A stretch of DNA of 64,000 nucleotides from Planctomycetota bacterium (GTDB lineage Bacteria; Planctomycetota; Phycisphaerae; Phycisphaerales; UBA5793): assembly GCA_963205185.1 (NCBI GenBank), contig CAUJHZ010000076.1:205157-269156 (forward strand), read 5' to 3'. Positions 1 to 64,000 of this stretch are shown piece by piece. How positions within the stretch are numbered: position 1 is the stretch's first letter; each line of letters begins with the position of its first letter. The translations under genes and the position numbers were made by a program. The notes beneath the pieces are model-generated. The model had not been told where the DNA came from, did not search any database, and worked only from the letters and a program-made list of their open reading frames with translations.

Positions 1-337
1 CCATGAACGATTCGTCGAGGCTGATGCCCCGGCTGCCGCCGCCGCGCTTGAGCGCGCCGCGCCGGTCCATCTCGTCGCCCAGCGTGTGGCGGGCGATGCT
101 CAGCAGCCAGGTGCTGAAGCGCGCCCCGCGGGCCGGGTCGTAGCGGTCGATGGATTTGGACAGGGCGGCCAGCGTTTCCTGGCTCAGGTCGCGCACTGTT
201 TCAGCGCCGACTTTGCCGCGCCCCCACTTGGCCAGCTGCGCCTGCAGTACGGGGCCGAACACTTCCCAGAGTTCGAACCAGGCGGCGTCATCTCCCGAGC
301 GGAGGCGGCGAACGAAGTTGGTCGTCAGCGCATTCAT
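1..337 (-). CDS. ECF-type RNA polymerase sigma factor, 3' part cut off by window edge
   Basis: The minus strand reads from an ATG at 337 as MNALTTNFVRRLRSGDDAAW and continues open for 112 codons to the window edge. The visible part is the N-terminal region 2 of a sigma-70-family ECF factor: an RLRSGDDAAWFELWE start, a DLSQETLAALSKSIDRYD stretch, then FSTWLLSIARHTLGDEMDRR, which resembles the region 2 core-binding and -10 recognition helices. A GGTGAAGG ribosome-binding site lies just before the ATG. Its role would be to redirect RNA polymerase to a specific regulon. The sigma region 4 lies outside the window. It is divergent from the helicase gene at 531; the 193 bases between show no promoter I can defend. 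Confidence 0.85.
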   Translation of the reverse strand, partial: MNALTTNFVRRLRSGDDAAWFELWEVFGPVLQAQLAKWGRGKVGAETVRDLSQETLAALSKSIDRYDPARGARFSTWLLSIARHTLGDEMDRRGALKRGGGSRGISLDESFM

Positions 338-530
338 GCCTTCACCGTCCTTGTTCCGCTTTGGGGGGCCGCAGTTTCACAGGCGGCAGTATACCGAACT
401 TTGCCCTATCATCCTGCGGGGCCTTGAGCAACTCCCGCATTATAAGGTGCCACCGATCCTCTCCGCGTCAAATCCGGCCGGCCGGAATGGCCCGTCGCGC
501 GAGTCACACCGCCAGTGGTACGATTGACCG

Positions 531-3500
531 ATGCCTGAATCCGCCTCCGCCGACACATTTCGCTCGACCGAACGCGACACCGACCCGCTCCTGCACGGCC
601 TGACCGAGTCCCAGGCCCGGGCGGTGCTTCACACCGAGGGCCCGCTGCTGGTCCTGGCGGCGGCCGGCTCGGGCAAGACGCTGACCATCACCCGCCGGGT
701 GGCGCATCTCATCGCCCAGGGCAATCCGCCGTGGTCGATCCTGGCGCTGACGTTCACAAACAAGGCGGCCACCGAGATGCGCGAGCGCATCGAGCGGCTC
801 ATCCCGCCGCAGGCAGGCACGGCCCGAGGGTTGGTGATCAGCACCTTTCACGCCTTCTGCGCCCGGCTTTTGAGGCGCTACGCCGAGCGCGTCGGCCTGA
901 ACGCCAACTACACCATCTACGACGCCGGCGACCAGAGGGCGGCGATCAAGGAGGCGCTGGATCGCCTCGATCTGTCGCGGAGCAACTTCCCGCCCGATGC
1001 GATGTCGGCGCGCATCAGCAACGCCAAGAACGCGATGCAGCGCGTGCAGGACGTCCGCGCGGCGGGCGGCGATTTCTGGTCCAAGCAGTTCGCCCGCGTT
1101 TACGAGGAGTACGAGAAGACATTGCGGCAGAACAACGCAGTGGACTTTGACGACCTGCTCCTGCACATCGCCACACTGCTGCGCGACGATGCCGAGGTGC
1201 GAGGGGAACTGCGCAACCGGTTCCGGCATGTCCTCATTGATGAGTATCAGGACACGAACCACGCCCAGTTTCTCATCGCCGACGGCCTCGCCGCCGGCCA
1301 TCGCCGCATCTGCGTGGTGGGCGACCCAGATCAATGCCTCCTTCCGGACACGCTGGTGGATACCACCGACGGCGAGGCGCCCATACGGTCCATCGTCGAA
1401 GGTCAGGAGATTCGCGCCGCCGCCGGCTGGGGCAAGACCGGCCGCTTTCGCGTGGAGAAGGTCCTCAAGCGGCGCTACCGCGGGCCCATCGTCGTGCTCG
1501 AGACGGAGGACGGCCGCGAGGTCCGAGGCACACCAAACCACATCGGCTTCGCCCGCGTCAGGCCCAACCCCGACCTTCACTTCACCTATCTCATGTGGAA
1601 GCGAGGCCTCGGCTACCGCCTCGGCACCACGCGCGGCGTGCGCGTAAGCAAAGACGGCGAAATCCTCTCAGGCCTGCAGGTTCGCACGAATCAGGAAGTT
1701 GCGGACGCCGTCTGGATCGTACGGACCTGCACGAGTTCAGCCGATGCGCGATTCCACGAACACCTCTATTCGGTGCGCTATGGCCTGCCCACACTGGTCT
1801 TCTTTGTGCGCGGCCGTCGGATGGATCTCGACCAGACGCACATCGACCGCCTGTACGGCGAGGTTGACACGCATGCCGCAGCGTTGCGCCTGATGCACGA
1901 CCTGCATCTCGACCTGCGCTACCCGCACCATCGGCCGGGCGCCGTCACACGCCAGGGCTGGGCGCGGCGCCATGTGTTCATGACTCTGTTTGGCGGCGGA
2001 CGTTGCGGCACCATTCGCGCCTGGCACGAGCATCGCGTGCAACTCGTCACGAGCGATCCCGACATGCGGCAGGTTGCCAGAGAGAATGGCTTGCGTGTGC
2101 GCGGTGGCACTCGCGGCACGTGGCGCATCGAGACATCGCGCAAGGACAGCGACGCGGCCCTGCAACTGGCACAGCAGGTCGTGGATCTCCATCCAGACAT
2201 GGAACTGATCCCCCGGGCCAGGCTCACGGACGGGAAGGCGTTCCAGTTCATGCCGCTCAGTCACATTCATCCGGGAATGATCGTTGCCACGCGCGGACCC
2301 GACGGCATAAGAGAGACGGTCGTTGCGCGCGTTCGCTGGGAGGACTACGAGGGAGATGTCTTCGACCTGTCGATTCCCGACACCCGCAATTTCATTGCCG
2401 GCGGGATCGTCGTCCACAATTCGATCTACGGATGGCGCGGGGCTGATATTTCCAACATTCTCGAGTTCCAGGAGCACTATCCCGAAGCCGAGGTCGTCAA
2501 GCTCGGCGAGAATTTCCGCTCGACCGCGCCCATCCTCCACGTCGCCGACCATCTCATCAAGCACAACGTGAAGCGCAAGGACAAGCCGCTGTTCACCAAG
2601 CGGCAGGGCGGCGAGAAACCGATCGTCATGACCTGCATTGACGAGCATCACGAAGCCGAGTTCATCGCCAACTACCTCGATTCGATGAACCGCGAGCACG
2701 GCCTGACGTGGAAGGACATGGCGGTGTTCTATCGCACCAACGCCCTGAGCCGCAACATCGAAGCGGCGCTGCGAGAGCGGCAGATCCCGCATGTGCTCGT
2801 GCGCGGCACGGCGTTCTACGACCGCAAGGAGATTCGCGATGCGCTCGCGTATCTCCGCGTGATTCTCAATCCCGGCGACAGCGTTTCGCTCAAGCGCATC
2901 ATCAACGAACCGGCCCGGGGGATCGGAAAGACGACGGTCAACCGCCTCGAACAGTTCGCCGCCGAGCATCAGATCACGCTCGTCGAGGCGATCGGCCGAT
3001 GCCGCGAGATGGCTGACCTCAATGCGCGGGCCGTCGGCGCGCTCGAGCGCTTCGGCCGGCTCATCGAGTCGTGGCGCGGCGAGAGTTCGTTCATGGGAAT
3101 GGAAACGGTGGGCGAACTGGCCGAACTCGTCCGCTGCGTCGTGACCGATTCCGGTATGGAGGCCGCCCTGAACGCCGGCAAGAGCGAGGAAGACGCCCAG
3201 CGGCTGGACAACCTCAACGAACTCGTCACGGCGGTCGCCGAATTCGAAGAAAAGTTCGCCAGCCAGCAGGCGGCCGGCGCCGACACCATGACTGATCCGT
3301 TCGGGTTCGATGTCGAAACGTTCTCAGAAGCAACGCAGGAGCCGCCGCTCATGGCCCGCCTCCGAGCGTATCTCGAACAGGTCGCGCTCGTCTCCGACGT
3401 CGAAGCGTTCGATCCGGACGCCGGCGCGGTGACGCTCATGACCCTGCATGCGGCCAAGGGGCTCGAATTCCCCGTCGTGGTCATGATCGGTATCGAGGAA

Positions 3501-4046
3501 AACCTGCTCCCCCACTCGCGCAGCCGCGAGAGCGATGCCGAACTGGAGGAGGAGCGGCGCCTCGCGTTTGTCGGCATCACCCGCGCCAAGCAGCGCCTCG
3601 TGCTCACCCACGCGACGGTGCGTTCATGGCGCGGCCTGCGCGAGCCGACCGTCATGAGCCGGTTCCTCGGCGAGCTTCCCGATGATGGCATCGAATGGCA
3701 CGGGCGCGAGCAGGCGGCCCGCTACCACGGCGACTTCGAAGCCGAAGCCGAATCCGGCTGGGCCGGGCGGCGCAGCGGCTTTGCATCCCCGAGCGGCCGG
3801 CGCGAGCGCAGCGAGTTCGACGATGCGGAAGAAATCCGCAACGTCAAACAGTGGACGCAGCAGCGAGCAAGTGATGACTCCAGCGGCTTCTCCGCCGGCT
3901 GCCGCGTCCGCCACCCGCTGTTCGGCGATGGGCAGGTTGAGTCCGTCACCCGCACCGGCCGGCACACCCGTGTGCGCATCCGGTTCCGCGAAGTGGGGAC
4001 CAAGACGCTCATCGCCGAGTACGCGCGGCTGGAGCGGTTGTCCTGA
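531..4046 (+). CDS. pcrA: UvrD/PcrA-type ATP-dependent DNA helicase containing an intein
   Basis: SF1A 3'-5' DNA helicase for repair and replication-fork maintenance. The 1171-residue reading frame has Walker A AAAGSGKT at 43-50, DEYQDTN (Walker B), then VVGDPDQ. At residue 269 the helicase is interrupted by a 362-residue intein (269-630) and resumes with SIYGWRGAD. Later motifs are TLHAAKGLEFPVV (motif V) and EERRLAFVGITRAK (motif VI). The C-terminal ~45 residues, beginning GCRVRHPLFGDGQV, resemble the small Tudor-like domain of PcrA. The spliced product would be about 809 residues, close to the family norm. The start at 531 is an ATG with no clear ribosome-binding site. UvrD versus PcrA cannot be separated from sequence alone; the Tudor-like tail favours PcrA. 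Confidence 0.93.
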   Translation: MPESASADTFRSTERDTDPLLHGLTESQARAVLHTEGPLLVLAAAGSGKTLTITRRVAHLIAQGNPPWSILALTFTNKAATEMRERIERLIPPQAGTARGLVISTFHAFCARLLRRYAERVGLNANYTIYDAGDQRAAIKEALDRLDLSRSNFPPDAMSARISNAKNAMQRVQDVRAAGGDFWSKQFARVYEEYEKTLRQNNAVDFDDLLLHIATLLRDDAEVRGELRNRFRHVLIDEYQDTNHAQFLIADGLAAGHRRICVVGDPDQCLLPDTLVDTTDGEAPIRSIVEGQEIRAAAGWGKTGRFRVEKVLKRRYRGPIVVLETEDGREVRGTPNHIGFARVRPNPDLHFTYLMWKRGLGYRLGTTRGVRVSKDGEILSGLQVRTNQEVADAVWIVRTCTSSADARFHEHLYSVRYGLPTLVFFVRGRRMDLDQTHIDRLYGEVDTHAAALRLMHDLHLDLRYPHHRPGAVTRQGWARRHVFMTLFGGGRCGTIRAWHEHRVQLVTSDPDMRQVARENGLRVRGGTRGTWRIETSRKDSDAALQLAQQVVDLHPDMELIPRARLTDGKAFQFMPLSHIHPGMIVATRGPDGIRETVVARVRWEDYEGDVFDLSIPDTRNFIAGGIVVHNSIYGWRGADISNILEFQEHYPEAEVVKLGENFRSTAPILHVADHLIKHNVKRKDKPLFTKRQGGEKPIVMTCIDEHHEAEFIANYLDSMNREHGLTWKDMAVFYRTNALSRNIEAALRERQIPHVLVRGTAFYDRKEIRDALAYLRVILNPGDSVSLKRIINEPARGIGKTTVNRLEQFAAEHQITLVEAIGRCREMADLNARAVGALERFGRLIESWRGESSFMGMETVGELAELVRCVVTDSGMEAALNAGKSEEDAQRLDNLNELVTAVAEFEEKFASQQAAGADTMTDPFGFDVETFSEATQEPPLMARLRAYLEQVALVSDVEAFDPDAGAVTLMTLHAAKGLEFPVVVMIGIEENLLPHSRSRESDAELEEERRLAFVGITRAKQRLVLTHATVRSWRGLREPTVMSRFLGELPDDGIEWHGREQAARYHGDFEAEAESGWAGRRSGFASPSGRRERSEFDDAEEIRNVKQWTQQRASDDSSGFSAGCRVRHPLFGDGQVESVTRTGRHTRVRIRFREVGTKTLIAEYARLERLS
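1335..2420 (+). mobile_element. In-frame intein in the PcrA helicase (362 residues)
   Basis: The insertion begins with Cys269 (CLLPDTLVDTTDG, block A) directly after GDPDQ. It has block B (GTPNH, carrying the expected Thr and His), a late block FDLSIPDTRNFIAGG and ends IVVHN (His629, Asn630) before Ser631 of the helicase. All residues used in classical protein splicing are present, so an active intein is expected. The site falls between conserved helicase motifs, typical of inteins in essential enzymes. No LAGLIDADG motif is visible in the central ~200 residues. A YLMWKRGLGYRLGTT stretch followed by an FHEHLYSVRYGLP segment is vaguely GIY-YIG-like, which is only inference. The reading frame is fully open. 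Confidence 0.92.
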
Positions 4047-4064
4047 CTCCAGATAGACTTGCCC

Positions 4065-5603
<1,539 letters not shown>

Positions 5604-5804
5604 GTCGCGCTTGCCGGCCCCGTATTGGAAGGCAGGTTTACCGCAGAGACTGCCGAGTCGCTGAGAGATTCATGCACTGACACTGACTCAGATCGGGTCT
5701 GTTTTTCTCAGCGCTCTTCGCTCGACCCTGAGTCGCTCGGGACCGAAGGCCTGCGATCTCTGCGGGTTGATACTTCTGGTCGATCGCCCGCAACACCCGC
5801 CCAC

Positions 5805-5841
5805 AAAAACACACCGGCCCGGGAACGAGTCCCGGGCAGTG
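5805..5841 (-). terminator. Rho-independent terminator for the 5922-6896 gene
   Basis: On the minus strand GCCCGGG and CCCGGGC form a stem around a short loop, followed by a GTGTGTTTTTG run. It lies about 80 bases past the stop of the minus-strand gene. The rest of the 5604-5921 gap shows no gene. Confidence 0.7.
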
Positions 5842-5921
5842 TGTTCGACGGAGACGGATCGGATCAGGCGACGGAGTCTCGCCGGATGATCGGCCGGAGG
5901 GGTATACCGGCCGGTTGCGGG

Positions 5922-6896
5922 TCAGTTGCCACCCTGCGGAAGAGCAGCCACGGTTTCACCGGCGTCGTCGGCTGGGGCCGGGTCAGGCGTCGATTCATCG
6001 ACCACGATGGGGGCGACGGGGAAGGCGGCTTTCGTCGCCGACTGCGTGATCGAGAAGGGGTCGGCCTTGATGTTCTCGAGGGCGATGCGGCCCAGGGCCT
6101 CCTTTTCGTAGTCCCGCTCGACCGCCCGCTTGCTCAGGGCTTCGAGCACCGCCGCCTGCTCGCTCTGCACGGCAGACAGGCGGTTCACGATCTGGTCCAG
6201 ATTGCAGACGTTCCAGCGGTCGCTGTCCGTCAGCATTTCCTCGCGCTCCTCGAGCGACTTCGTAATCGACTCGTTGCGCTCGATCGAGGCGATCTGCCGT
6301 TCGATCTGGGCCGTCTTGGCCTGGAACTGAGCGTATTCATTCTGCAGTTCATCCAGCTGGGCCGTCATGCGGTCGCGCTGGCCGAGCAGGAGTTTGAGGT
6401 CGCGCTCATTCACGGCGAGGCGTTCGCTGTAGTTCATGGCGGTCTGCTGAATCGTCGCGGCTTTGGAGTAGGCCTGCTCGACGCTCAGGTGCTGGCCTTG
6501 GAATTTCACGAGCACCGGGCGGTCGCCGTACGACGCCTGCTGCACGTAGCTGGCCTTGTCCACCAGGCTGCGCAGCGATGCGAGGTCCGACTGGCCGGTG
6601 GCGATCATCCGCTCGGCCACGTCGCGGTCGCGCTGCACCGCGCCGATTTCGGCGTCGATCTCAGCGAGGTTGCGGATCGTCTCGCGGATCTTCTCCGGGT
6701 ATTCCTTCTGCAACTGCTTGAGTTGGTAGCGGATCAGCGTGGGATCCTCGACATTGCTGTCGAACCACGAGATGAAGTGGTGCTGGATCTGGGCTGCCCC
6801 AGCCATGACGCGCTGAGGACCGACCAGCAGAGTCAATCCGCCGACCGCCAGACCCCCGATGAGAGCCGTTCGAAAGATGGTTTTGCCGATGTACAT
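5922..6896 (-). CDS. Membrane-anchored coiled-coil protein of unknown function
   Basis: About 324 residues starting MYIGKTIFRTALIGGLAVGG. A single hydrophobic segment lies near residues 5-30, and then a long helical, heptad-rich region runs from about 55 to 270 (EYPEKIRETIRNLAEIDAEI, TAQIERQIASIERNESITKS). The C-terminus is Pro/Ala rich (STPDPAPADDAGETVAALPQGGN). I placed the start at the ATG preceded by GGAAAGGATC, because the upstream in-frame GTG would overlap that ribosome-binding site. It is probably an inner-membrane protein projecting a coiled coil into the periplasm or cytoplasm. I do not recognise the family. A GTPase- or cell-division-related scaffold is possible, but nothing in the sequence shows it. 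It stands alone on its strand. Confidence 0.75.
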   Translation of the reverse strand: MYIGKTIFRTALIGGLAVGGLTLLVGPQRVMAGAAQIQHHFISWFDSNVEDPTLIRYQLKQLQKEYPEKIRETIRNLAEIDAEIGAVQRDRDVAERMIATGQSDLASLRSLVDKASYVQQASYGDRPVLVKFQGQHLSVEQAYSKAATIQQTAMNYSERLAVNERDLKLLLGQRDRMTAQLDELQNEYAQFQAKTAQIERQIASIERNESITKSLEEREEMLTDSDRWNVCNLDQIVNRLSAVQSEQAAVLEALSKRAVERDYEKEALGRIALENIKADPFSITQSATKAAFPVAPIVVDESTPDPAPADDAGETVAALPQGGN

Positions 6897-7197
6897 GGCT
6901 TGATCCTTTCCCACTGCTGACGAGGCGTGGATGAGTACGTTTGGTCGTCAGCAAGTTGTTGGGCGGCCGGGGAACAGGATTTCAGGGCGGGCTGGGGATT
7001 TTTCGCGGCGGGCCCGACCGGCCCCAGACCGCCGCCGCCATGGCCGTTTCCGGGCTGAAAAACGGCGTTCCGCCGCCTCGCCCGACCCGCCAGCGGGACG
7101 CGATCTTCCTCAACTGCAACGGCCAGGAGCCCGCCACGCACACCCGCGACGCCGGCCAGGCGATTGATCTGGCCCGATCGGCGATCGACCGTCAGAA
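6897..7197. other. Intergenic region, no gene seen
   Basis: This 301-base stretch lies upstream of the coiled-coil gene and downstream of the second duplicated gene, both on the minus strand. Reading frames here have no ribosome-binding sites and no recognisable protein. It presumably holds the promoter of the 5922-6896 gene, but I could not identify a convincing -35/-10 pair. Confidence 0.5.
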
Positions 7198-8598
7198 CTA
7201 CGGACCATCACTCTCCACAACAATGTCGGTGAACTCATGCCTGCCCGACCAGTAGGACGTCGAGTCGATATCGGCAAGCGCGCCGGCGGGATCGCCTTCG
7301 ATGACGAGGGTCCAGCGGTGGACCGTTGGTATCGCTGGTGGAGTCGGTTGGCTCGTGATGGTCACAGGCACTTGCCAGGGCGGGGAGGCAACGGGCGAGA
7401 TGTATTGAGAAGGATCCCAGATGCCGGCAGGCCGGTCCGGTGGAATCCATGTTCCCGATCCGCTGCCACCCTGCTCGCCGTCGCAGTACAGCGTAAGCGT
7501 GATGGCAAACGTCGCAGAGCCGAGCGCCATGCCGAACTTCGGATCGGCGTCCATGTCAAACCAAACCTCCGCCTCTCCAGAGGGCAGCTGCCTCAGTCGG
7601 GGGTTGAGCGTCGCAATCAACTCGGCAGGAAGTTCGCACGCTGTAAGCCCATGATCGCTCGAGGCCGATACGGTCGTGATCACTTGCGTCTGGCGACCAA
7701 TCTCCTCCCAAGTGCTCGCGGGATAGTGGTAGCGCTCCATAATGAACTCGTATTCCACCGGACCAACCTGCTCGGCAACGCCAATCGATCGACTTGACGG
7801 TACGAAAAGAATCGAGTCGATGGTCCGGTGAGACTCGACGTCGTCCTGAAAGCCGGGAGTGAGGGCATGCGCGGTCAACCGGTAGCCGTCATTGAAAATC
7901 GCGAGTTGCGGATGGAAGCGCGCCGTGACCGTCGTGCCCAGGGTCCATGCACTGCGTGTCTCCACGTGGACATACCACGAATCCTCGAGTCGCCGCATCT
8001 GCTGATCGGTGAGCAGTCCCCTTTCGTAGGCTGACCGCAGAATGCCTACGGCGGGGACTTGCCAGTCCGGGGCTCCGAGTTGCGGACCGTACTTGACGCG
8101 CAACGCCTTGCGTACGAGCCAGAGTTCCTGCCAGTGCATCACTCCATCGCCGGCGGACTGCAGCACAGGCACCCTTGGGAGGAATCGAAGCTCCGCTCGG
8201 TAGCCCAGTTCGCCGAGCAAGGGTGACCGGGGACCAAACGGAAGGCCCGGGTCTGGCTCCTCCGGAGCCAAGAGCGCAATCAGCACCGTCGTCGGCACGG
8301 CGGCGATCCAGCCTCGCTTCTGGATCGCTTCGACGCGATAAACGAGATGCGATGCCGTCAGCAGCGCGAACACCATCATCGAGTGCAGCAAGGCGCGGCG
8401 GAAGCGGATCAATCGCATCGGTCGAGAGGTGTCATGCCCGCACTCGGGGCAGCGCGAAGCGGCGCCGCCGCGCAGGTCATAGCCGCAGGACTCGCAGTAA
8501 CGCCGGTAGCGCCGACGCCGCCACACCCGCCGGCCAACAAACCACCCCGCCCAGCCCAGTGCAGCGCCGAACAGGAACCAGGATGTGATGAGCCACAT
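7198..8598 (-). CDS. Zinc-ribbon membrane protein, copy 2 of a tandem duplication
   Basis: About 466 residues beginning MWLITSWFLFGAALGWAGWF, with an N-terminal membrane helix, a basic stretch (RRVWRRRRYRR), then the zinc ribbon YCESCGYDLRG...CPECGHD (four cysteines, ~residues 30-56). A second membrane helix follows (LLHSMMVFALLTASHLVY), and the large C-terminal part is probably extracytoplasmic. The ATG at 8598 overlaps the last base of the upstream copy's TGA (TGATG), which suggests translational coupling. It is nearly identical to 8598-10010 apart from scattered substitutions and the last ~15 residues (FTDIVVESDGP here). Function is unknown. The CGYDLRG zinc ribbon recurs in the protein at 14398-14820. 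Confidence 0.8.
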   Translation of the reverse strand: MWLITSWFLFGAALGWAGWFVGRRVWRRRRYRRYCESCGYDLRGGAASRCPECGHDTSRPMRLIRFRRALLHSMMVFALLTASHLVYRVEAIQKRGWIAAVPTTVLIALLAPEEPDPGLPFGPRSPLLGELGYRAELRFLPRVPVLQSAGDGVMHWQELWLVRKALRVKYGPQLGAPDWQVPAVGILRSAYERGLLTDQQMRRLEDSWYVHVETRSAWTLGTTVTARFHPQLAIFNDGYRLTAHALTPGFQDDVESHRTIDSILFVPSSRSIGVAEQVGPVEYEFIMERYHYPASTWEEIGRQTQVITTVSASSDHGLTACELPAELIATLNPRLRQLPSGEAEVWFDMDADPKFGMALGSATFAITLTLYCDGEQGGSGSGTWIPPDRPAGIWDPSQYISPVASPPWQVPVTITSQPTPPAIPTVHRWTLVIEGDPAGALADIDSTSYWSGRHEFTDIVVESDGP

Positions 8599-10010
8599 CA
8601 CTTGCCGCTCTCCACGCGCTCGACGGGGATGTTCCTGAACTCGTATCTGCCCGACCAGTAGGACGTCGAGTCGATGTCGGCAAGAGCGCCGGCCGGATCG
8701 CCTTCGATGACGAGGGTCCAGCGGTGGACCATCGGTATCGCTGGTGGAGTCGGTTGGCTCGTGATGGTCACAGGCACTTGCCAGGGCGGTGAGGCAACCG
8801 GCGAGATGTATTGAGAAGGATCCCAGATGCCGGCAGGCCGGTCCGGTGGAATCCATGTTCCTGATCCGCTGCCAACCTGCTCGCCGTCGCAGTACAGCGT
8901 GATCGTGATGGCAAACGTCGCAGAGCCGAGCGCCATGCCGAACTTCGGGTCGGCCCCCATGTCAAACCAGACCTCCGCCCTTCCAGAGGGCAGGTTCTTC
9001 AGTCGAGGACTGAGCGTCGCAATCAACTCAGCGGGAACTTCCCGTGCTTGAAGCCCATGATCGCTCGAGGCCGATACGGTCGTGATCACTTGCTTCTGGC
9101 GACCAATCTCCTCCCAAGTGTTCGCGGAGTCGTGGTAGCGCTCCATAATGAACTCGTATTCCACCGCACCGGTCTGCTCGGCAATGCCGATCGATCGGCT
9201 TGACGGTAAGGGGATAACTGAGTCGATGATCCGGTACGACTCGACGTAGCGCTGAAAGTCGGGAGTGAGGGCATGCGCGGTCAGCCGGTAGCCGTCATTG
9301 AAAATCGCGAGTTGCGGGTGGAAACGCGCCGTGACCATCGCACCGAGGGGCCACGCACTGCGTGTCTCCACGTGCACATACCACGAATCCTGGAGTTGGC
9401 GCATCTGCTGATCGGTGAGCAGCCCCCTTTCGTAGGCTGACCGCAGAATGCCTACGGCGGGGACTTGCCAGTCCGGGACTCCGAGTTCCGGACCGTACTT
9501 CAGGCGAAAGGCCTTGCGTACGAGCCAGAGTTCCTGCCAGTGCATCACTCCATCGCCGGCGGACTGCAGCACAGGCGCCCTCAGGAGGAACAGAAGATCC
9601 GTTCGGTAGCCCAGTTCGACGAGCAAGGGTGACGCGGGACCAAACGGCAGACCCGGGTCTGGCTCCTCCGGCGCAACGAGCGCAATCAGCACCGTCGTGG
9701 GCACGGCGGCGATCCAGCCTCGCTTCTGGATCGCCTCGACACGATACACGAGATGCGAAGCGGTCAGCAGCGCGACGACGACTATCGTGTGCAGCAAGGC
9801 GCGGCGGAAGCGGATCAATCGCATCGGTCGAGAGGTGTCATGCCCGCACTCGGTGCAGCGCGGAGCGGCGCCGCCGCGCAAGTCATAGCCGCAGGACTCG
9901 CAGTAAAGCCGGTAGCGCCGACGCCGCCACACCCGCCGGCCAACAAACCACCCCGCCCAGGCCAGTGCAGCGCCGAACAGCAACCAGGATGTGATGAGCC
10001 AGAGCACCAT
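8598..10010 (-). CDS. Zinc-ribbon membrane protein, copy 1 of a tandem duplication
   Basis: 470 residues beginning MVLWLITSWLLFGAALAWAGW, with the same architecture as its neighbour: N-terminal membrane helix, zinc ribbon YCESCGYDLRG...CTECGHD, a second helix near residue 75 (TIVVVALLTASHLVY), then an extended soluble region. The C-terminus differs from copy 2 (FRNIPVERVESGK). It precedes copy 2 with a one-base TGATG overlap, so both are probably translated from one mRNA. The promoter would lie in 10011-10205, upstream on the minus strand. Function unknown. The copies share all cysteines and the predicted topology, which argues that both are functional. Confidence 0.8.
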   Translation of the reverse strand: MVLWLITSWLLFGAALAWAGWFVGRRVWRRRRYRLYCESCGYDLRGGAAPRCTECGHDTSRPMRLIRFRRALLHTIVVVALLTASHLVYRVEAIQKRGWIAAVPTTVLIALVAPEEPDPGLPFGPASPLLVELGYRTDLLFLLRAPVLQSAGDGVMHWQELWLVRKAFRLKYGPELGVPDWQVPAVGILRSAYERGLLTDQQMRQLQDSWYVHVETRSAWPLGAMVTARFHPQLAIFNDGYRLTAHALTPDFQRYVESYRIIDSVIPLPSSRSIGIAEQTGAVEYEFIMERYHDSANTWEEIGRQKQVITTVSASSDHGLQAREVPAELIATLSPRLKNLPSGRAEVWFDMGADPKFGMALGSATFAITITLYCDGEQVGSGSGTWIPPDRPAGIWDPSQYISPVASPPWQVPVTITSQPTPPAIPMVHRWTLVIEGDPAGALADIDSTSYWSGRYEFRNIPVERVESGK

Positions 10011-10205
10011 CGCATTGTCCGCTCAGCGGGCTTCGGGGCAACTGGCCGCGTCGTAACAACCGCGCCAGCTCGGCACGGGCGCGCAGCGATCCTCGGCTCC
10101 TGACGGTCACAGGTCGCCGGGGCGGCTCTATTTTTCGGACTTTCTCATCCGTTTCGGCTGGTTTTTCCCCGGCGGACAACAGCGGGCACACTTACCGGAC
10201 CTCAA

Positions 10206-10258
10206 ATCCGACAACTTGTAGGATTTTTTTCAGATTTGTGCTACTACAACCTGTCGGA
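10206..10258. promoter_or_regulatory. Two BlaI/MecI-like operator dyads upstream of blaI-type gene
   Basis: 10206-10224 reads ATCCGACAACTTGTAGGAT, an imperfect inverted repeat centred on 10215. 10242-10258 reads TACTACAACCTGTCGGA, centred on 10250. Both share ACAACnTGTnGGA, and their centres are 35 bases apart. A TATAAC at 10264-10269 could be the -10 of the blaI-like gene, so the second dyad would cover its -35 region. BlaI/MecI repressors bind TACA/TGTA dyads, so autoregulation by the 10312 product is the likely reading. Confidence 0.6.
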
Positions 10259-10311
10259 CTCCGTATAACTCCACCGAATCCACCGCGACCTGCATCCGGA
10301 GACCGGCCGAG

Positions 10312-10785
10312 ATGGTTGAACCGAGCAAGCCAATCAGTGATGCGGAACTCGAAGTCCTCAAGCAGTTGTGGGACAGCCCCGGCGGCGCCACCGTCCGCGC
10401 CCTGCACGAGTCGCTCCGCGCGGCCGGTCGCGACTGGGCCTACACCACCGTGCAGACGCTGCTGCAGCGCCTCGAGGAAAAGGGCTGCATCCGCAAGGAC
10501 TCCTCCGAGCGGGCCCACATCTTCAAGGCCGCGGTCTCGCGCGAAGACCTGCTGGGCAGCCAGCTCGATGACCTCATGCAGCGGCTGTGCGAGGGCCAGG
10601 CCTCTCCCCTGCTGCTTTCGCTCGTCCAGCGGCGCTCGCTGTCGTCGCAGGACATCAGCGAACTGCGCCACCTGCTCAAACAGATGGAGCACGAGTCGCC
10701 GCGCGATGAGGCGGCCGCGCCGCCTCCGCTGAGCCGCTCGCGCAAGCGGCGGCGGCGCGGCGGGCGCGATGAGCCGCGCGCCTGA
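10312..10785 (+). CDS. BlaI/MecI-family transcriptional repressor
   Basis: 157 residues. The N-terminal winged helix has the family pattern: ISDAELEVLKQLWDSPGGATV, then DWAYTTVQTLLQRLEEKGCI and an IFKAAVSRED wing and linker. This matches BlaI/MecI repressors, in which a membrane M56 protease triggers repressor loss. The C-terminal tail is very basic (SRSRKRRRRGGRDEPRA) and longer than usual. The M56 protease gene follows 58 bases downstream, giving the standard regulator-sensor pair. No beta-lactamase lies nearby, so the regulon is unlikely to be classical penicillin resistance. Two operator-like dyads lie 54-106 bases upstream of the start. Confidence 0.9.
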   Translation: MVEPSKPISDAELEVLKQLWDSPGGATVRALHESLRAAGRDWAYTTVQTLLQRLEEKGCIRKDSSERAHIFKAAVSREDLLGSQLDDLMQRLCEGQASPLLLSLVQRRSLSSQDISELRHLLKQMEHESPRDEAAAPPPLSRSRKRRRRGGRDEPRA

Positions 10786-10843
10786 ACGCACCAGCATTCA
10801 CACGTCGGGGTGGGAGTCATGCAAGAGAGAGCGGAGTCGAGCC

Positions 10844-13800
10844 ATGCTTGAGTGGATTGTTGAAAACACAGTGATGGCGCTGGTGCTGGCGGCGGGTGTG
10901 TGCATCGCGTGCCGCTTCTTCAAAGCCCGGCCGGCGGTGTGCCACTTCCTCTGGGTGCTCGTGCTCGTGCGGCTGGTCGCGCCGCCGGTTTCGATCACGC
11001 ACTGGCCGCCCGGGCCGATGCGCGAGCGCGTCGCCGGCTTCGTCGATTCGCATTCATCGCAGATCGCGTCTCAATTCGCACACTACCTGTCTCTTTCGGG
11101 AGGAGCGCTGCGTGCTGACAACCGCTCCGTCAGCGCAGGTTCCGCAGCGCCGGTTCAACCCAACCCCATTGAACCGGCGCTGCTCCCGGAAGAACAGACC
11201 GCACCGGCTGGGCAAACCGCTTCGACCCGACTTGAGGGCGAAACCACATCGACCGGGCCGGCGTCGCGCCTGACCCCGTCCGCACAGCCTTCGCCGCCGG
11301 AAAAGTCCAACGCCTCCCAATACGCCACCAGCACCTGGAGCAGCGCTCCCGAGGCGCCAGCGCCTCGATCAGACAGCGCTGAGCCTGGCGAGCCGATGGC
11401 GTCTGAGATGACGCTCGCGGAAATGAAGCGCGAGCAGGTCGCCTGGAAGGAACTCTACGCAGATAAGAAGATGCTCCACGCCGCGGCCGGCGATGCGGAG
11501 AACGCACTTGGCCTGTCGCCCTCGGCCGCGCGCTCACTGCGCGCCGCAGGTTTCGTTCTGGTGGCGCTCTGGGTTCTGGGCGCGCTGATCGCGCTCGCAG
11601 TTCACGTTCGCCGCATTGCCCGCTTTCACGCGGCCGTACAGCAAGCGCCGATGGCGCCGCCGTGGCTGGCAGGCCGCGTCGATCGCCTCGCGGATGATCT
11701 TGGCCTTGCGACGCCGGCTGTGCGCCTGATGCGCGGCCTGAGTTCGCCCGTGATCTGGGGATTCGGCGCGCCCACGCTGCTCTGGCCGGCCGATGAGGCC
11801 GCGCTGGTGCGGCGCGATGCGCAGCGCTGCGATGGCATCATCGTCCACGAATTGGCGCACCTGCGCCGCCGCGACCACTGGCTGGCGTGGTTCGAGATCT
11901 TCGCGGTCTCGCTGCTCTGGTGGCATCCGCTGGCGCATGTCGCCTGCCGCCGGCTGCACGAATACGCCGACCTCGCGTGCGACTCCTGGGTCGTGTCGAT
12001 GCTTCCGACGCACCGCGGCCTCTACGCCGCGTCGATCGTGGACCTGATTGAACAACTTTCGACGGCTCCCCGGGCAGCATTGGCGCTGGGGGTGGGGACT
12101 TCGTCACGTCGCTCCCTGGTTGAAAGGAGACTGATCATGATCGTGAAAGAACGGACGGTATGTCGGCTGTCGCCCGCGGCGGCCCTGGCCGCGCTACTGG
12201 GCGTGGCGGCGCTGGTGCCTTCGTGGGCCGGCGGCGCCACGGGCTGGCTCGCGCCCCCGGCCGAGGTCAGCCTCGACCCGGCCATCGCGCCGCAGCACAC
12301 CGATGCCATCCGCGAGGCGATCCTCAAGCGCCGGGCCGAGACCTATTACAACAGCAAGGACTGGCAGCGCGCTGCCGGCGCTTACGAGTCCATCCTGCAG
12401 GCCGAGCCGAACAATGCCCACGCCGCGAACCGCCTGTCCTACTGCCTCATCGGCTTGGGCGAACTGGAGCGCGCCCAGCGCCTGCTTGAGCAGCAGATCG
12501 AGAAGGGCCGCGAGCCGGCGATCTCGCACTACAACCTCGCGTGCGTGCTCGCGCGGCGAGGGCAGAGCGACGCGGCCTTCGAACAACTCACCGCCGCCGT
12601 CAAATACGGCTTTGACCAGCTCGAACTCGTCAATACCGATACCGATCTCGACGCGCTGCGCGATGATGACCGCTTCCGCGCCCTGGCCGGCGATGTGAAC
12701 TTCGTCGATTCGCTTCAGAAGCAGGGCCAGCAGGCCATCAACGACGAAGACTGGGCAGGCGCGGCGGTCCACTTCGGCAAACTTGCCAGACTTGCGCCCA
12801 ATGACGGCCAGGCGCAGCACATGCTCAGTTACGCCAGCATCCTCGCCAGCCGCGACGCCGGCAGCGATGCGAAGCGCGATGAGTACCTCGCTGCGGCGCG
12901 GGCGGCGCAGGCGAGGCAGATCGAACTCGGACATCTTCCCGGCGTGGGGCACTACAACGCCGCATGCGTGGATGCGATCCAGGGCCGCGTCGATTCCGGC
13001 CTGGATCACCTTGCCGCGTCGATCGATCTTGGTTTCCGCAATTTCGAATTGATGCGCGAAGACCCCGATCTCGATGGCCTTCGAGGCAGCGGACGATTCG
13101 ACGATCTTCTTGCTTCAGTCGAGAATGCGCCGGAGCCGAAACAGGAGATCGCAGATGCGATCGACGCCGGCGACCATCAGCGCGCTGCGGAACTGCTCGC
13201 CACCGCCGACAAGATGCTCGATTCGGCCGGTGACCTGTCCTGGTCGCTCGGCTACGCCCAGTTCGGCGATGGCGAGTATGCGCAGGCGGAGGAGTCCTTC
13301 GTTCGCGCTCTGCAGCGCGGCCACGACGCCGGCGATGCGGTCTACAACCTCGCATGCTGCCAGGCCCGGCAGGGTCGCACCGCAGCGGCGCTGGGCTACC
13401 TTGAAGCGGCCGTACAAGCGGGATACCTCGACGCCGAACACATGGAGGGCGATGAAGATCTCGCCTCCCTCCGCGGCGAGAAGCGCTTCCAAGACATCAT
13501 CAACCTCGCCAACGATTCGCGCGTGCTGCAGAACTTCGGCGCTGCGGACTGGAACCACCTGCTGAGCCAGTCTGAGAAGCAGATCGCCAAGGACTCGACC
13601 AACGGAGGCGCGCACCTGCGGCAGGGATGGGCTCTGCTTCGCCTCGGCCGGTATGAAGAGGCACGCGCATCCTTCGCGCGGCAAAGCGAACTCGGCTTTG
13701 CCCCGTCGATCGGCTCGTACAACATCGCCTGTTGCGAGACGGCGCTGGGCCGGCACGACCGCGCCATCGAAATCCTCGCCCAGCTCGCGACGCAGGACCA

Positions 13801-14008
13801 CGGCGGGATCCTCAACGCCGAGTTCGTGAATACCGACCCGGACCTCAAGGCGCTCCGCAACCATCCGCGCTTCAAGGAGATCGTCGCCGCGTTTGAAAAG
13901 CACGACGAGCAGATGGACAAGACGGTGCGCGTCGAGAGCCACGACGGCTCGCACGAGGTGAACTGGGAGGTGCCGAAGGAAGCGGAGCACGACGAGCCGG
14001 CCCGCTGA
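10844..14008 (+). CDS. M56 (BlaR1-like) membrane metalloprotease with C-terminal TPR-like repeats
   Basis: About 1054 residues. N-terminal membrane helices (MLEWIVENTVMALVLAAGVC) precede a Pro/Ser-rich loop, more helices, then the M56 catalytic motif IIVHELAHLRRRDHW with HExxH at 335-339 and a downstream EYADLACD. A helix near residue 450 (AALAALLGVAALVPSWAGG) leads to about 600 residues of repeats. At least four contain 'YNxAC...G+...ALxxLxxAVxxGF...DxDLxxLRxxxRF', resembling the TPR end-of-group type. No penicillin-binding transpeptidase domain is present, so the signal is probably not a beta-lactam. The ATG at 10844 follows GGAG; an in-frame start at 10769 would overlap blaI. Likely role: sense an envelope signal and cleave or inactivate the adjacent repressor. 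Confidence 0.87.
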   Translation: MLEWIVENTVMALVLAAGVCIACRFFKARPAVCHFLWVLVLVRLVAPPVSITHWPPGPMRERVAGFVDSHSSQIASQFAHYLSLSGGALRADNRSVSAGSAAPVQPNPIEPALLPEEQTAPAGQTASTRLEGETTSTGPASRLTPSAQPSPPEKSNASQYATSTWSSAPEAPAPRSDSAEPGEPMASEMTLAEMKREQVAWKELYADKKMLHAAAGDAENALGLSPSAARSLRAAGFVLVALWVLGALIALAVHVRRIARFHAAVQQAPMAPPWLAGRVDRLADDLGLATPAVRLMRGLSSPVIWGFGAPTLLWPADEAALVRRDAQRCDGIIVHELAHLRRRDHWLAWFEIFAVSLLWWHPLAHVACRRLHEYADLACDSWVVSMLPTHRGLYAASIVDLIEQLSTAPRAALALGVGTSSRRSLVERRLIMIVKERTVCRLSPAAALAALLGVAALVPSWAGGATGWLAPPAEVSLDPAIAPQHTDAIREAILKRRAETYYNSKDWQRAAGAYESILQAEPNNAHAANRLSYCLIGLGELERAQRLLEQQIEKGREPAISHYNLACVLARRGQSDAAFEQLTAAVKYGFDQLELVNTDTDLDALRDDDRFRALAGDVNFVDSLQKQGQQAINDEDWAGAAVHFGKLARLAPNDGQAQHMLSYASILASRDAGSDAKRDEYLAAARAAQARQIELGHLPGVGHYNAACVDAIQGRVDSGLDHLAASIDLGFRNFELMREDPDLDGLRGSGRFDDLLASVENAPEPKQEIADAIDAGDHQRAAELLATADKMLDSAGDLSWSLGYAQFGDGEYAQAEESFVRALQRGHDAGDAVYNLACCQARQGRTAAALGYLEAAVQAGYLDAEHMEGDEDLASLRGEKRFQDIINLANDSRVLQNFGAADWNHLLSQSEKQIAKDSTNGGAHLRQGWALLRLGRYEEARASFARQSELGFAPSIGSYNIACCETALGRHDRAIEILAQLATQDHGGILNAEFVNTDPDLKALRNHPRFKEIVAAFEKHDEQMDKTVRVESHDGSHEVNWEVPKEAEHDEPAR

Positions 14009-14076
14009 AACCGCATCCATGCCTGCACGCAGGTCCGCCACCGCCCCCGGCCGGACCTGCTGATGGAGGAGAGAGA

Positions 14077-14107
14077 AACCGGGCGCCGCGCGGCGCCCGG
14101 TTCTTTT
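14077..14107 (+). terminator. Strong Rho-independent terminator after the M56 gene
   Basis: AACCGGGCGCCG at 14077-14088 pairs perfectly with CGGCGCCCGGTT at 14091-14102, followed by CTTTT. It lies 69 bases past the protease stop. The stretch to 14397 beyond it shows nothing I can call a gene. Confidence 0.85.
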
Positions 14108-14397
14108 CTGCGCGTAATCGCAGCGCGCGTGGCATCCAATGAGAAACGATTGTCCAAAGCCGCCCGGCACAAGCATGCGAAGCGCAAGGCCATGCCGCGC
14201 CGGAAGGTTGCGCATGGTGCGCAAGATCACTTCGTGTGCGTACCGCGAGCACGCACCCAGCACCGCCTCCCCACAGGCACTCCTCGTCTCGGCCTGCGGC
14301 CTCGTCGCATCGCGAAGCGCAGCGCCCGCACGAGCCGCGCCTGTCAGGAAGCGGCGCTCGCCGATCACCAGTCTTCGTAGGACGCTCGCCGTTCCGT

Positions 14398-14820
14398 TCA
14401 GACGAGCTCTTCAGGTTGGCTCATAACCGTTACGCCGCACTCCGGGCATCGCTCGTGCTTCAATCCGCGCAAGTCGTAGCCGCACTGGCGGCAGGCGTTG
14501 GGCGGCGGCGGATATTCGGGCAGGAGCCGGTCCACGAGCGGAACCATGATGATGAACGTCACGATCGTGCCGAGGCTCGCGGCGCTATCGGCCACGGTCT
14601 GCCACAGGACGACGCCCAGCACGATCGGCGGCAGGTAAACCACGCACCACACGAGCCACGCCGCGCGATAGCGCATCATCTCGCAGGTCCACGGCAGAAA
14701 GGCGATGCCCACCAGCGGCGCGCCGCACGGCCCGCCGACGAAGAGCAGCAGCGAGCCGAAGATGTTCGCCAGAAGAATGAACGCCGTGCTCGAATACCGC
14801 GGCGGGTCGCTGACGTTCAT
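14398..14820 (-). CDS. Small membrane protein with C-terminal CGYDLRG zinc ribbon
   Basis: 140 residues. Three or four hydrophobic segments (FILLANIFGSLLLFVGG, AAWLVWCVVYLPPIVLGVVL, GTIVTFIIMVPLVDRLL) are followed by a four-cysteine zinc ribbon, CRQCGYDLRGLKHERCPECG, at about 109-128. The ribbon matches that in the duplicated genes at 7198-10010, but here it is at the C-terminal end, facing the cytoplasm if the topology is as usual. The start ATG at 14820 has GGGAGAG upstream. It is the last gene of a minus-strand series beginning with plsC and lies 33 bases after nuoH. Function unknown. Confidence 0.75.
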   Translation of the reverse strand: MNVSDPPRYSSTAFILLANIFGSLLLFVGGPCGAPLVGIAFLPWTCEMMRYRAAWLVWCVVYLPPIVLGVVLWQTVADSAASLGTIVTFIIMVPLVDRLLPEYPPPPNACRQCGYDLRGLKHERCPECGVTVMSQPEELV

Positions 14821-14853
14821 GGGGATCGCGACTCTCCCGCGCAGAATGCCTGA

Positions 14854-16089
14854 TCACCCCTGCGGCGCGTAGAACCGCGAGCCGAGGATGCGGACTTTCT
14901 CATTGCTGCTGCGGGTCCTGGGCAGCATCGGCTGGGCGAAGTAGATGGCGCCGCCGATCACGATGTTCATCGCCAGCATCCACCACCACTGCGTCAGGCC
15001 GAGGTACACGAGCACCGAAGTGCCCACCAGCAGCAGCGCCGAGAGCGGAATGAGCATCCGCCACGCCAGGTTCATGAGCTGGTCATAGCGGAAACGCGGC
15101 AGCGTCCAGCGCACCACGATCATGAAGGTGATGAGCAGCCCCACCTTGGCGGCGAAGGCGATCACCTTGAGCAGCACCGCGATCAACCCGCCCGCCACCG
15201 GCTGCGGGATGAAGGGCAGCAGATGCCAACCGCCAAGAAACAGCACGGCAAAGATCGCGCTGCTCGTGATCATGTGACCGTACTCGGCGAAGAAGAACAG
15301 GGCCCACTTCATCGCGGCGTATTCGGTGTGGTACCCGCCGACGAGTTCCTGCTCGGCCTCGGCAAGATCGAAAGGCGAGCGGTTCGCCTCGGCGAGCATG
15401 GCGACGAAACAGATCACCGCCGCGAGAGGATGCGCAATGAGAAACCACGCCCCCGCGCTCTGTGATTCGATGATCGCATCGGGTCGCAGCGAGCCGGTGC
15501 TGAGCAGCACGATGAGGATCGCCACGCCCAGGGGGATCTCGTAACTGATCATCTGCGCGCCGGCGCGCAGGCCGCCGAGGAACGCGTACTTGCTGTTGGA
15601 CGCCCAGCCGCCGAGCACCACGCCGTAGACGCCGATGCTGGCCGTGGCGATGACGTACACGATGCCGACGCTGACATTGCCGGCGGCGGCGACATGCACG
15701 CGAGCCGGCTCGATGACCGCCCCGCCGATGATCGGCAGCCAGCCCCAGAGCGTCATTCCCGGGAAATTCCACTGGCCACCCCACGGCACGATGGCCCAGC
15801 CGATCAGCGCCGGGATGATGATGAACGCCGGGGCGAGGATGAACAGCCTGCGGTCCACCTGGCCGGGGTTGAAGTCTTCCTTGAAGAAGAGTTTGACGCC
15901 GTCGGCCAGGGGCTGGAGCAGCCCGGCGGGGCCGACGCGGTTGGGCCCGATGCGATCCTGAATCCACGAGACGACCTTGCGCTCCCACAGGATGAGGTAC
16001 GCAATGACGCCCTGGATCGCGCCGAAGACGACGAGACAGACGATGACGCTGACGAACACCTGGGCCGGAATCGAATCGATGTGCGGCAT
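14854..16089 (-). CDS. nuoH: NADH-quinone oxidoreductase subunit H
   Basis: 411 residues, a polytopic membrane protein of respiratory complex I that lines the quinone site at the junction of the membrane and peripheral arms. Family signatures are clear: ERKVVSWIQDRIGPNRVGP near residue 36, LADGVKLFFKED, and the PFDLAEAEQELVGGYHTEY loop near residue 240. About eight membrane segments are visible. It stands apart from other nuo genes: manC is upstream and a zinc-ribbon protein downstream, so the rest of complex I must lie elsewhere. An upstream start is not needed; ATG at 16089 is followed directly by a hydrophobic helix. Confidence 0.95.
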   Translation of the reverse strand: MPHIDSIPAQVFVSVIVCLVVFGAIQGVIAYLILWERKVVSWIQDRIGPNRVGPAGLLQPLADGVKLFFKEDFNPGQVDRRLFILAPAFIIIPALIGWAIVPWGGQWNFPGMTLWGWLPIIGGAVIEPARVHVAAAGNVSVGIVYVIATASIGVYGVVLGGWASNSKYAFLGGLRAGAQMISYEIPLGVAILIVLLSTGSLRPDAIIESQSAGAWFLIAHPLAAVICFVAMLAEANRSPFDLAEAEQELVGGYHTEYAAMKWALFFFAEYGHMITSSAIFAVLFLGGWHLLPFIPQPVAGGLIAVLLKVIAFAAKVGLLITFMIVVRWTLPRFRYDQLMNLAWRMLIPLSALLLVGTSVLVYLGLTQWWWMLAMNIVIGGAIYFAQPMLPRTRSSNEKVRILGSRFYAPQG

Positions 16090-16167
16090 GGAGGGGCAAT
16101 CCTAACCGCCGGCCGCCCCGTCTCAACTGAGGCGAAATCCGCCATTGCGCGCCCGGCGACCGACAGT

Positions 16168-17244
16168 CTATTGCACGCTCCGGTCCACCATGCCTGCAAT
16201 CGTCTTCACTTTCTCGGCCTGGGAAGCCGGCACGACGAGCGTCGCGTCGGCGGTGCGGACGATGATCAGATTCTCGCAGCCGATTGCGGCGATCGTGTGC
16301 GTGGGGTCGTCGCTCAGGGCGGTCACGCCGCGCGAGTCGATGGTGCGGAGCAGCGCGTTGGTGCGGTTGCCGCGTTCGTCAGCGGGCAAGATCTGAGCCA
16401 AGGCGGGCCAGGAGCCGATGTCGAGCCAGCTCACATCGAGCGGCACGGCGCAGACCGGCGCGCCCGGCTCGCGCGACAGCGGCTCCATAACGCCGAAGTC
16501 CACGCTCGTGCGCGGCAGCGTTGGATACACGCGCTCGAGCACCTCGGCCTGCTGCGGCGTTCCCCAGGCGCGGCCGATCTCGGCCACGCCCGCGGCGATC
16601 TGGGGCTGATGGCGACCGAGCGCGTCCAGAAAGCCGCGGGCCGAGAAGACAAACATCCCGCTGTTCCAGCCATAGCGACCGGACTCGATGAAGGTGCAGG
16701 CCCGCTGCTCATCGGGCTTCTCGGTAAACGAGGTCACGCGGCACGCAGGGGCAAAGCCATCGATGACCTCGCCCTGCTCGATGTATCCGTAGCCCGTCGC
16801 GGGGTAGGTTGGCGTGATGGCGAAAACAACCGCCCGCTGCGGCTGCGCCTCCACCAGCGCCAGGCCGAGTTCGAAGGTGCGCGCGAAGCGGTCGATGGGC
16901 TCGATGAGATGGTCCGCCGTCAGAACGCCAAAGACTGCGTCGGGGTCGCGCGTTGAAAGCACCGCAGCACTGAGTGCGATGGCCGCGCAGGTGTCGCGCC
17001 CCTGCGGCTCGCCGATGTAGTGCGCCGCGTCGGTGAGGCCCGCATCGAGCACGGCTGCGCGCATCGACTCGCCGGCGCAGATGTAAAGCCGGTCTGAATC
17101 GACCAGGGCTTCACCGCGGCGCACGGTAAGTTCGAGCAGACTGCGGCCGCTGACCAGCGGGAGCAGTTGCTTGGGTCGATCGGTTCGGCTCATGGGCCAC
17201 AGCCGCGTGCCCGATCCGCCCGCAATGATGACGACGTGGCGCAT
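16168..17244 (-). CDS. manC: Mannose-1-phosphate guanylyltransferase
   Basis: 358 residues, a nucleotidyltransferase that makes GDP-mannose from mannose-1-phosphate and GTP for polysaccharide and glycoprotein synthesis. The N-terminus IIAGGSGTRLWPMSR with downstream RPKQLLPL is the sugar-nucleotide pyrophosphorylase signature. GVLTADHLIEP matches the D-H metal-binding segment, and FTEKPDEQRA and YGWNSGMFVF are typical of the GMP-pyrophosphorylase type. It is the short form, without the phosphomannose isomerase cupin found in bifunctional ManC/AlgA. The next gene upstream ends 7 bases before it. Confidence 0.92.
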   Translation of the reverse strand: MRHVVIIAGGSGTRLWPMSRTDRPKQLLPLVSGRSLLELTVRRGEALVDSDRLYICAGESMRAAVLDAGLTDAAHYIGEPQGRDTCAAIALSAAVLSTRDPDAVFGVLTADHLIEPIDRFARTFELGLALVEAQPQRAVVFAITPTYPATGYGYIEQGEVIDGFAPACRVTSFTEKPDEQRACTFIESGRYGWNSGMFVFSARGFLDALGRHQPQIAAGVAEIGRAWGTPQQAEVLERVYPTLPRTSVDFGVMEPLSREPGAPVCAVPLDVSWLDIGSWPALAQILPADERGNRTNALLRTIDSRGVTALSDDPTHTIAAIGCENLIIVRTADATLVVPASQAEKVKTIAGMVDRSVQ

Positions 17245-17251
17245 CAGTGAC

Positions 17252-17527
17252 TCACAACTCCGTCAGGTCGCCTTCCTGATCGATCTTTTCATCTTCATAG
17301 GGCGCGGTAAAGCGGCGGTAGAACTCCTGCTGCACGCAGTTGAGCAGGCCGACCACTTCGTTGTGATCGGCGTACCGCATCGATTCGCCGTACACCCGAT
17401 TAATGAGCAGGCTGATGATGTAGTTCATATGCCCCGGCCGCGTCATGCGGTCCTGAGGCACGAGTCGGGCCAGTTCTTCGATGGCGCTCTGGTAGCGGGC
17501 GCGGTCTGTTCGAGCGATGTAGGGCAC
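17252..17527 (-). CDS. Small conserved protein, DUF6899-like
   Basis: 91 residues starting from GTG with an AGAGGAGAGA ribosome-binding site. The sequence MPYIARTDRARYQSAIEELA, then HMNYIISLLINRVYG and EFYRRFTAPYEDEKIDQEGD, resembles the small cytosolic family I recall as DUF6899. It has no membrane segment or signal peptide and no known activity. It sits between ruvA and manC with gaps of 21 and 7 bases, so it is probably co-transcribed with them. Confidence 0.75.
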   Translation of the reverse strand: MPYIARTDRARYQSAIEELARLVPQDRMTRPGHMNYIISLLINRVYGESMRYADHNEVVGLLNCVQQEFYRRFTAPYEDEKIDQEGDLTEL

Positions 17528-17548
17528 CGGGTCTCTCCTCTGCTTGCT

Positions 17549-18178
17549 TCAGCCCGACTTGATTCGAAACGCCGCGGTCACCAGCGCCTGGGCGTCGGCG
17601 ATCTCCGGCTCCAGCGTCAGGGCGCGATCGATCCACTGCACGGCCAGGTGGCGCGGCTCGCCGAGGCGGGTCAGAACGGCCAGCGCATCGTGCGCGATGG
17701 CGCTGCGGCCCGCGTCCTTCACCTCGGCCGTCGAAGCCGGCGCGCCGCCGGCCAGCAGCGGCCGCACCTTCTCATGCAATTCGGCAACGATGGTCTCGGC
17801 GCTCTTGCGGCCGATCTCGGGCAAGGTCTTGAGGGTGTCGAGGTCGCGCGCTGCAATCGCCGCAACGATGGTCCGCGTCGGAAGAGCCATGGCCCGCAGC
17901 GCCTTGCGGTTGCCAATGCCCTTGACCATGATGAACAACTCGAAGAACTCCCGGTCAAGAGGCGACGTGAAGCCGATCAGCCGGGGCAGCATGGTGGTCC
18001 CCTGTCCCTGGGCTTCGAGGTAGTGGAACGTGTCGAAGGACGCCGTCTGGCCGATTCGGCCGTGCAGGCTCTGCAGGTCGGACGCCGGAACGAACAGCTC
18101 GTAGATCATCGTGCCGACGCGCAGGCGCACGCACGGGCCCTCAACGGCGACGATCTCTCCTTCAATGCCGACGATCAT
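17549..18178 (-). CDS. ruvA: Holliday junction branch migration protein RuvA
   Basis: 209 residues. MIVGIEGEIVAVEG opens the N-terminal OB fold. Two helix-hairpin-helix motifs follow (FIMVKGIGNRKALRAM and LKTLPEIGRKSAETIVAEL), and a C-terminal domain III (ALTLEPEIADAQALVTAAFR) contacts RuvB. It binds four-way junctions and loads the RuvB motor. I began at the ATG at 18178, which fits the family N-terminus. The gene overlaps the end of plsC by 17 bases. ruvB and ruvC are not in the window. Confidence 0.93.
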   Translation of the reverse strand: MIVGIEGEIVAVEGPCVRLRVGTMIYELFVPASDLQSLHGRIGQTASFDTFHYLEAQGQGTTMLPRLIGFTSPLDREFFELFIMVKGIGNRKALRAMALPTRTIVAAIAARDLDTLKTLPEIGRKSAETIVAELHEKVRPLLAGGAPASTAEVKDAGRSAIAHDALAVLTRLGEPRHLAVQWIDRALTLEPEIADAQALVTAAFRIKSG

Positions 18179-18962
18179 GTGCCGACATCGTAGGGCGGGC
18201 AGGACTCGTTTCGCCGGATCCAGTTCGCGGCGTCTCAAGCGAATCGTCGGCATTCACCTCGCTGGTCGGCCAGCCCGACATCGACGCGATGCGGTCGCGG
18301 ATCTGCCGCGTGATTTCGGCCGCGTCAGTGACGCCATCAAAGCGCATGACCGGGCCGAACTCGACGCGGGCCCGGCCGCGCGTGTAGAGGCTGGCCATGG
18401 CAGCGTCAACCTTGGGAGTGCCGCTGATCCAGACGGGCACGACGGAAGCACCGGTCCGGGCCACGAGGAAGCCGACTCCGCTGTGGAACCGCCGGAGCGT
18501 CTCAGGCGGCCGCTCGATACCGCCTTCGGGGAAGATGCCGATCACTCCGCCCCCACGAAGGTGGCGCAGCGCTTCGCGCGTTGAGGCGAGGTCCCGGCCA
18601 TCGCGCTCGACGAGGATGATGCGGCCGTAGCGGGTGAACCAGTCCACCGCGCCGCGATTCATTTCGCGCATCATCATCCAGCGAACCTCGAACGGGCAGC
18701 CGGCCTGAATGAGGATCGGGTCCGCAGCGCCGGTGTGGTTGGAGACGATCAGCAGCGGGCGATCGGCCGCCGGCAGCGATTCTGCTCCGTCGTACCGGGT
18801 CCGGTGCACGACCCGCGCGAAGAGCCGAAACACGATCCAGACAAGCAGGCCCGACCAGGTCGGCCTGGGGCCGGCCCGCCGCAGCGTATCGAGTCGATGG
18901 GCGGCGCCGACGCTCAGCGCGATGAACAGGAGAGCCAGCACCACCGCCAGTTCGGGACGCAT
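18162..18962 (-). CDS. plsC: 1-acyl-sn-glycerol-3-phosphate acyltransferase
   Basis: About 266 residues. An N-terminal membrane anchor (LAVVLALLFIALSVGAA) is followed by the catalytic NHTGAAD (HX4D) near residue 77 and FPEGG near 146, the hallmarks of the LPLAT/PlsC family. It transfers acyl groups to lysophosphatidic acid at the cytoplasmic face of the inner membrane. The C-terminal ~40 residues are polar and low in conservation (SVNADD-like, TGSGETSPARPTMSA). The start is ATG 18962 or the GTG three bases upstream. It is the first gene of the minus-strand series reading through ruvA, the small protein, manC and nuoH. Confidence 0.9.
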   Translation of the reverse strand: MRPELAVVLALLFIALSVGAAHRLDTLRRAGPRPTWSGLLVWIVFRLFARVVHRTRYDGAESLPAADRPLLIVSNHTGAADPILIQAGCPFEVRWMMMREMNRGAVDWFTRYGRIILVERDGRDLASTREALRHLRGGGVIGIFPEGGIERPPETLRRFHSGVGFLVARTGASVVPVWISGTPKVDAAMASLYTRGRARVEFGPVMRFDGVTDAAEITRQIRDRIASMSGWPTSEVNADDSLETPRTGSGETSPARPTMSAHDRRH

Positions 18963-19322
18963 CACAAGCAGAGAATCGGCAGCCGCCGGCGGAAGTCAAC
19001 ACCTCCGGGCTGCAATCGCGGCCCGACGCGGCGAATACCGCCAGATCGGGCCGATGGGCGCATCCGGAGGAAGGGCGGCGCCTGCGGGAGTCCGCCCGAT
19101 TCAGATCGCTCCGGTGCATGGTGCACCGTTTCCTTCGCGGACCCGGGTCGTCGCGTGACGATTCGGGTCCATTTTTCTGCGCACGATCCGCCCCGGAGGA
19201 TTACGATCACTTGAGCCTTTCGGGCTGCGCGACTAACCTGTCGGAGTTTAGAGCCATTTCATCGGACCCCGCCATGCGTACGGCCCGTCCCATGCCTGCA
19301 ACGCCCCCCAACAGGGAGACTC
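18963..19322. promoter_or_regulatory. Divergent plsC-carB intergenic region with possible carB promoter
   Basis: The 360-base stretch separates two divergent genes. TTGAGC at 19211-19216 and TAACCT at 19234-19239, with a 17-base spacer, could be the sigma-70 promoter of carB. A GGGAG ribosome-binding site stands just before the carB ATG. I see no riboswitch or small gene in the rest. No plsC promoter could be picked out. Confidence 0.4.
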
Positions 19323-22300
19323 ATGCCGCGGCGCTCTGATATCCGCACGATCCTCATCATCGGCTCCGGTCCCATCGTGATCGGACAGGGTTGCGAATTT
19401 GACTATTCAGGAACGCAGGCGTGCAAAGCCCTCAAGGAAGAGGGCTATCGCGTCGTGCTGGTCAATTCCAACCCCGCAACCATCATGACCGACCCGGGCT
19501 TCTCGGATCGGACCTACATCGAGCCGATCACCCCCGAAGCAGTCCGCAAGATCATCGCCCACGAAAAGCGCCTGGGGAACCCCATCGACGCCCTGCTGCC
19601 CACCCTTGGCGGGCAGACCGCCCTGAACTGCGCCTGCGCCCTCTACGACAACGGCACGCTTGAAGAGTTCGGGGTCGAAATGATCGGCGCCACCCGGGAA
19701 GTGATTCACCGCGCCGAGGACCGCGAGCAGTTCCGCCGCACCATCGAATCCATCGGCCTCGAGCAGGCCCGGGCCCGCACGGTCACCGACATGGACCAGG
19801 CCCGCGAGTTCATGGCCGAGGTCGGCCTGCCGGCGATCATCCGCCCCGCCTTTACCCTCGGCGGCAGCGGCGGCGGCATCGCGTACAACGTGGATGAGTT
19901 CGAAGAAATCGTCCGCCGCGGCCTGGACGCCTCGCCCATCGGGCAGGTGCTCATCGACGAATCCCTGCTGGGCTGGAAGGAATTCGAACTCGAAGTCGTC
20001 CGCGACAAAGCTGACAACGTCGTCATCGTCTGCGGCATCGAGAACATCGATCCCATGGGCGTGCACACCGGCGATTCGATCACCGTCGCGCCGATTCTGA
20101 CGCTCACTGACAAGGAATACCAGCGGATGCGCGATGCGGCCATCGCCATCATCCGCGCCATCGGCGTCGAAACGGGCGGCTCGAACATCCAGTTCGCCAC
20201 CAATCCGCAGACCGGCCGCATGATCGTCGTCGAGATGAACCCGCGCGTGTCGCGTTCCTCGGCACTGGCGTCCAAGGCCACGGGCTTTCCCATCGCGCGC
20301 ATCGCCACCAAACTCGCCATCGGCTACACCCTCGACGAGCTGCGCAACGACATCACCGGCACGACGAGCGCGTGCTTCGAGCCGACGATCGACTACATCG
20401 TCACGAAGATGCCGCGATGGACCTTTGAGAAGTTCCCCGAGGCGGATGAGACGCTCACCACGCAGATGAAGAGCGTCGGCGAAGCGATGGCCATCGGCCG
20501 CACCTTCAAGGAGAGCCTGCAGAAGGCGATCCGGTCGATGGAGGTCAAGCGCTTCGGGCTGGGGCTCGACAAGAACGACAAGTGGCTCGAAGCGGCTCGC
20601 GCCATCGAGCACAACCGCCAACTTTCGCTCGACATCAACAGCCCGACCGGGCTCGCGGCGGACGGCTCGGCGCTTGTCTGGCCGATCGACCTCGAAAAGC
20701 TCCGCCGCAAACTCGGCGTGCCGAGCCAGGGCCGGCTGTACTACATCCGCTACGCGATGAAGATGGGCTGGACCGACGAGCAGATCCACGATCTGACGCG
20801 CATCGACCGCTGGTTCCTCGATCAGATTCGCCAGCTCGTCGAGTTCGAAGACCTGCTGTGCTCGTATTCGACTCTCGAACAGGTGCCGCGCGAGGTGATT
20901 GCCGAAGCCAAGCGGCTGGGCTATTCCGACCCCCAACTGGCGAACCTCTACATCGGCGACATCTCCACGCCGTCAATCATGCGCGTGCGCGAGCACCGCC
21001 AGCGTCTGGGCATCGAGCCGGTGTACAAACTCGTGGACACGTGCGCCGCTGAGTTCGAAGCGATCACGCCGTACTACTACTCGACCTACGAAACGCCGTT
21101 CCATCCCAGCCAAGCCGATCAGGGGTCAGCCTTGGCCAGGCGTTGCGACGACGAGATTCGCATCAGCGATCGGCGCAAGGTCGTCATCCTCGGCGGCGGA
21201 CCCAACCGCATCGGACAGGGGATCGAGTTCGACTACTGCTGCTGCCAGGCGTCTTTCGCCATGCGCGAGATGGGCTTCGAGTCGGTGATGATCAACTCGA
21301 ATCCTGAGACGGTTTCCACCGATTTCGACACGTCGGACCTTCTCTTCTTCGAGCCGCTCACGCTCGAAGACACGCTCAACGTCATCGAGCGCCTCAACGG
21401 CCGACCCCTGGGCGGGCAAGGCACCGATGAACTCGGCCGCAATGGGCTGGTCCACGGTGTGATCGTGCAATACGGCGGCCAGACGCCGCTGAACCTCGCG
21501 CATGGCCTGCTCGCCGGCGGCGCGCCGATCATCGGCACCAGCGTCGATTCGATTGACCTTGCGGAAGATCGTGACCGCTTCCGCGATCTGCTCAACCGGC
21601 TCGGGCTCATGCAGCCGCGCAGCGGCATCGCCCGCAGCATCGACCAGGCCGTCGAGATCGCCGGCCGCATCGGCTATCCGGTCCTCGTGCGTCCGAGCTA
21701 CGTGCTCGGCGGTCGTGGCATGGAAATCTGCGACGACCAGAAGTCGCTGCTCGCATACATGGCCAAGGCCGTGGTCGCCAGCGATCTGGCCAATGCGCCG
21801 ATTCTCATCGACCAGTTCCTCGACGACGCCTTCGAGGTCGATGTCGATGTCATCGCCGACTACGCGCACGACCGCGAGGGTGGGCGGGCGCTGGTCTGCG
21901 GCGTGATGGAGCACATCGAGCAGGCCGGCGTGCACAGCGGCGACTCCGCGTGCACGCTGCCTCCCTACAGCCTGCATCCGCCGATCGTCAATCGCATCAA
22001 AGCCGTCTCGCGCCAGCTGGCCGAGGGCCTGCGCGTGCAGGGGCTGATGAACGTCCAACTCGCCGTGAAGGAAAACAGCGAACTTGGGGACGAGATCTTC
22101 ATCCTCGAAGTCAACCCGCGCGCCTCGCGGACCGTGCCGTTCGTCAGTAAAGCCACAGGAGTCTCGTGGGCTCGCAACGCGGCCAAGATCATGGCCGGCG
22201 AGACGATCGACGGTCTTGGGCTGGTCGAGAATCCCAATCCGCGGTTCATCTCCGTCAAGGAGTCCGTGTTCCCGTTCAAGAAATTCCCGGGAGTGGACGT

Positions 22301-22862
22301 GATCCTCGGCCCTGAGATGCGCTCCACGGGCGAAGTCATGGGCGTCGATCGCGATTTCGAACTCGCCTACGCCAAGGCGCTCATGGGGGCCGGCGTGTTT
22401 CTCCCGACCGAGGGCAACGTCTTCATCTCCGTGCGCGAGAGCGACAAGGAAGCGATCGTCGATCTGGTGCGCAAACTCAAGGCGCTGGGATTCGGTGTCT
22501 ATACGACCAGCGGCACCAACAAAGTGCTCGCAGAACACGGCATCGAGACCAAGGTGCTCCGCAAGATCAGCGAAGGCGTGCGGCCCAACGTCCTGGACAT
22601 GATCAAGAACCGCGAACTGCAGATGATCATCAACACGCCGACGCGCAAGGGAGCAAAGACGGATGAAGGCAAGATCCGCGCCGCCGTGGTCCGCCAGGGC
22701 ATTCCGATGGCCACGACACGGACGTGCGCCGCAGCGGTGGTTCGCGCCATCGAGGCCCTGCGCGCTTCGCAGTGGCGCGTCTCGGCGCTGCAGGATCATT
22801 ATCCCGCCGGTTCGGCCTCACCGATGATCCGCAAGCCGGCTGAGCGCGTCGCCGCCCATTGA
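19323..22862 (+). CDS. carB: Carbamoyl-phosphate synthase large subunit
   Basis: 1179 residues, ATP-dependent synthesis of carbamoyl phosphate from bicarbonate and ammonia for pyrimidine and arginine synthesis. Both ATP-grasp halves are recognisable: N-terminal [18 protein letters not shown] and [12 protein letters not shown]; second half [18 protein letters not shown], then [32 protein letters not shown] and [18 protein letters not shown] are the matching metal-binding ends. The C-terminal allosteric MGS-like domain begins near residue 1030 ([14 protein letters not shown]). It is about 100 residues longer than the E. coli enzyme, the extra spread over several loops. carA is not adjacent. The gene is convergent with the AsmA-like gene, 13 bases away. 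Confidence 0.95.
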
Positions 22863-22875
22863 GCCGCCGAGGCCC

Positions 22876-24432
22876 TTACCTGCCGGCGCCGATTCCCAGC
22901 GGCTTGACGGAGACGCTCGGGTCATCGATCGTCCCGCTCACGTAGTACTTGACGAGACGGTCGGTGATGCCGCCGAGCACGGCGCCGATCTTGCCCAGCC
23001 CCTTCTGCACTTTCTCCATCGGCCCGGCATTCACGGCCAGCGACAGCCGCTTGTCGTAATAGATCCGGCCATCGCCGCGCGCGACGATGAGCGGCGAGAC
23101 GAGTTCGAAGTCGCTGATTTCGAGACGATCAGGTTTGAACTGGTATTCGACCTGTGCTTCGTCGCTGCCCGCTTCGCCGCCGCCGAACGGCGAAGAGACC
23201 GCGCGCCTCAGATCGGAGATGACGGGCAGGTTCACCAGTCGCCCCTGTTCCACCGTGAGTTGCCCGCCGCCGGTAATCGATTCGAGCGGCGAGAGAGCGC
23301 TGGTGCGCAACTGTCCGGTGGCGGCGAGAACGCCATCGTATTTCGGCGGGGTGTCGCCGCCGGTCGTGGCGAGAGTCTGGCGCAGATTGACCTGCTCAGC
23401 GCTGTAGGTGGCGTTGACACTCATGATTTCGTAAAGGTTGGCTGTCGCCTTGGCGCTCGCGCTGCCCGAGAGCAGATCCGCCGTCGCGTTGAGACTCACC
23501 GTCCGATCGGCCATGGCCGCGTGGAGGCGCAGCTGCTGCACCGGCAGCACGCTCTCGCCGAACGACGCGAATGCATCACTGAGCGTTGCCTCGAGCCAGG
23601 CGTTGCCGCCGCGCAGATCGCTGACGGGGAAGGTGCCGCCGCCTTTGGCGTCCAGTTGGCCGCGCAACTCGTAGCGCCGCACCAGCGTCTGGAGTTGCGG
23701 CGGCAGCGATTCGTACTGCTCCTGCTCCAGCCGCATCGACACGGCCAGTCGCGCCAGATCGAGCAGCATCGAGTCGAGATTGGCCCGCCCGTCGAATTCG
23801 ATTTCAAGTTGCGGCGCGCGGCTCATCGATCCGTTCAGGCCGTACCAGCCCGGGTCATTTTCATCCGGAGCTGTGTCCAGCGCAAGCGTTACGCCGCGGA
23901 GCACCATGGGCTCCTCATCGCGGCTGCTGCGATACTCGATGCGTCCATCGCGGATGTCGATTTGGCGCATGACGAGCACTTCGCTCAGGCGGTACGGCTC
24001 GGGTACGGCGTCGAGGCCTTCCTCAATCACCTTCGAATTGACAAGGTTGCTCCAGCCGACGAGCGAGCCCTCTGCATCCTGACGGAAGTGCAGACAGGGC
24101 GAGTCGAGTTGCACGCGCGCGATCTGCACCGGCTCGTTCAGCCGGGGCGTGCGCGCCAGCGTGAGTTGCAGGCGATCGACCTGCACGAGCGGCTGTCCCG
24201 ACTCGCCAGTCAGCTTCAGCCCGTCGAGCACGACCGTCGCCGGCGCCTGGTAGTCCAGGCGGTCAAAGTCGGCCGTGGCGGTCAGATGCGACTCGATGAT
24301 GCCCACCACGCTGCGGCCGACCCAGTTCTCAAGTTGACTTGAGCCTTCACTCCCGACAGAGCGGTACAGCACATACCCGCCGGCGCCGATCGCAACGATC
24401 AGCACCGCGACAATGAACAGAGCGCGTCGCAA
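22876..24432 (-). CDS. AsmA-like secreted or periplasmic protein
   Basis: 518 residues from a TTG start with a GAGGA site upstream. An N-terminal helix (ALFIVAVLIVAIGAGGYVLY) anchors it. The body is beta-rich with the run LVQVDRLQLTLAR and repeated turns typical of the AsmA superfamily. The C-terminal part (LRRAVSSPFGGGEAGSDEAQ, then FKPDRLEISDFELVSPLIVARGDG) resembles the terminal domain of AsmA and YhdP/TamB-type proteins, which bridge inner and outer membranes in lipid transfer. It follows the small membrane gene 24439-24849 by only 7 bases. The assignment rests on overall pattern; the exact family is uncertain. Confidence 0.65.
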   Translation of the reverse strand: MRRALFIVAVLIVAIGAGGYVLYRSVGSEGSSQLENWVGRSVVGIIESHLTATADFDRLDYQAPATVVLDGLKLTGESGQPLVQVDRLQLTLARTPRLNEPVQIARVQLDSPCLHFRQDAEGSLVGWSNLVNSKVIEEGLDAVPEPYRLSEVLVMRQIDIRDGRIEYRSSRDEEPMVLRGVTLALDTAPDENDPGWYGLNGSMSRAPQLEIEFDGRANLDSMLLDLARLAVSMRLEQEQYESLPPQLQTLVRRYELRGQLDAKGGGTFPVSDLRGGNAWLEATLSDAFASFGESVLPVQQLRLHAAMADRTVSLNATADLLSGSASAKATANLYEIMSVNATYSAEQVNLRQTLATTGGDTPPKYDGVLAATGQLRTSALSPLESITGGGQLTVEQGRLVNLPVISDLRRAVSSPFGGGEAGSDEAQVEYQFKPDRLEISDFELVSPLIVARGDGRIYYDKRLSLAVNAGPMEKVQKGLGKIGAVLGGITDRLVKYYVSGTIDDPSVSVKPLGIGAGR

Positions 24433-24438
24433 AATCTT

Positions 24439-24849
24439 TCATCCTCCCGCCGCGCGCCTCGCGGCGAAGTACCTCACAATCTCCATGCCGTCAAACAACC
24501 CCATGATCAACAGCAGCCAGCCGGTGATGTAGTTCATCCCCACTTCGATCAGTCCCCACACTCCGGCCGCGGACAGCAGCACCGCCGCCAGCGCAATGAC
24601 GAGCAAACGCACGATCTCTCCGACCCGCGGCGCGATAAAAAGCACGGCGATCGTCAGGGCAAATGCGATCGCCAGGCTGCGCAGCACCCACATCGCGAAC
24701 TGCGAAGCGGGAGAGGTGTTGTACCAGGTCAAACCAAAGCCGAACACGCCGAAAATCGCCGCGCCGAGCGCCAGCGAGCCGATCGACTCGCCCTGGAATG
24801 CCGGCCGACGGGCAGGCGGGGCCGCGCTGTCGTGGGGATCGACCACCAT
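24439..24849 (-). CDS. Small polytopic membrane protein
   Basis: 136 residues starting MVVDPHDSAAPPARR with a clear AAAGGAG ribosome-binding site; upstream in-frame codons lack one. About four hydrophobic helices follow (IGSLALGAAIFGVFGFGLTW, MWVLRSLAIAFALTIAVLFI, LLVIALAAVLLSAAGVWGLI, GWLLLIMGLFDGMEIVRYF). It has no recognisable domain and no cysteine motif. It lies between the Gfo/Idh-type oxidoreductase and the AsmA-like gene, probably co-transcribed with the latter. Function unknown. Confidence 0.75.
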   Translation of the reverse strand: MVVDPHDSAAPPARRPAFQGESIGSLALGAAIFGVFGFGLTWYNTSPASQFAMWVLRSLAIAFALTIAVLFIAPRVGEIVRLLVIALAAVLLSAAGVWGLIEVGMNYITGWLLLIMGLFDGMEIVRYFAARRAAGG

Positions 24850-24887
24850 GAACCGTACTCCTTTCGGATGTCCGCGCCCGTGCGGAT

Positions 24888-26087
24888 TCACCTGAATTCG
24901 GAGATCGCCACCGGCCGTTTCTGCCGTGCCGAGACAATCGCCGCTTCAAGCACGCACTGCGTCTTGAACGCATCTTCGAAATCGGGCATCGGGACTTCGG
25001 GCTGCGCTCCGGCGATGAGGCGCACGATATCGGCCGCCTGGTTGACAAAACCGTGCTCGTAGCCCAGCACGTGGGCGTCGGGCCACCACGCCGCGGCATA
25101 GGGGTGCTTTGCCGCGTCGGTGCACATGATCGTCGTCCAGCCGCGCGTCGTCGCATCGGCAGTGGAGTCGTAGAACTCGAGTTCGTTCATGCGTTCGAAG
25201 TTGAAGCGCACGGCCCCTCGCTCGCCGTTGATCTCGATGGTGTTGCGGTTCTTGTTGCCGGTGGCCAGGCGCGTGGCTTCGAAGGTCGCGACGGCGCCGC
25301 GCTTGAATCGTGCGAGAAAGAGCACGGCATCGTCCACCGTCGAGCGGCCCATGCGTTTCTTCCCGCCCTTGCCAGCGCTGCCCTTGATCGCGGCCCCAGC
25401 CTCGTCGGGAATGGCTCGCTGCTTGATGAACGTCTCTTCGATGGAGCCGACGACTTCGGTGATCTCATCGCCGGTGATGAATCGGGCCATGTCGATGATG
25501 TGCGCGTTCAGATCGCCGTGCGCGCCGGAGCCGGCGACGCTGCCCTTGAATCGCCACACCAGCGGCGTGTCGGGCCCGCCCCACTCCTGCAGGTACGCCG
25601 CGCGCACGTGGTAGATGCGTCCGAGCCGACCCGCCGCCACGAGGTTGTGCGCCAGCGCCACCGCCGGGCAGCGGCGGTAGTTGAACCAGACGAACGTCTT
25701 GCACTTGCGCGCCTTTCGCGCCGCATCGCGCATCTGCCGCGCCTCGGCGAGCGCCCCCGCCAGCGGCTTTTCGCACGCAACGTGCCTGCCCGCCTCGAGG
25801 GCCGCGATCGACTGCTCCGCGTGCACGTCGTTGGGCGTGCCGACGTCGATGAGATTGACCTGCTCATCGGCGATCAGTTCGCGCCAGTCGGTCAGAGCGT
25901 TGCGCCAGCCCCAGCGCTGGGCGAACTTGGGCGTCTCCACCCGGTCGCGCCCGCAGGCGGCATACATCTCCACAGGCAGCGGCAGATCGAAGAAGCGGCC
26001 GACCTTGAGCCACGCGTTCGAATGGGCCCGGCCCATGAACTTGGTGCCGATGAGCCCGACCCGGACCGCCCCGCTGCCTCCACCCAT
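24888..26087 (-). CDS. Gfo/Idh/MocA-family NAD(P)-dependent oxidoreductase
   Basis: 399 residues. The N-terminal Rossmann fold starts VRVGLIGTKFMGRAHSNAW. The conserved ACEKPLAG (EKP motif, ~residue 95-102) and the C-terminal substrate-domain signature SGAHGDLNAHIIDMARFITG are present. Family members oxidise or reduce sugars and related polyols; the substrate cannot be told here. A small internal Gly/Lys-rich insert (KGSAGKGGKKRMGR) interrupts the C-terminal domain near residue 240. The ATG at 26087 has AAAGGAG upstream. It does not overlap neighbours. Confidence 0.9.
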   Translation of the reverse strand: MGGGSGAVRVGLIGTKFMGRAHSNAWLKVGRFFDLPLPVEMYAACGRDRVETPKFAQRWGWRNALTDWRELIADEQVNLIDVGTPNDVHAEQSIAALEAGRHVACEKPLAGALAEARQMRDAARKARKCKTFVWFNYRRCPAVALAHNLVAAGRLGRIYHVRAAYLQEWGGPDTPLVWRFKGSVAGSGAHGDLNAHIIDMARFITGDEITEVVGSIEETFIKQRAIPDEAGAAIKGSAGKGGKKRMGRSTVDDAVLFLARFKRGAVATFEATRLATGNKNRNTIEINGERGAVRFNFERMNELEFYDSTADATTRGWTTIMCTDAAKHPYAAAWWPDAHVLGYEHGFVNQAADIVRLIAGAQPEVPMPDFEDAFKTQCVLEAAIVSARQKRPVAISEFR

Positions 26088-26132
26088 GCCTGGCTGCTCC
26101 TTTCAAGATGCCCGGGCAGTGTATCCCTTCGC

Positions 26133-26762
26133 CTAGTCTGTGTTCTCCTCCAAGTCGCGCGGATCCGCCGCGGGGCGACTCACGCGGTAGGCGCCGCCCA
26201 TCCAGCGGCTCAGGTCCGCCAGCCGGCAGCGCTTCGAACAGAATGGAAACGTCTCGACGTCGGGCGCCACCTGCATCTGGCAGATTGGACACGGCCTGGT
26301 TCGAGTGCCGCCTGACGCCGCATCGCCGCGCGGCTGAATCCTGACCAGGCGCTCGTCTTGGCCGCGATGCTCGAGCGTCACATCAAGGTGATCAAACGGC
26401 AGCACGCCCGCCACGCGCTCGGGCCATTCCAGCGCGATGACTGCGTCGCGCTTCTCGATGAGTTCATCCCAGCCGATGCTCTCGAGTTCATCGCCGCCGC
26501 GCAGCCGGTAGGCGTCGATGTGGACCAGCACGCGCGGCCGAAGATCCTGCGTCGATTCGTATTCGTGCATGATCACAAACGTCGGGCTGCTCACCACGGC
26601 GGGGTCGATTCCCATGCCGCGTGCCAGGCCGCGCACGAAACAGGTTTTGCCGGCGCCCAGTTCGCCGCGCAGCGCGATCAGTTCGCCGCCCTTGAGAGTG
26701 CGCGCCAGATCGGCGGCGATGCGCATCGTGTCTTCGGCGCTGTGCGAGAGTTGCTGCGTCAC
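26133..26762 (-). CDS. tsaE: TsaE-YacG fusion (tRNA t6A ATPase plus zinc finger)
   Basis: 209 residues. Residues 1-145 are TsaE, the P-loop ATPase of the tRNA N6-threonylcarbamoyladenosine complex: Walker A GELGAGKT at 33-40, SSPTFVIMHEYES, HIDAYRL and LEWPERV. Residues 156-205 match the YacG zinc finger: CPICQ, FPFCSKRC, then LADLSRWMGGAYRVSRPAAD, with cysteines at 158, 161, 175 and 179. YacG is known as a small DNA-gyrase inhibitor in E. coli and is normally separate. The reading frame is unbroken between the parts. The GTG start overlaps the thiL stop (GTGA). Confidence 0.85.
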   Translation of the reverse strand: MTQQLSHSAEDTMRIAADLARTLKGGELIALRGELGAGKTCFVRGLARGMGIDPAVVSSPTFVIMHEYESTQDLRPRVLVHIDAYRLRGGDELESIGWDELIEKRDAVIALEWPERVAGVLPFDHLDVTLEHRGQDERLVRIQPRGDAASGGTRTRPCPICQMQVAPDVETFPFCSKRCRLADLSRWMGGAYRVSRPAADPRDLEENTD

Positions 26763-27667
26763 GTCGCCGCCCCATGTTCCCAGCCGAGAGTCGAGCCATC
26801 AATGGTCTCGCCGCCGGCGCACACGACGATCGCCGGCTCATCCGCAATCCGGCGCTTGACCATGCCGACGCGCGTCAGCGCTACGCCGGCCAGTTCGTTG
26901 GGCAGTTCCACGCCGGCCGGCAGTATGAAGCACAGTTCGTAGTCTTCGCCGCCGCCCATGGCCTGCCGCCAGTTGCAGCCGGCCGCGCACGGCACCCGCG
27001 CGGCGTCGATCTCGATCTGCACGCCGGACATTTCGGCGATGTGGCCGGCATCGCGCCCGAGGCCGTCGCTGATGTCGATCAGCGCGTGAATGTCATATCG
27101 CTCCGCGAGCGCGAGCGCCAGTTCGATGCGGGGCTCGAATGTGAGATGGCGCCCGCTGCCGTCGGCCTGCACGCTTCCGCCGAGTCGGCCGGAGACGTAC
27201 ACGCCGTCCCCGGGCTTGGCGCCGCTGCGCCGGATCGCCCCGCGCGGTCCCGGCCGAGCCAGCACCGTCACGCTGCACATGAGCGGCGCTTCCGCCATGG
27301 AGATGTCGCCGCCGATGAGCGGGCAGTCGTAGCGCTCGGCAGTGGTCCGCATGGCTTCGAAGAGTTCGAGCGCCTGCGATTCGCGCCAGTCGAACGGCAG
27401 CACGACAGCCGCCAGGGCCGCCACGGGTCGGGCCGCCATGGCCGCGATGTCGCTGAGGTTGCGCGTGATGGCCTTTCGGCCGATGAGAGCAAGCGGGGTC
27501 GATTCGAGCGTGAAGTGCCGGCCGGCGACGATCTGATCCACCGCCGCGAGCACCTCGGCGCCGTCGATGCGGACCATCCCCATGTCATCGCCCGGCGGGA
27601 TCAGCACGCGCGCACCAAGAGCCGCGTTGTGCTCGTACACGCGCGATAACAGGCGGAATTCCTTCAC
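26759..27667 (-). CDS. thiL: Thiamine-monophosphate kinase
   Basis: 302 residues, phosphorylates thiamine monophosphate to the active diphosphate. The N-terminus from the GTG at 27667 (VKEFRLLSRVYEHN) fits the family start better than a TTG 30 bases upstream. Conserved motifs are GDDMGMVRI with AAVDQIVAGRHF, the KAITRNLSDIAAMAARP helix, GGDISMAEAPL, and DISDGLGRDAGHIA. It overlaps the TsaE-YacG start by four bases, so translation is probably coupled. The active-site aspartates are all present. Confidence 0.92.
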   Translation of the reverse strand: MKEFRLLSRVYEHNAALGARVLIPPGDDMGMVRIDGAEVLAAVDQIVAGRHFTLESTPLALIGRKAITRNLSDIAAMAARPVAALAAVVLPFDWRESQALELFEAMRTTAERYDCPLIGGDISMAEAPLMCSVTVLARPGPRGAIRRSGAKPGDGVYVSGRLGGSVQADGSGRHLTFEPRIELALALAERYDIHALIDISDGLGRDAGHIAEMSGVQIEIDAARVPCAAGCNWRQAMGGGEDYELCFILPAGVELPNELAGVALTRVGMVKRRIADEPAIVVCAGGETIDGSTLGWEHGAAT

Positions 27668-27727
27668 GGCCTGCAATTCTAGCCGGCGGACGTGCAAGCC
27701 CCGCTCCGAGAAAGCCGCAGCCGTCTC

Positions 27728-29530
27728 CTACTTCACCACCACCGCACGCGGCGAGATCAGCAGCACGCGGCGCTCGCGAAGTTGCATCAGCGCGTTGAGC
27801 GAGTCGCGGATCTGCTCCCAGGCGCCCTGCCCGACAATCGCGCGGATAGCCTCGACGTTGATCAGCGGCGCAGCGCTCTGCAGGCGGCGCGACTGCACGC
27901 CGCCGGGCAGCATGGATTCGAGAATCTCGGGAATGCTGCGCGGGCCGGGGTACGTCATGACGTCGTAACCACCGTCACTGAGACCGCACCTGGCGGCGAG
28001 CATGCCGATGGTCTGGTCGAAGTCGGCGATGCCGTCGGCCATGCCGTTCTTGATGGCCTGCCGTCCGGTGAACAGGCGGCCCTCGGCGATCCTGGAGAGG
28101 TCCACCTTGTTGCCGCGACCCTGCGCGACGCGCGAAGTGAAAAGATCGTAGATCTTCTTCATCTCGGCGCGGATCATCGCCCGTTGATTCTCGTCCCACG
28201 GCTGCGTGCCGCTCATGAGCTGCGCATGCGGCCCGCGGGCGCGGGCGGTGACGCCGATGTTGATCTTCTCGAAGAGGCCGCCGGTGACGATCTTTCCGCC
28301 GACGACGCCGATCGAGCCGACGATGGACGCGGGATCGACGTAGATGCGATCGCCGCCGACAGCGATGTAGTAGCCGCCCGACGCCGCCATCGACCCGACA
28401 GAAACGAACACGGGCTTGTGCTCCGCGAGCCGGCGCAGGCCCTGCCAGATGATCTCGGAGGCGATCGCCGAGCCGCCGGGCGAATCGATGCGCACCACCA
28501 CGCCCTTGATCAGGTCTTCATCTTCAATCCGCTTGAGCGCTTCGCGCACGGTGCGGCTGCCGACGCTCGCGCCGCCAAACAGGCCGCCCTCGGTTGATTC
28601 GCCATCCACGATCGGCCCGTCGATGTGCACAACCGCGATGGTCGGCCGGGTGGGCGTGTGGTCCGGCTCGCTCATGAGCATCGCCATCATTGCAAAAGGA
28701 TTGGCCATGTCCATTTGCAGCTCGTCGGTTTCAGGACCGAGATCGAGCGTGATGCGATCGGTGCCGCACTGGCTGGCAACGTGGTCCTTGAGATCGAGAA
28801 TGTCGAGATCGGTGTCGATCAGGCCCAGCGACTGGGCCTGCTTGGCGTCGGCGGCCCAGCCTTCCTCGAGCACGCGCTGCCACTGGGCGTCGTCGAGGTG
28901 GCGCCCCTGGCGCAGCCGCTCGCCCATCTGGGCCCAGAGATCGTCGAGAAGGGCATCGATGTTCTGCGACCACTCGGGGCTGGCGGTGCTGCGCGACATC
29001 TGGTCCGCGGCGCCCTTGTAATCGCCGATCTGCACCATGTCGGCCTGGAGTCCGACGAGGCCGAGCGCGTCGGCGAGGTACAGTTCTTCACTGTAGAGAC
29101 CGGGGAAGCTGACCGCGCCGCCCGTCTGCATGATCACTTCATCGGCGCTGGCGCCGAGCATGAGTTCCATCGGGCCGTAGTTCTCGCTGAACACGTGCAC
29201 GCTCTTACCCGCATCGCGGACATCCTCCATCGTCGCGCCCAGCGCGAGCACCTGCGAGAATCCGCACTGGAAGTCCTTGAGATGAATGACCAGCGAGGCG
29301 ATGTCATCGCGATCGGCTGCGTCTTCGATCATTGCCGTCGTGTGCCGAATCGTGGGCTCGACATCCGCGCCGAAGAGCCACGCAAGCGGCGAGGGCTGCT
29401 CGACAATCGGCCCGTCGATGACGATCCAGCCGATGCGCTGATCCTGCCGGGCCAGCGCCGTGGCGGGGAGCGCGGCCGCGATGAGAATCAGAGTAACCAG
29501 TGACACAAACCATTGACGGGGCGTGGACAT
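27728..29530 (-). CDS. sppA: Signal peptide peptidase SppA, long form
   Basis: 600 residues from the ATG with AGGAG upstream; the open frame extends 37 codons farther but lacks a ribosome-binding site. A signal or anchor helix (WFVSLVTLILIAAALPATALA) is followed by two S49 repeats, as in the E. coli long form. Lys172 in GDYKGAAD and Ser384 in SMAASGGYYIA form the Ser-Lys dyad. GSIGVVGGKIVTGGLFEKIN and ARARGPHAQLMSGTQPW are further family motifs. It degrades signal peptides left in the membrane. It precedes the thiL gene on the same strand. Confidence 0.93.
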   Translation of the reverse strand: MSTPRQWFVSLVTLILIAAALPATALARQDQRIGWIVIDGPIVEQPSPLAWLFGADVEPTIRHTTAMIEDAADRDDIASLVIHLKDFQCGFSQVLALGATMEDVRDAGKSVHVFSENYGPMELMLGASADEVIMQTGGAVSFPGLYSEELYLADALGLVGLQADMVQIGDYKGAADQMSRSTASPEWSQNIDALLDDLWAQMGERLRQGRHLDDAQWQRVLEEGWAADAKQAQSLGLIDTDLDILDLKDHVASQCGTDRITLDLGPETDELQMDMANPFAMMAMLMSEPDHTPTRPTIAVVHIDGPIVDGESTEGGLFGGASVGSRTVREALKRIEDEDLIKGVVVRIDSPGGSAIASEIIWQGLRRLAEHKPVFVSVGSMAASGGYYIAVGGDRIYVDPASIVGSIGVVGGKIVTGGLFEKINIGVTARARGPHAQLMSGTQPWDENQRAMIRAEMKKIYDLFTSRVAQGRGNKVDLSRIAEGRLFTGRQAIKNGMADGIADFDQTIGMLAARCGLSDGGYDVMTYPGPRSIPEILESMLPGGVQSRRLQSAAPLINVEAIRAIVGQGAWEQIRDSLNALMQLRERRVLLISPRAVVVK

Positions 29531-29637
29531 GCCGGCTCCTTGCTGGGAGAGAATTCTGATCCTGCCGCCGCTGCAGCCGGCGGGGACGAATTGTAGTGGG
29601 ATTGAGGCGGGCGGTTCCGGCGGCCGGATGTTCTCGG

Positions 29638-31137
29638 TCAATATGTCTTGCGCAACTTGGCGGCGGGAATGCCCAGCTGGTCGCGGTACTTGGCCACGGT
29701 GCGGCGGGCGATGGTGATGCCCCGCTCCTTGAGCGCCGCCGCCAGTTTGTCATCACCCAGCGGCTCGCGCTTGTCTTCGGCGTCGATGATCTCTTTGAGA
29801 TTCTGCTTGACGGCGTCCCAGCTCATGTCCTCGCCGGTCTCGGTCTCCGTGCCCGAGGAGAAGAACTTCCGCAGCGGGATCACCCCGCGCGGCGTCTGGA
29901 GCCACTTCCCGCTCACGGCGCGCGAAATCGTCGCCACGTGCACGCCCAGTTGCTCGGCGACTTGCGACATCGGCAGCGGCTTGAGCGCCGCCGGCCCCTG
30001 GTCGAAGAAGTCCCGCTGATGCGCTACCACCACGCGGATCACGCGCAGCAGCGTGTTTTTGCGCAGATCGATTGCTTCGATGAGCCAGCGCGCGTTGCGC
30101 ACGTTTGAATCGACGAACTCGCGCGTCGCCTTGTCCACCTTCTCGTCCTTGAGCATCGACGCATAGCGCGGGTTGATGCGCAGGCGCGGCAGGCGGCCGT
30201 CGAACAGCATGGCCACATAGTCATCCGCTTCGTCGTCGTATTCGACGATCGCGTCGGGAATGACCACCTCGGGCGACTCGCTGACCAGCTGCCGCCCCGG
30301 CCGCGGATCCAGGTGCCGCAGCCCCTCCAGCCCTGCCTTGACCTCGTCAATCGTCAATCCGGTGGTTTCGGCGATCTTCGGCAGGCGATTCTGTTCGATG
30401 TCGGCCAGGTGGTTGAGCACGAGCAGCCGCTCGACCTCGAGATCGACGCCGGGATTCTCGCGCTCGAGCGCATCGATCTGGATGAGCAGGCATTCGCGCA
30501 GGTTCCGCGCGCCGATGCCGGCCGGTTCGAGCGTCTCTTGAAGGACGGGCAGCGCTTCTTCGAGCAGTTCGAGCGTCACGCCCGGCGGAGACTGCCCCAG
30601 CACCGTCTCCATCTCGACGCGCAGGTAGCCGTCGTCGTCGATGAAACCGATCAGTTGCTCGCCGGCGAGCAGGTGCCGCTCATCAACATCCGACAAGGCC
30701 CACTGGCTGAGCAGTTGCGCTTGCAGGCTCTCGCCTCGCGCCGCGGTGTTGGCCATGGCCGCCATCTTGCCATCCGGCTCGCCATCCTGGCGCGGGCGGC
30801 GGTACGAATCACCGAACTGGTCGTCGAGCACGTCGCGGTATTCGTTGGTGAGGCGGTTGAGCCGATCGAACCCCTCGCCGGCGTTGGCGTCGTCGGTGTT
30901 CAGGGCCCGCTCGCCCTCGGCGGCGTCGCGATCATCATCGCGCCGCTGCTCGGCCAGCGACATCGCGTCGGCCGTCGGCTCGTCGATCTCCAGCGCGATG
31001 TTGCCTTCGAGTTCCTGCTCGATGCGCTCTTCGAGAGCCGGCGCCGCCAGTTGCAGAATCTCCATAGACTGGATCATCCGCGGCGACATCTTCATCTGCT
31101 GGCTGAGGCGAAGATGTTGAGAGGTGTCGAATCGCAT
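29638..31137 (-). CDS. rpoN: RNA polymerase sigma-54 factor
   Basis: 499 residues. Region I (QHLRLSQQMKMSPRMIQSMEILQLAAP), an acidic region II (~60-120), the core-binding domain, the helix-turn-helix (MSQVAEQLGVHVATISRAVSGKW) and the RpoN box ARRTVAKYRDQLGIP near the C-terminus are all present. It directs transcription from -24/-12 promoters and needs an AAA+ enhancer-binding activator. It lies between recR upstream (stop 31217) and sppA downstream (start 29530). Confidence 0.96.
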   Translation of the reverse strand: MRFDTSQHLRLSQQMKMSPRMIQSMEILQLAAPALEERIEQELEGNIALEIDEPTADAMSLAEQRRDDDRDAAEGERALNTDDANAGEGFDRLNRLTNEYRDVLDDQFGDSYRRPRQDGEPDGKMAAMANTAARGESLQAQLLSQWALSDVDERHLLAGEQLIGFIDDDGYLRVEMETVLGQSPPGVTLELLEEALPVLQETLEPAGIGARNLRECLLIQIDALERENPGVDLEVERLLVLNHLADIEQNRLPKIAETTGLTIDEVKAGLEGLRHLDPRPGRQLVSESPEVVIPDAIVEYDDEADDYVAMLFDGRLPRLRINPRYASMLKDEKVDKATREFVDSNVRNARWLIEAIDLRKNTLLRVIRVVVAHQRDFFDQGPAALKPLPMSQVAEQLGVHVATISRAVSGKWLQTPRGVIPLRKFFSSGTETETGEDMSWDAVKQNLKEIIDAEDKREPLGDDKLAAALKERGITIARRTVAKYRDQLGIPAAKLRKTY

Positions 31138-31216
31138 GGCAGGCTGTGTTCAGGCTCGGAAACTCGACGCCCGGTCGCTCAGGGCATCGTAGCGCCGAGC
31201 CCATCGATATTGAACT

Positions 31217-31849
31217 TCAATCGACCCCCTGGCGACCGATGATCGCATCCGCCAGGACCGCCTTGCTCGCGTATTCGATCTGCGAGCCGCTGGGCAGGCC
31301 GCGCGCCAGGCGGCTCATTTTCACGCCCCGGCTCTTGAGCTGTTCGGCCAGGTACAGCGCCGTGCCATCGCCCTCGAGATTCGGACTCAGGCCGAAGATC
31401 ACTTCCGCGATGCGCACGCCGCACGCGTTGGATGCCGGGTCATCCACGCGCTTGAGCAGCGCGCCGACGGTGAGATCCTCAGGTTCTATCCCGTCGAGCG
31501 GCGCGATGTGGCCGAGCAGCACGTGGTAGCCGCCGCGGTACATCCCAGTCTGCTCGAGGCTGATGAGGTCCTTGGGCTGCTCGACGACGAGCACGGTCTG
31601 GTGGTCGCGCCGCGGATCGCTGCAGATGGGGCACGGGTCGCGGTCGGCAAGGTTGTAGCAGACCGAGCAGTGCTTCACGTGCGTTTTGACATCGCTGATC
31701 GCCTGGGCGAGTTTCATCGCGGAGGCGCGATCGCTCTTGAGCACGTGGAAGGCGAGCCGCTCGGCGCTGCGCCGGCCGATGCCGGGCAGGTTTGCGAATT
31801 CGTCGATGAGTCGCACCATCGAATCGGGATACGGGCCGGATCGGTCCAT
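31217..31849 (-). CDS. recR: Recombination protein RecR
   Basis: 210 residues from the ATG at 31849; the open frame upstream of it is not part of the gene. It contains the helix-hairpin-helix (LIDEFANLPGIGRRSAERLAF), a four-cysteine zinc finger (HCSVCYNLADRDPCPICSD), and a Toprim domain (TVLVVEQPKDLISLEQ, YRGGYHVLLGHIAPLDGI). It acts with RecF and RecO to load RecA on gapped DNA. In many bacteria recR follows dnaX and ybaB; here both are nearby but separated by a plus-strand secreted-protein gene. Confidence 0.94.
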   Translation of the reverse strand: MDRSGPYPDSMVRLIDEFANLPGIGRRSAERLAFHVLKSDRASAMKLAQAISDVKTHVKHCSVCYNLADRDPCPICSDPRRDHQTVLVVEQPKDLISLEQTGMYRGGYHVLLGHIAPLDGIEPEDLTVGALLKRVDDPASNACGVRIAEVIFGLSPNLEGDGTALYLAEQLKSRGVKMSRLARGLPSGSQIEYASKAVLADAIIGRQGVD

Positions 31850-32026
31850 GGCCCATTGTATTCGCTGCCGCGCGCCCGCCATCACCCGCTGGGCCGGCGC
31901 GGCGAAGATTACCGGTCGTCGCGGACGATTTTCTTCACTTCGGGGCGCCGTTCCCCCTCTGAGGCTCGCGTCGCGCGTTAGAATGTGCCAACGCGTTCGG
32001 ACCACTATCACGAGAGGGAGAGAATC

Positions 32027-33064
32027 ATGCAGATCTGCAATGTCAATCGCTTCGCGCTCGCCGCAACCGCCATCATGCTGGGCGCTGCGGGCAGCGCCAT
32101 GGGCCAGCTGAGCGAGTACTACCTGCACTCGGGCGACCAGGACACATTCACCGTCGTGCAGAACGGCACGATCCTGCGCCAGTGGAATCTGGCCGCGGGT
32201 ACCGATCGCTACCAGTACCCGATGGTCGTTCGAGACACGGTTCGCACCATGGGCGCGGATGTGGGCGACATCGGCGCCGACTACAGCCTTATGGGAGTCG
32301 ATCTCGGTCCGCGCTACACGCACCCCGAAGGCACATCGCGCTGCTGGGACGGCGCGACCGACGGCACGCACAACTATTCCATCGACACCGCCGGCGTGGT
32401 CTGGCAGTTCGACGGCGAATGGACCAATCCGCTGCGCCTCTTCACCGCCGGCGGCATCGGCGCATTGGCATACGACACCGAAAACGACACCCTCTGGGTG
32501 GGCACGTTCTCGGGCTCGAATCTCACGCAGTACGACCTGAGCGGGAACATCATCAGTTCATTCACCACCGGCCACACCAAGAACATGGCCGTCGCGATCG
32601 ACCCCGCCGACGGCACGCTGTGGATTCACGATCGAAATCGCCAGGGGACGCTCGAACAGTGGTCGCGCAGCGGCTCTTTGCTCAACACCGTCGTCGTGCC
32701 GGGCCTTGAAACGCAGAACGCGCTCGCGGGCGAATTCCAGTTCGGCGGCGGCGGTTATTCGCTCTCGCTCAGCGGCCAGTGCCCCGGCACCATCACCGTT
32801 ACCTGGAACAACGCGCCGCCGCAGACGCAACAGGGCATTGTCTTTGCACGCAACACCGGCTCGTTCGTGATTCCCAACGGCCCGTGCCAGGGAACGCAAC
32901 TGGGCCTGGGGACGAATCAACTGCAACTCGTCAACACCGTCAGCACGGGCAACGGCTCGGGCAGCGTCAACGGCCAGGCCGGAACGGGCGCCTGCGGCGG
33001 CTACCTGCAGTTGGTTGCAGTGGATAGTCCATGCCAGACGACCAACGTGGCTCAGTTGCCGTAA
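32027..33064 (+). CDS. Secreted protein with C-terminal Ig-like module
   Basis: About 345 residues. MQICNVNRFALAATAIMLGAAGSAMG is a signal peptide. The middle (GGIGALAYDTENDTLWVGTF, TKNMAVAIDPADGTLWIHDR) looks like a few blades of a beta-propeller. The last ~102 residues (YSLSLSGQCPGTITVTWNN to the end) match the C-terminal module of the FG-GAP protein at 38712-41336, with shared GxCPGTITxT, IPxGPCxGTxLGL and GAC positions. The ATG at 32027 has GAGGGAGAG upstream. A terminator follows. It sits on the plus strand between minus-strand recR and ybaB. Function unknown; probably surface-exposed. Confidence 0.78.
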   Translation: MQICNVNRFALAATAIMLGAAGSAMGQLSEYYLHSGDQDTFTVVQNGTILRQWNLAAGTDRYQYPMVVRDTVRTMGADVGDIGADYSLMGVDLGPRYTHPEGTSRCWDGATDGTHNYSIDTAGVVWQFDGEWTNPLRLFTAGGIGALAYDTENDTLWVGTFSGSNLTQYDLSGNIISSFTTGHTKNMAVAIDPADGTLWIHDRNRQGTLEQWSRSGSLLNTVVVPGLETQNALAGEFQFGGGGYSLSLSGQCPGTITVTWNNAPPQTQQGIVFARNTGSFVIPNGPCQGTQLGLGTNQLQLVNTVSTGNGSGSVNGQAGTGACGGYLQLVAVDSPCQTTNVAQLP

Positions 33065-33096
33065 GCGGAGGCGACATTGAATCGACGGATTCGCAC

Positions 33097-33127
33097 AGAC
33101 CCGCGGTCTCGCACCGCGGGTCTTTGT
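33097..33127 (+). terminator. Terminator after secreted-protein gene
   Basis: AGACCCGCGGT at 33097-33107 pairs with ACCGCGGGTCT at 33113-33123 around a CTCGC loop, followed by TTGTT. It starts 33 bases past the stop. Confidence 0.8.
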
Positions 33128-33152
33128 TCGCACTTCCCTATGTGTTATGAAC

Positions 33153-33536
33153 TCACTCCCCCAGCAGGCCGCCGAGATCGGCGCCCGGGTCGATGGGCAG
33201 GCCGAGTTCGCGCGCGCGGCGGGACATTTCATCCGCCGCCATGCGCTGCGCCTTCTCCATCGCCGCGTTGATGGCGCCGACGATGAGGTCTTCAGCCATC
33301 TGCCGGTCGGCATCGCTGCCTGCGTCGATGAGGGCCGCGAACATCGCCGGGTCGATTTCGAGCGACGCCACGCGCATGGCGCCGGTGACGGTCGCCTTGA
33401 CCGCGCCGCCGCCCGTTTCGGCCGAGGCCTTCATCGTCTTGAGTTTGTCCTGCACTTGCTTCATCTGCTCGCGCAACTGGCCGGCGTTGCGCAGCATGCT
33501 CGACAACTGCCCGAGATTCTTGAACTGGTCGAACAC
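33153..33536 (-). CDS. ybaB: YbaB/EbfC nucleoid-associated protein
   Basis: 127 residues from a GTG with GGAGAA upstream. FDQFKNLGQLSSMLRNAGQLREQMKQVQDKLKTM is the helical part and TVTGAMRVASLEIDPAMF the beta strand of the YbaB fold. It is a small dimeric DNA-binding protein. The usual order dnaX-ybaB is kept (stop of dnaX at 33570). The expected recR does not follow directly, because a plus-strand gene lies between. Confidence 0.93.
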   Translation of the reverse strand: MFDQFKNLGQLSSMLRNAGQLREQMKQVQDKLKTMKASAETGGGAVKATVTGAMRVASLEIDPAMFAALIDAGSDADRQMAEDLIVGAINAAMEKAQRMAADEMSRRARELGLPIDPGADLGGLLGE

Positions 33537-33569
33537 GACATTCTCCCGCAGCGCATGGCGCTGAATGAG

Positions 33570-35249
33570 TCATTTGGATCTGCGCGGCACCGGCTTCACA
33601 TCGACGATGCGGGCGTCGAGCAGTTCCATTGCCTTGCGCACGATCGGAATCTGCGCCGCCTCGGCGAATTCCGACGATGACGGCAAGGCAGTGCCGGTCG
33701 TCTTGCCATTCGCCGGCGCCGCGGCGCCGGCGATGAGTTCGAGGCGCACGGGCCGGCCCAGCGCCGCTGCAAAAATCTTCTCGACGGCGCCGAGGCACGT
33801 CCGCGCGTACGCGAGCAGCGATGCATCCTCCAGCACGAGGCTGATTGTCGGCCCATCCAGGCGCTGGTCCCAACTCAGCGCATCGACCACCGGGCCGAGG
33901 CGCGCGTTCCGATGCGCTTCTTCGACCACGTGCCGCCACACCTGCTCAGGATCGACATCCACGCGAGCCGCGGCCGGCTGCGATAATTCCGGTTCCGCGG
34001 ACGCCGGCGCGGCGGCGCTCTTCGCAGCCGTCGCAGCCGCCAGTTCGCTCAGTTTCGGCGCTGGTTCAGCGCGTTGTGGACTTTTTTTTTGAGCGGCGCC
34101 CGCGCTGCCAGCGCCGCTGAGACGCCCGTCACCAGCCGGAGCGCCCTTGAGCAGCGCCGCGGCATCGGCGAACTTCTCGCTCAGCGCCAGCCGAATCACG
34201 GCTGCATCGAGCAGGGCCCGGCCCGTCACGCTCGATTTGATCGACCGCTGCACATTTTCGAGTAGCGCGATCATGTACACGAGGCTCGGCGCGTCGAACC
34301 GCCCCGCCTGCGCTGCGATTTCCTGCCGTTCGTCGTCGGCCAGTTCGAGCAGTTCGCTCTCCACGCCGCATGCGCAGGCAAGCATGAGCAGCCGCAGCCG
34401 GTCGATGACAATCTCGATGAACTGATCGGGCGACACGCCGCGATTGAGCATCTCGTTCATCTGCTGCAGCGCCGCAGCGGGTTGCCCGTCGGCCACGGCC
34501 TCGACGAACTGGTGCACCAGCGCCTGGTCCGGCAGGCCCAGCGTCTCGGCGAGCATCTCGACGGTGATGGTCTTCTCGCCCTCGGAGAGCAGTCGATCGA
34601 GCAGGCTCAGCGCATCGCGCATCGAGCCGTGCCCCAGGCGCGCCACCTGCAGCACCAGCCGCTCATCGGCCTTGACCTTCTCCCGCTTGAGTACATCGCG
34701 CAGGTGTTCGGCGATTCGCTTGGTCGGGATCATCCGGAAGTCGAACCGCTGGCAGCGCGACTGGATCGTCGCCGGCACCTTGTGCGGCTCGGTGGTGCAC
34801 AGGATGAACTTCACATGCGACGGCGGCTCCTCCATGGTCTTGAGCAGCGCGTTAAACGCCTCGCGCGTGAGCATGTGCACTTCGTCGATGATGTAGATTT
34901 TGTAAGGGCAGCGGTTGGGCCGGTAGATGCTGTTGGCGATGAGATCGCGGGCCTCATCCACGCCGCGGTTCGAAGCGCCGTCAATCTCGATGACGTCGAT
35001 GTCGCCGCCCTGCATGATCGCTTTGCCGATCGCCTCGGCGTCGGTGAGTTCGGGCGTGACGTTGAGCGCCTTGGCGAAGATGCGGGCCATCGAAGTCTTG
35101 CCCACCCCGCGCGTGCCGGTGAAGAGATAGGCGTGGGCGACGCGGTCGGACTCGATCGCCCGCTTGAGCGTGCGCGCGATCGCCTCCTGCCCGATGACTT
35201 CATCAAAGTCCTGGGATCGATAACGGCGAGCGAGAACGGTGTAAGCCAT
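33570..35249 (-). CDS. dnaX: DNA polymerase III subunit tau/gamma with likely programmed frameshift
   Basis: 559 residues (tau form). AAA+ motifs are clear: GTRGVGKTSMARIFAKALN (Walker A), YKIYIIDEVHMLTREAFNAL (Walker B), CTTEPHKVPATIQSRCQRFDF (sensor 1 and arginine finger region). After ~360 residues comes a Pro/Ala-rich linker and a C-terminal tau domain. Between Walker A and DVIEIDGASNRGVDEARDL the four zinc-binding cysteines of most DnaX proteins are missing; the segment reads NVTPELTDAEAIGKAIMQGG. Codons 387-389 (CAA AAA AAA) contain an A9 run with a nearby -1 stop, so a gamma form of about 394 residues is likely. It is the clamp-loader ATPase of the replisome. Confidence 0.95.
   Translation of the reverse strand: MAYTVLARRYRSQDFDEVIGQEAIARTLKRAIESDRVAHAYLFTGTRGVGKTSMARIFAKALNVTPELTDAEAIGKAIMQGGDIDVIEIDGASNRGVDEARDLIANSIYRPNRCPYKIYIIDEVHMLTREAFNALLKTMEEPPSHVKFILCTTEPHKVPATIQSRCQRFDFRMIPTKRIAEHLRDVLKREKVKADERLVLQVARLGHGSMRDALSLLDRLLSEGEKTITVEMLAETLGLPDQALVHQFVEAVADGQPAAALQQMNEMLNRGVSPDQFIEIVIDRLRLLMLACACGVESELLELADDERQEIAAQAGRFDAPSLVYMIALLENVQRSIKSSVTGRALLDAAVIRLALSEKFADAAALLKGAPAGDGRLSGAGSAGAAQKKSPQRAEPAPKLSELAAATAAKSAAAPASAEPELSQPAAARVDVDPEQVWRHVVEEAHRNARLGPVVDALSWDQRLDGPTISLVLEDASLLAYARTCLGAVEKIFAAALGRPVRLELIAGAAAPANGKTTGTALPSSSEFAEAAQIPIVRKAMELLDARIVDVKPVPRRSK
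34058..34090 (-). promoter_or_regulatory. Programmed frameshift or slippage site in dnaX
   Basis: On the coding strand nine A residues (34090-34082) are followed by G. A -1 shift reads AAG TCC ACA ACG CGC TGA, ending after five codons at 34066. Nine bases after the A run, GCGCTG (34072-34067) can pair with CAGCGC (34063-34058) around AAC; the -1 stop lies in this hairpin. The A9 run matches the Thermus dnaX slippage signal, and E. coli uses AAAAAAG plus a stem. Output would be tau (559) and gamma (~394). Confidence 0.8.
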
Positions 35250-35377
35250 GGAGCCTTATTGAAGGGGCCAAACCCCAAGGGGGCAAAAGCAGACGCGAAG
35301 ATCGCCCACCAGGCTCGATTCGCCGCCAGGATTCCCCACCTGCATCGGGGCCGGCCGGGACGGGAAACGCTTCGCAC

Positions 35378-35815
35378 TCACTTCACCATCTCCTGCCGCG
35401 CTTCCCGGCCGGCCTTCCACAGGATGACGCCAAACGGCAACCACCAGATCACATCATTGAAGAGGATGAGCCAGCCGAACGTCCACGGGAACTCGCCCTT
35501 GATCGCGTAGACGACGAACCCGATCGGGCCGAACACTTTGCCCAGCAATCCCACGAAGACGAGCGGCCAGTGGCGAAGCGGGTTGGTCGAGGCGACGAGA
35601 TAGCCCACGCCGTAGACGCCGATGACCATGCCCAGGCACTGCCAGACCTGCGGCCAGATCGGCCGCGCCAGGCCCATCATGTCAAACGCGGTATTGGGAG
35701 ACAGCAGCGCGCTCAGCCCCCAGGCGATGTTGTAGACGCCGGCCGCGGTCAGCGCCCAGCGCATCCACCCAGCCGGCCGTGATGGCTCAACGTCTTCATG
35801 CACGGCCATGAGCAT
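35378..35815 (-). CDS. Small membrane protein, four predicted helices
   Basis: About 145 residues starting MLMAVHEDVEPSRPAGWMRW; an in-frame ATG six bases later is equally possible. Hydrophobic segments: ALTAAGVYNIAWGLSALL, QCLGMVIGVYGVGYLVA, PLVFVGLLGKVFGPIGFVVY, FGWLILFNDVIWWLPFGVILW. It has no conserved catalytic residues I can name. It is on the minus strand upstream of dnaX, with a 128-base gap containing a GGGG-tttgg-CCCC dyad. Function unknown. Confidence 0.7.
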   Translation of the reverse strand: MLMAVHEDVEPSRPAGWMRWALTAAGVYNIAWGLSALLSPNTAFDMMGLARPIWPQVWQCLGMVIGVYGVGYLVASTNPLRHWPLVFVGLLGKVFGPIGFVVYAIKGEFPWTFGWLILFNDVIWWLPFGVILWKAGREARQEMVK

Positions 35816-35942
35816 ATCGCCGGTGCTCCGCGCGGACAGTCGCCGGGCATCACACGAAAGCAACCGCCGCCGGCGCTGCGTGTGGCGAGCGAGCGACGGC
35901 GGCGGTCTGGAAGGAGGAACGTGCTGAGGTCGCGCGGAGGTT

Positions 35943-38600
35943 CTACTGGGTGATCTGGGATTCGACAGGGCGGCTCTTGACGCTCCACGCGCCGCCGGGG
36001 CCGCGTCGAATCACGGCTTGCGTGAACACTGGCGTGCCGAGCGGCGCGCCGCCGGGGATGTTCAGACGAAGTGACGCCATGCCGGAAGCGTCCGCCGGAG
36101 CCGAGTCGATGATCGTCAGCGGGTTGCGCAGATCGAGACACAGGCCTCCGAGCTGCGGCGGGCAGGCGCCCTGCCCGAGACCGCGCGTGCTGTAGAGGAA
36201 ATACACCTGCTCGCCCGGCACCGCGCCTTGCGCGTGCAGCGTCGCCGTCTGCCCGCGGCGGAGCGGCGTCTGCGAGAGGATGATGTCAAAGTCAGAAGGC
36301 GCGATGCCCTTGAGGAGGATCACACCCGGGTACCACCAGCGGCCGCTGTCGACCTGGCAGAGCACGGCCAGGTCGATGGTGCCGTCACCGTCGAAATCGC
36401 CCGTGATCATGTCGTAGGCATCCTGGCCGACCCCCAGGCGCATGAGCCGGTCGAAAGCGCCGTCGCCGACTCCCTTCCAATAGGAAACGTCTTGCGCGCT
36501 GAAGTTCGCGGTGAAGGCGTCGATCTCGCCGTCACCTTCGGCATCGCCGAAGGAGAGGCTGCTGGTGTGATCGGCATAGCCGTACGAACCGTGGTACGTA
36601 TCGAGAATGTGAAAATCGCCGTTGCCCCGGTTGCGCCGCACGCCCAGGCCCGTCTCGTCGAGGTTGTAGATGGTGCCGAAGTCGATCGAGGCGTTTCGGT
36701 CGAAGTCAGCCGCGCCAAAGGCGCGCACGCCCCGCCCGGCCGGAACTTCGAGCGACGTCTGGAAACGGCCGTCGCCCAGTCCGAAGGCCACCGTGGCGCT
36801 GCCTTGCAGGCCTGAGTCCGTAAGCAGGTCGGGGAAGCCGTCGCCGTTGAAATCGCCCATGCCGATCTTGCGAACGAAGTCGGTGGTGGTGTTGTGCACC
36901 GGCGCATTGAACGAACCGGTGCCGCGATTGATCGCCACGTTGACTTCAAAGAAGCCGCTGAACACGACATCGAGGGCGCCGTCGGCGTTGACATCCCACA
37001 GATTCATGTCGCCCTCGACGTACGCGGCCGTGATGAACTGCATCGCGCCGAATGAGCCGTTCCCGCCGTTGAGCCGGGTGCGGATAGCGCCGGTGCTGTC
37101 GCGGAAGACCAGATCGAGTCGGCCGTCGCCGCTGATGTCGGCAAGGCGCACGACGGTGGGATAGGTCGAAGCGCTGTAGGTCTCGATCGCGGCGAACGTG
37201 CCGTCGCCGTTGTTGCGGCGGACCGTAATGCCGTGCTGCTCGGCAAAATCGGCCCTGAATCCGGCGACAAGATCGAGATCACCGTCTCCGTCGATGTCGC
37301 CCGCCAGCAGGTTTGTGGGGAATGCCGGCGAGAGACCCGGGCTGGTCATGTCGATGACGGGCGGCTGGATGAATGTGCCGTCGCCCGGGTTTTGATAGAC
37401 GCACGCGCCCATCGACTCGGAGCAGACGACGATGACCTCCAGGTCGGTGTCGCCGTCGAGATCGGCCGCCTGGATCGAGCGCGGGTTGCGCCCGCAGCGG
37501 AAGCGCTGGGGAGCGTCAAAGCCGCCGCTGCCGTTGCCCGCCACGAGGTACCACTGGCTGCTGCTGGTGGCGACGAGAGCGTCAAGCCAGCCGTCTCCGG
37601 TCACGTCCGCCGTGCGAATGCTGCTCGGCCCGCGCGTGTACCAGTTCAGTTCGATGACTTGAGGCGCGGGGAAGTTCCCGCCTCCGCTGTTGCGCCAGAA
37701 TCCAAAGGCGCCTTCGTAGAAGCCGCCGCTGTCCGCGTGTCCGTAGAACACGTCCTGGTCGCCGTCGCGATCGAAATCCACGACGTGGATAGTGGGATCT
37801 TCCGGCAGCGAACCCTGGTCGATGCCGGTAAACGTGCCCGCAGAAGTGAACAGCCCACTGCCGCCGTTGCGCATGAATGTCCAGCGATTGGTTTCATGGC
37901 CGACCGCCAGATCGATGTCGGTGTCGCCGTCAAGGTCACCCACGGTGATGCGGTTCGTGCCGGCGGTGAGCGTGTGCACTGCAGGCGAGCGGAATCCGCC
38001 GATGCCGTCGCTAAGGATCACCGCGATGGAGTTGCCGTACTCGATGTATCGATCGTGCGCGACGGCAAAGTCGAGCCAGCCGTCGCCGTTGAAATCGGCG
38101 GTGGTCAGCCCGTTGGGTCCGGTTGAGCCAGCGCCCAGAAGTCGCGTGCGGGTGAACTGCCCGGACCCGTTGTTGGACCAGATCGAGATGACATTGCCTT
38201 CCCAGAAACGGCCGGTCTCGGCGACTGCAACGTCAATGTCGCCGTCGCGATCGAAGTCGCCCACCTCGACATCATTGCTTTCCAGAGTGAGCGCATAGGT
38301 GACAAACGGCTCATAGCCGCCGTCGCCGTCTCCCAGGAGGATCGACAGGTTCCCCGTGCCGCTGAAACTCACGACGGCCAGATCGGGAACAAGATCGGCG
38401 TTGAAATCCGCCACGCGCGACGCGGCGGGAAAGAGACCTTCCGGGTACACCGCGGTTTCGTACGAAATCCACGGGACGTCAAAGGGTACGGGGCGCGTCT
38501 GCGACGACGCGGAGCCGGCGACAGCAAGAAGGATTGCGGTTGCGATCGCGCCGCTCGATGCGGCACGGCGGTTGGATGAGTCATTCAGTCGGGCATTCAT
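35943..38600 (-). CDS. Secreted FG-GAP/VCBS-repeat protein
   Basis: About 885 residues from the ATG with GAGAAAAG upstream. A signal peptide (AIATAILLAVAGSASSQ) leads to about a dozen FG-GAP repeats with Asp-rich calcium-binding turns, for example DFNGDGWLDFAV, DLDGDTDIDLAV and DIDGDGDLDLVAG. They probably form one or two beta-propellers. The last ~125 residues (TPLRRGQTATLHAQGAVPGEQ, then ADASGMASLRLNIPGGAPLG and the Lys-Ser-rich end) match the C-terminal module of the neighbouring secreted proteins. A 10-bp dyad (35863-35872 with 35897-35906) lies about 40 bases past the stop and may terminate transcription. Ligand unknown. Confidence 0.82.
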   Translation of the reverse strand: MNARLNDSSNRRAASSGAIATAILLAVAGSASSQTRPVPFDVPWISYETAVYPEGLFPAASRVADFNADLVPDLAVVSFSGTGNLSILLGDGDGGYEPFVTYALTLESNDVEVGDFDRDGDIDVAVAETGRFWEGNVISIWSNNGSGQFTRTRLLGAGSTGPNGLTTADFNGDGWLDFAVAHDRYIEYGNSIAVILSDGIGGFRSPAVHTLTAGTNRITVGDLDGDTDIDLAVGHETNRWTFMRNGGSGLFTSAGTFTGIDQGSLPEDPTIHVVDFDRDGDQDVFYGHADSGGFYEGAFGFWRNSGGGNFPAPQVIELNWYTRGPSSIRTADVTGDGWLDALVATSSSQWYLVAGNGSGGFDAPQRFRCGRNPRSIQAADLDGDTDLEVIVVCSESMGACVYQNPGDGTFIQPPVIDMTSPGLSPAFPTNLLAGDIDGDGDLDLVAGFRADFAEQHGITVRRNNGDGTFAAIETYSASTYPTVVRLADISGDGRLDLVFRDSTGAIRTRLNGGNGSFGAMQFITAAYVEGDMNLWDVNADGALDVVFSGFFEVNVAINRGTGSFNAPVHNTTTDFVRKIGMGDFNGDGFPDLLTDSGLQGSATVAFGLGDGRFQTSLEVPAGRGVRAFGAADFDRNASIDFGTIYNLDETGLGVRRNRGNGDFHILDTYHGSYGYADHTSSLSFGDAEGDGEIDAFTANFSAQDVSYWKGVGDGAFDRLMRLGVGQDAYDMITGDFDGDGTIDLAVLCQVDSGRWWYPGVILLKGIAPSDFDIILSQTPLRRGQTATLHAQGAVPGEQVYFLYSTRGLGQGACPPQLGGLCLDLRNPLTIIDSAPADASGMASLRLNIPGGAPLGTPVFTQAVIRRGPGGAWSVKSRPVESQITQ

Positions 38601-38711
38601 GGCTTTTCTCCATCGGTGCGCTTGAGGGGACAAGCGCGGTGCTGGTCGTTGGAACAGTCGTGCTCGCGAAATCCTGCAGCGCGGCGACAAGCGCCGCGCT
38701 GCCGCTTTGGA

Positions 38712-41336
38712 TCAGAGTCCTACGACATTGGAAGTGGCGCAGTTCGACACGTCGAGCGCCTGCAGGTACACGCGGCCGCACGCGCCCGAGGGCGCGTTGC
38801 CGGTGATGGCCGCACGGCCGTTGGCGTTGGCGCGAGCCGTGCGAAGCAGTGTCGCGGTGCCATTGAGGCCCAGGCGCGTTCCAGCACACGGGCCGGTGGG
38901 GATGGCAACCGAGCCGGTTCCGAAGGCGTAGATGAACGCCACGTTGCCGCCCGGCGCGGCGCCGTCGGCGGTCAGCGTGATCGTGCCGGGGCAAAGACCT
39001 TCGACTGCGAGCGTGAAGCCGCCGCCCGAGGAGCCGTAACCCTCGAGGATCGTGACCATGTCCGTGAAGCCGCCGGGCGGCAGGCTGACGATGGTCGCAA
39101 TGTCGATCACGTCATCGCCGGTGAAGTCGCCAAATACGGACGAGTGCGCTGAGTATCCGGCGCCGTAGCGCTGGGCGGTCTGGAGCGTGCCATCGCCGTT
39201 GCCGAGGTAGATGGAAACGTCGCCAGGCGCGTTGGCCGTGAGCACGAGATCCATATTGTCGTCGCCGTCGATATCGGCAGCCCCGCAGTCGGATGCGATG
39301 CGATAGGCTCCCTCGCGGCCCGTCGGGCCCCGATAGACGACGGGGAATCCGAAATCGCCGTCGCCATAGCCGAGCATGAGGGTCACTTCAGTGGTTCCGA
39401 ACGACGGCTGTGGCCGCAGCGTGCAAAGGTCGAGGTGTCCGTCGCCATTGAAGTCTGCGACGTCGAACCTGGAGGCCTGCTCGCCCTGCGAGATCACGGG
39501 GTCGAAGGTGAAGTCTCCGCGGCCGGGCCAGGTGGTGATGCCCAGTGCGTTGCTCGACAGCAGATCAGGATGCGTGTCGTGATTGAGGTCAATGGCCTTG
39601 ATGCCGTTGGGAATCGACGACTGGATCTCCTGCATGAAGGTGAACGAAGTTCCGCTGCCGTTGCCGCGGAAGACGTAAATCCCCGAAGTTGGACCCGGAT
39701 CGGTCAGGACCACGTCGCGGATGGTGTCGTGATTGAGATCGACCGCATCCAGTTCACCGGCCTGGGAAGCGCCCACAGGCGTGATCACGCCCGGCAGGAA
39801 GGTGCCGTCGCCTCGATTGAGCGATACCGCGAAGTTGTACGGCGGAGAGTTGCGGTCGGGCCCGAACACCAGGTCGGGGTACTCGTCGTTGTTCATGTCG
39901 CGCAGCAGCACTGAGCCGGGGTTCATCGGCGGCTGGTACGTGCTCGCCGGCGCGAAGGTGCCATCCCCGTTGTTGCGCAGGATGTACGCCTGCGAGTCGA
40001 CGCTGACGATGTCCAGATCGCCGTCGCGGTCGATGTCCGCCTCGTCAATGTTGTGCGTGATCGTTCCGATGCGGTACTGGGGCAGCGTCGCCAGCACGCC
40101 GCCGCCGGTGTTCTCGTGCACAGTCACCACGCTCGAGTCGTTGGCGACGGTAACGACCTCCGTATCGCCGTCACCATCCGCGTCGAAGCCGACGGCATCG
40201 CTGGTCCACTTGGCCGCGCGATAGGTCACCGAAGGCATGAAGTTGCCCGTGCGATCGTTGAGGAGGAGATCAAATCCGTCGTACGAGCGCCCCGAGGGGT
40301 TGGCGGCGATGAGATCGGGCCAGCCGTCGTCGTTGACGTCAGCGGCGTTGAGCGACACGACCGTCCACGACCAGTCGCCCAGCGGATAGGTAGTGAAGGG
40401 GCCAAACACGCCCTGGCCGTTGTTGCGTCGAACGGTCACATAGCCGCGGTTGGGAGTTCCGTTGGTTGCCGTCGTTGCGATCAGATCAGGATCGCCATCC
40501 CGATCGACATCAACGAGCGCAACGCGCGAATTGGCGTACTGGGTGTCGTTGGCGTGGAGATACAGGACGGGAGCGCCGAAATTGCCCGCGCCGTCGTTGA
40601 ACAGGATCGCATTTCCGGAGGCGTTCTGCCGTCCGACGAGCAGGTCGAGATCATCATCGCCGTCGATATCGGCGGCGGCGACGCGCTGCACGTTGGCGCC
40701 GACGGTTGTGGTGCGCGGCGCCGCGAAGGCCACCTGGTTGCCTGACTGGCCGTTGTGCACCATGAGCGACACGGTCGAGCCGTTGCCGTAGAAGTCACCA
40801 TCGGCGGTCACGATGTCGGAAAAGCCGTCGCCGGTGAAGTCGGCGACCACCAGGCCGATGGGGCCGGGCCCGCTGGTGACCTGCCGGTAGGGGTTCGCGA
40901 ACGTTCCATCAGCATTGCCGCGCCACCAGTACACCTTGCGGGCCTGGCTGAAGGTGGTGGGCACGCTCGCAATCGCGTCCACATGACCGTCGCCATCGAT
41001 GTCGCGCAGAACGAGATCCGCGAGGTCGTCGCCGTAGGGCACGTCGTTTCGCGAGGTCATCTTGAAATCCCCGCCGCCCTCGTTGAGCATGACCACGAGG
41101 CCGGGCTGGCCGTAGTACTCGTTGGCCACCACCACGTCCAGGTCGGTGTCGCCGTCGAGGTCGGCATAATCGAGCGCGATTGGAGCAAAGTAGGGAAACG
41201 CTCCGCTCACGTAGGCGCGCCACGCCGAATCGACGAGATCGCCGCCTCCCTGGGGCTGGGCGAGTGCCGCGGTCCCCAAAAGCGCCGCGGCGAGACCGAC
41301 CATTCGAGCGCTGCTGCTGAAACGGGTTCGATGCAC
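38712..41336 (-). CDS. Secreted FG-GAP/VCBS-repeat protein with C-terminal module
   Basis: About 874 residues from a GTG with AAGGAG upstream. The signal peptide MVGLAAALLGTAALAQ follows a short N-region. FG-GAP repeats include DLDGDTDLDVVV, DIDGDGHVDAIAS, DVDRDGDPDLIAT and DFNGDGHLDLCT. The last 101 residues (FTLAVEGLCPGTITLTADGA onward, 38715-39017) are clearly homologous to the end of the 32027-33064 protein. The gene runs parallel to 35943-38600 and precedes it by 111 bases, so the two may form an operon. Extracellular binding or adhesion is likely, but the ligand is unknown. Confidence 0.82.
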   Translation of the reverse strand: MHRTRFSSSARMVGLAAALLGTAALAQPQGGGDLVDSAWRAYVSGAFPYFAPIALDYADLDGDTDLDVVVANEYYGQPGLVVMLNEGGGDFKMTSRNDVPYGDDLADLVLRDIDGDGHVDAIASVPTTFSQARKVYWWRGNADGTFANPYRQVTSGPGPIGLVVADFTGDGFSDIVTADGDFYGNGSTVSLMVHNGQSGNQVAFAAPRTTTVGANVQRVAAADIDGDDDLDLLVGRQNASGNAILFNDGAGNFGAPVLYLHANDTQYANSRVALVDVDRDGDPDLIATTATNGTPNRGYVTVRRNNGQGVFGPFTTYPLGDWSWTVVSLNAADVNDDGWPDLIAANPSGRSYDGFDLLLNDRTGNFMPSVTYRAAKWTSDAVGFDADGDGDTEVVTVANDSSVVTVHENTGGGVLATLPQYRIGTITHNIDEADIDRDGDLDIVSVDSQAYILRNNGDGTFAPASTYQPPMNPGSVLLRDMNNDEYPDLVFGPDRNSPPYNFAVSLNRGDGTFLPGVITPVGASQAGELDAVDLNHDTIRDVVLTDPGPTSGIYVFRGNGSGTSFTFMQEIQSSIPNGIKAIDLNHDTHPDLLSSNALGITTWPGRGDFTFDPVISQGEQASRFDVADFNGDGHLDLCTLRPQPSFGTTEVTLMLGYGDGDFGFPVVYRGPTGREGAYRIASDCGAADIDGDDNMDLVLTANAPGDVSIYLGNGDGTLQTAQRYGAGYSAHSSVFGDFTGDDVIDIATIVSLPPGGFTDMVTILEGYGSSGGGFTLAVEGLCPGTITLTADGAAPGGNVAFIYAFGTGSVAIPTGPCAGTRLGLNGTATLLRTARANANGRAAITGNAPSGACGRVYLQALDVSNCATSNVVGL

Positions 41337-41812
41337 GGTGTGCTCCTTCCGAAGTTGGCCAGCGGTGAGCACCGCTCGCCTCGGTGATCAAAATTTCTGC
41401 CATCTCGCTGAAGTGCGGCGCCGCTTGCGAGCCACCAGGCGAGTTCACAGGTCTGTCCCCTGCGCAATGCAATGGGGGTGCCAGTGACGCGCGGGCGTCG
41501 GGCATTCGCTGAAACGGGCACAAATGGGGGAAATGGCCCCGTGCCACGACTCGATGCCAGGTGCCGGCGTGATCGGCCATCGCAACGGCCAGAGCAATGG
41601 GAATCTGGGTAACGACGCCGCTGCTCGCGGGGGGCGCGGCGAGCGCTTCGGCTCGATCAGGCGCGATTTCCGCAGGAAGTTTGGATAAATTCGCTTCCGT
41701 CGGCGGTTGTTCTGAGGTATTCTATCGGCGTCTCAGTCGCCCGCGCTCGCGGTGCGGCTGGAGCCTGTGTTACCGTGCCCAAGTCACCTGGTCTTTGGAA
41801 AGCGAGAAGAAG
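41337..41812. other. Divergent intergenic region, no gene seen
   Basis: The 476 bases separate a minus-strand FG-GAP gene from the plus-strand subtilase. An upstream in-frame extension of the subtilase exists but lacks a ribosome-binding site. A TTCCGT/TATTCT pair at 41695-41723 (17-base spacer) is a weak promoter candidate. I found no RNA gene or repeat. Confidence 0.4.
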
Positions 41813-43585
41813 ATGAAACGATTGGTGTGTGTCGGCGCTGCGGCCGCCGTCTTGTCGGCCCCCGCGGTGGCAGGCGAAATCGACGGCGATCTGCGAAAGA
41901 TCCTGCTCGAATCGCCCGACAACGAAGTGATCTCGACGCTGGTCTACCTCTCCGACCAGGTCAACATCGCGCAAATGAACCACGACTTCAATCGCCAGAA
42001 CCTCCCTCTGAGCGAGCGACATCGTCTGGTCGTGACCACGCTCCATGAGAAGGCGGCCAACACGCAGGGAGCGCTGCTCGCTCACCTGACCGCCCTCAAG
42101 GATGCCGGCCGCATCGCTGACTTCCAGTCCTACTGGATTTCAAACGTCATTCGCGTTGACGCCACGCGAGGCGAGATCGTCCGTCTCGCCGGCCGCGGCG
42201 ATGTGCTCCGCGTCTACTTCAACTACCCCATCGAACTGGTCGCACCCGTCGGCGAGCCGATTGCAGTCGAGCAGGGCGGCAACGGCGGCCTGGACAATCC
42301 CGAGCCCGGTCTTGTCGCGATTCGCGCCCCTGAAGTGTGGTCCGAGTTCGGCGTCATGGGCAACGGCGTGCTCACCTCAACGCTCGACACCGGCGTGGAT
42401 GGCAACCATCCGGCGCTGGCCAGCCGCTGGGCGGGCGTGGCCGACTCGCGCTACGCCGGCCATCCTGAGTGGGCGTGGTTCGATCCGGTGACCAACACCA
42501 ACTTCCCCACCGCGTTCGGCAGCCACGGCACCCACACCATGGGCACCGTGTGCGGCGGCGCACCGGGAGATGAAGTCGGCGTTGCGCCGGGCGCGACGTG
42601 GATCCACGCGGCCGTCATCGATCGCGTGAGCATTCAGCGCACCGTCTCGGATTCGCTGCTTGCGTTCGAGTGGCTGATCGATCCGGATGGCGATCCGAAC
42701 ACCAACTGGGATGTCCCGGCCGTGTGCTCCAACTCCTGGGGCCTCGTGACGGGCCACGGCTACCAGCCCTGCGATCAGACCTTCTGGACTCACCTGGACG
42801 CCTGCGAAGCCGCCGGCACGCTCATCACTTTCTCGGCCGGAAACGAAGGATCTTCGGGTCTGCGCCGCCCGGCGGACCGGGCGACCGATGACTACCGCAC
42901 CTTCGCGGTGGCGGCGGTCGATGGCAACCAGCAGGGCTGGCCGATCGCGTCGTTCTCCTCGCGCGGCCCGACGAACTGCACGCCCAATGGTCAGCCGGCC
43001 ATCAAGCCGGACATCTCCGCTCCGGGGGTCAACGTGCGATCCGCTCTGCCGGGCAACTCCTACGGCAACCTGAGCGGCACGTCGATGGCTTCGCCGCACA
43101 TCAACGGCGTGGTCTGCCTCATGCGTGAAGTCAATCCGGATCTGCCCGTCGATGACATCAAGCAGATCATCTTCGACACCGCCGTCGATCTCGGCACCCA
43201 GGGCGAAGACAACAGCTACGGCTGGGGCATGGTTGATGCGTACGAAGCCGTCGTCGCAGCCATGACCGGCGACATCCCGATGCGACTGGTGACGTCGCGG
43301 TTTGTCTCCGGCGTGAACGGCGACGCGGAGGTCTTCCGCGCCACGCCCGGTTCGACCGTCGCATTCGTGTACAGCGTCGCGGGGCCCGGCAGCACCTATG
43401 TGCCGCAACTGGATGTCACGCTCGATCTCGCCCAGCCGCGCCAGGCCGGCGTTCGCACCGCCGATCAGGACGGCTACGCCCTGCTCCGCAAGCGCATTCC
43501 GCCCAACACCGTGGGCGTGCGCGTGTACATGCAGGCGTGCGAGTTCCAGCGCAAGTCGAACGTCACCGATCAGGTGATTCAGTAA
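41813..43585 (+). CDS. Secreted subtilisin-like serine protease (S8), one C-terminal module
   Basis: About 590 residues. Signal peptide MKRLVCVGAAAAVLSAPAVAG is followed by a ~100-residue propeptide-like region. Catalytic Asp (TLDTGVDGNH), His (GSHGTHTMGTV) and Ser (SGTSMASPH) are all present, with oxyanion Asn in FSAGNEG. The last 101 residues (490-590) form an Ig-like module: DAEVFRATPGSTVAFVYS, TYVPQLDVTLDL, TADQDGYALL and VYMQACEFQ. The ATG at 41813 has GAGAAGAAG upstream. A closely related gene follows in tandem. Likely extracellular nutrient or surface protease; substrate unknown. Confidence 0.9.
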   Translation: MKRLVCVGAAAAVLSAPAVAGEIDGDLRKILLESPDNEVISTLVYLSDQVNIAQMNHDFNRQNLPLSERHRLVVTTLHEKAANTQGALLAHLTALKDAGRIADFQSYWISNVIRVDATRGEIVRLAGRGDVLRVYFNYPIELVAPVGEPIAVEQGGNGGLDNPEPGLVAIRAPEVWSEFGVMGNGVLTSTLDTGVDGNHPALASRWAGVADSRYAGHPEWAWFDPVTNTNFPTAFGSHGTHTMGTVCGGAPGDEVGVAPGATWIHAAVIDRVSIQRTVSDSLLAFEWLIDPDGDPNTNWDVPAVCSNSWGLVTGHGYQPCDQTFWTHLDACEAAGTLITFSAGNEGSSGLRRPADRATDDYRTFAVAAVDGNQQGWPIASFSSRGPTNCTPNGQPAIKPDISAPGVNVRSALPGNSYGNLSGTSMASPHINGVVCLMREVNPDLPVDDIKQIIFDTAVDLGTQGEDNSYGWGMVDAYEAVVAAMTGDIPMRLVTSRFVSGVNGDAEVFRATPGSTVAFVYSVAGPGSTYVPQLDVTLDLAQPRQAGVRTADQDGYALLRKRIPPNTVGVRVYMQACEFQRKSNVTDQVIQ

Positions 43586-43618
43586 AACCGCGCTGCGGCG
43601 CACTTCGTCCCCAAGTCG

Positions 43619-43644
43619 CACCGCGGGCCAGTCGGCCCGCGGTG
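43619..43644 (+). terminator. GC-rich hairpin between the two subtilase genes
   Basis: CACCGCGGGCC pairs with GGCCCGCGGTG around AGTC. No T run follows directly, so it may be an attenuator or mRNA-stability element rather than a full terminator. Confidence 0.5.
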
Positions 43645-43699
43645 TGGCTTGAGGGCATCTAACTCTTTTTGCCCTTCGTGGCTTGAAAGGCGGGGAACA

Positions 43700-45781
43700 A
43701 TGAAGCGACTCCTCCTCACGGGAACTGCGGCAGCGATCCTGGCGACGCCGGTCATCGCCGGTGAAATCGATCCTGACCTGCGGCGGATCATCCTCAAGAC
43801 GTCCGACAACGAGGTCCTCTCGACGCTGGTCTTCCTCAACGACCAGGTGAACATCGCGCAGATGAACGCCGCGATGAACCAGGCGAAAGTCAACCTGCGC
43901 GAGCGGCACCGGCTCGTGGTTACTTCGCTGCAGGAAAAGGCCGGCCTGACGCAAGGCGATCTCATCGCGCATCTCACCGATCTGAAGGACGCCGGACGCA
44001 TTTCCGACTTCCACCCTTACTGGCTGTCCAACGCCATCCGCGTGGACGCCACGCGCGGCGAGATTGTCCAACTGGCCGGCCGTCAGGATGTGCTTCGCGT
44101 CTACTTCAACTATCCGATCGAGACCGTCGCGCCGATGGGCGCTCCGGTAGCCGTCGAGCAGGGCGGCAACGGCGGGCTCGACAATCCCGAGCCCGGTCTT
44201 GTCGCCATTCGCGCGCCCGAAGTCTGGACTGAATTCGGCGTCATGGGCAACGGCGTGCTCACCTCAACGCTCGACACCGGCGTGGATGGCAATCACCCCG
44301 CCCTCGCCAGCCGCTGGGCAGGCGTGGCCGACTCGCGCTACGCCGGCCACCCCGAGTGGGCGTGGTTCGATCCGGTGACCAACACGACCTTCCCGACCGC
44401 CTTCGGCAGCCACGGCACCCACACCATGGGCACCGTTTGCGGCGGCGCACCGGGCGATGAAATCGGCGTCGCTCCGGGCGCCACCTGGATCCATGCGGCC
44501 GTCATTGATCGCGTCAGCATTCAGCGCACCGTCGCCGATGCGCTGCTCGCCTTTGAATGGCTCGTTGATCCGGATGGGGACCCGAACACGAATTGGGACG
44601 TCCCCGCGGTTTGCTCCAACTCGTGGCGTCTCGTCACGGGTCACGGCTATCCGCCGTGCGATGAAACTTTCTGGACGCATCTGGACGCGTGCGAGGCCGC
44701 CGGCACGCTCATCACCTTCTCCGCCGGCAACGAGGGCTTCTCGGGCCTCGGCCGCCCGTCCGATCGCGCGACCGACGAATACCGCACCTTCTCCGTCGCC
44801 GCGGTGGACGCGAACCAGCAGGGTTGGCCGATTGCGTCGTTCTCCTCGCGCGGCCCGACGAACTGCACGCCCAATGGCCAACCGGCGATTAAGCCGGACA
44901 TCTCCGGCCCGGGCGTCAACGTCCGATCCGCTCTGCCGGGCAACTCCTACGGCAACCTGAGCGGCACGTCGATGGCTTCGCCGCACATCAACGGCGTGGT
45001 CTGCCTCATGCGCGAAGTCAATCCCGATCTCTCCGTGGACGACATCAAGCAGATCATGTATGACACCGCCTTCGATCTGGGCGATCCGGGCGAAGACAAC
45101 AACTACGGCTACGGAATGGTGGATGCATACGAAGCAGTCGTCGCGGCCATCAGCGGTGACATTCCCATGCGGCTTCGTGCGGCTTCGTGGACGGCCGGCG
45201 TCGAGACGGATCTCGAAGTCTTCCGCGCCACGCCCGGCAGCAACGTCGCGTTTATCTACAGCATTCAGGGGACGGGCAGCACCTACGTGCCCCAACTGGA
45301 TGTCACCGTCGATCTCGCCTCGCCGCGTCTGGCCGGTATCGAGACGGCCGACCAGGACGGCTACGCACTGCACCACATGCTCGTTCCCTTCGGCTCCGAA
45401 GGCACGCACGTCTGGATGCAGGCAGCCGAGTTTCAGCGCAAGTCCAATGTCGTTGATCAGCCGGTCGAATACCGTCTGACGCTCGAAGTGTCGCGCTGGC
45501 TGGCCGGCGTCCGCGGCGACGCGGAAGTGTTCGGCGCCACGCCCGGCGCCACCGTCGCGTTCCTCGCGAGCTTTGACGGCACGGGCAGCACCTTCATCCC
45601 GCAGTTCAACGTCACCGTGGACCTGCTCAACCCCGTGACGGCGGGCACCCGCGTCGCCGATCAGAACGGCTACGCGCTGCTGCGCCAGCTGATCCCGACC
45701 GAACTGCAGGGGCGGCACGTCTGGATGCAGGCCGTCGAGCAGCGGAGCAAGTCCAACCTCGTCGAGCAGGACATCGAGTAG
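43700..45781 (+). CDS. Secreted subtilisin-like serine protease (S8), two C-terminal modules
   Basis: About 693 residues, paralog of 41813-43585 over its first ~590 residues. Signal peptide MKRLLLTGTAAAILATPVIAG. Catalytic Asp, His and Ser motifs are the same (TLDTGVDGNH, GSHGTHTMGTV, SGTSMASPH). It has two C-terminal modules in tandem (490-591 and 592-693) with repeated ATPGxxVAF, GTGST[YF][VI]PQ[LF][DN]VTVDL, ADQxGYAL and [HV]WMQA positions. The start ATG at 43700 follows GGGGAA. A terminator follows the gene. The two genes probably arose by duplication, then one gained or lost a module. Confidence 0.9.
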   Translation: MKRLLLTGTAAAILATPVIAGEIDPDLRRIILKTSDNEVLSTLVFLNDQVNIAQMNAAMNQAKVNLRERHRLVVTSLQEKAGLTQGDLIAHLTDLKDAGRISDFHPYWLSNAIRVDATRGEIVQLAGRQDVLRVYFNYPIETVAPMGAPVAVEQGGNGGLDNPEPGLVAIRAPEVWTEFGVMGNGVLTSTLDTGVDGNHPALASRWAGVADSRYAGHPEWAWFDPVTNTTFPTAFGSHGTHTMGTVCGGAPGDEIGVAPGATWIHAAVIDRVSIQRTVADALLAFEWLVDPDGDPNTNWDVPAVCSNSWRLVTGHGYPPCDETFWTHLDACEAAGTLITFSAGNEGFSGLGRPSDRATDEYRTFSVAAVDANQQGWPIASFSSRGPTNCTPNGQPAIKPDISGPGVNVRSALPGNSYGNLSGTSMASPHINGVVCLMREVNPDLSVDDIKQIMYDTAFDLGDPGEDNNYGYGMVDAYEAVVAAISGDIPMRLRAASWTAGVETDLEVFRATPGSNVAFIYSIQGTGSTYVPQLDVTVDLASPRLAGIETADQDGYALHHMLVPFGSEGTHVWMQAAEFQRKSNVVDQPVEYRLTLEVSRWLAGVRGDAEVFGATPGATVAFLASFDGTGSTFIPQFNVTVDLLNPVTAGTRVADQNGYALLRQLIPTELQGRHVWMQAVEQRSKSNLVEQDIE

Positions 45782-45819
45782 CCGCCCGCTCCAAGAGGCA
45801 CGGATCCGAGTTCACAACC

Positions 45820-45856
45820 AGCCCCGCGGGCCTTTGCCCGCGGGGCTGTTCCTTTG
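45820..45856 (+). terminator. Terminator after the second subtilase gene
   Basis: AGCCCCGCGGGC (45820-45831) pairs perfectly with GCCCGCGGGGCT (45836-45847) around CTTT, followed by GTTCCTTTG. The remaining bases to 46079 hold no recognisable gene. Confidence 0.85.
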
Positions 45857-46079
45857 CCTCAACAGGCGCGGCGGCCACGGCGCGGCTTTCGGTGTCGCGA
45901 AAGATCTTTGCGGAGCGATTCGCGCCGAGGCTCTAATAATTGGATATGATTGTCCGCATTCAAGTCCCGAGGCGGCTTTTCAGGGTGTGTGCAATCTGGC
46001 CTCGCCGAGTCTCCTCTCCAACCCAACGCGCCGGTCAGTCCAGGCCGCCCGCGTCCAACCACCAAAGGCGCCCCACCGA

Positions 46080-47795
46080 ATGACCACGGCTCTTGCGCAG
46101 TCCGCTTATCGACCCGCAACTCATCTGACTCACCCCACTCACCCGCGCGGCACCGACGCCCGCGTTCTGCTCACCAGCGTGTTTGGTCCCTATGCCCGCG
46201 ATGATGAATACGGCAGCCGGTCGCTGAATCCGATGGAGTTGTATCACAATCAGGTCACGCGCGTGCAGCGCGGCTTCTCGCTGCGCATGTTCCACAGGTC
46301 ATGGGGGCTGATGCTCATTCAGCACAACATCAGCGCCCCGTGCACGCTGCTCGACTTTCCAACGCTCGACCGGCTCATTGAAGAGTTGCGCAGCGTGCCC
46401 TACGACATCATCGGCATCGGAGCGATCATTCCGAATCTGTCCAAGGTGCGCCACATGTGCGACATCATCCGCCGCCATCAGCCGCAGGCGACGCTCGTCA
46501 TCGGCGGCCACGTGGCGAACTACCCCGATCTTGATCGCCTTGTCGACGCCGACCACATCGTGCGCGGCGAGGGGGTGGAGTGGATGCGCCGCTATCTCGG
46601 AGAAGACGCCGGCCGACCGATCAGGCACCCGCGCATTTCTTCAGGGATCGGCACGCGCACCATGGGAGTCACCTTGCGCGAAAAGAAAGGGGACGTCGCG
46701 GCTGTGCTGCTGCCCTCCGTCGGCTGCCCCCTGGGGTGCAACTTCTGCGCCACCTCAGCCATGTTCGGCGGCAAAGGCGCCTGCATCCACTTCTACGAAA
46801 CCGGCGAAGAACTCTTCGACGTCATGTGCGGGCTCGAGGCCGACATGAAAGTGCGATCGTTCTTCGTGATGGATGAGAACTTCCTGCTGCATCGCAAGAG
46901 GGCCCTGCGACTGCTCGAACTCATGCAGCAGCACGACAAGTCCTGGTCGCTGTACATCTTCGCTTCCGCCAATGTGCTTCGCGCTTACACGATCGAGCAG
47001 ATCGTTGCGCTGGGAATCTCGTGGGTCTGGATGGGCCTTGAGGGCAAGGATGCGGCCTACGCCAAGCTGCGCGACGCCGACACCCGCACGCTCGTGCGCA
47101 CCCTGCAGTCGCACGGCATCCGCGTGCTCGGTTCGAGCATCATCGGCATGGAGAATCACACGCTCGAAAACATCGATGAGGCGATCGATTACGCGGTGGA
47201 ACACGATACGGAGTTTCACCAGTTCATGCTCTACACGCCGATCCCCGGCACGCCGCTCTACAACGAGCACCAGCAGGCGGGCACGATGCTGCCGCCCGAC
47301 GAGTACGTCGAGTCCGACATCCACGGGCAGCTGATGTTCAACTTCCGGCACCCGCACATTCCGCGCGGCGAAGAAGGCCGGCTGATCCTCCGCGCCTTCC
47401 AGCGCGACTTTGAAATCAACGGGCCCAGCGTCGTTCGCATCGCGCGAACCGTGCTCCAGGGTTGGAAGCGCTACAAGAACCACCCGGATCGGCGCATCCG
47501 CTCGCGTTTCATCTGGGAAGCGCGCGATCTGGCAGTGACGTACGCCGGCGCGCTGTGGGCCGCCCGCGAACACTTCAGGCATGCCAACGCAGCTCTCTCG
47601 AGCCGCATCGCGCACAGTCTCGATGAGATCAAGAAGGAGTTCGGCTGGAAGTCGCGACTCTCGGCGCCGCTCATCGGCCGATACCTGTTGCGGATGTTCG
47701 CTCGTGAGGAGCAACGGCTGGACAACCGCTGGACCTACGAACCGCCAACCTTCTACGAGCACAACGCGCACGTGCGCATCGGCGCCGCGATCTGA
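46080..47795 (+). CDS. B12-binding domain radical SAM protein
   Basis: About 571 residues from ATG 46080; no strong ribosome-binding site is visible. The N-terminal part has a cobalamin-binding domain (YDIIGIGAIIPNLSKVRHMC, then TLVIGGHVANYPDLDRL). The radical SAM cluster cysteines are in PSVGCPLGCNFCATSAMF. FVMDENFLLHRKRALRLLEL and LGSSIIGMENHTLENIDEAI are family-typical TIM-barrel segments. The C-terminal ~100 residues (from WKRYKNHPDRR) are basic and helical. It is distinct from the 4065-5603 protein. Possible role in lipid or cofactor modification; substrate unknown. It is not in an obvious operon. Confidence 0.83.
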   Translation: MTTALAQSAYRPATHLTHPTHPRGTDARVLLTSVFGPYARDDEYGSRSLNPMELYHNQVTRVQRGFSLRMFHRSWGLMLIQHNISAPCTLLDFPTLDRLIEELRSVPYDIIGIGAIIPNLSKVRHMCDIIRRHQPQATLVIGGHVANYPDLDRLVDADHIVRGEGVEWMRRYLGEDAGRPIRHPRISSGIGTRTMGVTLREKKGDVAAVLLPSVGCPLGCNFCATSAMFGGKGACIHFYETGEELFDVMCGLEADMKVRSFFVMDENFLLHRKRALRLLELMQQHDKSWSLYIFASANVLRAYTIEQIVALGISWVWMGLEGKDAAYAKLRDADTRTLVRTLQSHGIRVLGSSIIGMENHTLENIDEAIDYAVEHDTEFHQFMLYTPIPGTPLYNEHQQAGTMLPPDEYVESDIHGQLMFNFRHPHIPRGEEGRLILRAFQRDFEINGPSVVRIARTVLQGWKRYKNHPDRRIRSRFIWEARDLAVTYAGALWAAREHFRHANAALSSRIAHSLDEIKKEFGWKSRLSAPLIGRYLLRMFAREEQRLDNRWTYEPPTFYEHNAHVRIGAAI

Positions 47796-47813
47796 TCGGC
47801 CCGCATCGATGCC

Positions 47814-48464
47814 TTAGATCTCGTCAAGGATCGGCAGGTATTGCTCACCCCGCCTCGTGGCGCCGTAGATGCTGCCTGGCGGCGGACCTTCCAGAAGTTC
47901 ACGCGCGACCAGGTCGGCGCGGGACAGGTCCTTGAGCGCGATCGAAACCGCCCGGTCGGTGGCCGTGTCCAATGCTTGCGTGATCTGCGTGAATCGCGCC
48001 GGCCCCGGGCCGATGACGAACAGCGCGGGCATCGACCATTTGCGCAGCGCGATCTCGGTCGCAGCCGTCTGCTGCATGGCCCGCTCGAGCCGGCCACACA
48101 CCGGCGCGAGGCGTTCGCCCCGCCGCGTGAGGATGTATTCGGGCCGCAGCGGGTGGCCGTACCCCGGATTGCGCCGGATCCAACCGAGGTCGATGAGTTC
48201 ATCGAGCGCCTGGCGCACGGCTCCGGCGTTTGCCCCAAGCGCGTGAACGAGCGAGATGAACTTCGCGCCCTGGGCGCGGTCCAGTTCGGCCATGATGGGG
48301 CAGGCCCAGCGGCGCCGAAACAAGGCCATGACTCGGTCGAGGCGGTCCATCGCCATGAGATTCCCCCAGTCGATCAGGACCGGCGCGGCCAGCAACGCGG
48401 ATAGCCACCTCAGCACGGTCCGGCGCCGCAGCCGGGGCGAGGGCACAGGGACTTTCGAATTCAT
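47814..48464 (-). CDS. Transcriptional regulator with two tandem HxlR-like winged helices
   Basis: About 216 residues. Two HxlR-type winged-helix domains: one at ~50-125 (RRRWACPIMAELDRAQGAKF, QALDELIDLGWIRRNPGYG, RPEYILTRRGERLAPVCGRL), the second at ~135-216 (LRKWSMPALFVIGPGPARFT, SIALKDLSRADLVARELLEG, IYGATRRGEQYLPIL). Standard HxlR proteins have one and dimerise. I set the start at the ATG with GGGGAG upstream because a TATACT -10 covers codons farther upstream. It is divergent from the VOC gene and likely controls both. No metal or ligand site is visible. Confidence 0.75.
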   Translation of the reverse strand: MNSKVPVPSPRLRRRTVLRWLSALLAAPVLIDWGNLMAMDRLDRVMALFRRRWACPIMAELDRAQGAKFISLVHALGANAGAVRQALDELIDLGWIRRNPGYGHPLRPEYILTRRGERLAPVCGRLERAMQQTAATEIALRKWSMPALFVIGPGPARFTQITQALDTATDRAVSIALKDLSRADLVARELLEGPPPGSIYGATRRGEQYLPILDEI

Positions 48465-48480
48465 CGCCGCCGCTCCCCGC

Positions 48481-48519
48481 TTGACATGCAAAGTATAGCG
48501 GCTATATTGAATGAATCAA
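48481..48519. promoter_or_regulatory. Overlapping divergent promoters with palindromic operator
   Basis: Plus strand: TTGACA (48481-48486), 16 bases, TATATT (48503-48508). Minus strand: TTGATT (48519-48514), 16 bases, TATACT (48497-48492). Between them TATAGC G GCTATA (48494-48506) is a perfect palindrome. A repressor bound there would block both. Confidence 0.75.
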
Positions 48520-48552
48520 CCGCCGGCGCGCCGGCCCAACCAAGGAGAGCCC

Positions 48553-48936
48553 ATGCCATCGCCCATCGAATACAACGGCGGACTCACGATCTCCAGCAGC
48601 GTTACCGACCTCAAGAAGTCCATCGACTGGTACACCAGCGTGCTCGGCTTCACGCACCTCTATACCGTCGAGGAAATCGGCTGGAGCGAACTCCAGACCC
48701 CCGTCGAGGGCGGCCGCGTCAATCTCGGCCTCTCTCAGGTCGAGAAGGTCAGTCCGGGCGGCCCGACGCCGACGTTCGGCGTCAAGGACATCGATAAGGC
48801 CCGCGCCACGCTGGAATCGAAGAAGGTCCGCTTCGACGGACCCACGCGCGAGTACCCCGGCATGGTGCGTCTGGCCACCTTTTACGATCCCGATGGGAAT
48901 TCGCTCATGCTCTACCAGTCGCTCGGGCAGGAGTGA
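48553..48936 (+). CDS. VOC-family (glyoxalase/dioxygenase-type) protein
   Basis: 127 residues from ATG 48553, preceded by AAGGAGA; the upstream ATG at 48511 lies next to the -10 element and is rejected. One VOC beta-alpha-beta-beta-beta module: LTISSSVTDLKKSIDWYTSV, then GFTHLYTVEEIGWSELQTPV, TPTFGVKDIDKARATLESKK and FYDPDGNSLMLYQS, with a terminal Glu-free metal site that is not certain. Family members act on small molecules (glyoxalase I, fosfomycin-type, bleomycin-type). The dual-HxlR regulator is divergent, so it may respond to the substrate. Exact reaction unknown. Confidence 0.82.
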   Translation: MPSPIEYNGGLTISSSVTDLKKSIDWYTSVLGFTHLYTVEEIGWSELQTPVEGGRVNLGLSQVEKVSPGGPTPTFGVKDIDKARATLESKKVRFDGPTREYPGMVRLATFYDPDGNSLMLYQSLGQE

Positions 48937-49057
48937 CCCCGGAGGCAACGCCCCAATCCGCGGCTGAATCAGGCCTGTTCCATCCCGCATGTTGAAACAT
49001 CCCGGGCCGCCAAGCGGTTTAACCCATTGAAGCCCTTAGCGCTCCCGGGAGAATCTC

Positions 49058-50566
49058 ATGTTCGCAACCCTTGCACTCGCCGCCGTGCTCGCGCCGCCCC
49101 AGATCGACTCGCCGATCCTCGCGACGATCCAGCAGACCACCCTCACGATTCCCGGCAGCGGCTTCGGCCAGGCCGGACCGGGCTCGTCGATCATCGCGCG
49201 AATCGGAGGGCAGCGCATCACCATCCCGTCGACTGCCGCCGCGGTGGTCTCATGGGAAGACGAGAAGATCGTCCTCTCGGTCGACGAATTCGTGCGGAGC
49301 GGTTCGATCCGCATCCGTACTCCCGAGGGCATCAGCCCGCCCAGCCGGGTCGATGTGTTCTCCTACGACTGGTTCGACATCCCACCCACACCGGGCACCA
49401 ACGGCGTGCCGCTCTCGATCGAGGTCGACGGCGAAGGCCAGGTCTGGGTGAACCAGGAGTTTCATCTCGAGTTCCAGCATCTCGATCCTGTGGCTGGAGT
49501 GGTCACCGGACTGGCAATCCCCAAACCGCCCAACCCGGGCCCGTTTGCGACCACGCTCTTTGGCGATCACCGCACGCAGACCAGCGTGCTGGGCGAGGAT
49601 GTGCTGGTCGATCCGCAGGGGCGCATCTGGTTCACGCAGGGCGGCGGCTCGCTCTACAGCGGCGCGTACCCCAACCACAGCCGCGTGGTCTGCTTCGATC
49701 CGCATGCCCAGCCTGGCAACGAGTGGCGCGTGTACAACATGCCCGGCGACTGGAATGAGATCATCGGCCTGGCGTGGGATGAGCCGCGCGGCCGCATGTG
49801 GGTCGCCCAAGGCAGCCTTGAGACCGGCCCGATCCTTGCCAGCTTCGACCCTGAGCGCATCCCCTACGACAACCACTTCGATTTCAGCACCTCGCTGATG
49901 CACCAGGTCTGCGAGGAGGGCGAGCCGACGGATGACTGCTATCGCGTGTATCGCCTGCCGCCCGGTTCGAAGCACCCTGCGCACATGGTCGTTGACGACC
50001 ACGGCCTGATCTGGTACACGGCATACTGGGGCAATCGCATCGGCGTGCTGCACCCGGAGTCGGGCCGCATCATCGAATACCCGCTGCCTGAGCCGATCGG
50101 CCTGGGCGATCCGGTGTGGGTCGTCGGCTCAGGCCCGTGGCAGATGGTCGAGGCGCCAAACGGCGACATCATCTTCTGCGAGTTTTTCGACAGCACGATC
50201 GACCGCTTCATCGCCCGCCGCGCGCTCGATCCCGACTGCCGGTCGCTCAACGGCGAGGGCCGCAACCCCTGCATTGTCGAGTGGGTCGTTCCGGGCGCCG
50301 ATCTGCGCAATCAGCGCGTGCACTCGATCGCCTATGACCTCGAGGGCCGGTTGTGGTTCACGCAGTCAGCGGTCGCCGAGGGCGACACATCGCTGGGCTT
50401 CATCACCGCCGACTGGCAGACCTGCGTGCGCCTGCCGGATCTCAACGCATTCCCGGCCCGGACGTACGCGGATGGGGCGGGCATCTCCGTCGATCCGACC
50501 ACGGGCGACATCTACTTCTGCGAGTTCAAGCGCCAGCGCATCGGGCGGCTGCACAAGGTGGAGTAG
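49058..50566 (+). CDS. Secreted six-bladed propeller, streptogramin-lyase-like, with N-terminal IPT-like domain
   Basis: 502 residues. MFATLALAAVLA is a short signal peptide. Residues ~20-95 (LTIPGSGFGQAGPGSSIIAR) look like an IPT/TIG domain. The rest contains repeats of the Vgb/NHL-like type: VDPQGRIWFTQGGG, PAHMVVDDHGLIWYTAYWGN, AYDLEGRLWFTQSA and SVDPTTGDIYFCEFK. Virginiamycin B lyase-like proteins share this fold, but most are not proven antibiotic-inactivating enzymes. The start has GGGAGAA upstream. It is followed by a convergent lipoprotein gene. Function uncertain. Confidence 0.75.
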   Translation: MFATLALAAVLAPPQIDSPILATIQQTTLTIPGSGFGQAGPGSSIIARIGGQRITIPSTAAAVVSWEDEKIVLSVDEFVRSGSIRIRTPEGISPPSRVDVFSYDWFDIPPTPGTNGVPLSIEVDGEGQVWVNQEFHLEFQHLDPVAGVVTGLAIPKPPNPGPFATTLFGDHRTQTSVLGEDVLVDPQGRIWFTQGGGSLYSGAYPNHSRVVCFDPHAQPGNEWRVYNMPGDWNEIIGLAWDEPRGRMWVAQGSLETGPILASFDPERIPYDNHFDFSTSLMHQVCEEGEPTDDCYRVYRLPPGSKHPAHMVVDDHGLIWYTAYWGNRIGVLHPESGRIIEYPLPEPIGLGDPVWVVGSGPWQMVEAPNGDIIFCEFFDSTIDRFIARRALDPDCRSLNGEGRNPCIVEWVVPGADLRNQRVHSIAYDLEGRLWFTQSAVAEGDTSLGFITADWQTCVRLPDLNAFPARTYADGAGISVDPTTGDIYFCEFKRQRIGRLHKVE

Positions 50567-50592
50567 AAGCGGCGCGCCTCTTGCGGCGCAGT

Positions 50593-51396
50593 TCATCGAT
50601 CCGGCGTCTCACAGTAGTTCCGGATGCGCTCATACATCGCCGCAAAGCCGGGATTGTGGCCGTAGTGCGAATGCCATTCGTCGAGCATCTGCAGGCTCTG
50701 CTCGCGTGTGATCCGGTTGCATTCGCGCAAGGTGCGCGTGACGACAAGCCCCAGCGCCCCGTGATCGCGATCGGCGTGCTGCATCGAAGTTTCGAAGAGT
50801 TGACGCAGCCGTGCTTCAGATGCATCAACGATGGCGGCAACGGCCTGCGAATCTCGTTCATTCCACTCGCTCAACCAGTTGACGGCGCCGCATTGATCCA
50901 GCGCCGTCATGGATTCGTCATGCAGCGCGCTGAGCATCTGATTTCCCACAACCTCGGGCGGGTAGCGCATGGGAACAACCATCCGGCCGGCATCCTCGAC
51001 CTTCAGTTCTTCGAGTCGATCACTCAGCGCGGCGGCAACCTGAAGATACTTTGGGTCCTGGCTCTGCTCGGCCAGCGCGGCGACCACGTACAACAGGCTC
51101 AGAGACAGCGAGTCGTTCGCCTCTTTGGAGAAGGCAATGATCTGCTCGGCGTGGTCGGGCACGTCGGTGATGACCTTGAGAGCCCGATCGTACCCGCCCT
51201 GCTCGTATGACCCGAAGAGCGCCGGCTCGAGCCACGCGGGCGCCTCGCCGGGGGGCCGTTGCGCGGGAGGGCTCTGCGCCGGTGACTCCGCCGCCTTCGA
51301 TCCTGCTTCGGTTTTCGCCGGCTGCGATTCAGTCTTGTCACAAGAGGTAAGCGCCATGGCGCCCAGAAGCATGGTGACAATCAGAGTTCTGCACAT
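50593..51396 (-). CDS. Lipoprotein of unknown function
   Basis: About 267 residues from ATG with AGGAG upstream. MCRTLIVTMLLGAMALTSCDK has a lipobox (LTSC) with lipidated Cys near residue 19. A Pro/Ala/Glu-rich linker (TESQPAKTEAGSKAAES) is followed by a helical domain (residues ~55-267) rich in Leu and Ala and containing ALHDESMTALDQCGAVNWL and YERIRNYCETPDR. It lies downstream of modC on the same strand, 59 bases after its stop, and could belong to the same transcript. No conserved family recognised. Confidence 0.7.
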   Translation of the reverse strand: MCRTLIVTMLLGAMALTSCDKTESQPAKTEAGSKAAESPAQSPPAQRPPGEAPAWLEPALFGSYEQGGYDRALKVITDVPDHAEQIIAFSKEANDSLSLSLLYVVAALAEQSQDPKYLQVAAALSDRLEELKVEDAGRMVVPMRYPPEVVGNQMLSALHDESMTALDQCGAVNWLSEWNERDSQAVAAIVDASEARLRQLFETSMQHADRDHGALGLVVTRTLRECNRITREQSLQMLDEWHSHYGHNPGFAAMYERIRNYCETPDR

Positions 51397-51455
51397 TCCA
51401 CGAGTCTCCTGAGTTGGCGCAGCGTGGAGGCGTCGCAACAACCTCGAAATGCGCA

Positions 51456-52544
51456 TCAGACTCTATCGCCCAGGTACTGCACCGAGTGACTCTTGACCAG
51501 ACAGAGAATTGGAGTCCCCGGCTCGATGTGCAGCGCAGCGGCGCTGCGGCGGCTGATTTCGACGATGAGCGGAGCGCCGATGTCCACATCGACGAGCATG
51601 CGGCGTTCGTGTGCGCTGCAGCGCATCACGGTGCCTCGCACCTGGTTGAGAATCGACACGCCCGAGACCGGCGCCGCCGCCAGCGCAATGTCCCACGGGC
51701 GGATCGAGATGGACACCGCCGCCCCCACCACCGCCGGACACAACGGCGCAAAGAGCCGGCCCGCCGCGCCCTCCTGCTGACCCGGCCCGACCTCGAGCAG
51801 GGTCACTCCGTCTTCCGCGTGGTGCTCGAGCACGCGCGCGGTCAGCACGTTGTTCATCCCGCGATCGTGCACCACGGCGAGTACGGCGTCGGTATGAACG
51901 ATGTCGCCATACCGGCCGCAGGCGACCGATCGGCCGCGCTCGATGATGAGCAGTTGATCCGTCAGCTGAAGAATCTCCGTGAGGTCGTGGCTGACGTAGA
52001 CGATGGGCACGTTGAGTTCATCGCGCACGCGCCGAAGGTGCGGAATAATCTGCCGGCGCAAGCGCAGATCGAGCGAAGCGAGCGGTTCGTCGAGCAGAAG
52101 CAACCGAGGCCGGCTGAGCAGCGCCCGGCCGAGCGCGATGCGCTGGCGCTCGCCGCCGGAGAGATCGTTGATGCGCCGATCCAGCAGCGGCGCCAGCTCA
52201 AGCAGTGCGACGATGCGACTGAATTCCTCCCGACCGTGCCCATCGGCGCCGTAGAGGAGATTGCCTTTCACGGAGTAGTGCGGGAACAGCCGGTGCTCCT
52301 GGAACACCACGCCGATGCGCCGGCGGTGCGTTGGGACATCGATGTTGCGAACATCGTCGAACAGCGGCTGCTCGCGCAGCGCAATCGAGCCGCGATCGGG
52401 CCGAGCCAACCCCGCGATGAGGTTGATGAGCGTGGTCTTTCCCGCGCCCGACGGCCCGAAGACGCCCAGCACGGGCGCCGTTGACTCGAGCCGGACATCC
52501 AGCGTGAACGTGCCGCGCGCAAGTTGGACGGATGCGCTGATCAC
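51456..52544 (-). CDS. modC: Molybdate ABC transporter ATP-binding protein
   Basis: 362 residues from a GTG overlapping the modB stop (GTGA). ABC motifs: Walker A GPSGAGKTT near residue 31, signature LSGGERQRIALGRAL, Walker B RLLLLDEPLASLD, H-loop VSHDL. The C-terminal ~70 residues (from VSILNQVRGTVMRCSAHERR) are a TOBE/Mop-like domain that binds oxyanion, as in ModC. It energises molybdate (or tungstate) import with ModB and ModA. Confidence 0.93.
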   Translation of the reverse strand: MISASVQLARGTFTLDVRLESTAPVLGVFGPSGAGKTTLINLIAGLARPDRGSIALREQPLFDDVRNIDVPTHRRRIGVVFQEHRLFPHYSVKGNLLYGADGHGREEFSRIVALLELAPLLDRRINDLSGGERQRIALGRALLSRPRLLLLDEPLASLDLRLRRQIIPHLRRVRDELNVPIVYVSHDLTEILQLTDQLLIIERGRSVACGRYGDIVHTDAVLAVVHDRGMNNVLTARVLEHHAEDGVTLLEVGPGQQEGAAGRLFAPLCPAVVGAAVSISIRPWDIALAAAPVSGVSILNQVRGTVMRCSAHERRMLVDVDIGAPLIVEISRRSAAALHIEPGTPILCLVKSHSVQYLGDRV

Positions 52545-53230
52545 GACCCCAGGCCGATGCGCCGCGCCAGCCAGCGGGCGCTGAGTTCCGAGGCGACCAG
52601 CGCCGCGAAAGAGATGCCGATGGAGATGCCCACGAGGCGGAGCGCCGGCCCGTCGCCGCCGGGCGTCTGGGTGTAGGTGTAGATGGCGCTGGGCAACGTG
52701 CGCGTCATCCCTTCGATGTTGCCCGCAAAGGTGATGGTCGCGCCGAATTCGCCGAGGCTGCGCGCAAAGGCGAGCACCATCCCCGTGAGCACTCCGGGCA
52801 GCGCCAGCGGCAGGGTGATGGTCAGAAAGACCCGCCACGGGCCGGCTCCGAGCGTCCGGGCCGCCTGTTCGAGCCGGTGATCGACCAGTTCCATCGCCAG
52901 CCGCGCCGCGCGCACGAGCAGCGGAAAGCCCATCACCGCCGAAGCGATCGCAGCCGCCTTCCAGGTGAACGCGACCTCAATGCCCCACGCGCGATAGAGA
53001 AATCCGCCCAGCCAGCCGTGGCGCCCCAGCGACAGCAGCAGGACGTAGCCGACCACGACTGGCGGCAGCACGAGCGGCAGATGAACCATCGCATCGACCA
53101 GCGCCTTGCCAGGAAACTGCTTGCGGGCCAGCAGCGCCGCGCAGGCAATGCCGGGCAGCAGCATGATGAGCATGCTCCACAGCGCGGTCTGGAGAGAGAG
53201 CGACAATGCCGACCACTCGGCGCTGGTCAT
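52541..53230 (-). CDS. modB: Molybdate ABC transporter permease
   Basis: 229 residues, five to six membrane helices. The EAA-type loop (ERTLGAGPWRVFLTITLPLA variant, here LEQAARTLGAGPWRVFLTIT) is the contact site for ModC. LVLPPVVVGYVLLLSLGRHG and FGATITFAGNIEGMTRTLP match ModB. Four-base overlaps with modA upstream (ATGA) and modC downstream indicate a coupled operon. Confidence 0.93.
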   Translation of the reverse strand: MTSAEWSALSLSLQTALWSMLIMLLPGIACAALLARKQFPGKALVDAMVHLPLVLPPVVVGYVLLLSLGRHGWLGGFLYRAWGIEVAFTWKAAAIASAVMGFPLLVRAARLAMELVDHRLEQAARTLGAGPWRVFLTITLPLALPGVLTGMVLAFARSLGEFGATITFAGNIEGMTRTLPSAIYTYTQTPGGDGPALRLVGISIGISFAALVASELSARWLARRIGLGS

Positions 53231-54015
53231 CGCCCACCGTCCTGCGGCGCGCCCATCACGCGAAAGCCCGCGTCTCGGAAGACCTGATTCATCTCAGGCG
53301 AATACAAAAACCGGATGAAATCCAGCGCGCCGGCCGAGTCGCCGCACTGGGCAATCGGGTAGACGATCGGGTCGTGCAACTCGGCCGGGAAGCGGGCGAG
53401 GACCCTGACTTTCGTGCTGGCGATCGCATCGGTCGAGTAGACGATTCCGGCATCGGCCTCGGACATCTCCACCAGGCGCAGCGCAGCTCGCACATCCTGA
53501 GCCGGGACAAGCCGCGGCTGCAGCGTTTCCCACCAGCCCAGCGCCAGCAGCGCCTGCCTGGCGTATCGCCCCGCGGGGACGTGATCGGGATCGCCGATCG
53601 CGATGCGTCTGATCTGCGGCAATCGCCCCGCGAAGTCAAACTCGCTCGACATCTGCACTGCTACATCTTCCGCGTCCGCAGGTGCGATCAGGACGAGTTC
53701 GTTGGCGAGCAAGTCGCGGCGAGTGCCTTGCCGGATCGCACCGGCGGCGGCGAGGTCATCCATCCACGCTTCGTCGGCGGAGAGATACACGTCGGCAGGC
53801 GAGCCGGCCTTGATCTGCCGCGCCAGATTGGATGATGAGTCGAAACTGAACACGACGCGAATGCCGGTGGTGTCTTCAAAGCGCCGTCCCGCCTGCCGCA
53901 TCACGTCGGTCGTGCTCGCGGCGGCAAAGATGGTGATCGGCTGCGACCCCGGCGCTGCGCGCGAGCAGGCGGCGCACAGAGCGGCGAGCAGGATGATCGC
54001 AGTCGTAAAGCGCAT
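53227..54015 (-). CDS. modA: Molybdate-binding lipoprotein
   Basis: About 262 residues from ATG 54015. Lipobox near residue 17 (LCAACS) replaces the usual signal peptidase I site, so the protein is tethered. Typical substrate-binding features: ITIFAAASTTDVMRQAGRRF, FSFDSSSNLARQIKAGSPADVYL (the SS oxyanion-binding loop), ADAGIVYSTDA near the C-terminal half. Molybdate versus tungstate is not distinguishable. It starts the modABC operon; argG is divergent, 158 bases away. Confidence 0.92.
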   Translation of the reverse strand: MRFTTAIILLAALCAACSRAAPGSQPITIFAAASTTDVMRQAGRRFEDTTGIRVVFSFDSSSNLARQIKAGSPADVYLSADEAWMDDLAAAGAIRQGTRRDLLANELVLIAPADAEDVAVQMSSEFDFAGRLPQIRRIAIGDPDHVPAGRYARQALLALGWWETLQPRLVPAQDVRAALRLVEMSEADAGIVYSTDAIASTKVRVLARFPAELHDPIVYPIAQCGDSAGALDFIRFLYSPEMNQVFRDAGFRVMGAPQDGGR

Positions 54016-54173
54016 GAATGTTCCGCCGTGATTATCGACGAACCGGTTCGAGCGGGCAAACCTGCCCCCTCCAATCCCGGACTGCCGCCTGGCGCCTTGC
54101 TGCCTGCTGCCACCGCCTTGATGCACCCTCGCTCTCTCCTATCCTCATCCTCTACAGCAAACGGAGCAAGACC

Positions 54174-55379
54174 ATGACCGGCGAGAAGGTGGTACTGGCG
54201 TTTTCGGGCGGGCTTGACACGAGCTTCTGCGTCCCCTGGCTCAAGGAAAAGGGTTACGAAGTCATCACGCTCTTTGTCGATACGGGCGGCACGAGCGATC
54301 AGGAGCGGGCGTACATCGAGAAGCGCAGCAAGGACGTCGGCGCGGCGGACCACATCACCGTCGACGCGGCCCAGGATCTGTGGGATGAGTTCGTCGTGCC
54401 GCTCGTGCAGTTCGGCGGGGCGTACCAGGACCAGTATCCCATGCTCTGCTCCGATCGCTATGTCATCGTGCGCAAGAGCCTCGAGCACTGCAGGGCCATC
54501 GGCACGAAAAACTTTGCACACGGCTGCACCGGCATGGGAAACGACCAGGTCCGCTTCGACCAGACGGTGCGCTCGCTGGGCGACTTCAACATCCTCTCGC
54601 CGATCCGCGACATCCAGCACGAGCACAAACAGGTGCGCGCCTTCGAGCAGTCCTACCTCAAGGAGCGCGGCATCGAGGTGCGCACGAGCACGAGCAAGTA
54701 CTCGATCAATGAGAACGTGCTCGGCGTCACCATCAGCGGATCCGAAATCGATCGATACGACGCGCCCGACGACGACACGTGGAAGATGTGCGCTCACCCG
54801 AGCACCTGGCCGCGTGAGCGGCTGCGCGTGCGCATCGGCTTTGACAAGGGAGTGCCGGTGAGCGTGGATGGCGAGAAGATGAGCGGGCCGAAGATGCTCG
54901 CGCGCCTCAACAAGACCTTCGGCGGCTACGGCGTCGGCCGGCACATCTACTCAAGCGACACGACAATCGGCCTCAAGGCGCGCATCGTATTCGAGTGCCC
55001 AGGCATCGAAGCGCTCATGCACGCGCATCGCGGCCTCGAAGAAGCGATCCACACTTCATGGCAGGCGAACTTCAAGCGGCAGGCGGCGGACTGGTGGGTG
55101 CAACTCGTCTACAAAGGCTTCTTCTACGAGCCGCTCAAGTCCGATCTCGAAGCGGCTCTGGCCAGTTCGCAGCGGTTCGTCACCGGCGAAGTCACGCTGG
55201 AGACGCACGGCGGCTCACTTTGCGCCGTCAAGGTCGATTCGAAGCATGTGCTCGAGCGACCAGGCGCCTCGTACGCGCAGAGTGCCGACTGGACCGTCAC
55301 TGAAGCGGTCGGCTTCATCAAACTGTTCGGCCAGAGTTCGACGATCTCGGCGTTGATCAACCCGATCCACAAGCTGTGA
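54174..55379 (+). CDS. argG: Argininosuccinate synthase
   Basis: 401 residues from ATG 54174, preceded by CGGAG; upstream in-frame extension has no ribosome-binding site. VVLAFSGGLDTSFCVPWLKE is the P-loop pyrophosphatase motif. Further signatures are FAHGCTGMGNDQVRFD, ERGIEVRTSTSKYSINENVLG and FGGYGVGRHIYSSD. It condenses citrulline and aspartate with ATP. It begins a plus-strand arginine cluster of five genes. The promoter should lie in 54016-54173, shared with divergent modA. Confidence 0.95.
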   Translation: MTGEKVVLAFSGGLDTSFCVPWLKEKGYEVITLFVDTGGTSDQERAYIEKRSKDVGAADHITVDAAQDLWDEFVVPLVQFGGAYQDQYPMLCSDRYVIVRKSLEHCRAIGTKNFAHGCTGMGNDQVRFDQTVRSLGDFNILSPIRDIQHEHKQVRAFEQSYLKERGIEVRTSTSKYSINENVLGVTISGSEIDRYDAPDDDTWKMCAHPSTWPRERLRVRIGFDKGVPVSVDGEKMSGPKMLARLNKTFGGYGVGRHIYSSDTTIGLKARIVFECPGIEALMHAHRGLEEAIHTSWQANFKRQAADWWVQLVYKGFFYEPLKSDLEAALASSQRFVTGEVTLETHGGSLCAVKVDSKHVLERPGASYAQSADWTVTEAVGFIKLFGQSSTISALINPIHKL

Positions 55380-55416
55380 CCGCGCAACGCCTCGATTCGC
55401 ACGGCAAACGCACGCG

Positions 55417-56532
55417 ATGACTTCGCCCCTGCTCAACTCGGTGGTGGATCTGCTCCGCGATCTGATCGCGGTGAACACCACCAATCCGCCGCGCGATGCG
55501 CAGCGGGCCGGCGAAGCGCTGGCGATCGCCCGGGCGACGCTCGACGAGTGCGGCTTCGCGTGCGAACTCATGGACTTCGGCGAAGGCTGCCTGGCGCTGC
55601 TGGCGATGCGCGGCACGCCGCGCGTGCTCTTCAATAACCACCTCGACACAGTGCCCGTGGGAGACGGGTGGAGCGGCGAGCCATTCCAGCTTCGCGTGAC
55701 AAACGACCAGGCGATCGGCCTGGGCGCCTGCGACGTCAAGGGCGCGGCCGCTTGCTGGCTTGCAGCGGCGCGGGTGAGCGACGCCGATGCGGCCATGCTC
55801 TTCACGACCGATGAGGAAGCCGGCCAGAGCGTGTGCGTGCGATCGTTCATCAAGTCTCGCCGCGATCTGCTCAACGCCTTTGACGCAGCGATTGTTGCCG
55901 AGCCGACCGGCTGTCGGGCCGTCGCGGCCCATCGCGGTCTGGCCACCTCCTCTGGCGTCTTTCTGGGTACGCCGGGCCACGGTTCATCCGCCCGCGCGCT
56001 GCGCGACAGCGCCATCCATGAGGCCTGTCGCTGGGCCGCATCAGCCATCGAGCACGCGCGCGGCTGGGAAGGCGAATCATTCGGCCCGCTCAGCGGCGTT
56101 CGCTTCAACATCGGCACCTTCGAGGGCGGCGTCAAGGCGAACATGATTGCCTCCGAGGCTCGCGTCCGCTTCGGCCTGCGCCCCCTGCCCGGCCAGTCGA
56201 GCGATGAACTGATCCGCGCGTTTCAAGAACGGGCGCCCGATGCGAGCCGTGTCCGCTGGAGCACGGGCTTTTCGGGTCCTTCGCTGCCGGCCGCGCCGTC
56301 GGATGTCACCCAGGCGGTGGCCAGGGCGAGAGCATTCGCCGAGCGTCTCGGCCTGGCGCCGGGTGAGCCGGTGGATTTCTGGTCCGAGGCGTCGCTGTTC
56401 TCGGAGGCCGGGCTGCCGAGCCTGGTCTTCGGTCCCGGCGACATCGCTCAGGCGCACCGGCCCGACGAGGCCGTGCCGCTGGCCGAACTGGAGAGTGCCG
56501 CCGCGACCTACGCGCGGCTTCTATCATCCTGA
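55417..56532 (+). CDS. argE: M20-family deacetylase, acetylornithine/acetylcitrulline deacetylase-like
   Basis: 371 residues, M20 metallopeptidase fold. Metal ligands appear in NNHLDTVPVGDGW (His-Asp), GLGACDVKGAAACW (Asp), FTTDEEAGQS (catalytic Glu-Glu), VAEPTGC and the C-terminal QAHRPDEAVPLAEL. TPGHGSSARALRDSA belongs to the dimerisation domain. In the matching Xanthomonas cluster the enzyme is an N-acetylcitrulline deacetylase; in most bacteria it removes acetyl from ornithine. Which substrate is used cannot be decided from sequence. It lies between argG (37 bases) and argB/A (40 bases). Confidence 0.85.
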   Translation: MTSPLLNSVVDLLRDLIAVNTTNPPRDAQRAGEALAIARATLDECGFACELMDFGEGCLALLAMRGTPRVLFNNHLDTVPVGDGWSGEPFQLRVTNDQAIGLGACDVKGAAACWLAAARVSDADAAMLFTTDEEAGQSVCVRSFIKSRRDLLNAFDAAIVAEPTGCRAVAAHRGLATSSGVFLGTPGHGSSARALRDSAIHEACRWAASAIEHARGWEGESFGPLSGVRFNIGTFEGGVKANMIASEARVRFGLRPLPGQSSDELIRAFQERAPDASRVRWSTGFSGPSLPAAPSDVTQAVARARAFAERLGLAPGEPVDFWSEASLFSEAGLPSLVFGPGDIAQAHRPDEAVPLAELESAAATYARLLSS

Positions 56533-56572
56533 CTCGTTTCACTCACGTTCGCTCGCCCTCCGGTGCCGGCCC

Positions 56573-57898
56573 ATGCGACAGACCCGCGAAATCATCACCA
56601 CCCTGCTCTCGAACATCGGCTCGCGCAAGGAAGTCGATCAATACCTCAAGCAGTTCAGCAGCGTGGATTCCAAGCGCTTCGCGGTCGTCAAAGTCGGCGG
56701 CGGAATCGTCACCGACCACCTCGAAGCGCTGACCTCGGCGCTGACATTTCTCCATCACGTCGGGTTGTATCCAATCGTCCTGCACGGCGCCGGACCGCAA
56801 CTCGACCTCGCGCTCAAGGAAGCGGGGATCGAGACCAGCCGAATCGACGGCCTGCGCGTGACCACTCCCGCTGTGCTCGATATCGCGCGCAAGGTGTTTC
56901 AGCGCGAGAACCTGAAACTGGTCGAGGCGCTCGAGAATCTCGGCACGCGGGCCCGGCCCGTCACCGCCGGCGTCTTCGAAGCCCGGCCGGTGCAGGATGA
57001 GCGGCTCGGGCTCGTGGGTGAAGTAACCAACATCCACCTCGATGCGATCGACTCGAGCATCCGCTCAGGACATCTGCCGATCCTCGCGTGCCTGGGCGAA
57101 ACGTCGGGCGGGCAAATCCTCAACATCAACGCGGATGTCGCGGCGTCTGAACTGGCCCTCAAACTTCAGCCGCACAAGATCATCTTCCTCACACCGACCG
57201 GCGGGCTGCTGGATCAGCACGGGCGAATCATCCCGGCCATCAACCTCGCCGAGGAGTACGAACACCTCATGAGCCAGTTGTGGCTCGGCGGCGGGATGCG
57301 CCTGAAACTCAAAGAGATCAACGACCTGCTCGAGCAGTTGCCGCACACGTCTTCGGTCTCGATCACCTCGCCCGAGCATCTGGCGCGCGAATTGTTCACG
57401 CATCGCGGCTCGGGCACATTGGTGCGCGCCGGCGAGCGCGTGCGCTGCTTCTCATCCTTCGCCGACGCCGACGAGCCTCGTCTGCGGGCCCTGGTTGAAG
57501 GCTGCTTTCAGCGGAAGCTCGATGACAATTACTTCGACAAGAAGCAGTGCTACCGGCTGTATCTCTCTGACTCCTACCGCGCCACGGCGATCCTGACGCT
57601 CGAAGACGAGATTCCCTACCTCGACAAGTTTGCCGTCACCAAGGAAGCGCAGGGCATCGGCCTGGGCGCCACGCTGTGGCTGCGCATGCGTGAGGACAAT
57701 CCAAAGATGTTCTGGCGCAGCCGCACCGAGAACCCGATCAACCCGTGGTACTTCGAAAAGGCGGATGGCAGTTACCGCACGGAGAAGTGGACGGTGTTCT
57801 GGTACGGCCTGGACGGCTTTGCCGAAGTGCAGCACTGCATCGAAATGGCCCTCGATATGCCGCCGTCACTCATCGCACACGGATCGGTCGAGCCGTGA
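56573..57898 (+). CDS. argB: Bifunctional N-acetylglutamate synthase/kinase fusion
   Basis: 441 residues. Residues ~35-290 are an amino-acid kinase (VVKVGGGIVTDHLEAL, PIVLHGAGPQLD, GLRVTTPAVLDIAR and INADVAASELALKL). Residues ~290-441 are a GNAT-type acetyltransferase (LEDEIPYLDKFAVTKEAQGI, GLGATLWLRMREDN, SRTENPINPWYFEKADGSYR), like the vertebrate-type NAGS domain. The length is close to the ~447-residue Xanthomonas NAGS/K. It would perform the first two arginine-pathway steps. The stop overlaps the argC start by four bases. Confidence 0.9.
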   Translation: MRQTREIITTLLSNIGSRKEVDQYLKQFSSVDSKRFAVVKVGGGIVTDHLEALTSALTFLHHVGLYPIVLHGAGPQLDLALKEAGIETSRIDGLRVTTPAVLDIARKVFQRENLKLVEALENLGTRARPVTAGVFEARPVQDERLGLVGEVTNIHLDAIDSSIRSGHLPILACLGETSGGQILNINADVAASELALKLQPHKIIFLTPTGGLLDQHGRIIPAINLAEEYEHLMSQLWLGGGMRLKLKEINDLLEQLPHTSSVSITSPEHLARELFTHRGSGTLVRAGERVRCFSSFADADEPRLRALVEGCFQRKLDDNYFDKKQCYRLYLSDSYRATAILTLEDEIPYLDKFAVTKEAQGIGLGATLWLRMREDNPKMFWRSRTENPINPWYFEKADGSYRTEKWTVFWYGLDGFAEVQHCIEMALDMPPSLIAHGSVEP

Positions 57899-58857
57899 GC
57901 GCCGCCAGGCGCACCAGCATCGGCATTGTCGGCGCGCGGGGCTATGTCGGCGGTGAACTCGTGCGCCTGATTGCCGGCCACCCTCGCCTCGAGATCGCAT
58001 TCGTCAGTTCGCGCTCGACGGCGGGCCAGGAAGTGGCAGCGCACGTGAAGGGCGCGCCCGCCGGACTGAAGTTCAGCAGCCTCGATGCGCCCGAGGCAGC
58101 GGCGTCCTCGGCGGATGTCATCATCCTCGCCCTGCCCAATGGCGAAGCGCATCGCTATGTCGCCGCGATCGACGCGAGCGATCGACCGGACCGAGTCATC
58201 GTCGATGTCAGCGCCGACTACCGCTTCGATGACAACTGGGTCTACGGCCAGCCGGAGCGCTTCCGCGATCGCATCCGCGGCGCGCGCCGCATCTCCAATC
58301 CCGGGTGCTACGCGACGGCCGCGCAACTGGCCATCGCACCGATGCTCGATGCGCTCGATGGCCCGGCGACGGTGTTCGGGGTGTCTGGCTACAGCGGCGC
58401 CGGCGCCACGCCTTCGGACAAAAACAACCCGGAGATCCTGCGCGACAACCTGCTGCCCTACGCCCTGACGGGTCACATTCACGAGCGCGAGGTGGCGCGG
58501 CACGTCGGCTGGCCGGTGCACTTCCTGCCGCACGTGGCGCCGTTCTTCCGCGGCATCACGGTGACTGTTTCGCTGCCCCTGACCCACACCATCACCACGG
58601 AAGAAATGCAGCAGCGCTACGAGCGGGCCTACGGCGGCGAGCCGCTGATTCGCCTCACCGCCAAACCGCCGCTGGTGCGCGACATCGCCGATCGCCACGA
58701 AGTGAGCATCGGCGGCTGGGCCGCGAGCGACAAGCCGCTCCGCGCCGCCGTCATCGCGACGATCGACAACCTGCTCAAGGGCGCCGCCACTCAGGCGATT
58801 CAGAACGTCAATCTCGCCTGCGGCCTCAACGAACTGGAGGGCATCGCCCATGGCTGA
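57895..58857 (+). CDS. argC: N-acetyl-gamma-glutamyl-phosphate reductase
   Basis: 320 residues from the GTG overlapping the previous stop. Rossmann start IGIVGARGYVGGELVRLIAG, active-site Cys in RRISNPGCYATAAQLAI, and HIHEREVARHVGWPVHFLPH contain the usual catalytic residues. NADPH-dependent third step of the pathway. It is translated in phase with argH by an eight-base overlap. An alternative, longer start upstream in argB/A is not supported. Confidence 0.95.
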   Translation: MSAARRTSIGIVGARGYVGGELVRLIAGHPRLEIAFVSSRSTAGQEVAAHVKGAPAGLKFSSLDAPEAAASSADVIILALPNGEAHRYVAAIDASDRPDRVIVDVSADYRFDDNWVYGQPERFRDRIRGARRISNPGCYATAAQLAIAPMLDALDGPATVFGVSGYSGAGATPSDKNNPEILRDNLLPYALTGHIHEREVARHVGWPVHFLPHVAPFFRGITVTVSLPLTHTITTEEMQQRYERAYGGEPLIRLTAKPPLVRDIADRHEVSIGGWAASDKPLRAAVIATIDNLLKGAATQAIQNVNLACGLNELEGIAHG

Positions 58858-60148
58858 ACAGCCCCTCTGGGATAAAGGCGGCGCGAGCATTGACGAGCGC
58901 ATCATGCGATTCCTCGCCGGTGAGGATGTGCGCCTCGACCAGCACCTGCTGCCATATGACATCCGCGCATCAATCGCGCACGTGAATGGGCTGCATCGCA
59001 TCGGCATCCTCGATGGCCAGGAGGCAAAGGCGCTGGTCAGCGCGCTCGAAAGCCTGCTCGATCTCGTCGCCACCGGCCAGTTCGTGCTCGACGAGCGCTA
59101 TGAAGACGGCCACTCGGCGATCGAAGCGCATCTGACTGAGCAACTGGGCGACATCGGCCGCAAGGTGCACACGGGCCGCAGCCGCAACGACCAGGTGCTC
59201 GTCGCCACGCGTCTGTATCTGCGCGACCAGCTCGCTCGGCTCAACATAGCGGCGCTGGACATCGCGGAGATGTTCATCGAGCGCGCCAAGGCCGACGCGG
59301 CGACTCCGATGCCCGGATACACGCACCTGCAGCGGGCCGTGCCTTCGACGGTCGGCCTGTGGTGCAGCGCCTTCGCCGAGTCGTTCATCGACATCGCCGC
59401 GCTCTCGCAAGGGATGAGCCGGTGGATCGATGCCTGCCCGCTGGGCACGGCGGCGGGCTATGGGGTCAATCTCGAACTCGATCGGCAAGGCGTGGCCGAT
59501 GAACTCGGCTTCACGCGCGTGCAGATCAACGCCATGTACGCCCAGAACAGCCGCGGGCGCTTCGAATTGGGCGCGCTGCATGCGCTGCACCAGGCGCTGC
59601 TCGACGTGCGCCGCTTCGCGTGGGACCTGAGCCTGTTCACCACCGAGGAGTTCGGCTTTGTAACGCTGCCTGACCGCTTCACCACGGGCAGTTCAATCAT
59701 GCCCAACAAACGAAATCCCGACGTGGTCGAACTGCTTCGCGCCTCGTGCGGCGTGGTGGAAGGCGCGACAGCGGAACTCTCCGCCGCGCTCGCCCTGCCC
59801 AGCGGCTATCAGCGCGATCTCCAGGCGACCAAGGAGCCGATGATCCGCGGCCTGTCGCGCGGCCTGGCGGCGCTGGCGATCGTGCCTGATCTTGTCGCGT
59901 CGATGGAGTTCGACCGCGCGCGCATGCGCGAGGCGATCACGCCGGCGATGTTCGCAACGGACCGCGCGATCCAACTCGCCGCAGAGGGCGTGCCGTTCCG
60001 CGATGCCTATCGCCAGGTCGGCCGCGAGATCGAGTCAATGAAAGACCTGCCCATCGAACAGAGCATCGCGCAGCGCTCCTCGCTGGGCGGCAGCGGCAAT
60101 CTCGGCCTCGACGTGCTGCGCAAGCGTCTCGACAGCCTGCGCGCCTGA
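58850..60148 (+). CDS. argH: Argininosuccinate lyase
   Basis: 432 residues. The signature GSSIMPNKRNPDVVEL near residue 280 is typical of the fumarase/argininosuccinate lyase superfamily. HTGRSRNDQVLVATRLY and MPGYTHLQRAVPSTVGLW contain the catalytic His region. It cleaves argininosuccinate to arginine and fumarate. It ends the cluster and is convergent with the BNR-repeat gene. Confidence 0.95.
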   Translation: MAEQPLWDKGGASIDERIMRFLAGEDVRLDQHLLPYDIRASIAHVNGLHRIGILDGQEAKALVSALESLLDLVATGQFVLDERYEDGHSAIEAHLTEQLGDIGRKVHTGRSRNDQVLVATRLYLRDQLARLNIAALDIAEMFIERAKADAATPMPGYTHLQRAVPSTVGLWCSAFAESFIDIAALSQGMSRWIDACPLGTAAGYGVNLELDRQGVADELGFTRVQINAMYAQNSRGRFELGALHALHQALLDVRRFAWDLSLFTTEEFGFVTLPDRFTTGSSIMPNKRNPDVVELLRASCGVVEGATAELSAALALPSGYQRDLQATKEPMIRGLSRGLAALAIVPDLVASMEFDRARMREAITPAMFATDRAIQLAAEGVPFRDAYRQVGREIESMKDLPIEQSIAQRSSLGGSGNLGLDVLRKRLDSLRA

Positions 60149-60164
60149 CGCCACGGGCCGCATT

Positions 60165-61286
60165 TCACGCAAAGCGCAGCGAATACACCAGCGGGAAATG
60201 ATGGCCGAGGCACTTCCAGCACTCACCGCGATCGGTTGAGATATAGACGTTGCCCGTTGTCGTTCCAAACGCAAGCGTGTCGCCGACCTTGTCGAGTCCG
60301 TGGCGGTAAACCACGTCGTAGCACTGCTCCTGGGGCAGACCCTCGCGCAGCGCCTTCCACGTCTTTCCGCCATCGGTCGTGCGGCTGATGCAGAGCGCGC
60401 CACCCACCGCGACGCGACACTCGTCGGCGATCGCCGGCGCCACCCACGCCTGGTTCGGATCACGTTCATCCACCGCGACGGCAAAACCGAACGATGCCGG
60501 GCCATCCTTCTCAGACACGTTGATCCACGAGCGACCGTGATCGGTGCTCTTCCAGATGCCGCAGTGGTTCTGCTGCCAGAGGTGGCTCGTGTTGCCGGGG
60601 CACATCACGACGAGATGCGGGTCATGCCCAACCTCCGGATTAGGTTCAGGAAGGAAGTTGGACCTGAGGCCGTTGTTGCGAACTGTCCAGGACTGGCCGC
60701 CGTCGGCCGTTTCGAAAGTGCCGGCGCAACTGATTCCGATGAGCGCGCGCCGGCTGTCGGCAGGATCGATGATGACGGAGTGGATGCCCGCGTTGTCGCG
60801 CCCGCCGCCGAACCACTGGCCCGCGAGGCGCGACGGGTGATCCCACAGCGGCCGGTTCAGTTCCCACGTGTCGCCGCCGTCGCTGCTCACGAACAGGCCG
60901 CCGGGCTCGGTGCCGATGTACAGGCGCTCGGGCTCATCGTCGCCGCCCGGCTCGATGCACCAGAGGTAGCGCAGCGTCGCCGGCTTCTCAGGCGCCTTGG
61001 GATCGGCGCTCATCATCGAGTTCTTGATGACTTCGCCTTCCGGATATTTCGGCGCGGGCACTTCTTCCCACGTCCGGCCGCGGTCTCTGGAGCGCGACAG
61101 TTTGCAGCCCCAATGCCCATGATCCTGACCGGCCCAGAGCGTGCCGGTGCGATGATCGATCATCGCATAGGAGATCGGCACGCCGAGGAATGAGGTGCTG
61201 GCGAGCTTCCAGTCGCCGCCTTTGCGGTCGAAGAGGAACAATCCCTTGCGCGTGCCGAGGATGAGCGTGTCGCCGGTGCGGGCCAT
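60165..61286 (-). CDS. BNR/Asp-box beta-propeller protein (exo-alpha-sialidase-like)
   Basis: About 373 residues with no signal peptide visible from the ATG at 61286 (GGAG upstream). Repeated Asp-box patterns SxDxGxxW: SRDRGRTWEE, SSDGGDTWEL, TADGGQSWTV, STDHGRSWIN, TTDGGKTWKA, STDRGECWK. These mark a six- or seven-bladed propeller. Despite common sialidase labels the catalytic arginines were not checked, and enzyme activity is not claimed. The MoaD/ThiS-like gene starts upstream and ends 32 bases before it. Function unknown. Confidence 0.8.
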   Translation of the reverse strand: MARTGDTLILGTRKGLFLFDRKGGDWKLASTSFLGVPISYAMIDHRTGTLWAGQDHGHWGCKLSRSRDRGRTWEEVPAPKYPEGEVIKNSMMSADPKAPEKPATLRYLWCIEPGGDDEPERLYIGTEPGGLFVSSDGGDTWELNRPLWDHPSRLAGQWFGGGRDNAGIHSVIIDPADSRRALIGISCAGTFETADGGQSWTVRNNGLRSNFLPEPNPEVGHDPHLVVMCPGNTSHLWQQNHCGIWKSTDHGRSWINVSEKDGPASFGFAVAVDERDPNQAWVAPAIADECRVAVGGALCISRTTDGGKTWKALREGLPQEQCYDVVYRHGLDKVGDTLAFGTTTGNVYISTDRGECWKCLGHHFPLVYSLRFA

Positions 61287-61318
61287 GTGAAACTCCAGGA
61301 AGTCAGGGGAAGCAGCGC

Positions 61319-61600
61319 TCAACCGCCCGAAAGCGCCTGCATGATGTGGATACTCGAATTCGAATCGACCGCATCCGAAAGAGACTGGCGGTCGTGAAGG
61401 GGGCGGCCGTTCACAAACACATTCACGTGCTGCCGCAGCGCGCGTTGATCGTCCAGGAGGTAGCCGGCCAGGCCCGGGAAGCGAGCCTCCAGCCGCTCGA
61501 CGAGTTCGGCCACGTCGCGCGCCTCGATTTCCAGCGCCGGCTGCTCACCAAGCGCGGGAAAGAAGCGGTGCAGATGGCGAGTGAACTCGACGCGGGCCAT
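61319..61600 (-). CDS. MoaD/ThiS-like ubiquitin-fold protein
   Basis: 93 residues from ATG 61600 with GGAGGGAG upstream. Beta-grasp pattern VEFTRHLHRFFPALGEQPAL, VAELVERLEARFPGLAGYLL, HVNVFVNGRPLHD, and a C-terminal GG (QALSGG), which is the sulfur-carrier or conjugation tail. It could carry sulfur for molybdopterin or thiamin, or modify a protein. It is paired with a BNR propeller, as I remember from other genomes. It is not next to other moa or thi genes. Confidence 0.8.
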   Translation of the reverse strand: MARVEFTRHLHRFFPALGEQPALEIEARDVAELVERLEARFPGLAGYLLDDQRALRQHVNVFVNGRPLHDRQSLSDAVDSNSSIHIMQALSGG

Positions 61601-61669
61601 GACGGGCTCCCTCCGAGCGGTGCAGTCCACAACCATACCCGCTCGATCGGGCGAGGTTGAGACCCGGCA

Positions 61670-63730
61670 CTAACCGGCCATGACCGCGCCGGGCTCCTCG
61701 ACGGCTTGCGACTGGCCCGGTTCGGCGTGGTCGCCGTGCCGCTCCATGGGCGGCGCGGCAGGCGGTGGCTCGATCTTCGGGGCCGGATAGAGCAGCAGGC
61801 GCAGCCCGTTGGCCACGACCAGCAGAGTTCCCCCCTCGTGCCCCAGCACGCCCAGCGACAGGTTGATCCAGCCGGCCAGCGTGCCCACGGCCAGTAGCGC
61901 GATGGCCGAAAGCGCGAAGATCAGGTTGGTGCGAATGGTTCGCCGCGTCTGCCGCGCGAGGCGCACGGCCCAGGACACGGCGCGGAGATCTTCATTCATC
62001 AGCACCACATCAGCCGTTTCGAGCGCTGCATCCGAGCCGATCCCGCCGATGGCAATGCCGGCGTCGCTGGCCGCAAGCGATGGCGCATCGTTCACACCGT
62101 CTCCCACGACACCGACGCGGCCGTGCTCGGTGTGCATCTTCTCGACGAAGTTGAGTTTTTCATCCGGATGGAGTTCGGCGTAATACGCATCGAGCCCAAG
62201 CGAGGCGCTCAGCCGCTGGGCCACGCCCTGCACGTCGCCGGTGAGCATGACGATTGGCCTGATGCCCAGCCCGTGAAACTCCCGCACCATCTCCGCTCCG
62301 CCGGGCCGCGGCTCGTCGCGGAGGACAAACACCCCGGCCTGGTCGCGCCAGGCGAGAGCGACCGCCAGCGTGCCGCGCTCGTGCAGCACTTCCATCACGT
62401 CGTGCACGCGCGCATGCAGGCAGATGGGCATGAGATCTTTGACGTGCGCAAAGCGGCCGAGGCGCACCTCCGATCCCTCGTACATACCCGAGACGCCCAG
62501 GCCGGGTTGAAAACTGAGGCGGTCGCATGCGGTCGGCTCCACGCCGCGCCGCTGGGCTTCGGCGATGATGGCCTCGGCGAACGGGTGCGTCGATCCCTGC
62601 TCGAGCCCGGCCGCCAGCGCCAGCAGGGTGCTGGCGTCTGACCACGCGACGGGATGAACCTGCTGCACGCGCGGCTTGCCCATCGTAAGCGTGCCGGTCT
62701 TGTCCAGAGCGGCGCAGCGGAACGTCGCCAGCCGCTCGATCGATTCGCCGCCTTTGAACAGAACGCCGGCGCGCGCCGCCCGGCTGATGCTCGAAAGCGT
62801 CGCAGTCGGCGTGGCGATGATCAGCGCGCAAGGGCTGGCGACAATGAGCAGCGTGATGGCCGTATACGCCGCATCCGCCCAGGCCCATTCCAAGCCCAGG
62901 CGCAGCACCGCGAAGACGATGATGCAGATCACCACGACGCTCACGCTGTAAGGCATCGAGAGCCGATCGATCAACTGCTGCACCGGCTGGCGCCGCTCCT
63001 GGGCGCTGAGCACGAGATTGAGCACGCGCTGCAGGCTCGAATCGCTGGCGAGCCGGGTAACGCGCACTTCGATCGGGTGCGTCTCGTTGATCGTGCCGGC
63101 AAACACGTCATCGCCCGGTCCGACCGATCGCGGCAGCGATTCGCCGGTGAGCGACGCCTGGTTGAGTTCCGCTGAGCCGCGCACCACCACGCCGTCGGTC
63201 GGCACGCGCTCGCCGGGCCGGACGAGGACGACGTCATCGATCTGCGCTTCGTCGGGCTTGATTTCCATCCACTCGCCGCCGCGCTGCACGAGCGTTTCCG
63301 TAGGGATCATGCTGTTGAGCGCCGCGACCGCCGAGGTGGTGCGCTTCATCGCCAGGTCTTCGAGCGCCCCCGAGAGCACGAACAGGAACAGCAGCAGCGC
63401 ACCCTCCTCAACGTGTCCAAGCCACGCGGCGAAACCGGCGCCGAGCACCATCAGCACGTCGATGTTGAACTGCCAGTCGCGCAGTGCCTCCCACGCCGCC
63501 CGGCCGCCATAGATCATCCCAATGCCCAGGCTGATCCAGACCATCCACTGCCCGGTCGTGGCCGGAGGGTGCAGGCCTGGCTCCTGGCCGGAATCGACCA
63601 GCCGCATCATTCCGAAGCCCACGGCCAGCAGGGCGCCGGCCAGGATCGCGGCCGCGAGTTCGTGGTGGCCGGCGATGCGCGTGTGCCAGCCGACGTTGGA
63701 CGGCGCGGCATGTGTGGGAAGTGGCGGCAT
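61670..63730 (-). CDS. Heavy-metal-translocating P1B-type ATPase
   Basis: About 686 residues. No N-terminal HMA or CXXC metal domain is present. Features: phosphorylation motif LDKTGTLTMG, TGES actuator motif, ASPCALIIATP (SPC metal site), GDGVNDAPSLAASDAG, and eight predicted helices. The SPC motif fits CadA/ZntA-like Zn/Cd/Pb or Cu exporters; the exact ion is not decided. The C-terminus is Pro/His-rich (PPMERHGDHAEPG). The ATG at 63730 is preferred to a TTG upstream that has no ribosome-binding site. Confidence 0.9.
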   Translation of the reverse strand: MPPLPTHAAPSNVGWHTRIAGHHELAAAILAGALLAVGFGMMRLVDSGQEPGLHPPATTGQWMVWISLGIGMIYGGRAAWEALRDWQFNIDVLMVLGAGFAAWLGHVEEGALLLFLFVLSGALEDLAMKRTTSAVAALNSMIPTETLVQRGGEWMEIKPDEAQIDDVVLVRPGERVPTDGVVVRGSAELNQASLTGESLPRSVGPGDDVFAGTINETHPIEVRVTRLASDSSLQRVLNLVLSAQERRQPVQQLIDRLSMPYSVSVVVICIIVFAVLRLGLEWAWADAAYTAITLLIVASPCALIIATPTATLSSISRAARAGVLFKGGESIERLATFRCAALDKTGTLTMGKPRVQQVHPVAWSDASTLLALAAGLEQGSTHPFAEAIIAEAQRRGVEPTACDRLSFQPGLGVSGMYEGSEVRLGRFAHVKDLMPICLHARVHDVMEVLHERGTLAVALAWRDQAGVFVLRDEPRPGGAEMVREFHGLGIRPIVMLTGDVQGVAQRLSASLGLDAYYAELHPDEKLNFVEKMHTEHGRVGVVGDGVNDAPSLAASDAGIAIGGIGSDAALETADVVLMNEDLRAVSWAVRLARQTRRTIRTNLIFALSAIALLAVGTLAGWINLSLGVLGHEGGTLLVVANGLRLLLYPAPKIEPPPAAPPMERHGDHAEPGQSQAVEEPGAVMAG

Positions 63731-63909
63731 GTGCCGAAGTTTATTCGGCTCGATCGAGTTGCAGCCGCTGCGAGGAGGCTGCGTCAAAGAAGCATCCAAT
63801 CGGCGGCCATCGAATCGGGGTCAGCCCTCAAACCTGCCGATACTATTTGGACTGTGCCCGAACCGGGCCGAATTGCCACGTGAGTCTCGTCGTGGAAGGA
63901 CGCCCTTCG

Positions 63910-64000
63910 ATGGGGTCAAATCAGATCAAACGCATCGGTCTGCTCACCGGCGGCGGCGACTGCCCCGGCCTCAACGCCGTCATCCGCGCCGTCACCAAAG
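63910..64000 (+). CDS. Phosphofructokinase, N-terminal part, cut by window edge
   Basis: Thirty codons from ATG 63910, with GGAAGGA ten bases upstream: IKRIGLLTGGGDCPGLNAVI, the start of an ATP- or PPi-dependent 6-phosphofructokinase. GGGDCPGLNAVIR is a family hallmark. ATP versus PPi use cannot be judged from this portion. Confidence 0.88.
   Translation, partial: MGSNQIKRIGLLTGGGDCPGLNAVIRAVTK

Follow-up and report, generated by a model that had tools for sequence, protein, structure and literature searches.

A probable surface sorting or anchoring module at the C-termini of exported proteins in a lineage of Phycisphaerales planctomycetes

The manner in which planctomycetes transport proteins to the outer surface and retain them there is still poorly known. 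For the Phycisphaerae, a dockerin-based mode of display, referred to as the "planctosome," has been proposed on genomic grounds (PMC6461901). The GC-type dockerin of the Phycisphaerales (NF041540), for which no paper was found among the open literature, is a high-copy C-terminal tag on secreted proteins that consists of a pair of Ca-binding, EF-hand-like repeats that together span ~55-70 residues. In type IX secretion, the C-terminal domains (CTDs) of proteins such as RgpB, PorZ, and PorU, also known as Por secretion tails, are Ig-like β-sandwiches of ~70-110 residues that lie at the extreme C-terminus and occur in many copies on unrelated Sec-exported cargo (PMC11285876). The PEP-CTERM/exosortase signal, on the other hand, is built from a ~24-residue motif, a transmembrane helix, and a basic tail. 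It was inferred to function in sorting on the basis of four features, namely a C-terminal homology region, an N-terminal signal peptide, diverse partners, and a sporadic distribution (PMC1569441).

The module described here shares some properties with each of these systems. Like the GC-type dockerin, it is a high-copy C-terminal tag, and in related subtilases of neighboring families the dockerin occupies its slot. Whereas the dockerin is a pair of EF-hand-like repeats, however, the module is a ~100-residue β-sandwich, often with two predicted disulfides, and the two have no sequence in common. The six modules under study matched neither NF041540 nor Dockerin_1, and those that were modeled are all-β. 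All four of the PEP-CTERM features are displayed by the module, but its alignment contains no PEP motif, transmembrane helix, or basic tail. With the FnIII and Ig-like domains it shares the overall fold class, yet it is terminal rather than internal or arrayed, and it corresponds to no Pfam member.

The window, by which is meant the entire 64,000-nucleotide stretch of DNA that was analyzed, encodes five secreted proteins that together carry six copies of the module, all C-terminal. Their positions are listed in Table 1.

Table 1. Module-bearing proteins of the window and their module copies.
Feature	Position	Strand	Description
Secreted protein	32027..33064	+	Signal peptide MQICNVNRFALAATAIMLGAAGSAMGQ, propeller-like passenger, C-terminal module
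Module A	32744..33061	+	Four-Cys subtype; reaches the stop codon; AlphaFold model, pLDDT 93.8
FG-GAP protein	35943..38600	-	13 FG-GAP_3 stretches; signal peptide; start codon inferred
Module C	35946..36296	-	C-terminus of the FG-GAP protein 35943..38600
Second FG-GAP protein	38712..41372	-	Signal peptide; limits of the open reading frame, exact start uncertain
Module B	38715..39035	-	Four-Cys subtype; joins unit A to the other units
Subtilase	41813..43585	+	Peptidase_S8 (E 1e-42); signal peptide; start codon inferred
Module D	43268..43582	+	Cys-poor subtype; AlphaFold model, pLDDT 97.2
Second subtilase	43700..45781	+	Peptidase_S8 (E 1.5e-38); start codon inferred
Module E1	45155..45469	+	First of tandem pair
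Module E2	45470..45778	+	Second of tandem pair; reaches the stop codon

A first-pass annotation of this DNA had proposed that these five proteins end in a common unit and that the second subtilase contains two copies of it. Both proposals are borne out. Local alignments for all pairs among units B, C, D, E1, and E2 gave z values of 8.6-70.7, above every one of 500 shuffles, and the passengers of the two subtilases are ~85% identical. Unit A is connected to the remainder through the FG-GAP unit B (z = 26, ~45% identity, 500 shuffles); its pairwise scores against C, D, E1, and E2 did not exceed those of 500 shuffles. Family profiles nevertheless group all six window units with more than 150 further copies. 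Ten columns are invariant across the six, including two prolines, two leucines, several glycines, and one glutamine. The motifs quoted in the annotation are a good description of the subtilase units and a partial one of the FG-GAP units, but they do not apply to unit A, where "PPQTQQGIVFA" and "GNGSGSV" are found instead.

That the annotation could not name a family is readily understood, for neither Pfam nor NCBIfam holds a model that convincingly covers any of the six units, let alone all of them, down to E ≤ 10. The Pfam matches in the window proteins correspond to the passengers only (FG-GAP repeats and Peptidase_S8). A profile built from the six units retrieved from the PDB sequences only chance nanobody and phosphatase matches (E ≥ 0.067), and no paper describing the module as a named planctomycete C-terminal sorting domain was found in the open literature.

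The span of the window understates what is a genome-wide phenomenon. In the 4.55 Mb genome of this uncultured Phycisphaerales planctomycete, the six-unit profile gave at least 150 matches, all of those listed having E ≤ 1.8e-11, and a five-unit profile added 32 places for a total of at least 182. An HMM search iterated until stable over the 394 kb surrounding the first 150 places yielded 162 module domains in 161 open frames. In 160 of the 162 domains, no more than 20 residues separate the end of the module from the stop codon. Of the two exceptions, one is E1, with E2 directly behind it. The other, designated L060 (G000:C25:130496-133543, - strand), consists of a signal peptide, a module, and ~108 Cys-rich residues, and is alone among the copies examined in having a genuine extension beyond the module.

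The copies are well diverged from one another, with a median pairwise identity of 28%. A signal-peptide-like N-terminus is present in 139 of 154 carriers (~90%) as compared to 12 of 99 internal controls (12%), as judged by a heuristic for which several of the misses resemble signal peptides by eye. Clustering by similarity divides the passengers into 62 groups, and the Pfam types represented among them include FG-GAP, S8, M14, kelch, SBBP, BNR, β-helix, and DUF3466, among others. Because glycine is enriched in the residues that directly precede the module, reaching 33% against a background of 12%, a flexible linker at this position is suggested.

One pair of tandem paralogs is of special relevance to the relationship between module and passenger. 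The passengers of the proteins encoded at L053:302-2818 and L053:3064-5649 (both + strand) are 65% identical over 734 residues, whereas their modules are only 21% identical and belong to different subtypes. This constitutes an apparent module swap, and since the two proteins share passengers while differing in module, the module would seem to behave as an exchangeable tag. In addition, ten short proteins contain hardly anything beyond a signal peptide and a module. They are located at L107, L047, L046, L069, L076, L089, and L094, sometimes in tandem, with three in L107. These mini-proteins are possibly adaptors or structural subunits, and given that they contain so little else, the module may also act in its own right.

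Models of two divergent units, A and D, were calculated with AlphaFold2 using alignments of window sequences and their relatives. Both are high-confidence, all-β sandwiches, and each of the six strands in A occupies the alignment columns of a strand in D, which has nine. The closest folds in the PDB are FnIII domains, nanobodies, Nir2, and similar Ig-type sandwiches, together with carbohydrate-binding β-sandwiches (CBM56 and β-GRP) among the weak matches. A search of a viral fold library returned only generic phage Ig/FnIII-like domains. The suggestion in the annotation that the unit is Ig-like thus agrees with the predicted models, in the loose sense of an FnIII/Ig-like sandwich. With E values no better than 0.006 and TM scores of about 0.4-0.6, it is the fold class alone that is known.

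The family alignment also contains four cysteines that covary as two pairs, C7-C79 (phi 0.98) and C43-C92 (phi 0.89). All four are present in 84 copies, only C43 and C92 in 18, and none in 50. On the basis of this covariation, we infer two disulfides, C7-C79 and C43-C92, that would be formed in an oxidizing compartment. An intramolecular ester or isopeptide cross-link was also considered in light of weak matches to Cpe0147 repeats and a near-invariant glutamine. Such chemistry needs acidic/His residues, and as the family alignment does not contain these as conserved positions, the possibility was rejected as a working hypothesis.

Within the order, the module is largely confined to one family. 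In the window's family (f1), every one of the six genomes contains at least 150 modules, and none was found in 15 of 15 genomes from other families. In a wider sample of the order, 3 of 195 genomes outside the family showed a single, mostly weak match. Across the phylum, the module was observed in 65 of 392 genomes, and many members of a family outside the order, f62, are among those with the highest counts listed; most of the genomes compared are probably metagenome assemblies, and the module counts are lower bounds. Named module-bearing genomes include Phycisphaerales bacterium UBA5793, planctomycete PLA5, PLA1, Planctomycetota PNC21, and PNC 80. The terminal placement seen in the window's genome is maintained in 80 of 80 copies from named relatives. 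In 20 of 20 copies from distant planctomycetes, 2-7 residues lie between the module and the stop codon. Many planctomycete module copies are found on the WYBR01 contigs (L135, L145, and others), whose title, "Vicinamibacteraceae bacterium PLA1," is probably a misnomer.

The distribution of other C-terminal tags is reciprocal to that of the module. GC-type dockerins number 0, 0, 0, 2, 0, and 0 in the genomes of the window's family as opposed to 126 to at least 150 per genome in sister family f2 and 16-71 in f3; there is one in f4 and none in f5 and f6. PEP-CTERM tails, in turn, number 46-129 in five of the six f5/f6 genomes and 0-15 in the window's family. By family, then, the dominant tag is the GC-type dockerin in f2 and f3, PEP-CTERM in f5 and f6, and the module in f1. 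Given these reciprocal counts, one order is seen, at the level of sequence matches, to contain three C-terminal tags that are nearly mutually exclusive. Neither family f4 nor genome G017 of the order has any of the three in quantity, and thus these tags do not cover every lineage. Outside the order, none of the 18 module-bearing genomes gave more than a single weak dockerin match. Genome G127 contains 74 dockerins and one weak module match.

A terminal domain that is found on more than 180 exported proteins, and that lies in the slot used by relatives for anchoring tags, is therefore likely to be a sorting or attachment tag. The module is most probably a new, lineage-restricted C-terminal domain for surface sorting or anchoring. 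Such a role, which had been put forward in the first-pass annotation, is supported by several lines of sequence-based evidence: the strict C-terminal placement, the signal peptides, the diversity of passengers, the swapping of modules, and the reciprocal replacement of the dockerin and PEP-CTERM in sister families. Carriers would be exported through Sec by virtue of their N-terminal signal peptides, and the module would fold outside the cytoplasm as a small β-sandwich, stabilized in about half of the copies by the two putative disulfides. A putative common surface apparatus would recognize it and deliver or tether the passengers (propellers, proteases, and β-helices) at the outer surface or matrix. 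In this capacity the module would fill the role of the GC-type dockerin and PEP-CTERM tags in the sister families. That the carriers reside at the surface, that a receptor or translocon exists, and what its nature would be are points that we infer. More speculatively, the module might be the recognition signal of an undescribed Planctomycetota outer-membrane sorting or secretion system with dedicated machinery, analogous rather than homologous to type IX. It is put forward with the same reserve that, in no fewer than two separate lineages (the window's family and f62), the module replaces dockerin/PEP-CTERM display across the proteome.

The main rival explanation is that of a self-associating or matrix-binding adhesive domain, which would serve as a structural building block and glue exported proteins into an extracellular layer or to a polysaccharide without a dedicated sorting machine. 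The ten free-standing mini-proteins, the tandem copy in the second subtilase, and the prevalence of propellers and β-helices among the passengers are all in keeping with adhesion, as is the loose resemblance to CBM56 and β-GRP, weak as those matches are. Binding domains, however, usually occur in internal, N-terminal, or arrayed positions as well, whereas the module copies are nearly all single and terminal, and we regard an adhesive role as rather unlikely. Alternatively, the module could be a passive folding cap or an accessory Ig-like domain that has multiplied through duplication and plays no part in localization. Many carriers are indeed locally duplicated, with 42 of 150 places lying less than 4 kb from the next, and related passengers tend towards related modules (Spearman 0.51). 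Yet a passive cap fits poorly with 62 passenger clusters, with module exchange between near-identical passengers, with mini-proteins devoid of a passenger, and with the mutual exclusion of module and dockerin on a genome-wide scale, and it is considered highly improbable.

There is similarly very little likelihood that the module is a diverged type IX CTD served by a diverged type IX secretion system (T9SS) in the genome. The T9SS CTDs are likewise Ig-like β-sandwiches; they measure ~67-108 residues and form the very end of varied proteins exported through Sec (PMC4804311, PMC11285876). They belong to another phylum, however, and searches of NCBIfam, including its models of T9SS tails (TIGR04183 and its relatives), gave no match for any of the six modules at E ≤ 10. 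Por_Secre_tail (TIGR04183) is absent in six of six genomes, with a Bacteroides control positive, and no solved CTD appears in the top 50 PDB matches for either module model. Sequence models and fold neighbors alike speak against membership, and a T9SS origin was rejected as the main reading. SprA_N (PF14349) gave no candidate in any of the six genomes, and the control genome was likewise devoid of a match.

In this lineage of uncultured planctomycetes, ~180 or more exported proteins in each genome bear the module, which is not named by any family model. Should it prove to be a sorting tag, its carriers would immediately reveal the surface proteome of these organisms, and its occurrence would provide a strong phylogenetic profile with which to find the machinery. 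The presence of different abundant C-terminal tags in related families, moreover, means that the wholesale replacement of one tag by another can be tested as an event in evolution.

The subtilases provide a close view of such a pair of tags. Among the relatives of the window subtilase, L185 belongs to sister family f3, shows 54-57% identity in its protease part, and terminates in two dockerin-like repeats, whereas L202 and L206, both from the window's family, are subtilases ending in the module. L185 and L206 share a ~280-residue domain between the protease and the tag (34% identity, E 8e-55), and the homology extends no further than the residue that directly precedes the tag, which is the dockerin pair in L185 and the module in L206. 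With the NCBIfam model for the GC-type dockerin (NF041540), L189 scores 50.8 bits, which is above the cut-off, and L191 and L185 score 27.9 and 15.6 bits, respectively, which are below it. The subtilase relative at L186/L206 (G005:C2:898725-900124) is split across two reading frames, probably as the result of a frameshift or an assembly error.

Follow-up and report, generated by a model that had tools for sequence, protein, structure and literature searches.

A candidate Thermus-type slippage site in a Phycisphaerales dnaX gene and apparent exchange of polymerase slippage for ribosomal frameshifting within the order

We propose that RNA polymerase slips in a programmed, Thermus-like manner on a run of nine A residues in the dnaX gene of a planctomycete, a reading to which we assign a probability of roughly 0.8. 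With this conserved site, a single gene very probably yields both a long protein (tau) and a short one (gamma). The gene lies in the window, by which we mean the whole 64,000-nucleotide stretch of DNA analyzed here, positions 205157-269156 of contig C76. Comparison with related genomes suggests that one order probably kept its gamma/tau switch while the mechanism behind it was swapped repeatedly. Polymerase slippage at A9/A10 would have given way several times to -1 ribosomal frameshifting (at A7, GGGAAAA or CCCAAAA, with a hairpin), and the tau frame would have moved among 0, -1 and +1. Repeated swapping of the mechanism would mean that selection preserves the two-product output and not the device.

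The host genome is a 4.55 Mb draft whose relatives are Phycisphaerales planctomycetes, and the window has a GC content of 65%. Its DnaX matched E. coli gamma/tau in the PDB with an E-value of ~1e-68. Domain III of gamma/tau (Pfam) corresponds to DnaX residues 230-366, and the clamp-loader core stops at residue 366. The dnaX gene is followed by ybaB and, further along, by a recR ORF, with an unrelated plus-strand ORF in between. This ORF (31985-33064, 359 aa, without a Pfam match) sits on the opposite strand between recR and ybaB-dnaX.

Table 1. Coordinates of dnaX and of the features around its A run, numbered from the first letter of the window.
Feature	Position	Strand	Remarks
dnaX CDS	33570..35249	minus	unshifted frame gives tau (559 aa); TIGR02397 dnaX_nterm, E 1.4e-117
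GC-rich potential hairpin abutting the 5' side of A9	34091..34118	minus	weak candidate nascent-RNA stimulator
A9 slip site	34082..34090	minus	CAA AAA AAA AGT (Q387 K388 K389 S390); 21 codons past domain III
-1-frame TGA	34066..34068	minus	closes predicted 394-aa gamma (...QKKKSTTR); kept in 5/5 congeners
6-bp stem GCGCTG/CAGCGC	34058..34072	minus	starts nine bases past A9; probably non-functional
+1-frame TGA	34049..34051	minus	closes predicted second gamma form, 399 aa, ...QKKVHNALNQRRN; kept in 5/5 congeners

Around the site, the minus (coding) strand reads CTC-AAAAAAAAA-GTCCACAAC-GCGCTG-AAC-CAGCGC. A first-pass annotation of this DNA had reported an A9 run in dnaX, five -1-frame codons ending in a stop, and a stem of 6 bp nine bases further on, and we confirmed all three on the minus strand. 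Its prediction of a gamma of ~394 residues also agrees with our results: past A9, the -1 frame runs AAG TCC ACA ACG CGC TGA, that is, five codons and then a conserved stop. The 394-aa end can be reached by a -1 ribosomal slip or by one additional A in the mRNA. The TGA that closes the +1 frame had been missed. The 399-aa end is reached if one A is lost, and the same end with one more K if two A's are gained. Tau needs no recoding in this gene, since the 0 frame is open to its full length. The run, the two closing stops, their conservation and their position just past domain III can be read directly from the sequence. For the window gene taken alone, the presence of both stops is not far from chance (0.083 × 0.256 under the null of the stop comparison below).

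Within the genus, the run is unbroken in all five species (A9 in four, an in-frame A10 in one); the refuting condition named in the first-pass annotation, synonymous breaks of the run in orthologs, thus does not hold there. In the A10 congener, the G of the Ser codon has become an A. The run is retained within an otherwise variable linker and across a genus whose proteins are as little as 74% identical, and no other A run in the five dnaX genes is longer than four. Both stops are likewise found in all five congeners, the -1 TGA ~4-5 codons and the +1 TGA ~9-10 codons past the run. The 0-frame codons that overlap the -1 TGA vary (GCT GAA, GCT GAC, GGT GAC, GGT GAG; residues AE, AE, AD, GD and GE in the five congeners) and the TGA itself is constant. 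The +1 TGA shares bases with the codons of a conserved Leu-Ser pair (CTG/TTG AGC), and constraint on the protein might likewise preserve it.

Long runs of this kind are rare in the host. A pattern search of the whole 4.55 Mb genome returned only three A/T runs of at least 9, and the one in dnaX is the sole one shown to lie inside an identified gene. The second (L201:1500-1509) is a T10 preceded by a GCCGCGG/CCGCGGC hairpin, ~40 bases past a ferredoxin-like (NuoI-type) ORF, and is likely an intrinsic terminator. The third (L198:1500-1508) is a T9 within DNA of 55% GC. Under the codon usage of the window, in which AAA accounts for 24% of the codons for Lys and CAA for 16% of those for Gln, the probability of spelling Q-K-K-S as CAA AAA AAA AGT is 5e-4.

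We fetched and oriented 116 dnaX genes from the Phycisphaerales; in 115 of them the same junction carries a slip site (the exception is G101). The longest open frame proved a misleading guide to tau in these GC-rich genes and was abandoned; the tau frame was assigned instead by an HMM built from the tau C-termini of genes with an open 0 frame. Among the 65 genes with A9-12, tau lies in frame 0 in 46, in -1 in 16 and in +1 in two, with one unassigned. Among the 40 with A7-8, it lies in -1 in 31 and in frame 0 in eight, again with one unassigned. The remaining ten genes carry GGGAAAA or CCCAAAA (tau in -1 in four, unassigned in six); the search for these was restricted to the heptamer phase and to a 0-frame stop close by, so that the two features are not independent evidence there. 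No phase or stop condition was imposed in the search for A7 runs. Many of the relatives are draft metagenome assemblies in which long-read homopolymer lengths may be off by one. For the main classes, agreement between sister genomes argues against run-length error, less so for G005 and G051, the isolated cases of tau in +1.

The two kinds of site differ in several respects. Run lengths in the order are bimodal, at 7 (38 genes) or 9-10 (63 genes), with A8 in only two. All 38 A7 runs are in the X_XXY_YYZ phase, as expected because tandem tRNA slippage requires it, and the A9-12 runs are spread over all three phases (11/41/13). In the A9-12 class, the farther of the two non-tau stops comes at a median of 4 codons and within 13 codons in 60 of 64 genes. 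In the heptamer class, where the gamma frame alone closes early, the corresponding figures are 57 codons and 5 of 43 (p 3e-16). Under the null, a stop falls within 13 codons with probability 0.21 in the -1 frame and 0.31 in the +1 frame. This contrast in closure survived thinning to <70% identity (24/26 vs 2/23, p 1e-9). Downstream hairpins have a mean z of -1.86 in the heptamer class, starting ~6 nt past the heptamer, vs -0.18 in the A9-12 class (p 5e-6), which gave no downstream hairpin signal either inside or outside the order. A Shine-Dalgarno (SD)-like motif is modestly enriched in the heptamer class (30/50 vs ~20 expected). The A7, GGGAAAA and CCCAAAA sites thus carry the marks expected of -1 ribosomal frameshifting, and the A9-12 sites those expected of transcriptional slippage, as in Thermus.

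One GGGAAAA genus, g3 (L030/G011, L118/G006, L135/G015, L142/G019, L153/G061, L197/G073), has GCC TGA in frame 0 after the heptamer and, in most of the six loci, an SD-like GGAG ~10-14 nt upstream. Its -1 frame continues, with no convincing match to the tau C-terminal HMM; a short tau, or one with a diverged tail, might explain this.

The first-pass annotation had called the mechanism at the window site open. Because both non-tau frames are closed, the codon phase is free in the class and no stimulator is conserved, we infer transcriptional slippage. RNA polymerase would slip on the A9 template to yield dnaX mRNAs with 9, 8, 10, 11 or more A's. Those with 9 or 9+3n would encode full-length tau. 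With other counts, ribosomes would enter the -1 or +1 frame and terminate at the nearby TGA, making one of the two gamma forms, a clamp-loader subunit with domains I-III and without the tau tail. Slippage itself, its level, its origin in the polymerase and the role of gamma are all parts of this proposal that we infer. The hairpin abutting the 5' side of the run could act as a terminator-like stimulator of slippage, a weak suggestion: low-energy folds occur there in all five congeners, but over the A9-12 class in only 19 of 65 genes vs 12.7 expected.

Any run of nine A's contains an in-phase A_AAA_AAA and is compatible with some ribosomal -1 shift. A9 could serve both mechanisms, and polymerase slippage and a ribosomal -1 slip might act on the same run, each yielding a real share of gamma. 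We regard this as rather unlikely because no ribosomal stimulator is conserved. An arrangement in the style of E. coli dnaX, with a tandem tRNA-Lys slip at A_AAA_AAA(G) and a downstream stem leading to the 394-aa gamma, would account for the in-phase A_AAA_AAA, the stem nine bases downstream and the -1 stop in all five congeners. That stem, however, folds at -9.1 kcal/mol with a z of -1.4, and 17 of 200 shuffles fold equally well, which is within chance. It is weakened or lost in the 93%-identical sister G003 (z +0.3 to +0.9) and absent in G001 (z +0.8). We accordingly dropped it as a functional E. coli-like element, since it is unconserved even in the closest relative, and regard it as most likely an accident of GC-rich sequence. 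The first-pass annotation had described the site as a hybrid of a Thermus-type run and an E. coli-like stem; the run stands and the stem as a working part does not.

Other observations also make purely ribosomal frameshifting improbable. No conserved SD-like element lies at the appropriate distance: ~10 nt upstream there is none in the window gene (G000), G003 or G001, and a GGAGG-like sequence occurs in G002 and G004 only. An Rfam search of the gene gave no frameshift family above threshold and left the dnaX frameshift element unmatched; the weak matches, one of them to a viral frameshift element in another part of the gene, were all below gathering. The +1 frame is closed too, and in E. coli A_AAA_AAA is reported to be far less slippery than A_AAA_AAG (PMC5009743). 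A single further genus was found in the window's family; in its genome G005 (L019), the C-terminal HMM places tau after A9 in the +1 frame (E 1.2e-12), out of reach of a ribosomal slip by -1. The 0 frame of G005 is closed after 7 codons and its -1 frame after 1, in a two-contig, possibly long-read assembly whose run length could be off.

The run might instead be incidental, kept for the Lys-Lys that it encodes in the linker and without functional slippage. We consider this very improbable, since AAA and CAA are minority codons and yet the run is intact throughout the genus; class-wide, it occurs in all three phases with different encoded residues, and the closing stops around it are far above the null. 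Homopolymer assembly error would be conceivable for a draft assembly, but it is hardly credible when five species, each with its own genome, show A9 (four) or an in-frame A10 (one), all with an open 0 frame.

Transcriptional slippage at A9/A10 is probably also the ancestral state. A tree of the DnaX N-terminus, built from 112 genes by a quick ML search and weak at many forks, gave parsimony minima of 11 class changes and 20 tau-frame changes, against shuffled means of 36 and 37; slip-site states thus follow descent but change often. In the Phycisphaerae outside the order, the run is exactly A9 or A10 in 68 of 80 dnaX genes and A8 in one; ten genes, notably in families f8 and f19, have none, and one has an unrelated motif. 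Since the wider class is so nearly uniform, the ribosomal heptamers of the Phycisphaerales are probably derived, a direction read from this distribution. Near relatives seem to differ in mechanism, for example G117 (A7 with hairpin) and G096 (A10).

Two families, f8 and f19 (L234, L248, L259, L273, L287, L295, L302, L304), gave no A run or heptamer and in most cases have a short tau tail; they have apparently lost the slip site. Among other Phycisphaerae, L241 (G183), L257 (G252) and L290 (G135) have A10 with tau in +1, and G183 and G252, which belong to the same family, are concordant.

The importance of gamma and the relation between the two dnaX recoding mechanisms have been debated from a few model species. 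Close pairs such as G117/G096 offer natural tests of how a polymerase-level device turns into a ribosome-level one. The signature described here (both frames closed, codon phase free, no hairpin) could separate the two mechanisms from sequence. A literature search of partial coverage found no report on dnaX of Phycisphaerales.

The E. coli and Thermus systems are both classical. In E. coli dnaX, a -1 ribosomal frameshift takes place at A_AAA_AAG with a downstream stem-loop and an SD-like sequence ~10 nt upstream. The window site has the same gene, the same predicted products and a -1 stop, and its A7 relatives have the heptamer, the hairpin and some SD-like signal. It differs in having A_AAA_AAA and no in-phase A_AAA_AAG, and in that neither a stem nor an SD-like element is conserved.

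Thermus-type slippage produces an mRNA population with a variable number of A's, and tau and gamma at about 1:1. The dnaX gene of Thermus thermophilus has an A9 with stops in both other frames and uses transcriptional slippage (Larsen et al. 2000, as described in PMC1088944 and PMC5009743). The window gene shares the A9 past the core, tau in the unshifted frame and early stops in both others. It belongs to another phylum, its slippage is a prediction, one congener has A10, and its close relatives moved the tau frame or replaced the run with a ribosomal heptamer.

Antonov et al. 2013 (PMC3711429) list 17 two-ORF dnaX genes from 12 genera in which tau needs recoding, 12 of them with poly-A, of which nine are A10; for such genes, with A7-A10, they suggested transcriptional realignment. 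Their survey included two planctomycete species, and in the parts of it consulted we found no description of Phycisphaerales. The A10 relatives within the order are of this two-ORF type, with the 0 frame ending in gamma and tau in -1 (16 A9-12 genes). The window gene differs in having tau in frame 0, and its close relatives include both polarities, a +1 polarity and heptamers. That a single nucleotide can reverse the roles was pointed out by Atkins et al. (PMC5009743). The window site joins the known Thermus kind, and the repeated switching of mechanism is the new part.
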